Below, piece after piece: positions 1-47,859 of a stretch of DNA of 47,859 nt (position 1 is its first letter; the number at the start of each line of letters is the position of its first letter). Origin of the DNA: Fidelibacterota bacterium (lineage in GTDB: Bacteria > Fidelibacterota > UBA8477 > JABMPR01). The stretch covers positions 1 to 47,859 of the forward strand of contig JABMOS010000090.1 of assembly GCA_013203185.1 (NCBI GenBank). Reading direction: 5' to 3'. The notes below the pieces were generated by a model that was not told the origin of the DNA, did no database searches, and was given only the letters and a program-made list of their open reading frames with translations. The position numbers and the translations under genes were made by a program.

Positions 1-1
1 A

Positions 2-790
2 AAATCTAATTCTGAATCATTCAATCTGGGTTTGAATTATCCCTGGCTGTTCCAATGGCCTCTTGTAGCATACTTTCAGTTTGGGAGGGAAGTAATTGAT
101 GGGAATTATCAGGTCGTCCAAACTATAATTGGCCTGGGATGGGACGTTGACTGGGAACGGTCAATATATTTCAATTATGAAAAGAATGAGTCAATTATCA
201 CCCATGAGGGTTCCATACTTTATCCAGAGTGGGCTGCCAGTAAAAAGCGTTTACTTGGTCTCGGGTATCGGCAAACAAGCTTAAATGCTCAAGCTCATGA
301 GGGGATATCATTACGAACTACTCTCTATCAGGAAATGAATTTTGAACCACAATCCATCAGGAAGGTCACATTGCGATCTGAGGCAGAATATAGGCTCCCA
401 GGCAATTTTTATGTTTCTCAAAGATCAGACGCAACCATACAAAATCATACCCAATCCTTATCTGATCCTTCAATCCTCATGGCTTTGGGAGGCGTGAATA
501 GTGTCCGCGGATATGAGGAAGCTTTTATCCGCGCTCCAAATACATTAAGTATGCAGAATACCCTCCACTTTACCTTGGGCAAACAGTCGCAAATCCTTGC
601 GTTTTATGATATTGGCATGCATAATACAAATAATTCAATTGAAAATATCCAGGGCTATGGTCTTGGGGTTCAATTAAGGAGCAGAAGAGGACCAATTAGG
701 CTTATTCTAGCTTCTCACAAAGGGATTAAATTGAGTAACAGTTTTTTCCATCTTGAATATTCCGGAGGTATTCCTTGGATCGATCGATAA
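2..790 (+). CDS. Omp85/BamA-TpsB family outer membrane barrel protein (5' end outside window)
   Basis: The reading frame is open to the left edge, so only about the last 260 residues are visible and the true start lies upstream. The visible part is rich in alternating hydrophobic strands. It carries the Omp85-superfamily signature GGVNSVRGYEE (lid-loop VRGY motif) and ends in a late-barrel pattern (YGLGVQLRSRRGPIRL, then a final aromatic strand), as in BamA, TamA and TpsB transporters. Such proteins insert or translocate other proteins at the outer membrane. No POTRA domain is visible, so the subtype cannot be set. The last codons overlap the start of the RNase R gene by 16 bases, which suggests co-transcription. 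The family call is secure; the specific role is not. Confidence 0.8.
   Translation, partial: KSNSESFNLGLNYPWLFQWPLVAYFQFGREVIDGNYQVVQTIIGLGWDVDWERSIYFNYEKNESIITHEGSILYPEWAASKKRLLGLGYRQTSLNAQAHEGISLRTTLYQEMNFEPQSIRKVTLRSEAEYRLPGNFYVSQRSDATIQNHTQSLSDPSILMALGGVNSVRGYEEAFIRAPNTLSMQNTLHFTLGKQSQILAFYDIGMHNTNNSIENIQGYGLGVQLRSRRGPIRLILASHKGIKLSNSFFHLEYSGGIPWIDR
764..768 (+). promoter_or_regulatory. Shine-Dalgarno GGAGG that fixes the TTG start of rnr
   Basis: GGAGG lies six bases before a TTG at 775, inside the last codons of the upstream barrel gene. No ATG or GTG with comparable spacing opens the RNase R frame nearby, so this site decides the start. Confidence 0.7.
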
Positions 791-2874
791 TCGAAAAGAA
801 AATTTTAGACACATTTAAACGCAACCCAGGTAAATGGTACAAGCATCGCGCTATTATGAAAGCAGCGCGAATTAGTGAACATGATTACCGCACGCTGAAA
901 ATTTTATTGTTAGAGATGTATAGAAACGGCCTGGTGGATCAAAAAGGCAGGCATCAATACGCCTTCAAACCTAAGCAACCGCAGAAAACAGGTGGATTAG
1001 CAGTTACCTCAAGGGGATTCGGGTTTGTGGAGTTGAAGGATGGCAGCGAAGTCTTCGTACGAGCCCAACACATGCAACACGCCTTCCATAAAGATCTGGT
1101 GAGAGTTCAGATACTGAACAAGCAAAAAGGCGATAAACCTGAAGCCAAAATTATAGAAGTTATCCAGAGGCATCACACAGAATTTGTCGGTGTGTATCAG
1201 CAGGATCGATTTGGTGAATGGGTTATTCCAGAAGATAAACGAATCCGTGTAAGGTTTGCAGTGATTGAGGGGGAACAAGGAACTGCTCGAGACGGCCATA
1301 TGGTTACCGTAGAGCTCATTCAATGGGATGAAGGACATCCAGAGCCACTTGTAAGTGTTAAAGATGTTCTTGGCTATCCTGGGGACCCAGGGGTCGATAT
1401 TGCCTTAATTGTCCAACAGCATGACTTGCCTACCACCTGGACCTCAAAATCTTTGGAACAGGCTGAATCGTATTCGGAAGAGAGTGTGCAGTCAGAAATC
1501 GCAAATCGTACAGATCTGAGAGCACTCACCTGTTTCACAATTGATCCAGAGTCAGCTCAAGATTTTGATGATGCCATTTCTATTGAGAAAACTTCCAAGG
1601 GATGGAAGCTAGGTGTCCACATTGCTGATGTTTCTCACTACGTCACACCAGGGAGCCCCATCGATAGAGGTGCCAGAAAGCGTGGCTCAAGCGTCTATCT
1701 TGTTGGCACGGCTATCCACATGCTCCCGGAAAAACTGGCCTCTGATTTATGTTCTCTCAAGCCCCATATTGACAGACTCAGTATGACATGCATGATGGAG
1801 ATTGGACGAGATGGTCAATTTGGCCCATCAAAGATTATGGACTCAGTCATTCACTCCAACCAGCGCTTCTCATATGAAGAAGTGGAAGCGGTGATCAATG
1901 GAAAAGACCACACGTATTCAGCGCAAATTCATGAAATGGAGAAGTTGAGAAAAGTTCTGTTCCGTGACAGAAAATCCAGGGGATCTATTGATCTTGATTT
2001 GCCTGAGCCAATTGTCATTTTGGATGAAACTGGTTTCCCCCATGATATCAAGCCATCCAAGCGCTTGACTGCGCACAGGCTGGTGGAAGAATTTATGCTG
2101 GCTGCCAATCGGGTAACTGCTGAGTTTTTAGATCAAAAATTTATTAATGCGAAACTTCCAGGAATATATCGAATCCATGAGACCCCCTCTGTTGATGATG
2201 TAAGTAAATTACAAATGATTTTGGATCGTTTAAAAATACCCCAGAAAATCAAGACACCGGTTAAGCCTAAGGACTATCAGGTTCTGGTTGAGGCTGTGAG
2301 GGAGAGCCCCTACAGGCACTTTATCGAAAAGGTGGCACTGAGATCCATGACCAAGGCCAAATACTCAGTTGAAAACCGGGGACATTTTGGATTGGCTTTC
2401 AAATCATACACCCATTTTACTTCTCCCATCAGACGCTATCCTGATTTAACAGTGCATCGTCTCCTGAAGCAATATGTGAAGAATGACAATAGCAATTTAC
2501 CCACACAAATATCACTGGAAAAATTGGCAGAGCATTGTTCTCAAAGAGAGAGAGTCGCCATTGAAGCCGAGCGGGATCATATGAAAATGAAGCAACTTCA
2601 ATATCTCAGTAAGCGTATTGGTCAAGAGTTTGAGGGTGTTATTTCAGGCGTACTGAATTTTGGATTCTTCGTTGAACTGGCTGAAAGCTTTGTAGATGGA
2701 CTGGTCCATGCAGGAAGTCTTACAGATGATTACTATGAGTATGAGGAAAATAATTTCTCCCTTACTGGAAGACGAACCAAGAAAATGTATCGATTGGGTG
2801 ATCCTGTAAAGGTGAAGGTGACATCGGTCTCCATCTCTGAAGGGCTGGCAGATTTTGAATTGATAAGCAATTAA
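775..2874 (+). CDS. rnr: Ribonuclease R (RNB-family 3'-5' exoribonuclease)
   Basis: This 699-residue protein degrades structured RNA processively from the 3' end, giving nucleoside monophosphates. Domains in order: an N-terminal winged helix (about 5-60), OB-fold cold-shock-like domains (about 65-215), the RNB catalytic domain (about 245-570) and a C-terminal S1 domain (about 615-695, GVISGVLNFGFFVEL). The Mg-binding cluster DPESAQDFDDA starts at Asp257, and the RNB signature YTHFTSPIRRYPDLTVHR is intact. Length and domain order match RNase R rather than RNase II. The start is TTG, supported by a GGAGG six bases upstream, and it overlaps the preceding barrel gene by 16 bases. Confidence 0.95.
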   Translation: MDRSIIEKKILDTFKRNPGKWYKHRAIMKAARISEHDYRTLKILLLEMYRNGLVDQKGRHQYAFKPKQPQKTGGLAVTSRGFGFVELKDGSEVFVRAQHMQHAFHKDLVRVQILNKQKGDKPEAKIIEVIQRHHTEFVGVYQQDRFGEWVIPEDKRIRVRFAVIEGEQGTARDGHMVTVELIQWDEGHPEPLVSVKDVLGYPGDPGVDIALIVQQHDLPTTWTSKSLEQAESYSEESVQSEIANRTDLRALTCFTIDPESAQDFDDAISIEKTSKGWKLGVHIADVSHYVTPGSPIDRGARKRGSSVYLVGTAIHMLPEKLASDLCSLKPHIDRLSMTCMMEIGRDGQFGPSKIMDSVIHSNQRFSYEEVEAVINGKDHTYSAQIHEMEKLRKVLFRDRKSRGSIDLDLPEPIVILDETGFPHDIKPSKRLTAHRLVEEFMLAANRVTAEFLDQKFINAKLPGIYRIHETPSVDDVSKLQMILDRLKIPQKIKTPVKPKDYQVLVEAVRESPYRHFIEKVALRSMTKAKYSVENRGHFGLAFKSYTHFTSPIRRYPDLTVHRLLKQYVKNDNSNLPTQISLEKLAEHCSQRERVAIEAERDHMKMKQLQYLSKRIGQEFEGVISGVLNFGFFVELAESFVDGLVHAGSLTDDYYEYEENNFSLTGRRTKKMYRLGDPVKVKVTSVSISEGLADFELISN

Positions 2875-2890
2875 AGCCTGTGAGGTATTC

Positions 2891-2919
2891 TTGACTGGTC
2901 TAACTTTATACTTGATTAT
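2891..2919 (+). promoter_or_regulatory. Possible sigma-70-type promoter before the DUF4837 gene
   Basis: TTGACT (2891-2896), a 17-base spacer and GATTAT (2914-2919) resemble -35 and -10 boxes in the short gap after rnr. The -10 box matches only four of six consensus bases, and promoter consensus in this lineage is not known to me. Confidence 0.35.
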
Positions 2920-2946
2920 TTTTGTGACCACAGGGGAGAGTGGATA

Positions 2947-3975
2947 ATGAGAAAACAACATATAATTGGCTATTTACCAATAGCCGCAATGCTTGTCCTT
3001 ACACTTGGCTCTTGTGAACGACCCAAGGAGAAGGCCATTGGGTATGATCATGTCATCACGGTTGTATGTGATGAAAGAAATTGGGAAGCCTGTGAGCCCA
3101 TATTAGCTCAAACCCTGGGGAAGGTATATCAAACACCTCCCACTGAAACACTCTATACCTTTCAAAGAATCAGCCCAAACGACCTTAATGCCAACATATT
3201 AAACAAAAACTTGATGATATTGACTCGTCTTGAGGAAAAGAGTGGTGTGACGCCACAAGTTCGCTCAATGCTTCCTGATTCAACCATATCAAAAATGCGA
3301 GGGAATCCAAAAGGCTACTATCAGCAGGGTGATGCGTATGCTGTTGGGCAAGCTCTTGTTGTGGTCGTAGGAAAATCTCTTGGTGACTTGAGAAATCGTC
3401 TGGAGGTCAATCAGGATCAAATATTCAATTTTATTGAGCGCAAAATGTTTGAAAGAAACACTGCCTTCATCTACCGATCTGGTGAACAGTTCGAGCTGGC
3501 TGAAAAGTATTATGATCAATATGGGTTTTATCTTCGTATGATGCATGATTATGTGGAAATTGAGAATCGACCTAAGGATAAACTTTTGTGGATGGGTCGC
3601 GATTTCCCATACCGATGGCTTACGATTTCATGGGCAACGCCTACTGATTCAACTCTGGAATACCAGTTAAATGATTTACTGACAGCTACCTTTGGCAAAA
3701 AGTTGAAAGATGTTAGGCTGAATAAAGATTACTTGATTTCGGAATCTATCTGGTTCAAGCAATACTCCACTTATAAATACTTTGGTTTATGGGAATCAAA
3801 ATCAGAAACAAAGGGTGGCCCCTTCATCGCTTATGGTTTCTATGAACCGGTAAAGGACCGGATCTATCTGGTTTCTGGAATTGTTCATGCACCAGAAAAA
3901 GCCAAGTTACCATATATCAGGCAAATGGAAACCATCATTCGAACATTCGACACTGAAATATTTGAAGTTGATTAA
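2947..3975 (+). CDS. DUF4837 family lipoprotein
   Basis: A 342-residue predicted lipoprotein with a hydrophobic leader and lipobox LGSC (Cys23). The layout matches DUF4837, a family of roughly this size known mainly from Bacteroidetes: an early strand ending in VVCDERNWEACEPIL, a central segment about reusing or failing a value (VVVVGKSLGDLRNRL), and a C-terminal part with YGFYEPVKDRIYLVSGIV. The function of the family is unknown. A GGGGAG Shine-Dalgarno lies just before the ATG. It sits between rnr and rfbD and ends seven bases before rfbD, so it is probably transcribed with the sugar genes. The family call is from recognition of the overall pattern, not a search. Confidence 0.75.
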   Translation: MRKQHIIGYLPIAAMLVLTLGSCERPKEKAIGYDHVITVVCDERNWEACEPILAQTLGKVYQTPPTETLYTFQRISPNDLNANILNKNLMILTRLEEKSGVTPQVRSMLPDSTISKMRGNPKGYYQQGDAYAVGQALVVVVGKSLGDLRNRLEVNQDQIFNFIERKMFERNTAFIYRSGEQFELAEKYYDQYGFYLRMMHDYVEIENRPKDKLLWMGRDFPYRWLTISWATPTDSTLEYQLNDLLTATFGKKLKDVRLNKDYLISESIWFKQYSTYKYFGLWESKSETKGGPFIAYGFYEPVKDRIYLVSGIVHAPEKAKLPYIRQMETIIRTFDTEIFEVD

Positions 3976-3981
3976 GGACAT

Positions 3982-4887
3982 ATGTCATTGAAGAAAAGCG
4001 TAATGATAACTGGAATTAATGGCTTACTGGGCCAAAATATTGTTCGTGAGTTTTCCAAGGACCATGACATTTATGGCCTTGATTTAACACCCAGTATTTT
4101 TGGACCATCCCAAAATATCCAGGTAAAACAAATAGATTTAAATGATACAATTGCTCTTGAGCAATATATCAAGAAGGTTCAACCAGATAGCATTGTACAT
4201 ACTGCAGCCTATACAAACGTTGATAGAGCTGAGGATGATCATGAAATAGCCCTTGCTGTAAACGGTAAGGTCCCTGCTGAAATCGCAAACATTTGTAAGC
4301 ATTTGGATATACCGCTGGTCCACATTTCAACAGATTATGTTTTTAGCGGTGACGCTGGACCCTATAGGGAAACAGATGATCGTGATGCCCGAGGTAAGTA
4401 TGCCGAGTCAAAACTTGCTGGAGAAAAGGCTGTCCTCGAATCAGGAGCAAAGGTTGCAGTTATCAGACCCAACGTCATGTATGGTAATGGGAAAGCATTG
4501 AAGAGTAGTTTTGTTGAGTGGTTGGTTACTGAATTGCGGAATGAAAGATCTGTGAGAATCGTTGATGATCAATATAACAATCCTACCTATGCACGCCGCT
4601 TGGCTTATGTCATTCGGATGATTCTTGAAAATAATGCCTGGGATATCTGGCATTTTGGATCAAAAGAGGTGGTATCGCGTTATACTTTTGCATTGAAAAT
4701 TGCAGATACTTTTGGGTTGTCCTCCTCATTAATTAATGCAATTTCGACGGTTGACTTGAATCAGAGAGCTCCACGACCATTACGGAGCGGTCTAATTTGC
4801 GAAAAATTGAATAAAGAGCTGGGGATTCCTATCTTGAGGATTGATGAAGAGCTGGCTCTGCTTAAGGAAGAGATGAATGTCGCGTAA
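3982..4887 (+). CDS. rfbD: dTDP-4-dehydrorhamnose reductase (RfbD/RmlD-like SDR)
   Basis: A 301-residue extended short-chain dehydrogenase. The N-terminal Rossmann motif GINGLLGQ (from residue 10), the HISTDYVFSG motif, and the catalytic YxxxK (Tyr140, Lys144, in YAESK) are present. The family reduces dTDP-4-dehydro-L-rhamnose to dTDP-L-rhamnose with NAD(P)H, the last step of activated rhamnose synthesis for surface polysaccharides. The rfbA, rfbB and rfbC partners are not in this window. AAGGA precedes the ATG. It overlaps the following glycosyltransferase by 11 bases, which supports a role in envelope glycan synthesis. Related sugar-nucleotide epimerases are an alternative. Confidence 0.85.
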   Translation: MSLKKSVMITGINGLLGQNIVREFSKDHDIYGLDLTPSIFGPSQNIQVKQIDLNDTIALEQYIKKVQPDSIVHTAAYTNVDRAEDDHEIALAVNGKVPAEIANICKHLDIPLVHISTDYVFSGDAGPYRETDDRDARGKYAESKLAGEKAVLESGAKVAVIRPNVMYGNGKALKSSFVEWLVTELRNERSVRIVDDQYNNPTYARRLAYVIRMILENNAWDIWHFGSKEVVSRYTFALKIADTFGLSSSLINAISTVDLNQRAPRPLRSGLICEKLNKELGIPILRIDEELALLKEEMNVA

Positions 4888-5596
4888 CTTAACAATTATA
4901 CCTACTTATAACGAAAAAGAAAACATCCTTCTTGTTATAGAGAAAGTACTTTCACTTTCAGTAAAAACAGACATTCTCATTGTTGATGATGGGTCCCCTG
5001 ATGGAACCGCTGATCTGGTGAAGGAGCGTCAAAAGAATACACCTGAGTTGCATCTCATGGAAAGAGCAGGCAAACTCGGGCTTGGAACCGCATATATCGC
5101 TGGCTTCAAATATGCCATCGAACATGGATATGATACTGTGGTGCAAATGGATGGCGATTTTTCCCACGACCCTGAGGTTATTGTGACCTTTCTCAAAGAA
5201 ATAGAGACCAATGATCTCATTATTGGATCTAGATATCTGAATGGGATAAGTGTTGTAAACTGGCCACTTCAGCGTCTCATGTTGAGCTATTTTGCAAGTA
5301 AGTATATTCAAATGATTACTCGAATGCCTGTGAATGACGGAACCGGTGGGTTCAAATGCTGGCGTGTTGATTTTTTGAAGCAAATGAATCTCGACAAAGT
5401 AAGAAGCAGTGGCTACTCATTTCAGGTTGAGATGAATTTTAGAGCCTGGAGAAGATCTCCTGACAGAGTCAAGGAAGTCCCAATTCTATTTGTGGATCGC
5501 ACTGTGGGCCAGAGTAAAATGTCCAAGGCTATTGTGCGGGAAGCAATCTGGCGCGTGTGGTGGTTGCGTTTAATGGCTTTATTGGGAAAAATTTAA
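4877..5596 (+). CDS. Polyprenol monophosphomannose synthase-like GT2 glycosyltransferase
   Basis: A 239-residue GT-A fold family 2 glycosyltransferase of the dolichol-phosphate mannosyltransferase (DPM1) type. Seen: the nucleotide-binding strand with IPTYNEKENI, the IVDDGSPDGT motif, the metal-binding QMDGDFSHDP motif and GTGGFKCWR near the acceptor site. It has no C-terminal membrane segments, so it is a short soluble or peripheral form. The expected reaction is transfer of mannose or another hexose from a nucleotide sugar to polyprenyl phosphate at the cytoplasmic face. It starts inside the end of rfbD and is followed by a second GT2 gene. Sugar specificity cannot be read from sequence. Confidence 0.87.
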   Translation: MSRNLTIIPTYNEKENILLVIEKVLSLSVKTDILIVDDGSPDGTADLVKERQKNTPELHLMERAGKLGLGTAYIAGFKYAIEHGYDTVVQMDGDFSHDPEVIVTFLKEIETNDLIIGSRYLNGISVVNWPLQRLMLSYFASKYIQMITRMPVNDGTGGFKCWRVDFLKQMNLDKVRSSGYSFQVEMNFRAWRRSPDRVKEVPILFVDRTVGQSKMSKAIVREAIWRVWWLRLMALLGKI

Positions 5597-5619
5597 GCCT
5601 TTTCACATCGCCTGATTTT

Positions 5620-7626
5620 ATGAAGCTCTCCATTGTTATTGTCAATTACAATGTAAAAGCCTTTTTACAGCAGGCCTTGGATAGCATCCTCAAAGCTACC
5701 CAATCTATAGAAACAGAAATATTTGTCGTAGATAACCACTCTGTTGATGGCAGCATTGAAATGCTCCAGACCCAGTTCCCCCATATCGAACTCATCCAAA
5801 ATCAGGATAATCTTGGCTTTGCCAAGGCTAATAACCAAGCCCTTAAGCGAGTTAGTGGCGATTATATCTGGCTTCTCAACCCAGACACACTGGTACAGGA
5901 AGACACACCGCAACAACTAATTCAAGTTATGGAAGAAGATGAGAAGATAGGGTTGTTGGGATGTAAAATCCTCAATGATGATGGGAGTCTTCAGTTGGCC
6001 TGTCGAAGAAGCTTCCCAACACCCTGGGTAGCCTTCACAAAACTCCTTGGGCTGGCAAATATCTTCCCAAAATCAAAATGGTTTGGTCGCTACAACCTGA
6101 CCCATCTTGATCCTGATGAGGCATATGAAGTTGAAGCCATAAGTGGCTCCTGCATGTTCATCCGCAAGGAAGCTTTGGAAGAAGTGGGGACTCTTGACGA
6201 AACCTTCTTTATGTATGGCGAGGACCTGGACTGGTGTTACCGGTTTGGACAATCTGGATGGAAGGTCTATTACACACCTGCAACCAGCATTATTCATTAT
6301 AAAGGTGAGTCATCAAAAGTGGCATTCTGGGATACTAATACGCACTTCTATAGAGCCATGGACATATTTACCAAAAAACATTTTAAGTCATCCAGTCGAT
6401 TCCCAATCCACTGGGTCCTACGCCTGGGTATATTTATTCGTTATATACTTTCTGTATTGAGCAAGATTAGTAAAAATGCAGTGGGATATGTTCTGGATCT
6501 GTCAGGGCTTTTGGCCATAACCTTAATCGCAATTTATATCAAATTCAGAACATTTGATGTGTTGAGCCAATACATATATGTCCTGCCCGTCTACCTGGGA
6601 AGCTGGTTGGCTGTAATTACCAGTCTTGGTTTGTATAGAACCTATAAATATTCTGTGAGTAGATCGGTACTGGCAGCAACCTTGGGGTTCCTAATTAATG
6701 TTACCCTTACTTACTTTTTCAAGGATTATGCCTTTTCTCGTATCGTGATGCTCATCAGTTACATGGGAGCGCTTGTATGGATCTCTGGATGGCGCATCGT
6801 GGCCTCTACTCGCCGCACTGAGAATTTTGCTCTTGGCACCCAGAAAACGCTCATTATCGGTGACTTTCAAAGTGCCAGTGACATTTTCTCCAGGCTCCTC
6901 ACCAACCTGGGTCTTGGGTATACACCCATCGGTATTATAGCAACAGATAGCGACAAGCATGATGATGATAGAATTATTGGACATTTAGATGACTTGATGG
7001 CTCTGGTGGAATATCACCGTATAGATGATGTAATATTTACCTCTGACAATATAGAGCTAAGCCAGATATTTGATTATTTGCCCACGTTGAGCCAACGGGG
7101 CGTAAAGATCAAACTTGTACCAGGGAACCTATCTTTTATTGTAGGGAAGTCTGCAGTTGAGAATCTTCAGGCCGTTCAATTTGTTGATATGGACTTTAAA
7201 TACTATCATACTGGGTCGAAAATTGTGAAACGGTTTGAAGATTTGATCATATCACCATTTATCTATCTCATTATGCGTCCATTTCAATCAGTTATGGTGA
7301 AGTCTAAATCTATGATTATTTCAGATGTTAACATCGATGGTAAGACATATTCTAGCTTTAAAATGCCAGATGGACAGTTCTCATTTTGGAGTAATTTAAG
7401 CTTGCTTCCCCTTGTGATTCGGGGAAAGTTGAGCCTCGTCGGATCCCCAATTGATCTGATTGATAAAGGATGGGATATAAAACGTGGCATTTTCAGTCTT
7501 GAATCCGTGCGAGGGGGATCTCAACTCAGTGAAGATGAGAGGTATTCTTTATTGAACTACTATCTCCACAATCATTCAGTCCTCCTTGATTTTGAAATAA
7601 TTATAAAAGCCTTCTTAGGAAAATAA
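5620..7626 (+). CDS. GT2 glycosyltransferase fused to a degenerate polyprenyl sugar-phosphate transferase-like domain
   Basis: A 668-residue fusion. Residues 1 to about 235 are a GT2 domain of the rhamnosyltransferase type (SIVIVNYNVKAF, WLLNPDT, FMYGEDLDWCYR). Then come several membrane segments (about 280-400), a CoA-binding-like Rossmann domain (about 410-530), and a C-terminal part that aligns with WbaP/PglC-type phosphoglycosyltransferases: KRFEDLIIS for the usual KRLFDLxLS, GKLSLVG for GEMSLVG, and a YYLHNHSVLLDFEIIIKA tail for YYIENWSxxLDxKILxKT. The catalytic Asp-Glu pair is replaced by Ser591-Asn592, so this half is probably inactive. The ATG at 5620 gives a canonical GT2 N-terminus; the frame is open 21 codons further upstream, but without a better start. 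It lies between glycosyltransferase genes and accA. Confidence 0.8.
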   Translation: MKLSIVIVNYNVKAFLQQALDSILKATQSIETEIFVVDNHSVDGSIEMLQTQFPHIELIQNQDNLGFAKANNQALKRVSGDYIWLLNPDTLVQEDTPQQLIQVMEEDEKIGLLGCKILNDDGSLQLACRRSFPTPWVAFTKLLGLANIFPKSKWFGRYNLTHLDPDEAYEVEAISGSCMFIRKEALEEVGTLDETFFMYGEDLDWCYRFGQSGWKVYYTPATSIIHYKGESSKVAFWDTNTHFYRAMDIFTKKHFKSSSRFPIHWVLRLGIFIRYILSVLSKISKNAVGYVLDLSGLLAITLIAIYIKFRTFDVLSQYIYVLPVYLGSWLAVITSLGLYRTYKYSVSRSVLAATLGFLINVTLTYFFKDYAFSRIVMLISYMGALVWISGWRIVASTRRTENFALGTQKTLIIGDFQSASDIFSRLLTNLGLGYTPIGIIATDSDKHDDDRIIGHLDDLMALVEYHRIDDVIFTSDNIELSQIFDYLPTLSQRGVKIKLVPGNLSFIVGKSAVENLQAVQFVDMDFKYYHTGSKIVKRFEDLIISPFIYLIMRPFQSVMVKSKSMIISDVNIDGKTYSSFKMPDGQFSFWSNLSLLPLVIRGKLSLVGSPIDLIDKGWDIKRGIFSLESVRGGSQLSEDERYSLLNYYLHNHSVLLDFEIIIKAFLGK

Positions 7627-7627
7627 T

Positions 7628-8587
7628 ATGAGTAAAACAGTATTAGAGTTCGAAAAACCAATTCATGATCTAGAGCAAAAGATTGTTGAAATGGAAATCA
7701 TGTCCAGTGATTCAGATATGGATATGAAAAAGGAAATTAAGAAGCTTAGGAAAAAGCTGGTAGAGCAATCAATCAAAATTAATAAGAATCTATCTCGCTG
7801 GCAACGCGTTGAGTTGGCCAGGCATGCCGATCGTCCCCATTCACTGGACCTAATTGATCTCATGTGTGATTCATGGATAGAGCTCCACGGTGATCGCCTT
7901 TTTGGTGATGATAAAGCAATTGTGAGTGGCATTGCTCGTATAGATGATCAGCGAATGGTCATTATTGGTCAGCAAAAGGGGCGCAGCACCAAGGACAATC
8001 TTTATAGAAATTTTGGGATGCCATACCCCGAGGGCTATCGCAAGGCTTTGCGGCATATGAAATTGGCTGAAAAATATGGATTGCCTGTGGTTACTCTTGT
8101 TGATACAATTGGTGCTTATCCAGGTCTTGAAGCTGAAGAACGGGGTCAGGCAGAAGCCATTGCCAGAAATCTTTTTGAGATGAGCCACTTATCTGTGCCC
8201 ATAATTGTTATTGTTATTGGAGAGGGTGCATCTGGTGGCGCATTGGGAATTGGAGTAGGTGACAGACTCATCATGCTGGAGAACACCTGGTATTCTGTTA
8301 TTTCCCCTGAGGGTTGTGCATCAATTCTTTATAGAGATGCCACCCAAAAGAAAAAAGCTGCCGAGGCAATGCGAGTTACTGCAGCAGATCTTCTAGAGAT
8401 GGGAATAGCTGATAAAATCATCAAGGAACCTCTAGGGGGGGCTCACCGGGACTATAAAGGCACTGCAAAGATTCTGAAAGATGTGATTCTGGAAGAGCTT
8501 GCAGCTATGCGTGAATTCTCAGTTGCTGAGATGATAGAAAAACGAATTCATAAGATTGAGAATATGGGTGCCTGGGAAGGCGAATGA
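7628..8587 (+). CDS. accA: Acetyl-CoA carboxylase carboxyltransferase subunit alpha
   Basis: A 319-residue full-length AccA. With AccD it transfers the carboxyl group from biotinylated BCCP to acetyl-CoA, giving malonyl-CoA for fatty acid synthesis in the cytoplasm. Seen: the N-terminal helical region, RPHSLDLIDLMCDSWIELHG, the oxyanion-hole glycines in IGEGASGGALGIGVGD, and ISPEGCASILYRD followed by the C-terminal helix. The ATG lies one base after the stop of the glycosyltransferase gene. The downstream thioesterase overlaps it by four bases (ATGA), so the two are probably translationally coupled. No accD is in the window. Confidence 0.96.
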   Translation: MSKTVLEFEKPIHDLEQKIVEMEIMSSDSDMDMKKEIKKLRKKLVEQSIKINKNLSRWQRVELARHADRPHSLDLIDLMCDSWIELHGDRLFGDDKAIVSGIARIDDQRMVIIGQQKGRSTKDNLYRNFGMPYPEGYRKALRHMKLAEKYGLPVVTLVDTIGAYPGLEAEERGQAEAIARNLFEMSHLSVPIIVIVIGEGASGGALGIGVGDRLIMLENTWYSVISPEGCASILYRDATQKKKAAEAMRVTAADLLEMGIADKIIKEPLGGAHRDYKGTAKILKDVILEELAAMREFSVAEMIEKRIHKIENMGAWEGE

Positions 8588-9003
8588 TCCGTTACAATTA
8601 TCATTTTAAAGTCCGTTATAAAGATATAGACCAAATGGGCGTGATGTACTACTCCAGATATTACGAATATTTTGAAGCAGCTCGTACTGACATGATGCGA
8701 GAGTTGGGACTCACGTATAAAGCACTGGAAGCTGAAGGCATTATGATGCCGGTGGTCCACAGTGAATCCGATTATTTTTCGGGTCCAGGTTTCGATGACC
8801 ATTTAACCTGTGTTACTGAAGTTACTGAGTGGCCAAAGGGTAAAATGGAAATCCTTTACACTCTAATCAATGAAGATGATCCAGGGAAAATATTAAATCG
8901 CGGCAAAACCATCCATGCATTCGTGAAAATGAATGGAAAAACAACCAGGATGCCTGCTTCATTAAAGCGGGTCCTCACAGAGAAGTGGAATTCAGACCAA
9001 TGA
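8584..9003 (+). CDS. Acyl-CoA thioesterase, YbgC/FadM hotdog family
   Basis: A 139-residue single hotdog domain. The 4HBT active-site motif RYKDIDQMGVMYYSRYYEYF is present, with Asp16 at the catalytic position, followed by the FEAAR helix. Such enzymes hydrolyse acyl-CoA or acyl-ACP thioesters. YbgC is linked to the Tol-Pal region in proteobacteria, but no tol genes are seen here. The ATG overlaps the accA stop (ATGA), and the next gene overlaps its end in the same way, which fits a small lipid-metabolism run. Substrate chain length is not predictable. Confidence 0.88.
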   Translation: MIRYNYHFKVRYKDIDQMGVMYYSRYYEYFEAARTDMMRELGLTYKALEAEGIMMPVVHSESDYFSGPGFDDHLTCVTEVTEWPKGKMEILYTLINEDDPGKILNRGKTIHAFVKMNGKTTRMPASLKRVLTEKWNSDQ

Positions 9004-9713
9004 GCAATGAGCTAATATTTTTTATACAGACAATAATCGGTCTTGCCATGGTCCTCATTGCATTTCGCATGGGAAAAAACTGGCTCTATGCGCTTATCGC
9101 TGTCAACTATGTGCTGGCTAATATATTTGTAACAAAAACCATAACACTTTTTGGATTTGAAGCCACTGGCGGTAATGTTCTTTATGGTGCCATATTTCTC
9201 AGTACGGATATACTATCTGAATATTATGGTAAAGCTGCAGCACGAAAGGGTGTCTTTATTGGATTAGGGGCCACATTATTTTATTTAGTGATGTCTCAAT
9301 TTATGATTCTATATACGGCCAGCCCAAATGATTGGGGCGCTTCTGCTGGTATGGATACTATATTCGGATTCGCTCCTGGTATCGTTTTGGCAAGCGTGAT
9401 AGCTTACCTCGTGTCTCAGCTACATGATGTATGGGCTTTTCATTTTTGGAAAGCCAAATTTGAGGGCAAAATGCTTTGGGTGAGGAATAATTTTTCCACA
9501 GCATCCAGCCAGCTAATTGATTCTATTACTTTTGCTATTCTTGCGTTCGCTGTTTTCCCAAGATTATTCCTAGATCCAGACAGTGTGCTACCCATGTCAG
9601 TAGTCTGGGAGATCGTCCTCACAACCTATATTCTTAAGCTCCTTATCGCATTTATTGATACCCCATTTATTTATTTCAGTCAGAGATTTGGACCGAAACA
9701 AGAATTGAAATAG
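9000..9713 (+). CDS. yhhQ: Queuosine precursor transporter (YhhQ/VUT family)
   Basis: A 237-residue integral membrane protein with about six hydrophobic segments. It shows the pattern of the DUF165/YhhQ family, whose E. coli member imports queuosine precursors (preQ0, preQ1): early VLANIFVTKTITLFG, then ILSEYYGKAAARKGV, and the late conserved RNNFSTASSQLIDS segment. The start is taken as the ATG at 9000 because it overlaps the thioesterase stop (ATGA) like its neighbours; a GTG 15 bases upstream is possible. It is the last protein gene before the serine tRNAs. Linkage with tRNA genes fits a tRNA-modification role but may be chance. Confidence 0.85.
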   Translation: MSNELIFFIQTIIGLAMVLIAFRMGKNWLYALIAVNYVLANIFVTKTITLFGFEATGGNVLYGAIFLSTDILSEYYGKAAARKGVFIGLGATLFYLVMSQFMILYTASPNDWGASAGMDTIFGFAPGIVLASVIAYLVSQLHDVWAFHFWKAKFEGKMLWVRNNFSTASSQLIDSITFAILAFAVFPRLFLDPDSVLPMSVVWEIVLTTYILKLLIAFIDTPFIYFSQRFGPKQELK

Positions 9714-9731
9714 GGGAGTCTCACTTTTCAT

Positions 9732-9759
9732 TTGTCCTCAGATAGGGTGGGTTTATATT
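9732..9759 (+). promoter_or_regulatory. Probable promoter of tRNA-Ser(GCU)
   Basis: TTGTCC (9732-9737), a 16-base spacer and TATATT (9754-9759) are followed by a GC-rich GCGCGC discriminator, as often seen at stable-RNA promoters under stringent control. The tRNA begins 18 bases after the -10 box. Confidence 0.5.
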
Positions 9760-9777
9760 TGCGCGCTTTTTCAATCC

Positions 9778-9864
9778 GGAGACGTGGCCGAGTGGTTTAA
9801 GGCGGCGGCTTGCTAAGCCGTTGTACGTTTAGGCGTACCGTAGGTTCGAATCCTACCGTCTCCG
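9778..9864 (+). tRNA. tRNA-Ser (anticodon GCU)
   Basis: A class II tRNA of 87 bases. The acceptor GGAGACG pairs with CGTCTCC. The anticodon loop CTTGCTAAG places GCT at the anticodon. A long variable arm (TGTACG...CGTACC region) and a T arm with GGTTCGAATCC are present. The discriminator is G and no CCA is encoded, so the CCA tail must be added. A 14-base copy of its 3' end lies 130 bases downstream (9980-9993). Confidence 0.93.
9850..9863 (+). repeat. tRNA-Ser 3'-end repeat, copy 1 (inside the tRNA)
   Basis: The 14 bases ATCCTACCGTCTCC form the end of the T arm and the acceptor strand of tRNA-Ser(GCU). An identical copy occurs at 9980-9993. Duplicated tRNA 3' ends usually mark insertion at, or decay of, a tRNA-targeted element. 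Confidence 0.75.
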
Positions 9865-9929
9865 CATTTTTGACATTGGATCTTATATTCGAACAGTAAG
9901 AATTTGTTTGATAAAAAGGGTTCGAAACG

Positions 9930-9951
9930 GAGCGTAGCAAAGTAAAGCGAG
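9930..9951 (+). repeat. GC-rich short repeat, copy A
   Basis: GAGCGTAGC followed by an A-rich gap and AAAGCGAG. A closely related copy is at 10164-10184 on the far side of tRNA-Ser(UGA). Origin unknown. Confidence 0.45.
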
Positions 9952-9979
9952 GGAGTGCCATGGGGACGACTCTCACCTT

Positions 9980-9993
9980 ATCCTACCGTCTCC
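9980..9993 (+). repeat. tRNA-Ser 3'-end repeat, copy 2
   Basis: An exact 14-base copy of the end of tRNA-Ser(GCU), ATCCTACCGTCTCC. The bases before it (GGGGACGACTCTCACCTT) no longer fold as a tRNA. It could be an old attachment-site duplicate or a remnant of a second tRNA. Confidence 0.7.
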
Positions 9994-10040
9994 ACGTTAT
10001 TCACCTCGGATTGAGTGTGATATTGAGATACAGCTACACG

Positions 10041-10123
10041 GGAGGTGTAGGCTAATTGGTAAGTCAGCTGTCTTGAAAACAGCCGTCCGTGAGGACTTGG
10101 GAGTTCGAGTCTCTCCACCTCCG
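10041..10123 (+). tRNA. tRNA-Ser (anticodon UGA)
   Basis: A class II tRNA of 83 bases. GGAGGTG pairs with CACCTCC. The anticodon stem GCTGT/ACAGC closes the loop CTTGAAA, so the anticodon is TGA, reading UCN serine codons. A variable arm GTCC-GTGA-GGAC and the T loop TTCGAGT are present; the discriminator is G with no encoded CCA. The D arm (GGC...GTC) is short, with three pairs. It is not tRNA-Sec, which would need a UCA anticodon and an extended acceptor stem. Confidence 0.92.
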
Positions 10124-10163
10124 CTAGGCTTCATTCGAATTAAATGAGAATGAAGACTACCCC

Positions 10164-10184
10164 GAGCGTAGCTAAAAGCGAAGC
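10164..10184 (+). repeat. GC-rich short repeat, copy B
   Basis: GAGCGTAGCTAAAAGCGAAGC shares the core GAGCGTAGC...AAAGCGA with copy A at 9930-9951. It is flanked by CCCC and CCGGG, which could close a small stem. Confidence 0.45.
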
Positions 10185-10253
10185 CGGGAATAATTTATCC
10201 AAATCAATATTTTCGAATTACGCCCGAGCGGGCTAGCAACCTAAGAGCAGGTT

Positions 10254-10358
10254 ATGTATTATGTTTATATTTTGCGTTCCCAAAAATATCCGGAGAGACA
10301 CTATACTGGATTTACGACGGATATGAAGAAAAGAATACTAAAACATAATAGGGTATGA
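10254..10358 (+). pseudogene. 5' fragment of a GIY-YIG nuclease gene (UPF0213/YhbQ-like)
   Basis: A 34-codon frame from ATG to TGA matches the N-terminus of small single-domain GIY-YIG proteins: MYYVYILRS, then HYTGFTTDMKKRILKHN. These correspond to the GIY and YIG strands, the catalytic Arg helix and the KHN turn. Intact family members run to about 80-100 residues and need a later catalytic Glu. Here the frame stops right after KHN and I find no continuation before the permease gene, so it is a remnant. It lies about 130 bases after tRNA-Ser(UGA). Similar genes are often found beside tRNA genes in FCB bacteria. Confidence 0.7.
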
Positions 10359-10360
10359 TC

Positions 10361-10380
10361 CCCAAATTATTGGGTGTTTT
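10361..10380 (+). terminator. Weak hairpin with T run after the GIY-YIG fragment
   Basis: CCCAA and TTGGG form a 5-bp stem with loop ATTA, followed by TGTTTTT. The stem is short, so termination is uncertain. Confidence 0.3.
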
Positions 10381-10412
10381 TGGATATCTGACTGAGATCT
10401 AACAATGTAAAT

Positions 10413-12200
10413 CTAAAGCGGCCAAATAATGGGTATCAGAATGACACCTATGACCCCCAGTATTATATGCAGAGGAATACCGGCTCTCATAAAATCCAGA
10501 TAGCGATACCCCCCAGGGGAAAATACCATAGTATTGGTCTGATACCCATTTGGGGTCATAAAGGACAATGAAGCAGCAAACATAATAGTCATGATAAAGG
10601 GCATTGGGTCCAATCCAAGAACTGCTGCAGATTTTATGGCAAGCGGCGTCATGATGATGGCTGTTGCTGTATGAGATAGAAAAGAAGTCATAAGCATGGT
10701 AATGAAAAATAGAATCCCAATCAGGCCAACATCTCCAAATTCTGAGCTGGCAAAAGTAATTACCCCACCAATTCTCTCAGAAAGATGAATGGTATCCATG
10801 GCATCACCCAGGGGGATAAGTGCAGCGATTAAAAATATAACGGTCCAGTTAATTGATTTATATGCTTCCTGGGCAGGGACGATACCAGTTGCCATAACAA
10901 GAATGGCTCCCAGGAGAGATGCTTCCATTATTGACATGAGATTAAGAGCTGCCACAGCCACGACGATGGGGATAATGGCAACGGCCAACCACCAATATTT
11001 AATTTTGTGAAGTGTTGTATCCAGTTCTTCTAGAATGATAAAATTAGGATCTGTATTTAAAGCTGCCATTCTCGTACGTGATCCAAAAATAAGAAGCGTA
11101 TCAAAATGCTTCAATTTGACATGAGCAACTTTGTCTCTCATGAGTTCACGATACCGTCGCAAAGCCAATACAAACAATCCATACCGACGACGGAAGTCAA
11201 CTTCCATCAGGGATGAGCCCGCCAAGCTTGAATTGGGTGATATCATGGCCTCCATGAGAATATTTTCATTGTCAGCCAATTCATTATCATTCATCTTGAT
11301 ATCTGTGAGCAGCAGAACTTTTTGCTCAGCTCGAAACAGTTGAAGTTTATCTACTGAACATTGAACAAGGAGAATATCATCTTCTTTTAGAATAATATTT
11401 CGGATGTTTGTGGTGATATGATTCCCACGTCGGATGATCTCTAGCACTGTCAGCTCATAAGTTTGCCCAAGATTTAAATCTATGAATTTCCGTCCATTTA
11501 AGGGCGAATCCTTTGGTATCTTCACTTCAGTGAGATAGGTGCCCAGATGGTATTTTTTAGTTAAACCAGAAACCGGCACTCGTGAAGGTAAAATCCACTT
11601 CTGAGCAACCAGGATATAAGCAAGCGTAGCTATAACCAGTATGATGCCCAATTTACTTAGTTCAAACACACCAATATGAAATCCGGCTTCCAGGGCAATA
11701 TCATTAACAATCAGATTGGTTGAGGTCCCAATAACGGTGCAGGTTCCACCAACAATAGCCGCAAAAGACAGGGGCATCATAATCTTTGAAGCACTTATTT
11801 TTAAACGATGCGATAAATCAGTGGCCACTGGAATGAGGATGGCCACCGTAGCAGTATTGTTTATAAAGGCTGAGAATATGCTTACTGAAAGCAGAAATAA
11901 TGTACTTACCAGCCAATTCCGGCCATGCCCATTATTCTCCAGCCAAATAGTGAATACACGAATAAACCCTGTTTTTGTGAATGCATGGCTCAAAATGAAC
12001 ATAGCACCTATGGTAATGACTGCTTTATTTGAGAATCCATTGATAGCCTGATGATTATCTATGAGACCTGAGAGCAATAGCGCAGCCAACACCAAAAGAG
12101 ATGTAACCTCAATTGGGAACCATTCGCGGATAAACGCGATGATGGAAACAATAAGTATTGTTGTGAAGATAATAGTCTGTGTATCTGGCATCGGTTGCAT
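10413..12200 (-). CDS. SLC13/DASS-type permease with two RCK_C domains
   Basis: A 595-residue membrane protein of the CitMHS/SLC13 group (ion transporter superfamily). N-terminal transmembrane helices (about 5-195) carry the FINNTATVAILIPVA re-entrant motif. Two cytoplasmic TrkA-C (RCK_C) domains follow (about 205-290 and 305-385: LNGRKFIDLNL, LAGSSLMEVDFRRRYG). A second membrane half repeats the motif as SFLSHTATAIIMTPLAI. Members import dicarboxylates, sulfate or other anions with sodium, and the RCK_C domains are probably regulatory. The start is the first ATG; a second ATG nine bases downstream is possible. It stands alone, divergent from uvrB. The substrate is not determinable. Confidence 0.88.
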   Translation of the reverse strand: MQPMPDTQTIIFTTILIVSIIAFIREWFPIEVTSLLVLAALLLSGLIDNHQAINGFSNKAVITIGAMFILSHAFTKTGFIRVFTIWLENNGHGRNWLVSTLFLLSVSIFSAFINNTATVAILIPVATDLSHRLKISASKIMMPLSFAAIVGGTCTVIGTSTNLIVNDIALEAGFHIGVFELSKLGIILVIATLAYILVAQKWILPSRVPVSGLTKKYHLGTYLTEVKIPKDSPLNGRKFIDLNLGQTYELTVLEIIRRGNHITTNIRNIILKEDDILLVQCSVDKLQLFRAEQKVLLLTDIKMNDNELADNENILMEAMISPNSSLAGSSLMEVDFRRRYGLFVLALRRYRELMRDKVAHVKLKHFDTLLIFGSRTRMAALNTDPNFIILEELDTTLHKIKYWWLAVAIIPIVVAVAALNLMSIMEASLLGAILVMATGIVPAQEAYKSINWTVIFLIAALIPLGDAMDTIHLSERIGGVITFASSEFGDVGLIGILFFITMLMTSFLSHTATAIIMTPLAIKSAAVLGLDPMPFIMTIMFAASLSFMTPNGYQTNTMVFSPGGYRYLDFMRAGIPLHIILGVIGVILIPIIWPL

Positions 12201-12311
12201 TTTAGGTCATCGCGAGGCGAATGCAAATGGAAGGTTTTATTAATAAGAAAATAATATTACTAGTGCTCTTGTGGGTTGATTCTCTGTCATATATGTATAT
12301 TTTACGTCATT

Positions 12312-14303
12312 ATGGCAGAATTTAAACTAGTTACTGAATATTCACCCAGCGGCGATCAACCTGAAGCAATCGAGGAACTTGTAGGCGGAATTAAATCTGG
12401 AGCACCCTTCCAAACTTTGCTGGGTGTAACAGGGAGTGGCAAGACCTATACAGTGGCCAATGTGATTCAGGCCGTCCAGAAACCAACCCTTATTGTTTCT
12501 CATAACAAAACCCTGGCAGCTCAATTGTATGGCGAGTTCAAATCCTTTTTTCCTGAGAATGCGGTGGAATATTTCATCTCATATTATGACTACTACCAAC
12601 CAGAAGCTTACTTACCTGTAACTGATACCTTCATCGAGAAAGATATGTCGATGAACGAGGAAATAGACAAGCTACGACTAAAGGCAACCAGTGCTCTGCT
12701 TTCGCGTAAAGATGTGATTGTCGTGGCCTCAGTATCTTGTATTTATGGTTTGGGTGATCCACAGGAATACAAAAAGTCTCTGGTCATTATTAATAAGGGT
12801 CAGAGCTACAATCAACGAGATCTCATGCGTAAATTGGTTGATATCTACTATGAGCGTAATGATATGAACTTTATGCGAGGTAAATTTAGAGTTAGGGGAG
12901 ACGTCCTCGAGATATTTCCCGCCTACAATGAGAATGCCATACGAATAGAGTTTTGGGGCAATCAGGTCACAGATATTATGACTATTGATCCTCTAACCGG
13001 TGAAGTTGTTACAGAGGATGATGTCTGTGTTGTCTATCCAGCAAGGCATTTTGTTACCTCTGATGAACATATTGCTAAAGCTTTACACCACATTGAAGAG
13101 GAACTTAAGGAGCAAGTCCAGGAGTTTCGCATCAATAACCAACTTCTTGAAGCTCAGCGTATCGAACAACGCACTAAATTCGATATGGAAATGCTGAGAG
13201 AAGTGGGACACTGTTCAGGTATTGAGAATTATAGCCGTCACCTCACGGGACGAAAACCGGGTGAAAGACCTTTCACCTTAATAGACTTTTTTCCTGAAGA
13301 TTTTCTTTTGATAATTGATGAGTCCCATGTGACGCTCCCTCAATTCCGGGGCATGTATAATGGTGATTATTCACGAAAACGCAATCTGGTTGACTATGGC
13401 TTTCGACTGCCATCGGCCCTGGATAATAGACCTCTGAAAATTAACGAATTTGAAGATTCTATGAATCAGGTCATTTTCACAACGGCCACCCCGTCAGACT
13501 ATGAGTTAGAAAAATCTGATGGTGTGGTTATTGAACAGGTGATTCGTCCCACTGGGTTGCTGGACCCAGTCATCGATTTGCGATCCAGTGACGGTCAAAT
13601 TGATGATCTCATGGAAGAGATTAATAAACGTATTGAAAAAAAAGAACGTGTTTTGGTTGTCACCCTTACCAAGCGAATGTCTGAGGATTTGACTGACTAT
13701 CTTACCAACTACCATTTGCGGGTTAGATATCTCCATTCAGAAATTGACAGCATCAAGCGAATTTCAATTCTGAGAGATTTACGTCTTGGTGAATTTGATG
13801 TTCTTGTGGGTATCAATCTTTTGAGAGAGGGTCTGGATCTACCTGAAGTATCTCTGGTGGCAATTATTGATGCCGATAAGGAGGGTTTTCTACGTAGCAA
13901 AACCTCTCTTATGCAGATAGCAGGCCGTGCAGCCCGACATGCCAATGGGAAAGTCATTCTTTATGCAGACAGAGTTACTGCAAGTATGCAGTACTTGATT
14001 GATACAACCCAGCAGCGCCGTGAAAGACAAATTGCCTACAACAAGGAACATGGTATTGTCCCCATTACCATTTACAAGACCAAGGAAGAAATTATGGGGA
14101 TAACCGGTGTTGCAGACGCCATGCATAGTAAAGAGGAAGCAATTAAAGAAAGCCTGAAAAAATACGACACTGATTATGTCACAGGTGAGCTTCTTGATAC
14201 CATGCGCCAGGATATGCTAAGAGCAGCGGAAGGTCTGGATTTTGAAAAAGCGGCTATGATCAGGGATGAAATCAAAAGAGTGGAAAATGAGATGAAACGA
14301 TAA
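12312..14303 (+). CDS. uvrB: Excinuclease ABC subunit B
   Basis: A 663-residue UvrB, the damage-verifying helicase-like subunit of nucleotide excision repair that loads UvrC. Seen: Walker A GVTGSGKT (38-45), the beta-hairpin region with [12 protein letters not shown], the DESH-type Walker B ([13 protein letters not shown]), helicase motif VI region QIAGRAARH, and the C-terminal UVR motif (from about 632) for UvrC contact. The ATG at 12312 gives [17 protein letters not shown], the usual N-terminus; the frame is open 12 codons further upstream, but those residues do not look like UvrB. It heads a run of six close genes ending with nadE. Confidence 0.97.
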
Positions 14304-14307
14304 TAGT

Positions 14308-15540
14308 ATGAGCAGTTCTATGTATTTTGAAAACAATCGTACTGACACATTACAGCGGAAATTTGGAATCCTTGGTCAATCTGCAGGGGTGCAATCCATG
14401 TTGGAAACCATTGAGCAAGTGGCACCAACTGATATTTCTGTCCTCATTGCAGGTGAAAGTGGTTCTGGTAAGGAACTGGTCGCCTCTGCACTCCACAAGC
14501 ATTCCAGAAGAGCACATAAGCCCTTTGTCATTGTAAACTGTGGGGCCATCCCTGCAGGCATTATAGAAAGTGAGCTTTTTGGCCATAAAAAGGGTGCTTT
14601 CACAGGGGCACAGAGTGACAGAAAGGGCTATTTCCAGGCTGCTGATGGTGGCACCATCTTTCTGGATGAGATTGGAGAAACGCCCCTTGAAACTCAAGTA
14701 AAACTGTTACGTGTCCTCGAACAGGGTGAATTTTTGCCAGTGGGCTCATCATCTTCAATGAGAGTTGATGTGCGTATCGTGGCGGCCTCAAACCGTAATC
14801 TTGAGAAAGAGGTAGACTCTGGATCATTTCGGAAAGATTTATTCTACAGACTGAAAGCCATAACCATTACGGTACCCTCATTGAGAGACAGACGTGATGA
14901 TATTCCACTTCTTGCAAACAAATTTGCAGCAGACTGCGCCATTCGAAATCAGATATTGTTCAAAGGTTTCTCAGATGGCGCGTTGAAGGTGATGAGTCAA
15001 CATCGCTGGCCTGGAAACATTCGTGAGCTGAAGAACTTTATTGAAAGTATGGTGATTCTAGAAAAAGGTGGTGTGATCAAGACCGAGGTTATTTACCGGT
15101 ATTTGAACGCTGAATCCAGCCCCACTGAACTCAATCCATTACTTCCGGTTAAACTGGACCGAAGTGTTGATCAGGCTGAAAGAGAGCTAATTCTTCAACA
15201 GCTGTTTATGCTCCGGCGAGAAATCGCAGAGATGAAGGGGCTCATTGAGCAGGGCTTGGTTGCCAGACCAAGTGGGGATAGCAGCGGGGAAGAATATCAT
15301 AATGCTCTCGAGGTTCTGCCAGATGATCCTAGCAATGAAATTCATAGTGATGAGACCCCTTCAATTCTTAATCCACAGATGTTGGGAACTCTCACAGCAG
15401 CCCAAGTTGAGAAAGAGCTCATCACTCGTAGTCTGCAACGCTTCAACTTCAACAAAAGAAAAACTGCACAAGCATTGCAAATGGCCGAGCGAACACTCTA
15501 CAGAAAGATAAAAGAGTATGAAATTGTTAAAGAAAATTAG
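14308..15540 (+). CDS. Sigma-54-dependent transcriptional activator lacking a sensory domain
   Basis: A 410-residue bacterial enhancer-binding protein. The AAA+ domain begins almost at the N-terminus: Walker A GESGSGKE (49-56), the sigma-54-contacting GAFTGA loop, Walker B GGTIFLDE, the sensor region VRIVAASNR and the arginine-finger area. A variable, probably helical linker (about 290-355) leads to a Fis-type helix-turn-helix (about 365-405, KRKTAQALQMAERTLYRKI). There is no receiver, GAF or PAS domain before the AAA+ module, so activity may be controlled by expression or a partner, as with PspF-like proteins. It lies between uvrB and lptE, whose start overlaps its end by 23 bases. Confidence 0.93.
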   Translation: MSSSMYFENNRTDTLQRKFGILGQSAGVQSMLETIEQVAPTDISVLIAGESGSGKELVASALHKHSRRAHKPFVIVNCGAIPAGIIESELFGHKKGAFTGAQSDRKGYFQAADGGTIFLDEIGETPLETQVKLLRVLEQGEFLPVGSSSSMRVDVRIVAASNRNLEKEVDSGSFRKDLFYRLKAITITVPSLRDRRDDIPLLANKFAADCAIRNQILFKGFSDGALKVMSQHRWPGNIRELKNFIESMVILEKGGVIKTEVIYRYLNAESSPTELNPLLPVKLDRSVDQAERELILQQLFMLRREIAEMKGLIEQGLVARPSGDSSGEEYHNALEVLPDDPSNEIHSDETPSILNPQMLGTLTAAQVEKELITRSLQRFNFNKRKTAQALQMAERTLYRKIKEYEIVKEN

Positions 15541-16039
15541 CCCACTCCTTTTTACAGTCTTAGCTATGGCTGGTTGTGGCATTTATTCATTCAAGGGGAG
15601 CATTCCAGACCATCTTCATGATGTTGAATTAATCACCTTCAAGAATTTGACTACTGAATTTGCTGTAGAAACAGATATTGAAGAGGCTCTCAACGAAAGA
15701 ATGCTTAAAGAACGTTTGCTTTCTCTTTCTGCCAAAGCAGAGCCCGATTCTCATATTGAAGGAAAAATTAGCAGTATAACAGATAAACCTAATAGCTTTG
15801 ATGAGAACGAAAATATTTTAGAATATCGTCTTGAATTCCGCGGAGAAGTGATCTGGTACGACCACATTCGCGAAGCAGAGATATTTAAAAAGAATTTTAT
15901 GGTATTTGGGACGTATTTTAGCGAAGACGAGAATGCCACCAGAAGCGAGGCAGAAAAATTAGTACGCGAAGATGCGTATGATGAAACGATTGAAAAACTA
16001 ATTGATTTTATTATAGAATCTATGACGGAAGAATGGTAG
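15518..16039 (+). CDS. lptE: LptE-like LPS-assembly lipoprotein
   Basis: A 173-residue predicted lipoprotein with lipobox LAMAGC (Cys20). The next residues [21 protein letters not shown] match the opening of LptE in Bacteroidetes-like genomes (GxYSF...P). An alternating strand pattern and a C-terminal helix with [11 protein letters not shown] follow. LptE plugs the LptD barrel and delivers LPS to the cell surface. It starts inside the activator gene and ends six bases into the asnS frame, so it is operon-embedded. The call rests on the characteristic N-terminus and size; LptD is not in the window. Confidence 0.75.
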
Positions 16040-17355
16040 GGATGGACAAACAAGGCAAGGTTATGAAAGAATATTTTATACAAAACGCAAAAGATTTCGT
16101 AGGGGAAACTGTTACCTTAAAAGGGTGGGCATATAGCGTCCGTAAAGGTGGTAAAATCTGGTTCCTTCTCCTTAGAGATGGTACAGGTATCATGCAGTGC
16201 GTGGTGACTAAATTTGACGCTGATGAGGCTTCTTTTGATATTAAAACCCTGATTACTCAGGAATCTTCAGTCATAGTTACTGGTGAGGTAAAAGAAGAAC
16301 CACGCTCGCCGGGTGGTTTTGAGATGCTGGTAAAATCCATGGAATTGGTGTCAATTGCAGATGAGTATCCTATCTCAAAAAAAGAGCATGGAACTGATTA
16401 TTTAATGGATAATCGCCATCTGTGGCTACGTTCTAAGAGGCAACACGCAATCATTCGTATCCGCCATACTATTGTCAAAGCCATCCGTGATTACTTTGAC
16501 GATCGTGATTTCACTTTGGTGGATACACCCATATTCCAGAAAGCTGCTACTGAGGGTACTGCGACTCTATTCGAGACGGAATATTTCGGAGAGAAAGCAT
16601 ATTTAACCCAGAGCGGACAGCTCTATGGCGAAGCCGGTGCTGCTGCCTTTGGAAAGATCTACTGTTTTGGTCCAACTTTCAGAGCGGAAAAGTCTAAAAC
16701 ACGTCGTCATTTGACTGAATTCTGGATGGTAGAGCCTGAGATGGCTTATTATGATTTGGATATGAACATGGATGTGGCAGAAGATTTTGTTTTTTATATC
16801 GTTTCCCAGGTTCTGGAGCATCGACGTGAAGAATTGGAAACGTTGGAGCGAGATATTTCCAAATTGGAAGCGATTCAAAAACCGTTCCCTCGCATATCAT
16901 ATACTGATGCGGTTAAGATTCTTAACGACAATGGCGTTGAGTTTGAATGGGGTGATGACTTTGGTGGTGGTGATGAAACCATTATTTCCAGTCAGTTTGA
17001 AAGTCCCGTCATGGTACACCGATATCCCTCAGCTATAAAAGCATTTTACATGAAACGGGATCCTGAAAATGATAAACAAGCCATGGCTTTAGATATGTTG
17101 GCTCCTGAGGGCTATGGTGAAATCATTGGTGGATCACAGCGTGAAGATGATATAGAAGCATTGATTGAGCGTATAGAAGCAGATGGTGCCACAGAAGAAG
17201 ACTATAGCTGGTACCTGGATCTTCGTCGTTACGGCTCTTTCCCTCATTCAGGATTTGGATTAGGTGTTGAGAGGGTTGTTTCCTGGTTATGTGGATTACA
17301 ACATATTCGGGAAACCATACCATTTCCAAGGACCATTACTCGACTCAATCCATGA
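16033..17355 (+). CDS. asnS: Asparaginyl-tRNA synthetase
   Basis: A 440-residue class IIb aminoacyl-tRNA synthetase charging tRNA-Asn. It has an N-terminal OB-fold anticodon-binding domain (about 20-115) and a catalytic domain with motif 2 region [21 protein letters not shown], which is AsnRS-type, and motif 3 [15 protein letters not shown]. The C-terminus [17 protein letters not shown] is typical of AsnRS. Three candidate ATGs (16033, 16042, 16063) lie close together; 16033 overlaps the lptE stop and is retained, but 16063 (MKEYFIQ) also gives a normal N-terminus. The next gene overlaps its stop (ATGA). Confidence 0.94.
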
Positions 17356-17828
17356 CCACTTCCAAATCTGCTAAACGAATAGCTATCATTGGTGCAAGGG
17401 ACGCAAGTCCTGATGGCATCCAGTTCGCATATGATACAGGCAAACTTCTGGGTTCACAGGGAGCTATTGTCTATACAGGCGGTGGTGCTGGAATAATGGA
17501 AGCTGCCAGTCGAGGAGCAAAAGAGGGTGGTGGTATTGTAGTTGGTATTCTTAAAGATGCGGATGGTAAGGATGCTAACGAGTATATTGATGTTCCCGTG
17601 ATGACCGGTATGGGGGATCTTCGCAATGGGATCATTATCCGATCTGTGCACGCAGCCATAGCAGTCGAGGGGGCCTTTGGCACCCTATCTGAAATTGCTT
17701 ACACTCTTGGATATGATAAACCTTTACTAGGCTATAATAGTTGGGACATCAAAGAGGTAGAGAAAGTTGAAAATCCAGTAGATGCTGTAAACAGAATATT
17801 CGAGCTGATTGGGGATACAGATTCATGA
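17352..17828 (+). CDS. LOG-like Rossmann protein, TIGR00725 family
   Basis: A 158-residue single-domain protein related to the lysine-decarboxylase-like (LOG) and DprA/Smf Rossmann folds. Seen: [13 protein letters not shown] at the N-terminus, the nucleotide-binding [18 protein letters not shown], and [20 protein letters not shown] in the position of the PGGxGTxxE motif of LOG phosphoribohydrolases. The first glycines of that motif differ (EGAFGT). The family is often annotated as a putative nucleotide-binding or nucleotide-hydrolysing protein of unknown substrate. It overlaps both asnS and nadE by four bases (ATGA). A link to NAD or nucleotide metabolism is suggested only by this position. 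Confidence 0.8.
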
Positions 17829-19468
17829 ATCATGATCTAAAATTGGTAATTGCCCAGATCAATCCAATTGTCGGAGCATTACAGGATAATGCTGAAAGTG
17901 CGCTTGCTATTATGGAGAATATGGAAAAATCAGGCAAGGATTTACTGGTTTTTCCTGAAATGTTTATTCCTGGATATCCTCCACAAGATCTCATCCTTGA
18001 AAAACATTTTGTCCTCGAAAATCAAAAGATGGTGGACAAACTCGCTGCTGCCTCTGGTGAGATGCTCACACTCATTGGTGCAATACATTATGATGGTATT
18101 GACACCTATAACGGGGTTGCCGTCCTTCAGCATGGTAAACTGGTACAATGGGTAAATAAATCACTGTTACCTACCTATGACGTTTTTGATGAATGGCGGT
18201 ATTTCAAACCTGATCGCGACAATAAACCAGTCTCAATTACCTTCAGAAATGGCGAAACCCTGCGTTTGGGTATACATGTTTGTGAAGATTTATGGGATGA
18301 AAACATTGACTACAAAATATGTGATATTCTTGGAGATATGGGTGTTGATCTGTTTGTCAATCTATCAGCTTCACCCTTTGTAACCAATAAGTACGTTGAA
18401 CGTAGTAGACTGATACTCAACAAGATAAAGAAATATAATAAACCATATGTTTATGTTAATTTGGTGGGTGGACAGGATCAACTTGTATTCGATGGCATGT
18501 CAATGGTTGCCAATCATAAGGCTGAGTGGGTTCATATTTGTCCACAATTCAAAGAGGGAATCTGTGAGGTAACACTCCCAGCCTCTTCAGCCACAGGTCC
18601 TTCAGTTAGGTTACCAGATATTCCTAATGAAGAACAGGTTTTCAGAGGGTTGGTCCTCGGTGTTCATGACTATTTTTCCAAAACAGGACACACCAAGGCA
18701 GTTTTGGGCTTATCTGGCGGTATTGATTCTGCTGTTACTGCGGCTATTGCTGTAGATGCTCTCGGCGCTGAGAATGTGCTAGGCATTGCCATGCCTTCAA
18801 AATATTCATCAGAGCATAGTGTTAAGGACGCTGAGCTGCTGGCTAGGAATCTCGGCATCAATTACCTGAATGTGCCTATAAGCACCATTTTCAATGGCTT
18901 CCAGGACACGTATTCTCAGATTCTTGGTGAACCCATCAGTGGACTTCCAGAGGAGAACCTCCAGGCGAGAATTCGAGGGAACATTCTCATGAGCTTTTCA
19001 AATAAAGACGGAAGTTTGCTTCTCACTACTGGCAACAAGACTGAAATTGCTCTAGGGTATTGCACACTTTATGGTGATATGTCTGGTGGATTGGCTGTGA
19101 TAAGTGATATCGGTAAACGGATGGTCTACAGTCTGGCTAATTATTACAACCATATCAACCATAGTGATGTGATACCCCAAAATACAATCACTAAGGAGCC
19201 GAGCGCTGAACTTCGGGAAAATCAGGTAGATCCCTTTGACTATGAGGTGGTTGGACCCTTGGTGAATGCCATCATTGAAGAGCACTCTGACCTTTCAACT
19301 CTCATTTCCGAAGGCTGGGATGAAGATTTGGTTAAAGATCTTCTTCATAAAGTCCGCATGAACGAATATAAACGTCAGCAAATGCCCCCAGGGATCAGGG
19401 TATCATCAAAAGCATTCGGTATTGGCCGGCGTATGCCAATTGTGAACCACTACCGCCAAGACAAGTAA
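17825..19468 (+). CDS. nadE: Glutamine-hydrolysing NAD+ synthase
   Basis: A 547-residue two-domain enzyme making NAD+ from deamido-NAD+, ATP and glutamine. The N-terminal nitrilase-like glutaminase domain (about 1-265) shows the Glu-Lys-Cys triad in FPEMFIPGYPPQDL, NKSLLPTYDVFDEWRYF and IHVCEDLWDE. The C-terminal synthetase domain (about 280-547) has the PP-loop LSGGIDSAVTAA, the NLQARIRGNILM helix and TGNKTEIALGYCTLYGDM. Length matches the 540-580 residue bacterial glutamine-dependent class. It is the last gene of the uvrB run; a gap of about 160 bases separates it from dnaK. Confidence 0.96.
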   Translation: MNHDLKLVIAQINPIVGALQDNAESALAIMENMEKSGKDLLVFPEMFIPGYPPQDLILEKHFVLENQKMVDKLAAASGEMLTLIGAIHYDGIDTYNGVAVLQHGKLVQWVNKSLLPTYDVFDEWRYFKPDRDNKPVSITFRNGETLRLGIHVCEDLWDENIDYKICDILGDMGVDLFVNLSASPFVTNKYVERSRLILNKIKKYNKPYVYVNLVGGQDQLVFDGMSMVANHKAEWVHICPQFKEGICEVTLPASSATGPSVRLPDIPNEEQVFRGLVLGVHDYFSKTGHTKAVLGLSGGIDSAVTAAIAVDALGAENVLGIAMPSKYSSEHSVKDAELLARNLGINYLNVPISTIFNGFQDTYSQILGEPISGLPEENLQARIRGNILMSFSNKDGSLLLTTGNKTEIALGYCTLYGDMSGGLAVISDIGKRMVYSLANYYNHINHSDVIPQNTITKEPSAELRENQVDPFDYEVVGPLVNAIIEEHSDLSTLISEGWDEDLVKDLLHKVRMNEYKRQQMPPGIRVSSKAFGIGRRMPIVNHYRQDK

Positions 19469-19494
19469 TTTCCACAAATCTCACGATCTAAACT

Positions 19495-19536
19495 GCCATA
19501 TCGGCATAGATATTCAACAATATACGCCTATATGGC
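19495..19536 (+). promoter_or_regulatory. Two-part inverted repeat upstream of dnaK
   Basis: GCCATAT (19495-19501) and ATATGGC (19530-19536) are perfect inverted repeats enclosing a second pair ATATT/AATAT around loop CAAC. No T run follows, so it is more like an operator or mRNA structure than a terminator. It is not the CIRCE heat-shock operator (TTAGCACTC-N9-GAGTGCTAA). Confidence 0.35.
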
Positions 19537-19625
19537 TAGTATATGGTGTTGGCATAGGAGTTGTCCTTGTAGTGGTGCTATGAAATACGATTTGATTATT
19601 AGTAAACATATTATTGAGGTGAAAC

Positions 19626-21545
19626 ATGGGTAAAGTTATTGGTATCGATTTAGGTACCACAAATTCTTGCGTTTCTGTAATTGAGGGGAAAGACTCCATC
19701 GTAATTACAAACGCTGAAGGGGGGAGAACCACTCCTTCCGTAGTTGCATTTACAAAAGAGGGGAATCGACTGGTTGGACAACCTGCCAAAAGACAGGCTA
19801 TAACCAACCCTACCAATACAATCTATTCTGTGAAAAGATTTATGGGTCGCAAATTCAGCGAAGTCGAGCGTGAAATCGTAGAAGTTCCTTATAAAGTCGT
19901 GAGTGGCCCTGGTGGCCGTAGCCAGATACAGGTAGGAGACGACTCCTACTCACCTCCAGAAATTTCTGCAATGGTGCTTCAGAAAATGAAGCAAACTGCT
20001 GAAGAATATCTAGGTGAAAAAGTCGAGGACGCTGTTATTACTGTCCCTGCATATTTCAACGATTCACAACGCCAGGCAACCAAGGACGCAGGAAAAATTG
20101 CAGGGTTGAATGTGCTTCGCATCATAAACGAACCAACTGCAGCTGCACTTGCATATGGTTTGGACAAAAAGAATGATGAGACAATTGCTGTGTTTGATCT
20201 TGGTGGTGGAACCTTTGATGTTTCAGTACTTGAACTTGGTGATGGTGTTTTCGAAGTAAAGTCGACAAATGGTGATACACACCTTGGTGGCGATGATTGG
20301 GATCAAGCTATTATTGAATGGCTGGTTGCTGAATTCAAAAAATCAGAAGGCATTGATTTATCTAAAGACGCCATGGGTATGCAGCGGCTCAAAGAAGCAT
20401 CTGAAAAGGCCAAAGTTGAGCTTTCCAGCACCAGTTCTACTGAGATCAACCTGCCTTATATTACTGCTGACCAGACAGGTCCAAAGCATCTTGTCATCAC
20501 ACTTTCCCGTGCCAAGTTTGAAAGTTTGACAGATGATCTTTTCAAGAGACTCAAGCAACCTTGCGTGAATGCGATAAAAGATGCTGGTCTTAAAGCAAGC
20601 GATATCAATGAAGTTATCCTGGTTGGCGGTTCTACTCGAATTCCAAAAGTTCAGGAAATCGTACAGGAAATTTTCGGACAAGAACCAAACCGTGGTGTAA
20701 ATCCTGATGAAGTTGTGGCCATGGGTGCCGCTATTCAGGGTGGCGTACTTTCCGGTACAGTTTCAGATGTTCTCTTGCTTGATGTAACGCCACTTTCAGT
20801 TGGTATTGAAACCCTGGGAGGTGTGTGTACTCGTCTAATTGAAAGGAACACGACCATCCCAACCAAGAAAAGTGAAACCTTCTCCACTGCTGCTGACAAT
20901 CAGACACAGGTAGAAATTCATATTCTTCAAGGTGAACGCCAAATGGCTGCTGACAACAAATCATTGGGTCGATTTATTCTTGATGGTATACCACCTGCTC
21001 AACGTGGGATACCCCAGATTGAGGTTACCTTTGATATTGATGCCAACGGTATCATGTCTGTTTCCGCCAAGGATAAGGCTTCTGGCAAGGAACAATCAAT
21101 TCGTATCGAGGCATCCAGTGGTTTGACTGACTCTGAGAAGGAAGAGATGATCAACGATGCTGAAAAGCATGCTGATGAAGACAACAAAGCCAGAGAGCTC
21201 ATTGATACAAGAAATAGGGCAGACGCCATGATTTACTCCACTGAGAAGAACCTCGATGAGTATGGCGATAAGGTACCCGGCGAGATGCGTGCCATGATTG
21301 AGGAGAAGGTTGAGGCACTCAAATCAGCCAATGCCACTACTGATAAGGCTGCGATTGATAAAGCCATCGCCGCTCTTACTGAGATATGGAATCAGGCATC
21401 TGGCTCCATGTATGAAGCCGTGAAAGATGATGCTGAGGGTGCTACTGCTGAGGGTGCTGAACAGGCTGGTTCGAAAGCTTCTGGTGATGATGAAGTTGAA
21501 GAAGCAGACTTTGAAGTGGTTGATGAGGCTGACCCCAAAAAGTAA
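19626..21545 (+). CDS. dnaK: Chaperone DnaK (Hsp70)
   Basis: A 639-residue Hsp70. The nucleotide-binding domain opens with [11 protein letters not shown] and contains [20 protein letters not shown] and [11 protein letters not shown]. The linker [18 protein letters not shown] leads into the substrate-binding domain and the helical lid, and the extreme C-terminus [10 protein letters not shown] is the usual DnaK tail. It binds exposed hydrophobic segments in an ATP-dependent cycle with DnaJ and GrpE, neither of which is in the window. A strong Shine-Dalgarno (GAGGTG) precedes the ATG. It stands as a single transcription unit between a gap of about 160 bases and a long perfect terminator. Confidence 0.98.
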
Positions 21546-21584
21546 CTAAATGATGTGGAGCAAGCACTCCTGTATCCATGCTTT

Positions 21585-21633
21585 AAAAGAAAATGATCAG
21601 ATAACTTACGTGTTATTCTGATCATTTTCTTTT
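21585..21633 (+). terminator. Strong terminator after dnaK
   Basis: The stem AAAAGAAAATGATCAGA pairs perfectly with TCTGATCATTTTCTTTT (17 bp) and extends by TAAC/GTTA around a TTACGT loop with one bulged base. The A-rich left arm and T-rich right arm make it usable on both strands. Confidence 0.85.
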
Positions 21634-21775
21634 ATCGGAGGACCCAAACAAACTATATCTGATATTTATTCATAGAAATACCAGGATTATAATGGTGAAC
21701 CATTCTGGTTCTAAGAGGTAGAAATATGGAAAAACCTCAATAAATTCAAGGCCAAATGAAAGGGCAAATGAACAG

Positions 21776-24700
21776 GTGAAGAGGAGAGTTGCACAATGGA
21801 TAGGAGGAGGATTGCTAAGCGCAATTAGCATTCTGATATACCTCCTTCTATTTCAAACTCATTTATTCTCCGCTCTCCTGATAAACTCAATTAATAAATA
21901 TACTTTATTCCCAAGTGGTATCTCCATGAGCGGGGAAATTGAGGGCGGACTTCTTAATAAATCTATTGGGCTTCGAAAGTTATCTATCAACTTTATCCCC
22001 ACAGACCATCCTCTTCTCATTGCAGATGAAGTATCTGTTCGTGGCTGGGAGTGGGATTGGTCCACGAAGGAACTCACCCTTCAAAACCTATTCATGACAG
22101 GATATTCCATTTCTTCTCAAAATGCACATGAGCTCACTAAAAATACGAGGAGGCAAAAGTCATCAGTTTCAACAATCATTCAGAATCTCAAGGCCGAAAA
22201 TGGCCATGTCTCTTTCAATAGAGGCCACTTGACTCATGTCGTAGATCTACCCCTGGTGCATTCGACTGTTTGGTATATAGATGGTTTTGTGGATACGCAA
22301 ATTCATTCAGCAGTAGCAATTGCCCCATCAATTGTCACTGATACGCTGGGCATAACTGGACTTGTTGGCATAGATTCGGAAGGAGAGATCAAAGTTCGTA
22401 ATCTGGATCTTAGTTCGCCGACACAAAACATGAAGCTTGATCTAGTTTACAATTCTGAGGGGAGCTCATTAAGTGTGAAGGGAAATAATTTTGATCCCAA
22501 CTCACTTGATAATATCACGCTACCATCCTGGATATCTGATATTCGATTGAATTACAAAGTCGATATTGTCCAAAATAAATCAGACCTACACCTATCAGGG
22601 GATGGAACAGTGCTGCTGAATGGATTTGAGATTCCCTTCCAACTCCACGATTTGCATAGCAGTCCAACAGGAGATAGTTTCGATTTATCTCTCGGTCCTA
22701 AGTTGGAGCAATTTAGAATTGTTGCAAACAGGTCCCCTTCAGGTGAACACACTGCACAGATAGATATGTTCAGGTTTAACTTTGAGCCTGTCCTGGTAAA
22801 TAGTGACTTTCAATTTTCTGAACCCATTGGCCATATTTCCATTCATGGAAAAAACGCTGCATACAATATTCAGACTCGATTAGAATCCTTTATGTTTAAT
22901 ACTTTGCGCTTTGATACCCTCGAGTCAGATTTTGCCTATTCTGCAGCAAATGGGATGGATATTTCTCGTGGACGCATAACTCAGGCCAATAACCAACTAA
23001 ACTTTAATGGAAAAGTAACAAAAGAATCCATTGATATGAATGCTGATATCGACTTTTCTGATTTTTCATTTCTTAATTTACCTGGCACAACCAACAAAAT
23101 CACCGGCGATATTTCAAGTCATTTAAAAATAAATGGCACCCTTGACCAACCACGCATAGCGGGTGATATCCTGCCCAATAGTCTCTCATATGACAACAAA
23201 TTAAGCTTAACCGGTCAGGGAAAAGTTGATCTTCTCATTCGCAATCGTAATCCTGTTGGTAATATTGCACTTATGGGTGAGAGTGGTTTCCTTTTTGGGG
23301 ACAGCTTGCAATCCTACACTCTTCTTGGAACCATATTAAAAGATGGCTACCTCATTGAGGACTTACATCTGCAAGGTATGAATAACATGGTATCCATAAG
23401 CGGTGGTTACTATGACAAGAATATTGTGCTTAATAAACTGAATATTATTAAAGGGGACAACCAACTCAAACTCGCAGATACAGTCATAGCCAAGGGTAAC
23501 CAACACGGATTATTCAACGTGCCATCCAGCGTTCTAACCTTTAATAATGGTGGCGTTTCGGTAGAAGGGACATTTTCCAAGGCTGAAGGATATGATTTGA
23601 TTACGGCCTTCGAGTTAATAGACCTAGCTAGAATTTTGGATTTCTTCAAGCTCGATTCTGATTTTAGCGGCATAGCTTCTGGAACCGCAAATATTAGCGG
23701 CAGTGTGTTGGATCCAGTAGTTGATGCGAAAGCGATATTGCATCGGGGGATGACACTCGGCTATCCCAGTGATTCTGCGAATATAGATCTAAGACTTACC
23801 AGTTCAGCAGTATACAGCAACAACATAGATGCATATGCATCAGGTGGGCATTTGAATCTCGTTGGAAAATTGCCCTGGGGATACAAAGTGAGGCGTGTTG
23901 ATATTTTTAATACATCTCAAAACTTTTCTATCCAGACAGAAAACTATCGTCTCAAAGATCTCAAATTTACTTCCATTGTAGGATTGCCAATATCAGGACG
24001 AGCAACTGGTTCAATCTCATTGAGGGGCACTCCCGGTGATACCAAAATGGATATACAGGTGGGCCTTACAGACGCGTCATTTGACACCCTTAAATTTTCC
24101 AAGGCGTATTCAGAAATCAGCTACGAAGGTAATCTGCTTACCTTTGACACCTTATCCATGGTTACGAACTGGGGCTATGGTTCTGGTACAGGATTTATGC
24201 CAATATCACTAGATCTGATTGCTGAGGACCGCATGTCGGTTGACTCCAGGGATATGGGACTTGATTTTGAGTTTTATCTCAATGAGATACCATTTCTATC
24301 TTCATATATTTCTTCTATCGATGCTATTCAAGGTGATTTTATAGGCAACCTCAGTTTTAGCGGGCCACTTTCTGCACCAATTCGAAATGGAAAAGTCAGG
24401 GGGCACAATGGTCGACTTGAGATTTCAGTGCTTGGCAACCCCATTACTAATATGCATGCTGAAGTGAGCTTGATTGATAATACTCTGAGTATTGATCATT
24501 TTTCTGGTCGCATGAATTTTTCAGAAGGTTCAAATTTGAATACCCAGGGAGCGGTAGGATGGCTGGCCACAAAAGCAGGAGACTTGATAGGTGTCAATGC
24601 AACTCAAAACTTCGCCGGAGATATCACTGCCAGCGGTACCATTAATTTGGAATCTTTTTTTGAACCACGATATGATATTGCTCTAAAAGCCAACGAAGTT

Positions 24701-25606
24701 TATTACCGAAGTACAGATGGTCTAATTGAAGCCATTGCTGATGCAGAACTAAGCTTTACCGGGCAAGATACCCTCAACGTTGAGGCAATTATCCCAGTGC
24801 TGAGAGCAGGATACTATGCCAATTTTGAATCTGAGACCTCCTATGAGGAGATCATCAGTAAAACCGACAGTAGCTTATTCAAATATAGTCTCAACACTCA
24901 ATTTGCCAGTGACCTGCTTATCTCAAATGATCAAATGGAAGCTGAGTTTGAGGGTGAACTATGGTTACTCGACTATGGTGATGATATCATGAGATTTTCT
25001 GGCACACTCACAGTCTTAGATGGCGGTAAGTTCTATTATCTTGGCAATGAACTGGATCTGATTGCAGGTGAAATTATCTTTAATTCTGTAGACTTTAATC
25101 CACAGATAAATATGGAAGCAAGAATTGAGATCGACGGGCAACGGGTTAGCTTAGAATTGACGGGTGATCTTAATGAACCTGAACTGGTAATCACTCCTGA
25201 TAACTCAAATATTGAGCTGTCCCAAAGTGATGTGTTGACCTATTTGACACTGAACAAAACCTTGGTAGAAGTCAGCCTCGATGAGACGGCTCTTGATCCA
25301 GTAAAAACCTATACTGAGATTCTCATGGAAAAGCAGCTTTCAAAGCTTGGACGAGAATACATCGGACTTGATCTTGTAGGAGTAGACCTGGACTCTGATT
25401 CAACAGCAAATGCCAGATTGCGCCTGGGACAAAGACTATCGAAGAATTTAATGGTAACTTATGAAGGTGCTATCCAGCCAACTGATGGTGAAACCGATTA
25501 TGATTTTGGTTTTGAATACCAGATCAATAAAAATGTGTCAGTAACGAGTAAAATCAATCAGAATGGAGAAATTGAATTGAACGGGAGGCTGAAATTTACC
25601 TATTGA
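21776..25606 (+). CDS. tamB: TamB-like translocation/assembly protein (DUF490 domain)
   Basis: A 1276-residue protein with one N-terminal membrane anchor (about 8-28) and then a very long run of amphipathic strands typical of the AsmA/TamB bridge proteins. The C-terminal TamB (DUF490) domain (about 1080-1276) is recognisable: GGKFYYLGNELDLIAGEI, VSLELTGDLNEPELVITPDN, SQSDVLTYLTLN, and a barrel-like ending. TamB spans the periplasm and works with the TamA barrel in moving outer-membrane proteins or phospholipids. The start is a GTG with only a loose upstream AAAGGG; no ATG opens the frame nearby. The next gene, an Omp85 barrel with POTRA domains, overlaps its stop (TTGA), as expected for a tamA-tamB pair. 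Confidence 0.88.
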   Translation: MKRRVAQWIGGGLLSAISILIYLLLFQTHLFSALLINSINKYTLFPSGISMSGEIEGGLLNKSIGLRKLSINFIPTDHPLLIADEVSVRGWEWDWSTKELTLQNLFMTGYSISSQNAHELTKNTRRQKSSVSTIIQNLKAENGHVSFNRGHLTHVVDLPLVHSTVWYIDGFVDTQIHSAVAIAPSIVTDTLGITGLVGIDSEGEIKVRNLDLSSPTQNMKLDLVYNSEGSSLSVKGNNFDPNSLDNITLPSWISDIRLNYKVDIVQNKSDLHLSGDGTVLLNGFEIPFQLHDLHSSPTGDSFDLSLGPKLEQFRIVANRSPSGEHTAQIDMFRFNFEPVLVNSDFQFSEPIGHISIHGKNAAYNIQTRLESFMFNTLRFDTLESDFAYSAANGMDISRGRITQANNQLNFNGKVTKESIDMNADIDFSDFSFLNLPGTTNKITGDISSHLKINGTLDQPRIAGDILPNSLSYDNKLSLTGQGKVDLLIRNRNPVGNIALMGESGFLFGDSLQSYTLLGTILKDGYLIEDLHLQGMNNMVSISGGYYDKNIVLNKLNIIKGDNQLKLADTVIAKGNQHGLFNVPSSVLTFNNGGVSVEGTFSKAEGYDLITAFELIDLARILDFFKLDSDFSGIASGTANISGSVLDPVVDAKAILHRGMTLGYPSDSANIDLRLTSSAVYSNNIDAYASGGHLNLVGKLPWGYKVRRVDIFNTSQNFSIQTENYRLKDLKFTSIVGLPISGRATGSISLRGTPGDTKMDIQVGLTDASFDTLKFSKAYSEISYEGNLLTFDTLSMVTNWGYGSGTGFMPISLDLIAEDRMSVDSRDMGLDFEFYLNEIPFLSSYISSIDAIQGDFIGNLSFSGPLSAPIRNGKVRGHNGRLEISVLGNPITNMHAEVSLIDNTLSIDHFSGRMNFSEGSNLNTQGAVGWLATKAGDLIGVNATQNFAGDITASGTINLESFFEPRYDIALKANEVYYRSTDGLIEAIADAELSFTGQDTLNVEAIIPVLRAGYYANFESETSYEEIISKTDSSLFKYSLNTQFASDLLISNDQMEAEFEGELWLLDYGDDIMRFSGTLTVLDGGKFYYLGNELDLIAGEIIFNSVDFNPQINMEARIEIDGQRVSLELTGDLNEPELVITPDNSNIELSQSDVLTYLTLNKTLVEVSLDETALDPVKTYTEILMEKQLSKLGREYIGLDLVGVDLDSDSTANARLRLGQRLSKNLMVTYEGAIQPTDGETDYDFGFEYQINKNVSVTSKINQNGEIELNGRLKFTY

Positions 25607-27432
25607 AATCCCATTCTTTTCGATTTCTGATTTTTCTCATTTTCTTTTCTCTGAGAATCTTCCCTCAAGATATTCAGGAAGCTCCAGAGATAGTAGACAT
25701 TCAAATTATTGGTAATGCAAATATCACTAGTAAGGACCTGTTACATCAAATTCACCTCAAGGAAAAAAGATTGCTTAGTAGAGGAAGTTTTTTCAATAAA
25801 CATCACCTCGCCAGAGAGATTGAGAAATTAGAAAAGTACTATACCCTTAATGGTTTTCTAGATGCTCAAATTACTGATTCTCTGTCCCTGGGTGAAGGTA
25901 CAATCACCATCGTCCTTAAAGTTGATGAAGGAAAGCAATACTACCTTCGAGATGTCACCTTATCAGGGAACACCGTTTTTAGTGAACAAGACTATCTTGA
26001 GATAATTGAATTTCAGGCAGGTTCTAGTTTTAATACCTTTAAGATCCGTGAGAATCTTATTGAAATGCTCGCACTCTATCAAAACAATGGCTATCCACTT
26101 ATTAATATTCAGGACAGTGTTGTTGTAGCTGATTCTGTAAGTCTGTTTATCAAAGTCAAAGAGGGTCCTGAACTGAATATTGGCAAAATCAATATTCAAG
26201 AAGTAAATCAGATTTCAAAAGGGATTATTTCCAGGGAATTGATCGTCGATTCTGGTGATGTTTTTAATCTTGCCAATATTGAAGAGTCTAAACGCCGGCT
26301 CTATGAGACCAGCTTGTTCAACAGTGTCAATATATCTCTGGGCATCGTTAATTTCGATTCAGCGACCATCGATATAGATGTGGAAGTGATTTCAGCAAAG
26401 TTTCGCGGATTCGACATGAACATGGGAATCAAACAGGGGATTCCCGAGGAATCGGAAAACGCTGATCCTGAACTGAGTGTAGGACTTTCTGGAAGCTGGT
26501 ACCATAATAATTTGTTTGAAAAGAGCCGGAGAGTTCGAATAGAGACGAAAATAAGCTCATTCTATCCCTCCATATTCATACCTCAAAGGTTTAACTTTGA
26601 TTTCTTTTATGTTGAGCCCTGGATATCAAAGTACCGCATTCCGCTGACCATCAATCCCTTTTTCTGGTATGTGGACATAGTGAAAGGCAATGAGGATAGT
26701 TTTAACAACCTTGCCTATGGATTGCGAGCCATCATCACCTATCGTTGGTTCAGGCGGATAAAAATCCAGTCTCTCACAGAGTGGAGTCAGTCAAAAAGTA
26801 CGGGTGCCCCAGACCAAGAAGAAGATCTGTACCAGGAAGCCCGTAAGATAGGATTTAAGTTCACATGGGACCGACGAGATAATTATTTTTATCCCCATCA
26901 TGGATTTAAGTTTGACATTGAGCCAGAGATGGTTGGATATTTTTTGGGCGGCGAAAATAATTACCTCCAATTGCAGACCTCATTCAGCTCATTTTGGAAT
27001 CCCTTCCGAAATATTGTATTTGCTCACAATATAAATGTCGCTGTGGCCATCAAACGCGACCCTGACATTGGCATCCCATATGCCAAACGATTTTTTCTTG
27101 GGGGGAACACCAGTATTAGAGGATTTGGTCAACGGATGCTTGGGCCAACCCTTGATGGAATACCCCAAGGTGGAAATCTTAGACTTTACACAAATTTTGA
27201 ATTGCGATTTCCCATCTATGCAATATTTGGAGGGAGTCTTTTTCTAGATATGGGGAATCTCTGGTCAGACCTGGATGGAGCCGCCATATCAGATTTGGAA
27301 ATGGCAATTGGAGCCGGCCTCACAATTGATACACCCATTGGGCCAGCCAGAATCGATTATGGAATACCCCTGGGGTCAAAATATGCTAATAACCCTGGAC
27401 AAACTCACATAGCCATAGCATACGCCTTCTAA
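25603..27432 (+). CDS. TamA/BamA-like Omp85 outer membrane protein
   Basis: A 609-residue protein with signal peptide (about 1-22, ending near RIFPQD), three POTRA domains (about 28-105, 107-180 and 182-255; VDIQIIGNANITSKDL, LRDVTLSGNTVFSEQDY) and a C-terminal 16-strand barrel. The Omp85 lid-loop motif appears as NTSIRGFGQRMLGP, and the barrel ends with GPARIDYGIPL and IAYAF. The TTG start overlaps the tamB stop and is the only start that preserves the signal peptide. Position and POTRA number favour a TamA-type partner for the upstream TamB, but BamA function cannot be excluded, since a BamD-like lipoprotein follows. Confidence 0.9.
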   Translation: MKSHSFRFLIFLIFFSLRIFPQDIQEAPEIVDIQIIGNANITSKDLLHQIHLKEKRLLSRGSFFNKHHLAREIEKLEKYYTLNGFLDAQITDSLSLGEGTITIVLKVDEGKQYYLRDVTLSGNTVFSEQDYLEIIEFQAGSSFNTFKIRENLIEMLALYQNNGYPLINIQDSVVVADSVSLFIKVKEGPELNIGKINIQEVNQISKGIISRELIVDSGDVFNLANIEESKRRLYETSLFNSVNISLGIVNFDSATIDIDVEVISAKFRGFDMNMGIKQGIPEESENADPELSVGLSGSWYHNNLFEKSRRVRIETKISSFYPSIFIPQRFNFDFFYVEPWISKYRIPLTINPFFWYVDIVKGNEDSFNNLAYGLRAIITYRWFRRIKIQSLTEWSQSKSTGAPDQEEDLYQEARKIGFKFTWDRRDNYFYPHHGFKFDIEPEMVGYFLGGENNYLQLQTSFSSFWNPFRNIVFAHNINVAVAIKRDPDIGIPYAKRFFLGGNTSIRGFGQRMLGPTLDGIPQGGNLRLYTNFELRFPIYAIFGGSLFLDMGNLWSDLDGAAISDLEMAIGAGLTIDTPIGPARIDYGIPLGSKYANNPGQTHIAIAYAF

Positions 27433-27560
27433 AAAAATTATAATGCAGGGAACATGATTTCTAATGGTTCGTAGAAGATTTTGTGATTCAACTGATGCAA
27501 TTAAAAAGGCTACTAATAAAGCGTTTCAAAAGGGAAGCAGAAACAAAAGGAAATGATAAA

Positions 27561-28271
27561 ATGAAGAAAATAGTTATCCTGGGAATGTCCATCTTGAGCA
27601 TGCTTGTCATCTCATGTGGAAAATCATATGATGAATATCTTACACAAGGTAGTGAGCTACAGAGCACAAAAGAATATGAAGCCTCCCTGGAATCCTACGT
27701 AAACGCTATCAAAAAAGCTGAAACCGGTAAGCAAAGAATTGCAGCAAATATTAAGGCCGGGAATCTGGCAGCCAAATATATGAAGAATCTTGATAAGGCT
27801 GATGAATTCTACATGGCAACACTGTCCGACATAAACGATTATGCAGCAGGTGATTTACGTGATCTTGCTAAGCAGGCCCTAGCTGTTCAAGCTAACAAAT
27901 CCGCAGTTAAAATGTATACACTCTGGTTGGACAAGTTTTCAGGGGATCCTAATGCAGTGACAGTTAAATACGAATTCGCAGAAGTCTATCATAAAAATGT
28001 ACTAGATCTTAGAAAGGCAATTGGTGTATATGAAGAAATCGTGGAGCAATATCCTGACACAGAACAAGCACCAAAGGCTTTATTCTCCATTGGATATATT
28101 TACGCCAATGAGCTAGGAGAAAATGATGCAGCCACAAAGTATTATTCTAAATTTATTGAGACGTATCCCAATCATGAAATGGCGCCATCAGTCGAATTCG
28201 AATTAAAATATCTGGGCAAATCACTGGAAGAGATTCCTGAATTGCAGCATCTACTTAGTAAGACATCTTAA
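27561..28271 (+). CDS. TPR lipoprotein, BamD-like
   Basis: A 236-residue predicted lipoprotein with lipobox VISC (Cys19), followed by helical TPR-like repeats across the chain (YEASLESYVNAIKKA, KSAVKMYTLWLDKFSGDPNA, AIGVYEEIVEQYPDTEQAP, ATKYYSKFIETYPNHEMAP). The last two repeats resemble the YxxFIxxYPxxxxAP pattern of BamD/YfiO. BamD docks to BamA and guides outer-membrane protein precursors. The ATG at 27561 is preferred because AAAGG precedes it and it places the signal peptide at the N-terminus; the frame is open 26 codons upstream. Lying after an Omp85 gene supports an outer-membrane role, but it could be a generic TPR scaffold. Confidence 0.75.
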   Translation: MKKIVILGMSILSMLVISCGKSYDEYLTQGSELQSTKEYEASLESYVNAIKKAETGKQRIAANIKAGNLAAKYMKNLDKADEFYMATLSDINDYAAGDLRDLAKQALAVQANKSAVKMYTLWLDKFSGDPNAVTVKYEFAEVYHKNVLDLRKAIGVYEEIVEQYPDTEQAPKALFSIGYIYANELGENDAATKYYSKFIETYPNHEMAPSVEFELKYLGKSLEEIPELQHLLSKTS

Positions 28272-28289
28272 TTCACAGGATTAATCATC

Positions 28290-29282
28290 ATGACATTTGA
28301 TCTAACACAGCTTAATGAAAAAATTAAGGAAAAAAGCCTTTTCCTAAAAACCCTTGAAGCAGAAGCTGCAAAAGTGATAGTTGGGCAGCAGGGGATGATA
28401 AGACGCATCCTTATTGGCCTGCTATCCAATGGACATATTTTGTTGGAAGGCGTCCCAGGACTTGCTAAGACACTGACTATAAAAACGCTGGCTCAACTCA
28501 TTGATACCAGTTTTAGCCGAATCCAATTTACGCCTGACCTTCTTCCCGCTGATTTGTTGGGGACATTGATCTACAATCAGAAAAATGGTGAATTCATTGT
28601 CAAAAAGGGTCCACTTTTTGGTAATATCATCCTGGCAGATGAAATCAACCGTTCACCAGCCAAAGTGCAAGCTGCTCTCCTTGAATCCATGCAGGAAAAG
28701 CAAATTACTATTGGCGATGTAACCTATAAGCTTGAAGAACCATTTCTGGTTCTGGCAACCCAGAATCCAATTGAGCAAGAGGGTACTTATCCATTGCCTG
28801 AAGCTCAGGTTGATCGCTTCATGCTTAAACTCAAGGTCGACTACCCATCTGATGAGGAAGAGTTTGAGATTATTAAACGCATGGCACATCCAACGCCAAA
28901 GTTTGATATCAAACCTGTCATCAAGAAAGCTGATATTCTTGAAGCGCGAGATGTGGTGGATGAAATCTATGTCGATGATAAAATATTTAAATATATCGTA
29001 TCATTGGTTATGGCCACTAGAAATCCTGCCAAAGCAGGCTTGAACGATTTGGAAACTCTCATTGAATATGGCGCATCGCCAAGAGCCTCTATCAACCTTG
29101 CCCTAGCTGCCAAGGCCAATGCCTTTATCAACCAACGTGGCTATGTCACTCCGGATGATATTCGCGCCATTGGTATGGATGTATTGAGACATAGGGTGTT
29201 GGTGTCATACGAAGCAGAAGCCGAAGAAGTCACCAGCGAGGATATCGTTCAACGGATTTTCGAAGTCACCGAAGTTCCTTGA
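28290..29282 (+). CDS. MoxR-family AAA+ ATPase
   Basis: A 330-residue AAA+ ATPase of the MoxR class: Walker A GVPGLAKT, FTPDLLPADLLG, Walker B ILADEINRSPAKVQAALLE, sensor 1 LATQNPIEQEGTYPLPEAQ with the conserved Asp-Arg-Phe after it, and a C-terminal lid with YGASPRASINLALAAKA. MoxR ATPases act as chaperones, usually with von Willebrand factor A (vWA) partners. The next gene encodes a DUF58 protein with a vWA-like fold, the standard partner. The target of this pair is unknown. Confidence 0.95.
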   Translation: MTFDLTQLNEKIKEKSLFLKTLEAEAAKVIVGQQGMIRRILIGLLSNGHILLEGVPGLAKTLTIKTLAQLIDTSFSRIQFTPDLLPADLLGTLIYNQKNGEFIVKKGPLFGNIILADEINRSPAKVQAALLESMQEKQITIGDVTYKLEEPFLVLATQNPIEQEGTYPLPEAQVDRFMLKLKVDYPSDEEEFEIIKRMAHPTPKFDIKPVIKKADILEARDVVDEIYVDDKIFKYIVSLVMATRNPAKAGLNDLETLIEYGASPRASINLALAAKANAFINQRGYVTPDDIRAIGMDVLRHRVLVSYEAEAEEVTSEDIVQRIFEVTEVP

Positions 29283-29348
29283 TCAATTCTTTAGTTTTGG
29301 TGAGGATAATGTCACAGTTTTGAATTATTTCGCTGGGAATAATGTCTT

Positions 29349-30227
29349 TTGTTAAATCGCGATCTACTAAAAAAAGTTAGGAAAATTGAATTGAGTACAC
29401 GACACCTTGTAAATGAGGTGTTTGGTGGCGAATATCATTCAGTATTTAAAGGTCGGGGCATGGAATTCGCTGAGGTGCGTGAATACACTCCTGGTGATGA
29501 TATCCGTACCATTGATTGGAATGTATCAGCCCGAACAGGTGTTCCTTTTGTGAAGCTATTTGAAGAGGAACGTGAGCTAACCGTCATGATTCTTGTAGAT
29601 GCATCTGCATCAGGGGCATTTGGAACCCGAGTCCAGATGAAACGGACCCTGGCTGCTGAGTTATCTGCCGTTTTAGCATTTTCTGCTGTAAAAAATAATG
29701 ACAAAGTTGGCCTCATCATCTTTACTGATCGTGTGGAGAAATATATACCTCCACGCAAAGGTCGATCTCATGTCCTGCGCGTTATTCGCGAGGTGCTTGA
29801 TCACCAACCGGAGCATCAGGGCACAAGTATCAACACCGCCCTTGAATTCATGAGTCGGGTAATCAGAAAACGTTCTGTAACATTTATGATATCTGATTTT
29901 CTCGATAAGGATTATGAGAAGAGTATGAAGCAAGCCAGTCGTAAACACGACATGCTATCGTTTCATTTACAAGACCCCTGGGAGATTATGCTGCCCAATC
30001 TAGGCTTGATTCAGATTCATGATGGTGAAACAGGCGAAACCTCCCTTATCAATACTGGCAAGGCCTCTTTGAGAAAAACATATGAGGCCAAATCAAAAGA
30101 GCGCATAGCCAAACTACAGGCATTTTTTAAATCAAGCGGTCTTGATTATTTAGCCATTCGTACGGACATACCCTATGTTGATCCTCTCATAAGCTTTTTT
30201 AGAAAGAGAGCGTCCAGAAGAAGATGA
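29349..30227 (+). CDS. DUF58 (vWA-like) protein
   Basis: A 292-residue DUF58 protein: the signature GRGMEFAEVREYTPGDDIR, then TIDWNVSART, followed by a vWA-like fold with the MIDAS-type motif DASASG and a ribosome-like basic C-terminus. It has no transmembrane anchor. DUF58 proteins accompany MoxR ATPases and are presumed to be their client-binding partners. The start is TTG, because the conserved N-terminal helix begins right there; the nearest in-frame ATG would remove the domain's start. Its Shine-Dalgarno (GGGA) is weak and distant. The next gene overlaps its stop (ATGA). Confidence 0.9.
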   Translation: MLNRDLLKKVRKIELSTRHLVNEVFGGEYHSVFKGRGMEFAEVREYTPGDDIRTIDWNVSARTGVPFVKLFEEERELTVMILVDASASGAFGTRVQMKRTLAAELSAVLAFSAVKNNDKVGLIIFTDRVEKYIPPRKGRSHVLRVIREVLDHQPEHQGTSINTALEFMSRVIRKRSVTFMISDFLDKDYEKSMKQASRKHDMLSFHLQDPWEIMLPNLGLIQIHDGETGETSLINTGKASLRKTYEAKSKERIAKLQAFFKSSGLDYLAIRTDIPYVDPLISFFRKRASRRR

Positions 30228-31132
30228 GACTGAGATCAATCATATTCTTGCTGAGCCTGAGTCAGCTATTTGGGCTGCAAGCTCAGTTTCAAGGTGACAG
30301 CCTAAAGGGATCCCTGGGGGAGATCATTTCATTTGGTTGGGATATTTCTCATTCTGAAGATGCCCAATTGACATTTAGTGAGATTGATTTAGATGGAACA
30401 GGCATTGAGGTTCTCCAACGGGAACTAACCAATATTGAGGGGGGATCTAGTCTAAGATTTAATACAGCAATTTATGATTCGGTGGGCTTGTACACATTCC
30501 CTTCCTCGATCGTTTTTGTCAAAGATGGATATGGACTGGATAGTTTATACCTTCATGGACCAGACCTGGAAATTACTTCTGTATTGTCACCCAGCGATAC
30601 CACCTTTAGGGATATTAAGGGCATTCACAATATTAGAACCCCCATAAACCTGTACTATGTATTGATATTTGTAGTTGTGCTCATCTTGGCCTATCTGATC
30701 TATTATCTGATTAAACGCACGAAGAAATCTCATACCAATACACCTCCTCAAAAAATAATTGTCCCGCCTGAAGAAGCACACATCATTGCTTTACGCGCAT
30801 TTGAATCCTTAAGAAAATCAAAATATGTTCGATTTGAGCAGTTTAAGGAATTCTATTCAGAATTAACTCGTATTCTGAAGCAGTATTATGAAAATAGATA
30901 TCTTGTAGATGCACTGGAACAAACCACATCTGAATTTATTGTTACCATTAATTCCATGAGTGAGTTTGATGCTGATATGATTCGCGATACTCATGACATA
31001 TTAGAAAAAGCCGATTTTATTAAATTTGCTAAAGCCAGAAGTGACGAACTTGAATCTGGCGAAGCGTTAAATCGTGCTATAGAAATTGTAAAACGTACAA
31101 AGATTGAATCTAATCGAGGAGAAGACACGTGA
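30224..31132 (+). CDS. Membrane protein of the MoxR-DUF58 cluster (BatD/DUF4381-like)
   Basis: A 302-residue protein with signal peptide (about 1-20), an extracytoplasmic beta-rich domain (about 21-140), one transmembrane segment (about 145-165, ILAYLIYYLIKR end), and a cytoplasmic helical domain (about 185-300). This layout resembles the BatD or DUF4381 component found next to moxR and DUF58 genes, but I do not recognise a diagnostic motif. Here it is not followed by batA or batB (vWA membrane proteins). It overlaps DUF58 (ATGA) and the ABC ATPase (GTGA), so translation is coupled on both sides. Confidence 0.6.
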   Translation: MRLRSIIFLLSLSQLFGLQAQFQGDSLKGSLGEIISFGWDISHSEDAQLTFSEIDLDGTGIEVLQRELTNIEGGSSLRFNTAIYDSVGLYTFPSSIVFVKDGYGLDSLYLHGPDLEITSVLSPSDTTFRDIKGIHNIRTPINLYYVLIFVVVLILAYLIYYLIKRTKKSHTNTPPQKIIVPPEEAHIIALRAFESLRKSKYVRFEQFKEFYSELTRILKQYYENRYLVDALEQTTSEFIVTINSMSEFDADMIRDTHDILEKADFIKFAKARSDELESGEALNRAIEIVKRTKIESNRGEDT

Positions 31133-32058
31133 TAGATGTACAAAATGTTACCAAGTCTTATGGCGCATTTGAAGCAGTAAAAGACGTATCCTTTACTGTG
31201 GAACAAGGGGAAATCCTTGGTTTTCTTGGACCCAATGGTGCCGGGAAGACCACAATGATGAAGATGATCACCTGCTATATGCCTCCAACTGGTGGAACAA
31301 TAAGCGTGGATGGACTGGATGTAGTAAATGAGTCCATGGCTGTGAGAAAGAAAATTGGTTATTTGCCAGAATCCACACCCCTCTATGAAGAAATGGGTGT
31401 GAGAGATTATTTAAACTTTGTAGCAGATGTCCGCAAAGTTAACGGCGCTGATCGAACCCGAGCCATGGATCGAGTTATTTCAGTTACCGGACTCTCAAAA
31501 GTCATCCATAAAGATATCCATGAACTTTCTAAAGGATATCGCCAGCGGGTCGGGTTCGCCCAGGCCATCATCCATGATCCAGAAATTCTTGTTCTTGATG
31601 AACCCACCACTGGTCTGGATCCCAATCAAATCATCGAGATAAGAAATCTTATTCGAGAGCTGGGGGCAAGCAAGACAGTGATCTTCTCAACCCATATCAT
31701 GCAAGAAGTCCAGGCAACCAGTGATCGGGTACTCATCATAGATCAGGGTAAGATCGCCGCTCAAGGCACCGCTGAGGAGCTTAAAGCGAGCATTGCAGGA
31801 CAGATGCATCTTGATATGGTCTTGCGTGGGGCAGACAAATCAAAATTCATCGAAGTCATTGGCGGAATTGAACAGATCCACCTGGAGGATATCAAACTCC
31901 AGAAGAGCGGCGATCTTGAAGCGGCTTTAAAGGTGGATGCCGGGACAGATCTTCGTGAACAATTGTTTGATCTTGCCGTGAGCAACAACTGGAAAATACT
32001 TGAATCATCTCCATCTTCATTCACACTTGAAGATGTGTTTAGAAAATTGACCAATTAA
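31129..32058 (+). CDS. ABC transporter ATP-binding protein, GldA-like
   Basis: A 309-residue ABC-2 type ATPase: Walker A GPNGAGKTT, Q-loop region GYLPESTPLY, signature LSKGYRQRVGFA, Walker B ILVLDEPTTGLDP, switch His in IFSTHIMQEV. A C-terminal regulatory extension (about 225-309) is typical of the GldA/NatA group. The GTG start has a good GAGGAG seven bases upstream and overlaps the previous stop. With the next three genes it forms the common ATPase-permease-GldG-DUF4340 cassette. The exported or acted-on substrate is unknown. Confidence 0.93.
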   Translation: MIDVQNVTKSYGAFEAVKDVSFTVEQGEILGFLGPNGAGKTTMMKMITCYMPPTGGTISVDGLDVVNESMAVRKKIGYLPESTPLYEEMGVRDYLNFVADVRKVNGADRTRAMDRVISVTGLSKVIHKDIHELSKGYRQRVGFAQAIIHDPEILVLDEPTTGLDPNQIIEIRNLIRELGASKTVIFSTHIMQEVQATSDRVLIIDQGKIAAQGTAEELKASIAGQMHLDMVLRGADKSKFIEVIGGIEQIHLEDIKLQKSGDLEAALKVDAGTDLREQLFDLAVSNNWKILESSPSSFTLEDVFRKLTN

Positions 32059-32069
32059 GGGGCCTGTTC

Positions 32070-32789
32070 ATGTCTGAAATTTTAGCCATTTATAGAAAGG
32101 AGATGAAGACATATTTTAATTCACCCATTGCCTTCATCGTTATCTCTTCATTCCTGGTAATCACCAATTGGCTCTTCTTTGATTATGGTGACTACCCATT
32201 CTTCGCAATTAACATAGCCGATATCAGGGGCATATTTGATTATGGTGCCATTGTGTTACTATTCATAGCACCTGCAGTATCCATGCGTCTGATCTCAGAA
32301 GAAAAGCACCAGGACACGCTGGAGCTATTGGTTACCATGCCCATCACTGATATGCAGATCATTATCGGGAAGTATTTATCTACCCTAGTAATTTTTGCTA
32401 TTATTCTGGGTGGAACACTCATAGCACCCATATCTATCTCCTTCGTTGGCGACCTGGATTCTGGCATTGTGATTAGCAGCTATATCGGTTTTTTCTTCCT
32501 GGGCGCCACCTATCTGGCCATGGGACTCGCTGCCAGTAGCTTTACACGTAACCAGATTATTGCCTACATAGTAGGTATTGTCATCATCGCTGTATTTTTC
32601 CTGATGAATGGGATGGCTAACGGTTCCGGTCTCCTGGCAACACTTTTTGAGAACCTGAGTATCCGCTTCCATTACCAAAACTTTTTCAGGGGGGTTCTGG
32701 ATACCAGAGATATCCTTTATTTCATTTCACTCATATCCGTATCCTTGCTGGTTAGTAGTACTGCGCTGGCAAGTCGGAAGAATAAATAG
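32070..32789 (+). CDS. ABC-2 type permease, GldF-like
   Basis: A 239-residue integral membrane protein with six predicted hydrophobic segments. The conserved ABC-2 region APAVSMRLISEEKHQDTLEL between the first two segments is typical of the GldF/CcmB-like permeases. It pairs with the ATPase encoded 11 bases upstream and is followed by the GldG-like gene. In Bacteroidetes the homologues GldF, GldG and GldA are linked to gliding, but the cassette also occurs widely in non-gliding bacteria. AAGGGG precedes the ATG. Confidence 0.88.
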   Translation: MSEILAIYRKEMKTYFNSPIAFIVISSFLVITNWLFFDYGDYPFFAINIADIRGIFDYGAIVLLFIAPAVSMRLISEEKHQDTLELLVTMPITDMQIIIGKYLSTLVIFAIILGGTLIAPISISFVGDLDSGIVISSYIGFFFLGATYLAMGLAASSFTRNQIIAYIVGIVIIAVFFLMNGMANGSGLLATLFENLSIRFHYQNFFRGVLDTRDILYFISLISVSLLVSSTALASRKNK

Positions 32790-32802
32790 GAAGGACTAGA
32801 AC

Positions 32803-34383
32803 ATGAATACAAAAAATACCTGGTCCTTTACCTTCATAGTTGTTGGTGTCATCTTTGTCCTGAACCTGTTTTCCCAGCAACTTTTTATTCGATTTGATTT
32901 AACAGAAAATGAGCGCTATTCAATCAGCGACGTCACCCGCGATATTCTGGCTGACATTGATGAGCCCATTACTGTGAAGGTCTACTTCTCCGAAAATTTC
33001 CCGCGACAGCTCATTTCTGTAAAACAGTATGTCCTGGATATGCTTAATGAATACAGGGCCTACGCCGGCTCCTCCCTGGAATATGAATTCATTCCAATTT
33101 CTGGTGAGGATCAGGAGCTGGAGCAGGAAGCCATGTCCTATGGTGTCCAGCCAGTTCAAGCCAATATTACAGAAAGTGATGAAATCAAGGTCCAGAGAAT
33201 CTATCTGGGTATTGTTTTCCTCTATGGCGATGAGAAAGAAGTCATTCCCTTTGCCCAGCAAATTGAACAACTTGAGTATGATATGACAGGAGCCATCAAA
33301 AAGCTTAGCCTGGGTAGTTTACCAAAAATTGGTTGGTTAACGGGCCATGGCGAACAGTCACTTGGTGAAGAGGGTGTTTCCAGAGCCACTGGCGAAATCC
33401 AGAAGAATTATGAGTTGGTGGAAATCAATTTGAGTTCTGAGGATCAGATCCCCCAGGATATCAATACTATCATTCTAGCCGGTGCTACTGCAGAATTTGA
33501 TGATCAGGATCTTTACAAATTGGATCAGTATATCCTCAGGGGTGGTAAACTCGGTCTATTTTTGAATAAGAAAATTATTGACATGCAAAACCAGTATATG
33601 CCTGTCCAGGATAACAGAAGTAATCTTTTCTTTTTCCTCGAACACTTTGGTGTGAGATTCGATAATCAAATTCTCCTTGATAAGACGAACTATCAAGTTC
33701 AAGCCATGCAAAACCTTGGATTCTTACAGATCCCCGTTGCAATGGATTATCCCTTTGCTCCTCGAATTACAAATCTCAACGAAGATAACCCCATAGTCAA
33801 CCGCTTGAATGAACTGGGTTTTTTCTTTGTTAATGAAGTTTCACAGGTGGGGGATACAAGCAAAGTATCATTTACACCCCTGATGTACACCTCAGACATG
33901 ACAGGTTTTGCTATGCCTGATCAGCGGACACGATCCATCAATATTGCCGCAGGCCAGCAGGTTCCAGATTATATGTATCGTGAAGGAGCCAAGGTAATCT
34001 CAGCAGTTCTGGAGGGAGATCATTCTTCATGGTTTGGCAGTATGAGACCCGATTCCATTTCTTTTCCTGAAATGCATCTAGGTGAATCCATCACCTCTAC
34101 GGTTATGGTTACTCTAGGAAATGCGACATTTACATCTCAGCAATTCATGGTGCCTGCAAGTCTGACCTTTCTGTTAAACACCGTTGATTGGTTGCATGAT
34201 CGAAACGGATTGATATCCATACGATCAAAAAATGTCCAGCCTTCACAATTGGATGAAATGACAAATGGAAAGAGGCAATTTCTTAAATGGATAAATGTTC
34301 TCTTGGCTCCTTTCATCATCGTATTGTTTGGAGTGATACGCTGGTACATGCGAAATAAGTCTAAAATACTTGCAGGAGCTTGA
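32803..34383 (+). CDS. GldG-like ABC transporter auxiliary protein
   Basis: A 526-residue protein with an N-terminal membrane segment (about 8-26), a large extracytoplasmic ABC_transp_aux (GldG) domain and a C-terminal transmembrane segment (about 498-518). Seen: FDLTENERYSISDVTRDIL near the N-terminus, KIGWLTGHGE and IILAGATAEFDDQDLYKLDQYILRG-type text (LDQYILRGGKLGLFL), all characteristic of GldG. The AGGAAGGA Shine-Dalgarno is strong. Its stop overlaps the following DUF4340 start region. Role: accessory subunit of the GldA/GldF-like transporter; mechanism unknown. Confidence 0.88.
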   Translation: MNTKNTWSFTFIVVGVIFVLNLFSQQLFIRFDLTENERYSISDVTRDILADIDEPITVKVYFSENFPRQLISVKQYVLDMLNEYRAYAGSSLEYEFIPISGEDQELEQEAMSYGVQPVQANITESDEIKVQRIYLGIVFLYGDEKEVIPFAQQIEQLEYDMTGAIKKLSLGSLPKIGWLTGHGEQSLGEEGVSRATGEIQKNYELVEINLSSEDQIPQDINTIILAGATAEFDDQDLYKLDQYILRGGKLGLFLNKKIIDMQNQYMPVQDNRSNLFFFLEHFGVRFDNQILLDKTNYQVQAMQNLGFLQIPVAMDYPFAPRITNLNEDNPIVNRLNELGFFFVNEVSQVGDTSKVSFTPLMYTSDMTGFAMPDQRTRSINIAAGQQVPDYMYREGAKVISAVLEGDHSSWFGSMRPDSISFPEMHLGESITSTVMVTLGNATFTSQQFMVPASLTFLLNTVDWLHDRNGLISIRSKNVQPSQLDEMTNGKRQFLKWINVLLAPFIIVLFGVIRWYMRNKSKILAGA

Positions 34384-34385
34384 TG

Positions 34386-35288
34386 ATGAAGAATAATCAA
34401 ACCCTCTATGCAGCAGGCCTTCTCGGGGTTCTCGCACTACTCTATTTTTTCACTCAAACAGGTGAGATTGATACAAAAACCATCGATTCTGATATGTTTA
34501 CCGTAGAGAAGGATGCAATCACTGAAGTCGAACTGAAAAACCCCAATGTTTCTCTGGTAATGACTAAGGATGAAACTGGATGGAAGTTGGATGATTATCC
34601 AGTGGATACCGTTAAAATGAATCAATTTCTGGATCTTTTCTCTGAATTGACTCCAGACAGGCTCATAACTAAAAATTCTGAAAAACATATTAACTATGAA
34701 GTGCCTAACGATGGTGTACGATTTTTAGCAAAATCGGCAGACTCAAAGGAACTACTCAATTTGGTGATTGGCAAACAAGGAGCAAATTATCAGGAAACCT
34801 TTGTTAGAGAGATTGCTAGTGATATGGTATATGCCGTTAAATCTAGTCTGTCCCAATATAAAAATAAATCCCAGAGGGATTTCTGGGATAGAAGTATTGC
34901 TCGCATTGATGTAAATCAGATCAATGAGGTTTCTTTCCTGGGTGAGATCAACTACACCCTCAAGCGGGATGGGGGAGCATGGACATATAATGGCGAACTC
35001 GTTGATTTCGACAAAACCACAGATATGCTACGACCTCTCGAAAACCTGACAGCCAGTAATTTTGCCGATATCATAGGAGCTGAGAATACACCATACCTGG
35101 AAATAAAACTTAAGTATGAAGATGGTTCCACAACCGATTTGACTTGTTACCTCAAGGACGCCAATGGCGCATTGTTACTTATTAAAGTTAGCGGGAATGA
35201 TAAGATATTTGAATTTTCCAAATCTTCGCTGAATCGCTATAAAAAACAATTATCAGACTTGACTACTGATCCTCAGCCTGAGACTTGA
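34386..35288 (+). CDS. DUF4340 domain protein
   Basis: About 300 residues with one N-terminal membrane segment (about 5-22) followed by an extracytoplasmic domain. The DUF4340 layout is clear: VELKNPNVSLVMTKDETGWKL-type opening (GWKLDDYPVD), ELLNLVIGKQGAN, YAVKSSLSQYKNKSQRDFWD and a late strand WTYNGELVDFDKTTDMLR. DUF4340 genes habitually follow gldG-like genes. I chose the ATG at 34386 because AGGAG lies seven bases upstream; ATG 34383 and TTG 34380 are alternatives. It is the last gene of the long envelope run, and a good terminator follows. Confidence 0.87.
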   Translation: MKNNQTLYAAGLLGVLALLYFFTQTGEIDTKTIDSDMFTVEKDAITEVELKNPNVSLVMTKDETGWKLDDYPVDTVKMNQFLDLFSELTPDRLITKNSEKHINYEVPNDGVRFLAKSADSKELLNLVIGKQGANYQETFVREIASDMVYAVKSSLSQYKNKSQRDFWDRSIARIDVNQINEVSFLGEINYTLKRDGGAWTYNGELVDFDKTTDMLRPLENLTASNFADIIGAENTPYLEIKLKYEDGSTTDLTCYLKDANGALLLIKVSGNDKIFEFSKSSLNRYKKQLSDLTTDPQPET

Positions 35289-35311
35289 TTAAATAGATTC
35301 ATAACACGTTG

Positions 35312-35339
35312 AAAGGGGCAGTTAATCTGCCCTTTTTTT
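35312..35339 (+). terminator. Terminator after the DUF4340 gene
   Basis: AAAGGGGCAG pairs with CTGCCCTTTT (one G-T wobble) around loop TTAAT and runs into a T tract. It ends the tamB to DUF4340 run. Confidence 0.85.
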
Positions 35340-35389
35340 GTATCACCCTCAAATTTGTCCACAATATTATTGCAGAATTATGAAGAATG

Positions 35390-35437
35390 TGTATGTTGTC
35401 ATACAGATTGACATGGAAGATATGGAATGATCAAATT
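35390..35437 (+). promoter_or_regulatory. Possible promoter with inverted repeat upstream of the PL6 lyase gene
   Basis: TTGACA (35408-35413) with a 17-base spacer to TCAAAT could be a promoter, though the -10 box is poor. Just upstream, TGTATG-TTGT-CATACA (35390-35405) is a perfect 6-bp inverted repeat, a plausible regulator site. Confidence 0.3.
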
Positions 35438-35452
35438 TTATAGGGATATCTC

Positions 35453-38362
35453 ATGAATTCAAATCGTCGCTACAGCTTGATAGCATGGATATCGTTACTG
35501 TTTTTTGCATCAATCTCTCTAAATGCTCAGGACATCTTAGTTACATCATTTGAGACCAATACTGCTGGCACCATACATGGACAGGGGGACTGGATTCTCG
35601 AGGATGGCACAGCAAATATTACATCTACGACTGAGATGGTTCATTCCGGCTCTCAAGGATTACAATTTACTGCAGACAATCAACAACTTGTTGTCCACAA
35701 TATCACTTTCCAGGGCGATGAACAGGGTGTGAGTGGCATTGTCTATCTCGATATGTTTGTAAAGATTAATTCCATGGCTATCAAAGATTTTGCCATTAGT
35801 GGATACGACCTGTTTGGCGGGGGAAGTGAAAAGCGCACATTCGTTATGGAGTTTGATACACCTGAGGGTACTTCTGGATCAGCTCAAATGTTTAATGGCG
35901 GTTCTAGACTCTACCTGGGGAACTATAATTTTGGGGAGTGGAATCGGCTAAGCGCACGTATCGACTATGTCAATGCCGGATATCAGGTTATCTACAATGG
36001 GTCAGATGCCGTATCTGGATCATTCAGGGAAACCTATACACCAACAGCATCAGGTACACGTCCTGCAGGAATTAAGGAGTATCATGGCCTTCGTTTCAAT
36101 CTGGGATATGATAGTGCCACGGGGAGCGTAGACGCGGCACTAGATGATATCTATATAGGGACAACTCCCATAGCCGATGTAGAATTTCCAGAACTAATTA
36201 TCACTAGAACATTAGAGTTCGAACAACCTGCAATTGGCTCAATCACAGTAACTCCTGATTTAGATGAGTATCCAGATAGCACAGAGGTGACAGCAAACTT
36301 GTGGGTTCCTGATGGCTATTTTAATTCTGGATGGACAGGTGACCTCTCAGGTACTGAACTTATGAAAACCTTTTTGATTACCAGTGATATGGAATTCAGT
36401 GCGAATGTGGCAGTGGATCCAGATAATCCACCAGTTCAATATACCGTTACCATCAATCAACCGACATATGGGACTATATCCCTTTCACCTCCAGGTGGAC
36501 TCTACTATGACTATGCAAATGTTACAGCGACTCTGGATCTACCACCAAGCTTCATTAACGAAGGCTGGACTGGAGATCTTTCTGGCACAAACCTGGAAGA
36601 GACTTTTGTAGTTCATGGAAACATGACCATTGGTGCTGTAGTGATCTTGGACGAAACACCTCCCACAATCTATGAAGTTTCCTCAGCCTCTGAATTTGAG
36701 GATATCTGTGAGAGCGATGACCTGCGACCTGGAGATATTATCGAGCTCGCAGATGGACAGTACGATACAGGTGGTATTTCAATGGAAATATCTGGTACTG
36801 CCTCTGAGCCAATTATTATTCGCACGGCAAATATTGGTGGCGCTGTTCTGGCCGGCGAATCCTACTTCACATTAAGAAGATGTGAATATATCACCATTGA
36901 AGGCTTTCACTTTACTTCTGATCGTTATACTGTAGTGAAGTTAGAAGCCTGCAATAATGTTCGCATTACCAGAAATACATTCCAAATCACCGAAGCAGAA
37001 GGTGAAAATGGTAAGTGGGTATACATTGGTGGCGTGTGGGATGAGCAAGACCTGCTTAGTCACCATAATCGAGTAGATCATAACATATTCAGAGATAAAC
37101 ATCAATTAGGCAATTTTATTACCATAGATGGTGGTGATAATGTTTCACAGCATGATAGAATCGATCATAACTACTTCTATAAAATTGGCCCACGTCATGA
37201 CAATGAGATGGAAGCAATTCGGGTAGGGTGGAGCCAGCTCTCGCTCACAGATGGGTTTACTGTCATTGAATACAATCTTTTTGAGGACTGTGATGGTGAC
37301 CCTGAAATCATATCCATTAAAAGTTGCAAGGATACAGTAAGATACAATACGATTAAAAGCTCCCAGGGTACGGTCTCATTGCGACATGGAGATGGTTCTG
37401 TGGTTCATGACAATTTTTTCCTCGGGGAGGGCAAAGAAGGAACCGGGGGAGTCCGGATCTACGCTAGAAACCACAAAATCTATAATAATTATTTTTCAGA
37501 TTTAACGGGATTTCGTTGGGACGCAGCCATCACGCTGACAAATGGTGATACGGATACAGGATCTCTCAGCTCACACTGGAGAATAGACAATGTGGCTATT
37601 ACCCATAACACACTGGTAAATAATTATTCTAACATTGAGATCGGATACGGGCGCTCAGATAATTCATGGAGTCGTGAACCCAGGAATGTCACCATGGCAA
37701 ATAATCTCGTAGTTGGGAGTCAAAAAGATCTCATCGAGATAATTAATGAACCAACAAATTTCACCTGGAGTGGCAATATCATGTACCAGGAAGGTGCATT
37801 TGGAATCGGGATGCCTGCTGAGTCAAATGAAATCAATATAGTTGATCCCTTGCTTACAAACGAAAATGTGGATAATCTTTGGTTGCTCAGTGAGACCAGT
37901 CCGGCCATAGATGCATCTCTTGTGAACTATTTGAATATTTCACAAGATGTTCAAGGGCAGGTGAGAACGGGTGTCAATGATGTTGGAGCAGATGAATATT
38001 CTATTTCAACAGTATATCGCCGTCCTCTCACCACCGAAGATGTGGGTCCAAATGCTAATGAATCGGTTTCTGTAATTCCTGAGACTCATGCAACCCCTGC
38101 GACATTTGATTTAATCAACACCTATCCAAACCCTTTTAATCCTTCAGCAACCATACAATATTCACTGTCCCAAACTTCAAAGGTTCAACTTTCTATTTAT
38201 AATATTTTAGGACAGCAAGTCGAGACCTTGGTCCATGGGGTCCAAGACGCAGGTGTGTATTCCATTCAGTGGGAAGCCAATAACTATTCTGCTGGAATAT
38301 ACCTGGCAGTCCTCAACAATGGAATTGAATCGATAACCACAAAGATGGTCCTTATCAAATAG
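35453..38362 (+). CDS. Secreted PL6 family polysaccharide lyase (alginate lyase/chondroitinase B type) with T9SS sorting tail
   Basis: A 969-residue secreted protein. Order: signal peptide (1-25), a lectin-like beta domain (about 28-240), two tandem InlB-type repeats (about 250-322 and 328-400, each with GWTGDLSGT), a right-handed beta-helix of polysaccharide lyase family 6 (about 405-845) and a C-terminal type IX sorting domain (from about 888, NTYPNPFNPS, ending in MVLIK). PL6 marks: NEMEAIRVGWS for the calcium site, and Lys623 and Arg644, 21 residues apart as are Lys250 and Arg271 of chondroitinase B. The family cleaves alginate or dermatan sulfate by beta-elimination. Alginate is the likelier substrate in a marine setting, but this is inferred. 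No SusC/SusD pair is nearby. Confidence 0.88.
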   Translation: MNSNRRYSLIAWISLLFFASISLNAQDILVTSFETNTAGTIHGQGDWILEDGTANITSTTEMVHSGSQGLQFTADNQQLVVHNITFQGDEQGVSGIVYLDMFVKINSMAIKDFAISGYDLFGGGSEKRTFVMEFDTPEGTSGSAQMFNGGSRLYLGNYNFGEWNRLSARIDYVNAGYQVIYNGSDAVSGSFRETYTPTASGTRPAGIKEYHGLRFNLGYDSATGSVDAALDDIYIGTTPIADVEFPELIITRTLEFEQPAIGSITVTPDLDEYPDSTEVTANLWVPDGYFNSGWTGDLSGTELMKTFLITSDMEFSANVAVDPDNPPVQYTVTINQPTYGTISLSPPGGLYYDYANVTATLDLPPSFINEGWTGDLSGTNLEETFVVHGNMTIGAVVILDETPPTIYEVSSASEFEDICESDDLRPGDIIELADGQYDTGGISMEISGTASEPIIIRTANIGGAVLAGESYFTLRRCEYITIEGFHFTSDRYTVVKLEACNNVRITRNTFQITEAEGENGKWVYIGGVWDEQDLLSHHNRVDHNIFRDKHQLGNFITIDGGDNVSQHDRIDHNYFYKIGPRHDNEMEAIRVGWSQLSLTDGFTVIEYNLFEDCDGDPEIISIKSCKDTVRYNTIKSSQGTVSLRHGDGSVVHDNFFLGEGKEGTGGVRIYARNHKIYNNYFSDLTGFRWDAAITLTNGDTDTGSLSSHWRIDNVAITHNTLVNNYSNIEIGYGRSDNSWSREPRNVTMANNLVVGSQKDLIEIINEPTNFTWSGNIMYQEGAFGIGMPAESNEINIVDPLLTNENVDNLWLLSETSPAIDASLVNYLNISQDVQGQVRTGVNDVGADEYSISTVYRRPLTTEDVGPNANESVSVIPETHATPATFDLINTYPNPFNPSATIQYSLSQTSKVQLSIYNILGQQVETLVHGVQDAGVYSIQWEANNYSAGIYLAVLNNGIESITTKMVLIK

Positions 38363-38384
38363 CTTTCTGGATCGAATCGCAATA

Positions 38385-38415
38385 AAAAAGGGGTAGTGAT
38401 GCACTACCCCTTTTT
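38385..38415. terminator. Bidirectional terminator between the PL6 gene and the convergent lipoprotein gene
   Basis: AAAAAGGGGTAGTG pairs perfectly with CACTACCCCTTTTT (14 bp) around loop ATG. The A and T arms give a T run on each strand. Confidence 0.9.
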
Positions 38416-38433
38416 AATGCAAATAAGTATTAA

Positions 38434-40071
38434 CTATTCCCAGGTCACTCCGAGCAAGAGAGCCAAATCTTCAGCAAGAAAGTCTGGAAATAATCCGTTG
38501 ACGGTTGGGTTGGTCCAACCACCCAGCCAATCGCTGTAGGATGTGGCGGTCCAAACAATATCTGGTGCTATATATGAGCCTGTGCGCTCTAAATAATCTA
38601 TGGCAATATTCCCATCAATAGTCAATGCGCTCCCTGTCGTTATAAAACCACTCCATTGAAATGAGATTTCCGGAAAATTATAAAGTTCATCAGAATAATC
38701 TTCAATAGTGGTCTGGAATTCTGCCCACAGATCCAGTACTGCTACAGGTATATCACTGGGATTAGCTGTCATTAAATTGAAAGTCAAAAAGCCTAAAGTA
38801 ACTAATGCACTCGTGTCACTGGTGCTTTCATTGTATTCAATATTGACTGAGATAGGAGTATTATTAAGACCAGCGATGAGAACCTGTGACTCCACGAAAT
38901 TAATCTGCTGGGTCAAGGTTACTCGGTTGTAGTTACTGGCGGTGCTAGCACCCATGGTATAGTCTGGCAGTAGCGTTTTAGTATCCACTACTGGGTTGAT
39001 GTAAAATTGTGAAATATCTATGGATGCGCTCCCTCCCACAATATCACCCCGTTCACCAGCATAAGCATATTCAACATTCGTTGCCCCAGTTAATGCATCC
39101 CTTATAGCAACAAGAGCCGTTTGTATTTGTGATGATTGTGATTGAGTAAAATCTACGAATAAATGACTCAGCTCAGTTATTTCGGCATCTATCATGCCCT
39201 GGACCAGCACAGCGCGATCTGTAGCAGACCATGCTGATGCATGCGCTTCGCTGAGCAGTGTGGCGCCATCGCTATTTAATGTGCCAAATGTGGAGCCAGG
39301 AGTTAACCCAGCTATTATGGCAGCTGAATCAGATGTGTTTAATTCATAATTATAGGCTGTCAAAGTTTTGAAGAAACCCTGGAGGCCAAATAGGGAGGTT
39401 TCCATGGCAAAAATATCAACCAGGTCTAACTGGATACCCGTACCAAGGGTGAATTCAAAATCTGAGTTGTCATCAATAGAATCCAGGGATGCCAGACCGG
39501 CATTCACCATGGGCAAAAAGACTTCATTTATTTGAGCCTGGAATTCATTAAAAATATCCAAAGATTCAAACTGTAAACGGGCAAAGGAAAGCGGGGTTTC
39601 AAAGTATGTGGCAATCATTCCATTTACTCTAGGAATGGAGAGTGGCAAGCCAAAGCCATATCCCACAGGATTTGATAAGACAGATGCATCACGAAAAGGT
39701 GAATATACTTTTACACTAGAACCGAAGATGTCATTCATCATAGTATTTTGGGAGAGAATGAGAAGATTGGTAAGACCCAGACCTAAATGGGCATCCGAAT
39801 TTCTCCAATCTAAATCAGAGGCTTGCAGATAAAAATCTTGTGCTTCACTGAGATCGATACTATTGAGGATGGTTTGAGCTGAATCAGGATCTGCTGCTAG
39901 CAATCCCCCGAGTAATGGGAGCAAGGATGCATTTGCATTGGAGACAAGGACGATGGCTGCTGCAGAATCCTCTGGAGACACATCATTGTCATTATTGATG
40001 TCTTCACAATTGGTAAAAAACAGGGTCATTACACTTATTGATAATACAAGATGTAGTAAATTACTTTTCAT
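38434..40071 (-). CDS. Lipoprotein of unknown function
   Basis: A 545-residue predicted lipoprotein with leader and lipobox FFTNC (Cys22), then an acidic linker (EDINNDNDVSPEDSAA). An N-terminal helical part, with a TPR-like segment (QDFYLQASDLDWRNSDAHLG), is followed by a long region of mixed helix and strand with Ser/Thr/Asp-rich text. I do not recognise the family. GAAGGGGAA precedes the ATG. It stands alone, convergent with the PL6 lyase gene and sharing a terminator with it. A periplasmic or surface role is all that can be inferred; a link to the lyase is unsupported beyond proximity. Confidence 0.75.
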   Translation of the reverse strand: MKSNLLHLVLSISVMTLFFTNCEDINNDNDVSPEDSAAAIVLVSNANASLLPLLGGLLAADPDSAQTILNSIDLSEAQDFYLQASDLDWRNSDAHLGLGLTNLLILSQNTMMNDIFGSSVKVYSPFRDASVLSNPVGYGFGLPLSIPRVNGMIATYFETPLSFARLQFESLDIFNEFQAQINEVFLPMVNAGLASLDSIDDNSDFEFTLGTGIQLDLVDIFAMETSLFGLQGFFKTLTAYNYELNTSDSAAIIAGLTPGSTFGTLNSDGATLLSEAHASAWSATDRAVLVQGMIDAEITELSHLFVDFTQSQSSQIQTALVAIRDALTGATNVEYAYAGERGDIVGGSASIDISQFYINPVVDTKTLLPDYTMGASTASNYNRVTLTQQINFVESQVLIAGLNNTPISVNIEYNESTSDTSALVTLGFLTFNLMTANPSDIPVAVLDLWAEFQTTIEDYSDELYNFPEISFQWSGFITTGSALTIDGNIAIDYLERTGSYIAPDIVWTATSYSDWLGGWTNPTVNGLFPDFLAEDLALLLGVTWE

Positions 40072-40222
40072 TTTGTTCCCCTTCCGAGGTTAAAGGTGTT
40101 CATGCCGTGAAGATAAATTATCATATTGAAATACTAATTGAGCTTGAACACATCGGTTATAGCATGTGATATACATCCTTTTTTAACAAATAGCCAGATG
40201 AATGACACCTTCAGCCTTCTGC

Positions 40223-41002
40223 CTAATTACTCTCCCTGTGTACAATCGTGGCAGCAGCCTGCTGTGTTGGGAATATAATCATATCCGCAATTTGGACATG
40301 GGGCGGTCTGGAAGCTGCAAAGACCACAGCTTCAGCAATATCTTCTGCTACCAAGGCTTCAAGCCCTTGATAAACGGCCTCGGCCTTTTTTGAATCTCCT
40401 TTAAATCTGACGAGACTGAATTCGGTGTCCACGAGTCCAGGTGAGATAGCAGTCACTCGGAGGGGAGTAGAGACAACATCCATTCTAAGGCTTTTTGTCA
40501 GAGCATCTACAGCATGTTTGCTGGCGCAGTAGATACTTCCTCCTGGATATGCCTCATGACCTGCAATAGAAGATATATTAATCACGTGTCCCTGCCCTTT
40601 TGCCACCATATCTGGAACAACTGTTCGAATCATATTTAATACACCTTTGACATTGGTATCCAACATAACATCTACATCGTCCCCAGGCGTTTCATGTGCC
40701 TTTTCGACACCGAGAACAAGTCCTGCATTATTTACCAGGACATCAATATTCTTGAATGAATCAGGTAAATTGGAGATCAGGCTTTCGACAGAAGATCCAT
40801 CTCTGACGTCGAGACCTTTTACATACACCTCAATATCATATTCCTTCTGGAGACTTGTGGCCAACTCACGCAATCTTTCGACCCGTCTAGCAGTCAGTAT
40901 CAAATTGGCACCTTGCTGAGCGAACAGGAGAGCACATGCCTGGCCAATTCCAGCGCTGGCACCAGTTATTAATATGTTTTTACCTTCTAGGCGATTTATC
41001 AC
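40223..41002 (-). CDS. Short-chain dehydrogenase/reductase, YdfG-like
   Basis: A 259-residue classical SDR: the cofactor motif GASAGIG near the N-terminus with Arg-rich TARRVERL after strand 2 (NADP preference), NNAGLVLG, catalytic Ser in NISSIAGH and YxxxK in YCASK. The C-terminal IIFPTQQAA resembles the YdfG group of NADP-dependent 3-hydroxy acid or serine dehydrogenases. Its ATG overlaps the stop of the symporter gene (ATGA), so it is the last gene of a five-gene operon. Alginate-derived 4-deoxy-5-hexoseulose uronate reductases are also SDRs, which makes a uronate role possible. Substrate undetermined. Confidence 0.88.
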   Translation of the reverse strand: MINRLEGKNILITGASAGIGQACALLFAQQGANLILTARRVERLRELATSLQKEYDIEVYVKGLDVRDGSSVESLISNLPDSFKNIDVLVNNAGLVLGVEKAHETPGDDVDVMLDTNVKGVLNMIRTVVPDMVAKGQGHVINISSIAGHEAYPGGSIYCASKHAVDALTKSLRMDVVSTPLRVTAISPGLVDTEFSLVRFKGDSKKAEAVYQGLEALVAEDIAEAVVFAASRPPHVQIADMIIFPTQQAAATIVHRESN

Positions 41003-42378
41003 AGCGTTGTTTCCTTATGCGAGTTATTAACCAGTAACAATATGAGCACACTACAAAATAGACCTGGATAGAATGGCTCAAGCCCCCAAAAGTAATTCCA
41101 TTCATCTATTTTTCCAAAAAGGAACCAGAGCAGGGCCACGAGAGGTGGAATAGTTAGATTCAGCAATGCTGCATGACTGGACAGTGGTTTTCTAAATATG
41201 CTCAGAAGGGTTGGCATGAGCAAAGCCGGGATAGCGATGGAACTAAAAGTGTACCATAAATCAATGACAGATGGAATCCAAATGGCCGTAAATATGCCAA
41301 TTATTAAAACTACCCCCATGCTGGCTTTAATGAGAGCATTGACTGAGTAATCTTTAAATGGTGTGTAGGTAGAAACGATATCCTTGCCCAGGGTAATTCC
41401 AGAAACCAATGTATTGCTGTCCAAGGTTGACATGACTGTGGCCAAGATCCCTACATAAAACATTCCTTTTAGACCAACAGGTAAAACTGAATCTGCCAAT
41501 ACCAGAAAAGCCTGTGAAGGAACTGTGTCAGGAGGAAGAAACGAAAACGCATAGAGTCCAGTGAGGGTAGTCATCAAGTCAAAAATGAACCAGAACAAAA
41601 CTGCCCAGAGAATACCGCGTTTTGCAATTCCTTGCGTGGTGGTCGAATAGACCCTTTGATGGAATCCAGGGTCAACAAGTGTCCAGGAGCCAATAAAGAA
41701 CCAGACCAGTATATAACCAAGACTTCGCCCACCCGTAAGGGATGTATGCGACTCTGGTAGGGATTGCCACAGCTCAATGGGGTTCATATAACTTCCACCC
41801 AGAACCAGGAGAATAATTGCGAATCCTGCAAACATAAGCACAAATTGAAGTTTATCGGTTTTAATAACGGAGGTCAAACCTCCGTTGAGTATGTAGAATA
41901 GGGAGAACAATGCCCCAACGATAATGGCAATAACCAGATTCATACCAAGAAAAAAGTTCAGAATCAATCCCAGGGTCAAGATGTATGGTGCAGGGCTGGC
42001 CAGCAGTAGGACCCAGACAGAAGCAAGTCTACCAGCATTTTTGCCGTAATCGGAAGCCAAAATTTCAGGAAGTGAATTTACCTCCAGGGACCGCGCCCTT
42101 TTTGCCACTAGCAATGCGAATGCAATTCCAAAAACATAATAGGGAAGTCCAAAAATCACCCAGTTGGATATGCCATATGTGGTGCTGTACTCACTGACAC
42201 CAAGAATTCCACCATACCAGGTAGATACCAATGTCATTACAAAAGCCGGCAGGGTGAGCTTGCGGCCCATGACCATGTAGTTACTACTTGAATCAGCTCG
42301 TGTTTTATATACTCCGACGAAAAGTACTGAGATGAAATAGACTAAAATGAGAGAAATATCAATTAGATGTAGATTCAT
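40999..42378 (-). CDS. Sodium:solute symporter (SSS family)
   Basis: A 459-residue integral membrane protein with about 12-13 hydrophobic segments. SSS marks: YMVMGRKLTLPAFVMTLVSTWYGG near the N-terminus (FVMTLVSTWYGG), then GLTSVIKTDKLQFVLM, and GILATVMSTLDSNTLVSG, the sodium-site helix. SSS members import sugars, amino acids, vitamins or carboxylates with Na+. It lies 16 bases after the thiamine pyrophosphokinase gene and overlaps the SDR gene. A thiamine-precursor role (as proposed for the SSS protein ThiV) and a uronate role (some oligoalginate transporters are SSS) are both open. Confidence 0.9.
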   Translation of the reverse strand: MNLHLIDISLILVYFISVLFVGVYKTRADSSSNYMVMGRKLTLPAFVMTLVSTWYGGILGVSEYSTTYGISNWVIFGLPYYVFGIAFALLVAKRARSLEVNSLPEILASDYGKNAGRLASVWVLLLASPAPYILTLGLILNFFLGMNLVIAIIVGALFSLFYILNGGLTSVIKTDKLQFVLMFAGFAIILLVLGGSYMNPIELWQSLPESHTSLTGGRSLGYILVWFFIGSWTLVDPGFHQRVYSTTTQGIAKRGILWAVLFWFIFDLMTTLTGLYAFSFLPPDTVPSQAFLVLADSVLPVGLKGMFYVGILATVMSTLDSNTLVSGITLGKDIVSTYTPFKDYSVNALIKASMGVVLIIGIFTAIWIPSVIDLWYTFSSIAIPALLMPTLLSIFRKPLSSHAALLNLTIPPLVALLWFLFGKIDEWNYFWGLEPFYPGLFCSVLILLLVNNSHKETTL

Positions 42379-42394
42379 AGGTTAATCGTGTTAG

Positions 42395-43033
42395 TTACTG
42401 ATACACAGCGATATAGGCATACCCTAATTGAATGGATAAGGTAGGGTTATCCTTAACAGCTTGATTGCTTTGGCTTATAAAGGATGCTGAGTAATCCAGT
42501 CCTTGAATTTCCCACTTAAGACCCTCTGACTTCAACCCAGAAAAATCAGCAATGGGCAAAATACTGAGTGTAGAACCCTTCTTGACCGGCAGGTCGAAGA
42601 TACATTGTGGCGTTATTCTCTGGATAATTTCAAATTCAAACTCTTCGATGTCAGAAATTTCATTTTTAAAAAGGACCTTGACTGAATCATCCATAGAAGC
42701 ACAGATATGTAAATTGTTGAGGAAATGATCAGATCTTGCACCTCCAGCGCCAAGTAATGTGATTGACTTTATTGAGTATAAATCAAAAACATAGCTGAGA
42801 GTCTTTTGTAGGTCTGTGAGGTTCTGATCTGGAAATGAAACAATCTCAACATCATCAATCATCCTCAGATCGGTAGAATCCATATCCCCAAGGACAATAT
42901 CTGGTTGAAGTTTATACATTCGAAATGCATTCAATCCACCATCAACTGCCAGGACAAGATCCGCCAATATAATTTCAGTTTTAAGCAATGATTTGCTTGG
43001 GGGGTTTCCAGCAAGGACAATTAAGATATTCAT
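42395..43033 (-). CDS. Thiamine pyrophosphokinase
   Basis: A 212-residue TPK, making thiamine diphosphate from thiamine and ATP. Seen: the substrate-site motifs LAVDGGLNAFRMYKLQPD and VLGDMDSTD, the PDQNLTDLQKTLSYVF segment (usual form DQDxTDxxKAL), GAGGARSDHFLNNL, and a C-terminal beta domain (TPK_B1-like; GLKWEIQGLDYS). Presence of TPK but no thiamine-synthesis gene in the operon fits salvage from imported thiamine. It ends 16 bases before the symporter gene and starts five bases after the nucleoside kinase stop. No TPP riboswitch is visible upstream of the operon. Confidence 0.9.
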   Translation of the reverse strand: MNILIVLAGNPPSKSLLKTEIILADLVLAVDGGLNAFRMYKLQPDIVLGDMDSTDLRMIDDVEIVSFPDQNLTDLQKTLSYVFDLYSIKSITLLGAGGARSDHFLNNLHICASMDDSVKVLFKNEISDIEEFEFEIIQRITPQCIFDLPVKKGSTLSILPIADFSGLKSEGLKWEIQGLDYSASFISQSNQAVKDNPTLSIQLGYAYIAVYQ

Positions 43034-43038
43034 ATCAA

Positions 43039-44460
43039 TTAATACTTAAAGTAGCTGTTTCCAACAAACTCTCGCAAAATTGATGTGCCAGGAACATGCC
43101 TATCTGGTATTGTGTGAAAAAGAGAGAGCAGGGTGATGAGTCTTTCCCTGATTGTATTTTTGGATGCTGCCTTTAATAGAGGGAGTGCATATCTCTTAAG
43201 GACGGCTAATTCATAAATGAGTGCAGAGTTAAACATCATATCAGCTTGTTCCTGAAACGGAAAGATATTCCTTAATTCACCATGTCGAACTGAATTCCAT
43301 CTCCCAATGGTATCGTCTGCGCTGTATCCACGATATTTATGATCTCTGACAATCCTGCGAATCAACCGTCCATCTGAAGTTGAGACAGGATGGGTATTAT
43401 CAATGTTAAGCTGTGTTAATGCACTGATATATACCCTATAATAAGTCTCAGGCGTCATGCCATCATTAATGAGAGGGTTTAGTCCATGAATACCTTCAAA
43501 GATGAGCACTTCATCAGGACCTAATGCCATCGTGTCTTTATGGATCTCTTGCTGACCATCTACAAAGTTATAGCTACGCTTATTGACTGCCTCACCACTT
43601 ACCAGTTGACTTAATTCTCTTTGCAAGGCGTCAAGATCAAGACAACTCACGTTCTCGAAATCCAGTGTGCCATCTGCTTCAGGGGGAATTTTATCCCTAT
43701 CTAGAAAATAATTATCCATTGAGAGGTATTTTGACTGTATCCCATTAACTGCCAGATGGATGGCAAGCCGCTTCGTAAATGTTGTTTTGCCAGAAGAGGA
43801 GGGACCTGCAACAAAAATCACCCGAGTCGACTGGCGATTGCTAATATTATCTGCAAGTGCAGCAATTCGTTTTTCGTGAAGCCCTTCAGCAACCCAGATG
43901 ACTTGCTTAAAACCCTTTTCCATTATCTGTTTATTAAGATCGGTGATGGATGAAACCTTGAGGATTCTACCCCATTTTTCGTGCTCCTTCATCATGCCAA
44001 AGAGTTTTGGTGAATCAGAATATTCACTGAGTTCATTGCCGTTCTCACCTATTCTAAGTAGGAATCCTCGATCATAAGGGAGGAGTTCAAATCTAGGAAG
44101 CGTTGAAAGATCAAGATTTGTGAATTCATAGGAGGCTGAGATATGATTGGTCAGCATGAGGACTGGGGGGCGTACAGTAGTTAACCTGGGTGCTAACAGG
44201 TGTTTCCAATCCTCAGGTTTGGCTGCCCTTATCTTTATATGCCTGGAGTCAACCTGAAGGTTATGCATTACACGAGCAATATCATTTAACTCATCCACAG
44301 ATATGTTTTTCTGCTCTTTTAGAATACAGAAATATCCATCCCCAAATGAATGGTCTATGATGAGGGTTCTCTGACTACCATAAATGGTCTTAATGGCAGC
44401 CGACATGAGGAATATTACTGCCCTTGTTTTGTGCCGGTATGATTCAAACTGATTGCTCAT
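43039..44460 (-). CDS. Nucleoside kinase (uridine kinase-like) with ThrRS SAD-like N-terminal domain
   Basis: A 473-residue protein. The C-terminal half is a phosphoribulokinase/uridine kinase P-loop domain: Walker A GPSSSGKTTF, the YLSMDNYFLDRDKIP substrate loop, and EVLIFEGIHGLNP. The N-terminal half (about 1-190) resembles the ThrRS second additional (SAD) domain: TRAVIFLMSAAIKTIYG, then FGDGYFCI in the place of the HxxxH-containing region. Related proteins of about 550 residues also carry a TGS domain first; it is missing here. They are annotated as nucleoside kinases of uncertain specificity. The gene overlaps parvulin (ATGA) and precedes TPK by five bases. Confidence 0.85.
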   Translation of the reverse strand: MSNQFESYRHKTRAVIFLMSAAIKTIYGSQRTLIIDHSFGDGYFCILKEQKNISVDELNDIARVMHNLQVDSRHIKIRAAKPEDWKHLLAPRLTTVRPPVLMLTNHISASYEFTNLDLSTLPRFELLPYDRGFLLRIGENGNELSEYSDSPKLFGMMKEHEKWGRILKVSSITDLNKQIMEKGFKQVIWVAEGLHEKRIAALADNISNRQSTRVIFVAGPSSSGKTTFTKRLAIHLAVNGIQSKYLSMDNYFLDRDKIPPEADGTLDFENVSCLDLDALQRELSQLVSGEAVNKRSYNFVDGQQEIHKDTMALGPDEVLIFEGIHGLNPLINDGMTPETYYRVYISALTQLNIDNTHPVSTSDGRLIRRIVRDHKYRGYSADDTIGRWNSVRHGELRNIFPFQEQADMMFNSALIYELAVLKRYALPLLKAASKNTIRERLITLLSLFHTIPDRHVPGTSILREFVGNSYFKY

Positions 44461-44732
44461 CTCTCGCCAGTCTTTTTAATAATATGATATCCGAATTGTG
44501 TCGAAACGGGTTTAGATGCTCTTCCTCGTCCCATTTTACGGACGGCTTCCTCAAAGGGTTTCACCATCTGACCTGTGCCGAACCATCCCAGGTCACCACC
44601 TTTTGATTTGCTGGGACAAGTCGAATATTCTTTGGCGAGCTGCTCGAAGCGGACTCCCTTTTGCAGCTTTTTAAAAATATCCTCAGCTAAACTTCTATTT
44701 TTGACCAGTATATGGCTGGCTCTCCACTCCAC
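44457..44732 (-). CDS. Small parvulin-type peptidyl-prolyl isomerase (PpiC-like)
   Basis: A 91-residue protein that is a bare PpiC/rotamase domain: ASHILVKNRSLAEDIF, FEQLAKEYSTCPSKSKGGDLG, FEEAVRKM, and QFGYHIIK at the end. These are the conserved parvulin blocks. It has no signal peptide or anchor, so it is probably cytoplasmic, like E. coli PpiC. It catalyses cis-trans isomerisation before proline. It is the first gene of the operon leading to the nucleoside kinase, TPK, symporter and SDR. AAAGGAGATAAAG lies before the ATG on this strand, a good Shine-Dalgarno. Confidence 0.93.
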   Translation of the reverse strand: MEWRASHILVKNRSLAEDIFKKLQKGVRFEQLAKEYSTCPSKSKGGDLGWFGTGQMVKPFEEAVRKMGRGRASKPVSTQFGYHIIKKTGER

Positions 44733-44937
44733 TTTATCTCCTTTTCAATGTCATGTTATGACAGAGCTCAAGATAGAGAATTCGATCTATGAATCAAGGA
44801 AACCATGTATTTACGCGAGGAATTCTTGAATATCTGTTAACACCTTTGTCACCAACAAGACATTCACGCGTAAGGATGGAACCTATACTATTTCATCAAC
44901 AGGGACTCTAGATAATTGGTCCTGAATATATAATAGT

Positions 44938-44942
44938 GGAGG
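44938..44942 (+). promoter_or_regulatory. Shine-Dalgarno GGAGG that fixes the DUF3179 start
   Basis: GGAGG lies five bases before the ATG at 44948. A GTG at 44936 in the same frame has no such site and would sit inside it, so the ATG is preferred. Confidence 0.7.
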
Positions 44943-44947
44943 TATAT

Positions 44948-45988
44948 ATGAGATTCTTTGCTCCTTTGCTCCTGACCGTTTTCATCATTGGGTGTCAAGA
45001 AAGTAGTGTAACTGACGGGGTCTCTGACCTGACATGGACCATTGACACTAAATTTATTCGTCAGGGCTGTTATGATGGTAAAGATTGCATTCCCAGTCTT
45101 GAAGTGCCAAATAAGTCTCACGTAGATGGCTCAAATTTAGGATTTCTAGATGATGAAGATCTGGTGGTGGGAATATGGAATGGTTCAGAACACATCGCAT
45201 ACCCACATGCTATCCTGAACTGGCACGAAATCGTCAATGAATCGGGCTATAGCATATCCTACTGCCCGCTCACTGGAAGCGCCATTCATTTGTCTACATC
45301 AGTAGAATATGGTGTATCAGGATTATTGTTTAACAGCAATCTTATTATGTACGACCGTGAGACAGATAGTTATTGGCCACAGATGCTGCTGCGGTCTGCA
45401 GCGGGAGATCGTTCAGGAGGGGAATTACACTTAAACAATCTTGTGGAAACAACCTGGGGCACCTGGAAATCCCTTTTTCCAGAAACCCAGGTCCTGAATT
45501 CTGATACGGATTATTCCCGAAACTACAGCCGTTATCCGTATGGTAATTATCGTACGTGCAACTCTCTCGCTTGTGGAGATTACATTTATTTTCCTCTGGC
45601 CAATGAAGATGAGCGTTTACCAGCGAAAAATCGTGTCTTGACCATCATTGATGAAGATCAAGTGAAAGCCATAGACATTGATTCATATCCCGATCCTCAA
45701 ATCCTGAGTGTTGACGTAGGGAATTCATTGTATAGAGTTGTGATTTCTGGCCGAGATAATATTGCAGTGGCTTTTGAAACGACTCGGGAACTCACTATAT
45801 CAAAGTGGGATATCTCAGCGGGGGAGATCATTCTAAATCAATCTGATACAGGGAAGGAATGGGATATCACGGGTCAATTGATGGTCAACCCAGTGGCCTC
45901 AGAGCGTCTTGTTGCAGGAAATGCATACATAGCATATTGGTTTTCTGTCGCGGCTTTTTACCCAGATGTTGAGATTGTTTCTGGATGA
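44948..45988 (+). CDS. DUF3179 domain lipoprotein
   Basis: A 346-residue predicted lipoprotein with a short leader and lipobox IIGC (Cys16). It shows the DUF3179 pattern: AYPHAILNWHEIVNE, YCPLTGSAI, VSGLLFNSNLIMYDRETDS with WPQ next, a TTWGTWKSLFPETQVL block and a YPYGNY motif late on. The function of the family is unknown. The conserved Cys in YCPLTGSA and the histidines suggest a metal or redox site, as inference. The next gene overlaps its stop (ATGA), so the two products probably work together. Confidence 0.85.
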   Translation: MRFFAPLLLTVFIIGCQESSVTDGVSDLTWTIDTKFIRQGCYDGKDCIPSLEVPNKSHVDGSNLGFLDDEDLVVGIWNGSEHIAYPHAILNWHEIVNESGYSISYCPLTGSAIHLSTSVEYGVSGLLFNSNLIMYDRETDSYWPQMLLRSAAGDRSGGELHLNNLVETTWGTWKSLFPETQVLNSDTDYSRNYSRYPYGNYRTCNSLACGDYIYFPLANEDERLPAKNRVLTIIDEDQVKAIDIDSYPDPQILSVDVGNSLYRVVISGRDNIAVAFETTRELTISKWDISAGEIILNQSDTGKEWDITGQLMVNPVASERLVAGNAYIAYWFSVAAFYPDVEIVSG

Positions 45989-46923
45989 TCAGAGTCGTGA
46001 TCATAAGCGCCCTACTGACAACATTTTCCTTTGGTCAGGTATGTTGTTCCCCTGTAGGTAGTGGACAGGCTGGAGGTGGTGCGTCAATGAATAATTGGAT
46101 CGCACAGTGGCCAAATACACTAATGGGTGGCAAGAATTGGCATTGGATGTCTAATACCCAGATTACTCACAGAGGACCAGCAGGAAACATCAACTATGGA
46201 CCTCAACTCAATACATTTGTTGAAGTGTCACGCTCCGCTGGCATGAGAAATGTGCTCTTTGTAAACGGTTATGGGGGAGTCGGCTCCCTTTCCGAAAGCG
46301 TCACATACCTTGAGAGCTCAACGATTTCCTATTCAAGTGGTTTTTCAGCAGGGATAAGACGTGCTTTAGGTGATAGAGGTAGGTCCTATGCACAGTTGAT
46401 GCTCAAGCTACCAGGTGAAATACAATATCTCAATGAAGATTTCCCGTTTGATTCCGAAGAAGGAATCTCCTTGAGTGTCCTCGTCCTGCATAGGATTCCC
46501 ATGCCCTGGGCTAAAATAAGCCCGGAATTCTTGAGTGACCTTTCTACAAGTGCCCTATATGAGAAAAACACTGTTGTACGTGATAATATTCTAAGCGATC
46601 ATCGGTCCTTGGTTCATATCTCTTCTGCCATCCATTCGGCTTTTCCATTATTCTTAGCGCCGTTCATTCAGTTGAAGGCAGAACAACTGCTTGCTCCACC
46701 ATCCATATGGACAAATGATCGGGAATCACGCATCCTGGCTTCTACTGTGGCGGGTATAGATCTAGCTATATCAACACCTTACTGGGAAAAGATTAAAGTG
46801 AGGATAGCCTTGCCGCTCATGGCTTGGTCTTCATCAAACGGGTTCCCTGATGGGTCACAACCTGCTCCATATCTTATGCTCGCTGTAAACACTTCAGGGA
46901 TATTCACTGGGAATGACATCTAG
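45985..46923 (+). CDS. Predicted small outer membrane barrel protein with CCSP motif
   Basis: A 312-residue protein with signal peptide (about 1-17) and, just after it, the cysteine pair in QVCCSPVGSGQAGGGAS. The rest is alternating strand-like text with aromatic belts (WHWMSNTQI, SAGIRRAL, FAPFIQLKAEQL-type), consistent with a beta barrel, but I cannot assign a family. Similar short proteins opening with a CC-S/G-rich stretch exist in Bacteroidetes-like genomes without known function, as I recall. It overlaps DUF3179 (ATGA). The CC pair could bind metal or form a disulfide. Confidence 0.7.
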   Translation: MIRVVIISALLTTFSFGQVCCSPVGSGQAGGGASMNNWIAQWPNTLMGGKNWHWMSNTQITHRGPAGNINYGPQLNTFVEVSRSAGMRNVLFVNGYGGVGSLSESVTYLESSTISYSSGFSAGIRRALGDRGRSYAQLMLKLPGEIQYLNEDFPFDSEEGISLSVLVLHRIPMPWAKISPEFLSDLSTSALYEKNTVVRDNILSDHRSLVHISSAIHSAFPLFLAPFIQLKAEQLLAPPSIWTNDRESRILASTVAGIDLAISTPYWEKIKVRIALPLMAWSSSNGFPDGSQPAPYLMLAVNTSGIFTGNDI

Positions 46924-46924
46924 T

Positions 46925-46945
46925 TGGATTATTTCCTTTAATCCA
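46925..46945 (+). terminator. Hairpin directly after the CCSP barrel gene
   Basis: TGGATTA and TAATCCA form a perfect 7-bp stem with a 7-base loop, starting two bases after the stop. No T run follows, so it may be a weak terminator or an mRNA end structure. Confidence 0.4.
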
Positions 46946-46990
46946 CATGCCGTTACCTCATAAGTGCTCTCACTTTTAACCTGAGTCCTG

Positions 46991-47019
46991 TTGCAATGAT
47001 TTGCTGCATACATTATACT
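46991..47019 (+). promoter_or_regulatory. Probable sigma-70 promoter of the AhpD-family gene
   Basis: TTGCAA (46991-46996), a 17-base spacer and TATACT (47014-47019) are close to consensus. The expected start near 47026 leaves a leader of about 30 bases with AGGGG before the ATG. Confidence 0.55.
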
Positions 47020-47056
47020 GAAACATAAAATTATCATTAAAGGGGCTTGAGCATAT

Positions 47057-47602
47057 ATGGCATATATAGAATATGTTGATCCATACGAAATTCCTGCGGG
47101 GAATCGAGTGAATGATTCTGATCATATCCTACGAATCCACGGAGTACACAGTGAAACCATGCAGTATCATTATTCGCTATACAAAGAGTTAATGTATAGC
47201 AAAGGTCCGCTATCTCGTATTCAAAGAGAGATGATTGCTGTAGCCGTTTCTGCAATCAATGAGTGTCATTACTGAATTGAACATCACGGGGCGGGACTCC
47301 GCAGACTTTTATCAGCCAAAAAAGTGTCTTCTCAGAATCAGGATTCCTTCATAGAAGCACTTGCCCAGGCTGGAGATCATGAAGCTTTTACTCTCCAGGA
47401 TAAAGCAATTCTACAATATGCTGTCAAATTGACTAAAACGCCGGCAGATATGGGGAAACTTGATGTGGAGGTGTTACGATCACGAGGTTTGAATGATCGG
47501 GCTATTCATGATGTTTGTGCAATAACAGCATATTTTGGATTTGTGAATCGAATTGCCGACGGGTTAGGGGTTGAGTTGGAGCCACGGTTTGACGCGGATT
47601 GA
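47057..47602 (+). CDS. AhpD-family peroxidase-related protein with in-frame UGA, predicted selenoprotein (CxxU)
   Basis: A 181-residue carboxymuconolactone-decarboxylase/AhpD fold protein of the peroxidase-related type (PLSRIQREMIAVAVSA). One UGA (47273-47275) interrupts the frame at residue 73, where homologues have the second Cys of CxxC (C-H-Y-UGA). Around it the AhpD spacing E-X11-C-X2-C-X3-H is intact with Glu58, Cys70, residue 73 and His77, and the frame stays open and family-like after the UGA (IEHHGAGLRRLL, then ITAYFGFVNRIADGLG near the end). Read as selenocysteine, the protein is complete. It would act as a thiol/selenol peroxidase or disulfide reductase. It has its own promoter and ends at a terminator shared with tRNA-Arg. 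A point mutation or sequencing error is the alternative. Confidence 0.78.
47287..47302 (+). promoter_or_regulatory. Candidate bacterial SECIS hairpin after the UGA
   Basis: Two overlapping foldings are possible: CGGGG/CTCCG (one G-T pair, loop CGGGA) starting 11 bases after the UGA, or GCGG/CCGC (loop GACT) starting 15 bases after it. Either has a G in the first two loop positions and puts the loop 16-19 bases from the UGA, inside the range described for bacterial SECIS elements. The stems are short. Confidence 0.45.
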
Positions 47603-47640
47603 CACTATTCAAAAAAATATCTCAACCAATTAATTAAAAC

Positions 47641-47672
47641 AAAAAAGACCCCTAAACTTCAGGGGCCTTTTG
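47641..47672. terminator. Bidirectional terminator between the AhpD-family gene and the tRNA-Arg gene
   Basis: CCCCT/AGGGG with a one-base mismatch then AAAAG/CTTTT flank forms the stem, with loop AAACTTC. TTTT follows on the + strand, and a run of at least six T follows on the - strand, so it can end both transcripts. Confidence 0.8.
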
Positions 47673-47746
47673 TACACCAGCCAGGAGTCGAACCCGGAAC
47701 CTTCTGGTCCGTAGCCAAACGCTCTATCCAATTGAGCTACTGGTGC
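47673..47746 (-). tRNA. tRNA-Arg (anticodon ACG)
   Basis: On the - strand GCACCAG pairs with CTGGTGT, with a G1-U72 wobble. The D arm is GCTCAATTGGATAGAGC, the anticodon loop CTACGGA gives ACG (read as ICG after deamination), and the T arm holds TTCGACT. The discriminator is A with no encoded CCA. It lies 33 bases downstream of tRNA-Glu on the same strand, so they are likely co-transcribed. Confidence 0.93.
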
Positions 47747-47779
47747 ATGTCAAAATAAAGATCAAAGTCTTTATCATTG

Positions 47780-47852
47780 TAGCGCGTAGGGGAGTCGAAC
47801 CCCTGTTACCGGCGTGAGAGGCCAGCGTCCTAGACCACTAGACGAACGCGCC
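47780..47852 (-). tRNA. tRNA-Glu (anticodon CUC)
   Basis: On the - strand GGCGCGT pairs with ACGCGCT, again with G1-U72. The anticodon stem CTGGC/GCCGG closes the loop CTCTCAC, giving CTC. The T arm holds TTCGACT; the discriminator is A with no encoded CCA. The gene is complete at the window edge, seven bases from the end; its promoter lies outside. Confidence 0.93.
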
Positions 47853-47859
47853 AAATTAT

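Follow-up and report, generated by a model that had tools for sequence, protein, structure and literature searches.

The window, a stretch of 47,859 nucleotides, carries at 47057–47602 (+ strand) an AhpD-like gene of the TIGR01926 peroxidase-related type, whose in-frame UGA would be read as selenocysteine (Sec) to give a selenoprotein of 181 residues. We assign a probability of about 0.96 to the Sec coding together with the family placement (AhpD/CMD fold, TIGR01926, COG2128 'AhpD-like'), as judged from sequence comparison. The original prediction of a likely selenoprotein is supported by the Sec machinery of the genome, by the same UGA in relatives and by the aligned Cys homologues, and the view that this is a real selenoprotein gene and an additional member of a known marine family is well supported.

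The gene and its active site

The frame 47057–47602 comprises 182 codons counting the final stop (MAYIEY...ECHY*IEHHGAG...RFDAD*), and its sole internal stop is the TGA at codon 73 (47273–47275, + strand), which by the alignment of TGA and Cys homologues would specify Sec as the second residue of the C-x-x-U active-site motif (C70-H-Y-U73). The partner residue Cys70 is encoded by TGT (47264–47266, + strand) and falls in an invariant column. The residues around the UGA, E58...C70-H-Y-U73-I-E-H-H77, reproduce the E-x11-C-x2-C-x3-H layout of AhpD, and both features noted at the outset, the UGA at the second active-site Cys and the Glu58-x11-Cys70-x2-U73-x3-His77 spacing, are confirmed in the frame. 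The heptamer AAAGGGG (47039–47045, + strand), about 11 nt before the ATG, is a possible ribosome-binding site as read from the sequence. A scan of the window for pairs of frames separated by a single TGA revealed no other convincing read-through candidate.

The read-through protein matches the NCBIfam model TIGR01926 'peroxidase-related enzyme' with 115.9 bits (cut-off 81.8) over residues 24–175, a region that spans the UGA, and the Pfam CMD family with 49.3 bits (cut-off 23). It is modeled by AlphaFold2 with a mean pLDDT of 93.5, and the nearest solved structures are the AhpD-like peroxidase-related proteins 2prr, 2pfx, 2oyo, 6k40 and 3c1l; the debrominase Bmp8 is also found among the structural matches. 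In the AhpD of Mycobacterium tuberculosis the proton relay consists of Glu118, Cys130, His132, Cys133 and His137, whereas in the Pseudomonas aeruginosa PA0269 a Tyr replaces His132 (PMC3141380). The relay positions are occupied in the window protein by E58, C70, Y72, U73 and H77, and the same positions, with column 73 being either UGA or Cys, are invariant in an alignment of 31 sequences. While the classical M. tuberculosis AhpD (TIGR00777) has the same E-x11-C-x2-C-x3-H relay layout (PMC3141380), the window protein scores below the cut-off of that model (22.7 versus 191.95 bits) and differs in having Sec in place of Cys133 and Tyr72 in place of His132, the Tyr being as in PA0269.

Conservation of the UGA codon

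Among 75 aligned homologous loci (72 distinct, as the contigs of L022–L024, judged by their length, were found twice), codon 73 is TGA in 64 (61 distinct), TGT in six and TGC in five, with no other codon present, and the shared UGA persists in loci down to approximately 38% identity. The Cys-containing homologues have their Cys at the very same codon, and the alignment of an in-frame UGA with Cys of homologues is a mark of bacterial selenoproteins. Within the genus a homologue was found in 10 of the 19 genomes, and each of the ten has TGA at codon 73, so that the expected recurrence of the UGA in related genomes holds for every homologue found there. Extending the search to the family level gained just one genome beyond the genus, and in the phylum as a whole a match (E ≤ 1e-15) is present in 65 of 245 genomes. 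Two of the TGA homologues belong to public MAGs that bear the labels Planctomycetota and Caldithrix. Codons 74–178 are under purifying selection in the genus, with a median pN/pS of 0.35 and a maximum of 0.48, compared to a median of 0.15 for the codons preceding the UGA, all of these figures being rough as the synonymous sites are near saturation. In the tree, the Cys rows are placed uncertainly on long branches and imply two label changes, with one also possible, which fits Cys having arisen from Sec or the reverse.

A SECIS-like hairpin downstream of the UGA

A SECIS-like hairpin, CGGGG-(CGGGA)-CTCCG, with five pairs including one G-U, is predicted at 47287–47301 (+ strand) from comparative evidence, the signal in the window alone being weak. 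The loop begins 16 nt downstream of the UGA, and it contains a G, a feature given for bacterial SECIS elements (PMC1088965). By itself the window hairpin shows no exceptional stability (z = 0.41 when 50 nt after the UGA are folded and z = 0.71 in a second energy test), and for the whole set the energy tests against synonymous shuffles gave a modest signal, with a mean z of −0.85 for the UGA sequences and +0.15 for the Cys sequences; stem pairs were therefore counted directly. Across 38 different UGA sequences with the same motif type the mean stem is 4.97 pairs, compared to 2.14 ± 0.19 after random synonymous replacement of the codons (none of 500 replicates as high), and in 11 Cys relatives it is 1.18 pairs; the two stem registers counted were picked after viewing the sequences, which inflates the effect size, although the contrast between the UGA and Cys forms stands. 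By sequence comparison, the UGA relatives preserve the hairpin to a greater extent than their protein sequence alone would demand, and the Cys relatives do not have it. The arrangement by which bacterial selenoproteins are recognized, a SECIS hairpin just 3′ of the UGA whose small apical loop contains a G, is present with comparative support.

Selenocysteine machinery and its distribution

The window genome is a Neomarinimicrobiota MAG of 82% completeness from an uncultured marine bacterium, and all four components that a functional Sec codon would call for, selA, selB, selD and a tRNA-Sec (UCA), are present in it. The selB (343.6 bits) and selA (510.5 bits) matches lie on one contig, selD is matched with 373.6 bits, and the tRNA-Sec scores 72 bits against a gathering score of 47, with the anticodon assigned as tca by ARAGORN. 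The selD gene (L029:1501–2421, − strand; G000:C88:5466–6386) has an in-frame TGA of its own at the Sec/Cys site (KAAGUAGKI) and counts as this genome's second selenoprotein gene.

In the phylum, selA is found in 177 of 245 genomes. It is present in 48 of the 52 genomes that have the UGA form, versus 6 of the 11 for which the Cys form is the only one detected. In the remaining four UGA genomes selB is missing as well as selA, yet each of them has a tRNA-Sec above the gathering score; a missing contig likely lies behind this absence in the four drafts, since selA and selB are located close together in the window genome. In the Cys-type genomes G022–G025, which belong to one genus, neither selA nor selB nor a tRNA-Sec above the score was detected.

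Gene neighbourhood

The gene is immediately followed, within 47603–47852, by facing tRNA-Arg (acg) and tRNA-Glu (ctc) genes, and a consensus scan suggests a terminator-like hairpin at 47643–47671, between the gene and the facing tRNA-Arg gene, that might be used from both sides. The same tRNA pair lies approximately 0.5 to 1.2 kb from the gene in five other loci (L013–L015, L017 and L018), and in L015 an ORF of 346 residues resembling a serine hydrolase is situated in between. The upstream neighbour (45985–46923) encodes a 312-residue protein without a Pfam match, which is kept beside the gene in L015 (2182–3120) and is itself preceded by a DUF3179 protein (44936–45988).

Discussion

In the most plausible model, SelB together with the Sec-tRNA (UCA) would decode UGA 73 under the guidance of the hairpin that follows it, and Sec would take the place of the second Cys in the CxxC motif. 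The enzyme would then most likely reduce peroxides or pass on thiol-disulfide equivalents via a Cys70-Sec73 selenenylsulfide: the thiolate/selenolate pair would attack the peroxide, the selenenylsulfide would close, and a cellular dithiol would reduce it, with Glu58, Tyr72 and His77 standing where AhpD has residues of its proton relay. We infer the in vivo insertion of Sec, as well as substrate and reductant, from these features; the chemistry is deduced from the family, for which other activities of the CMD fold would be possible.

Two readings in which the UGA does not encode Sec have to be weighed against this model. The UGA could genuinely terminate a decaying gene of the Cys type, having arisen by a chance nonsense mutation, and this might seem to agree with the homologue of one relative, G004 (L013), which has a further in-frame TAG at codon 139, 66 codons after the shared UGA, and with the nine other genus genomes in which the gene was not found. 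Codon 139 is often Gln in close relatives, and the TAG may be either early decay or a sequence error; a downstream disabling change, of the kind that had been named as evidence against a selenoprotein, is found in this one relative, while the Sec reading is still supported. The nine genomes, some of them incomplete, all have selA, and the gene may be dispensable or missing from the drafts, with some of the genomes possibly having lost it. Against decay stand the recurrence of the UGA across distant homologues with only TGA or Cys codons at this position, the purifying selection on the codons that follow and the co-occurrence of the UGA form with the Sec machinery. The TGA/Cys-only codon across relatives and the selection after it exclude a chance stop, a pseudogene and a sequencing error for the family, and decay is very improbable for the window gene. 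Even less credible is a UGA that stands for another amino acid, Trp or Cys, through a changed code or general read-through. Such a reading would account for the open read-through frame, but the open homologues always have Cys and never Trp at the aligned residue, the 48-kb window has one plausible internal UGA and otherwise intact ordinary genes, and the genome possesses a dedicated tRNA-Sec (UCA) along with selA, selB and selD.

With Sec coding taken as the preferred reading, the function of the selenoprotein is a separate question. By analogy with the family a peroxidase role is probable, although considerably less certain than the coding itself. The same selenoprotein could instead act as a thiol oxidoreductase, a dehalogenase or in another reaction of the CMD fold, as this fold is common to enzymes of other activities and includes the structurally matched Bmp8; yet the whole AhpD relay (E58, C70, Y72, Sec73 and H77) is invariant and the closest matches belong to peroxidase-related or AhpD proteins, which makes a non-peroxidase role rather unlikely.

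AhpD-like CxxU selenoproteins were described from the Sargasso Sea in 2005, with 27 sequences assigned to COG2128 (PMC1088965), the GOS survey of 2008 contained 299 members of 'AhpD-like 1', then among the most abundant selenoprotein families (PMC2398784), and 'AhpD-like protein, TIGR01926, CxxU' is among the selenoprotein families given in a 2026 review (PMC13188914). The suggestion that the window gene may be a less described variant is thus not upheld. It shares with the TIGR01926/COG2128 CxxU family the subfamily model, the Sec at the second Cys, the hairpin after the UGA and the occurrence in marine bacteria, without a difference of kind. Another CxxU selenoprotein of the CMD/AhpD fold, the AhpD-related protein NF041238 (CFYUT, 'hypothetical protein 1'), is distinct, as the window protein is not a member (61.8 bits versus a cut-off of 175). 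A word search of the text of two selenoprotein reviews returned no mention of Neomarinimicrobiota, and a text search of the open-licence literature for Marinimicrobia/SAR406 and selenoprotein returned no paper on AhpD-like selenoproteins in the phylum.

A separate branch of AhpD-like UGA genes is also found in the phylum (L073–L092), with [A/S]H rather than HH following the CxxU; it frequently shares a genome with the first branch and has a different hairpin (GACTTC-loop-GAAGTC). There is an even chance that the AhpD-like selenoproteins of the Neomarinimicrobiota form two lineages that parted long ago (CHYU...HH and CxYU...[AS]H), often co-resident in one genome and each with its own hairpin layout, in which case the UGA state would be ancient within the phylum and Cys forms would occur in lineages including one without Sec machinery.

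The gene adds little that is new on how Sec is encoded. Ordinary gene finding would truncate the enzyme to 72 residues or split it at the UGA, an annotation that its recognition corrects. The family, met so far mainly in marine metagenome reads without assignment, is now seen to be spread through the Neomarinimicrobiota, many species of which have Sec machinery, and, if the two lineages are real, they and the Cys forms would make a natural series for Sec/Cys exchange in one enzyme.
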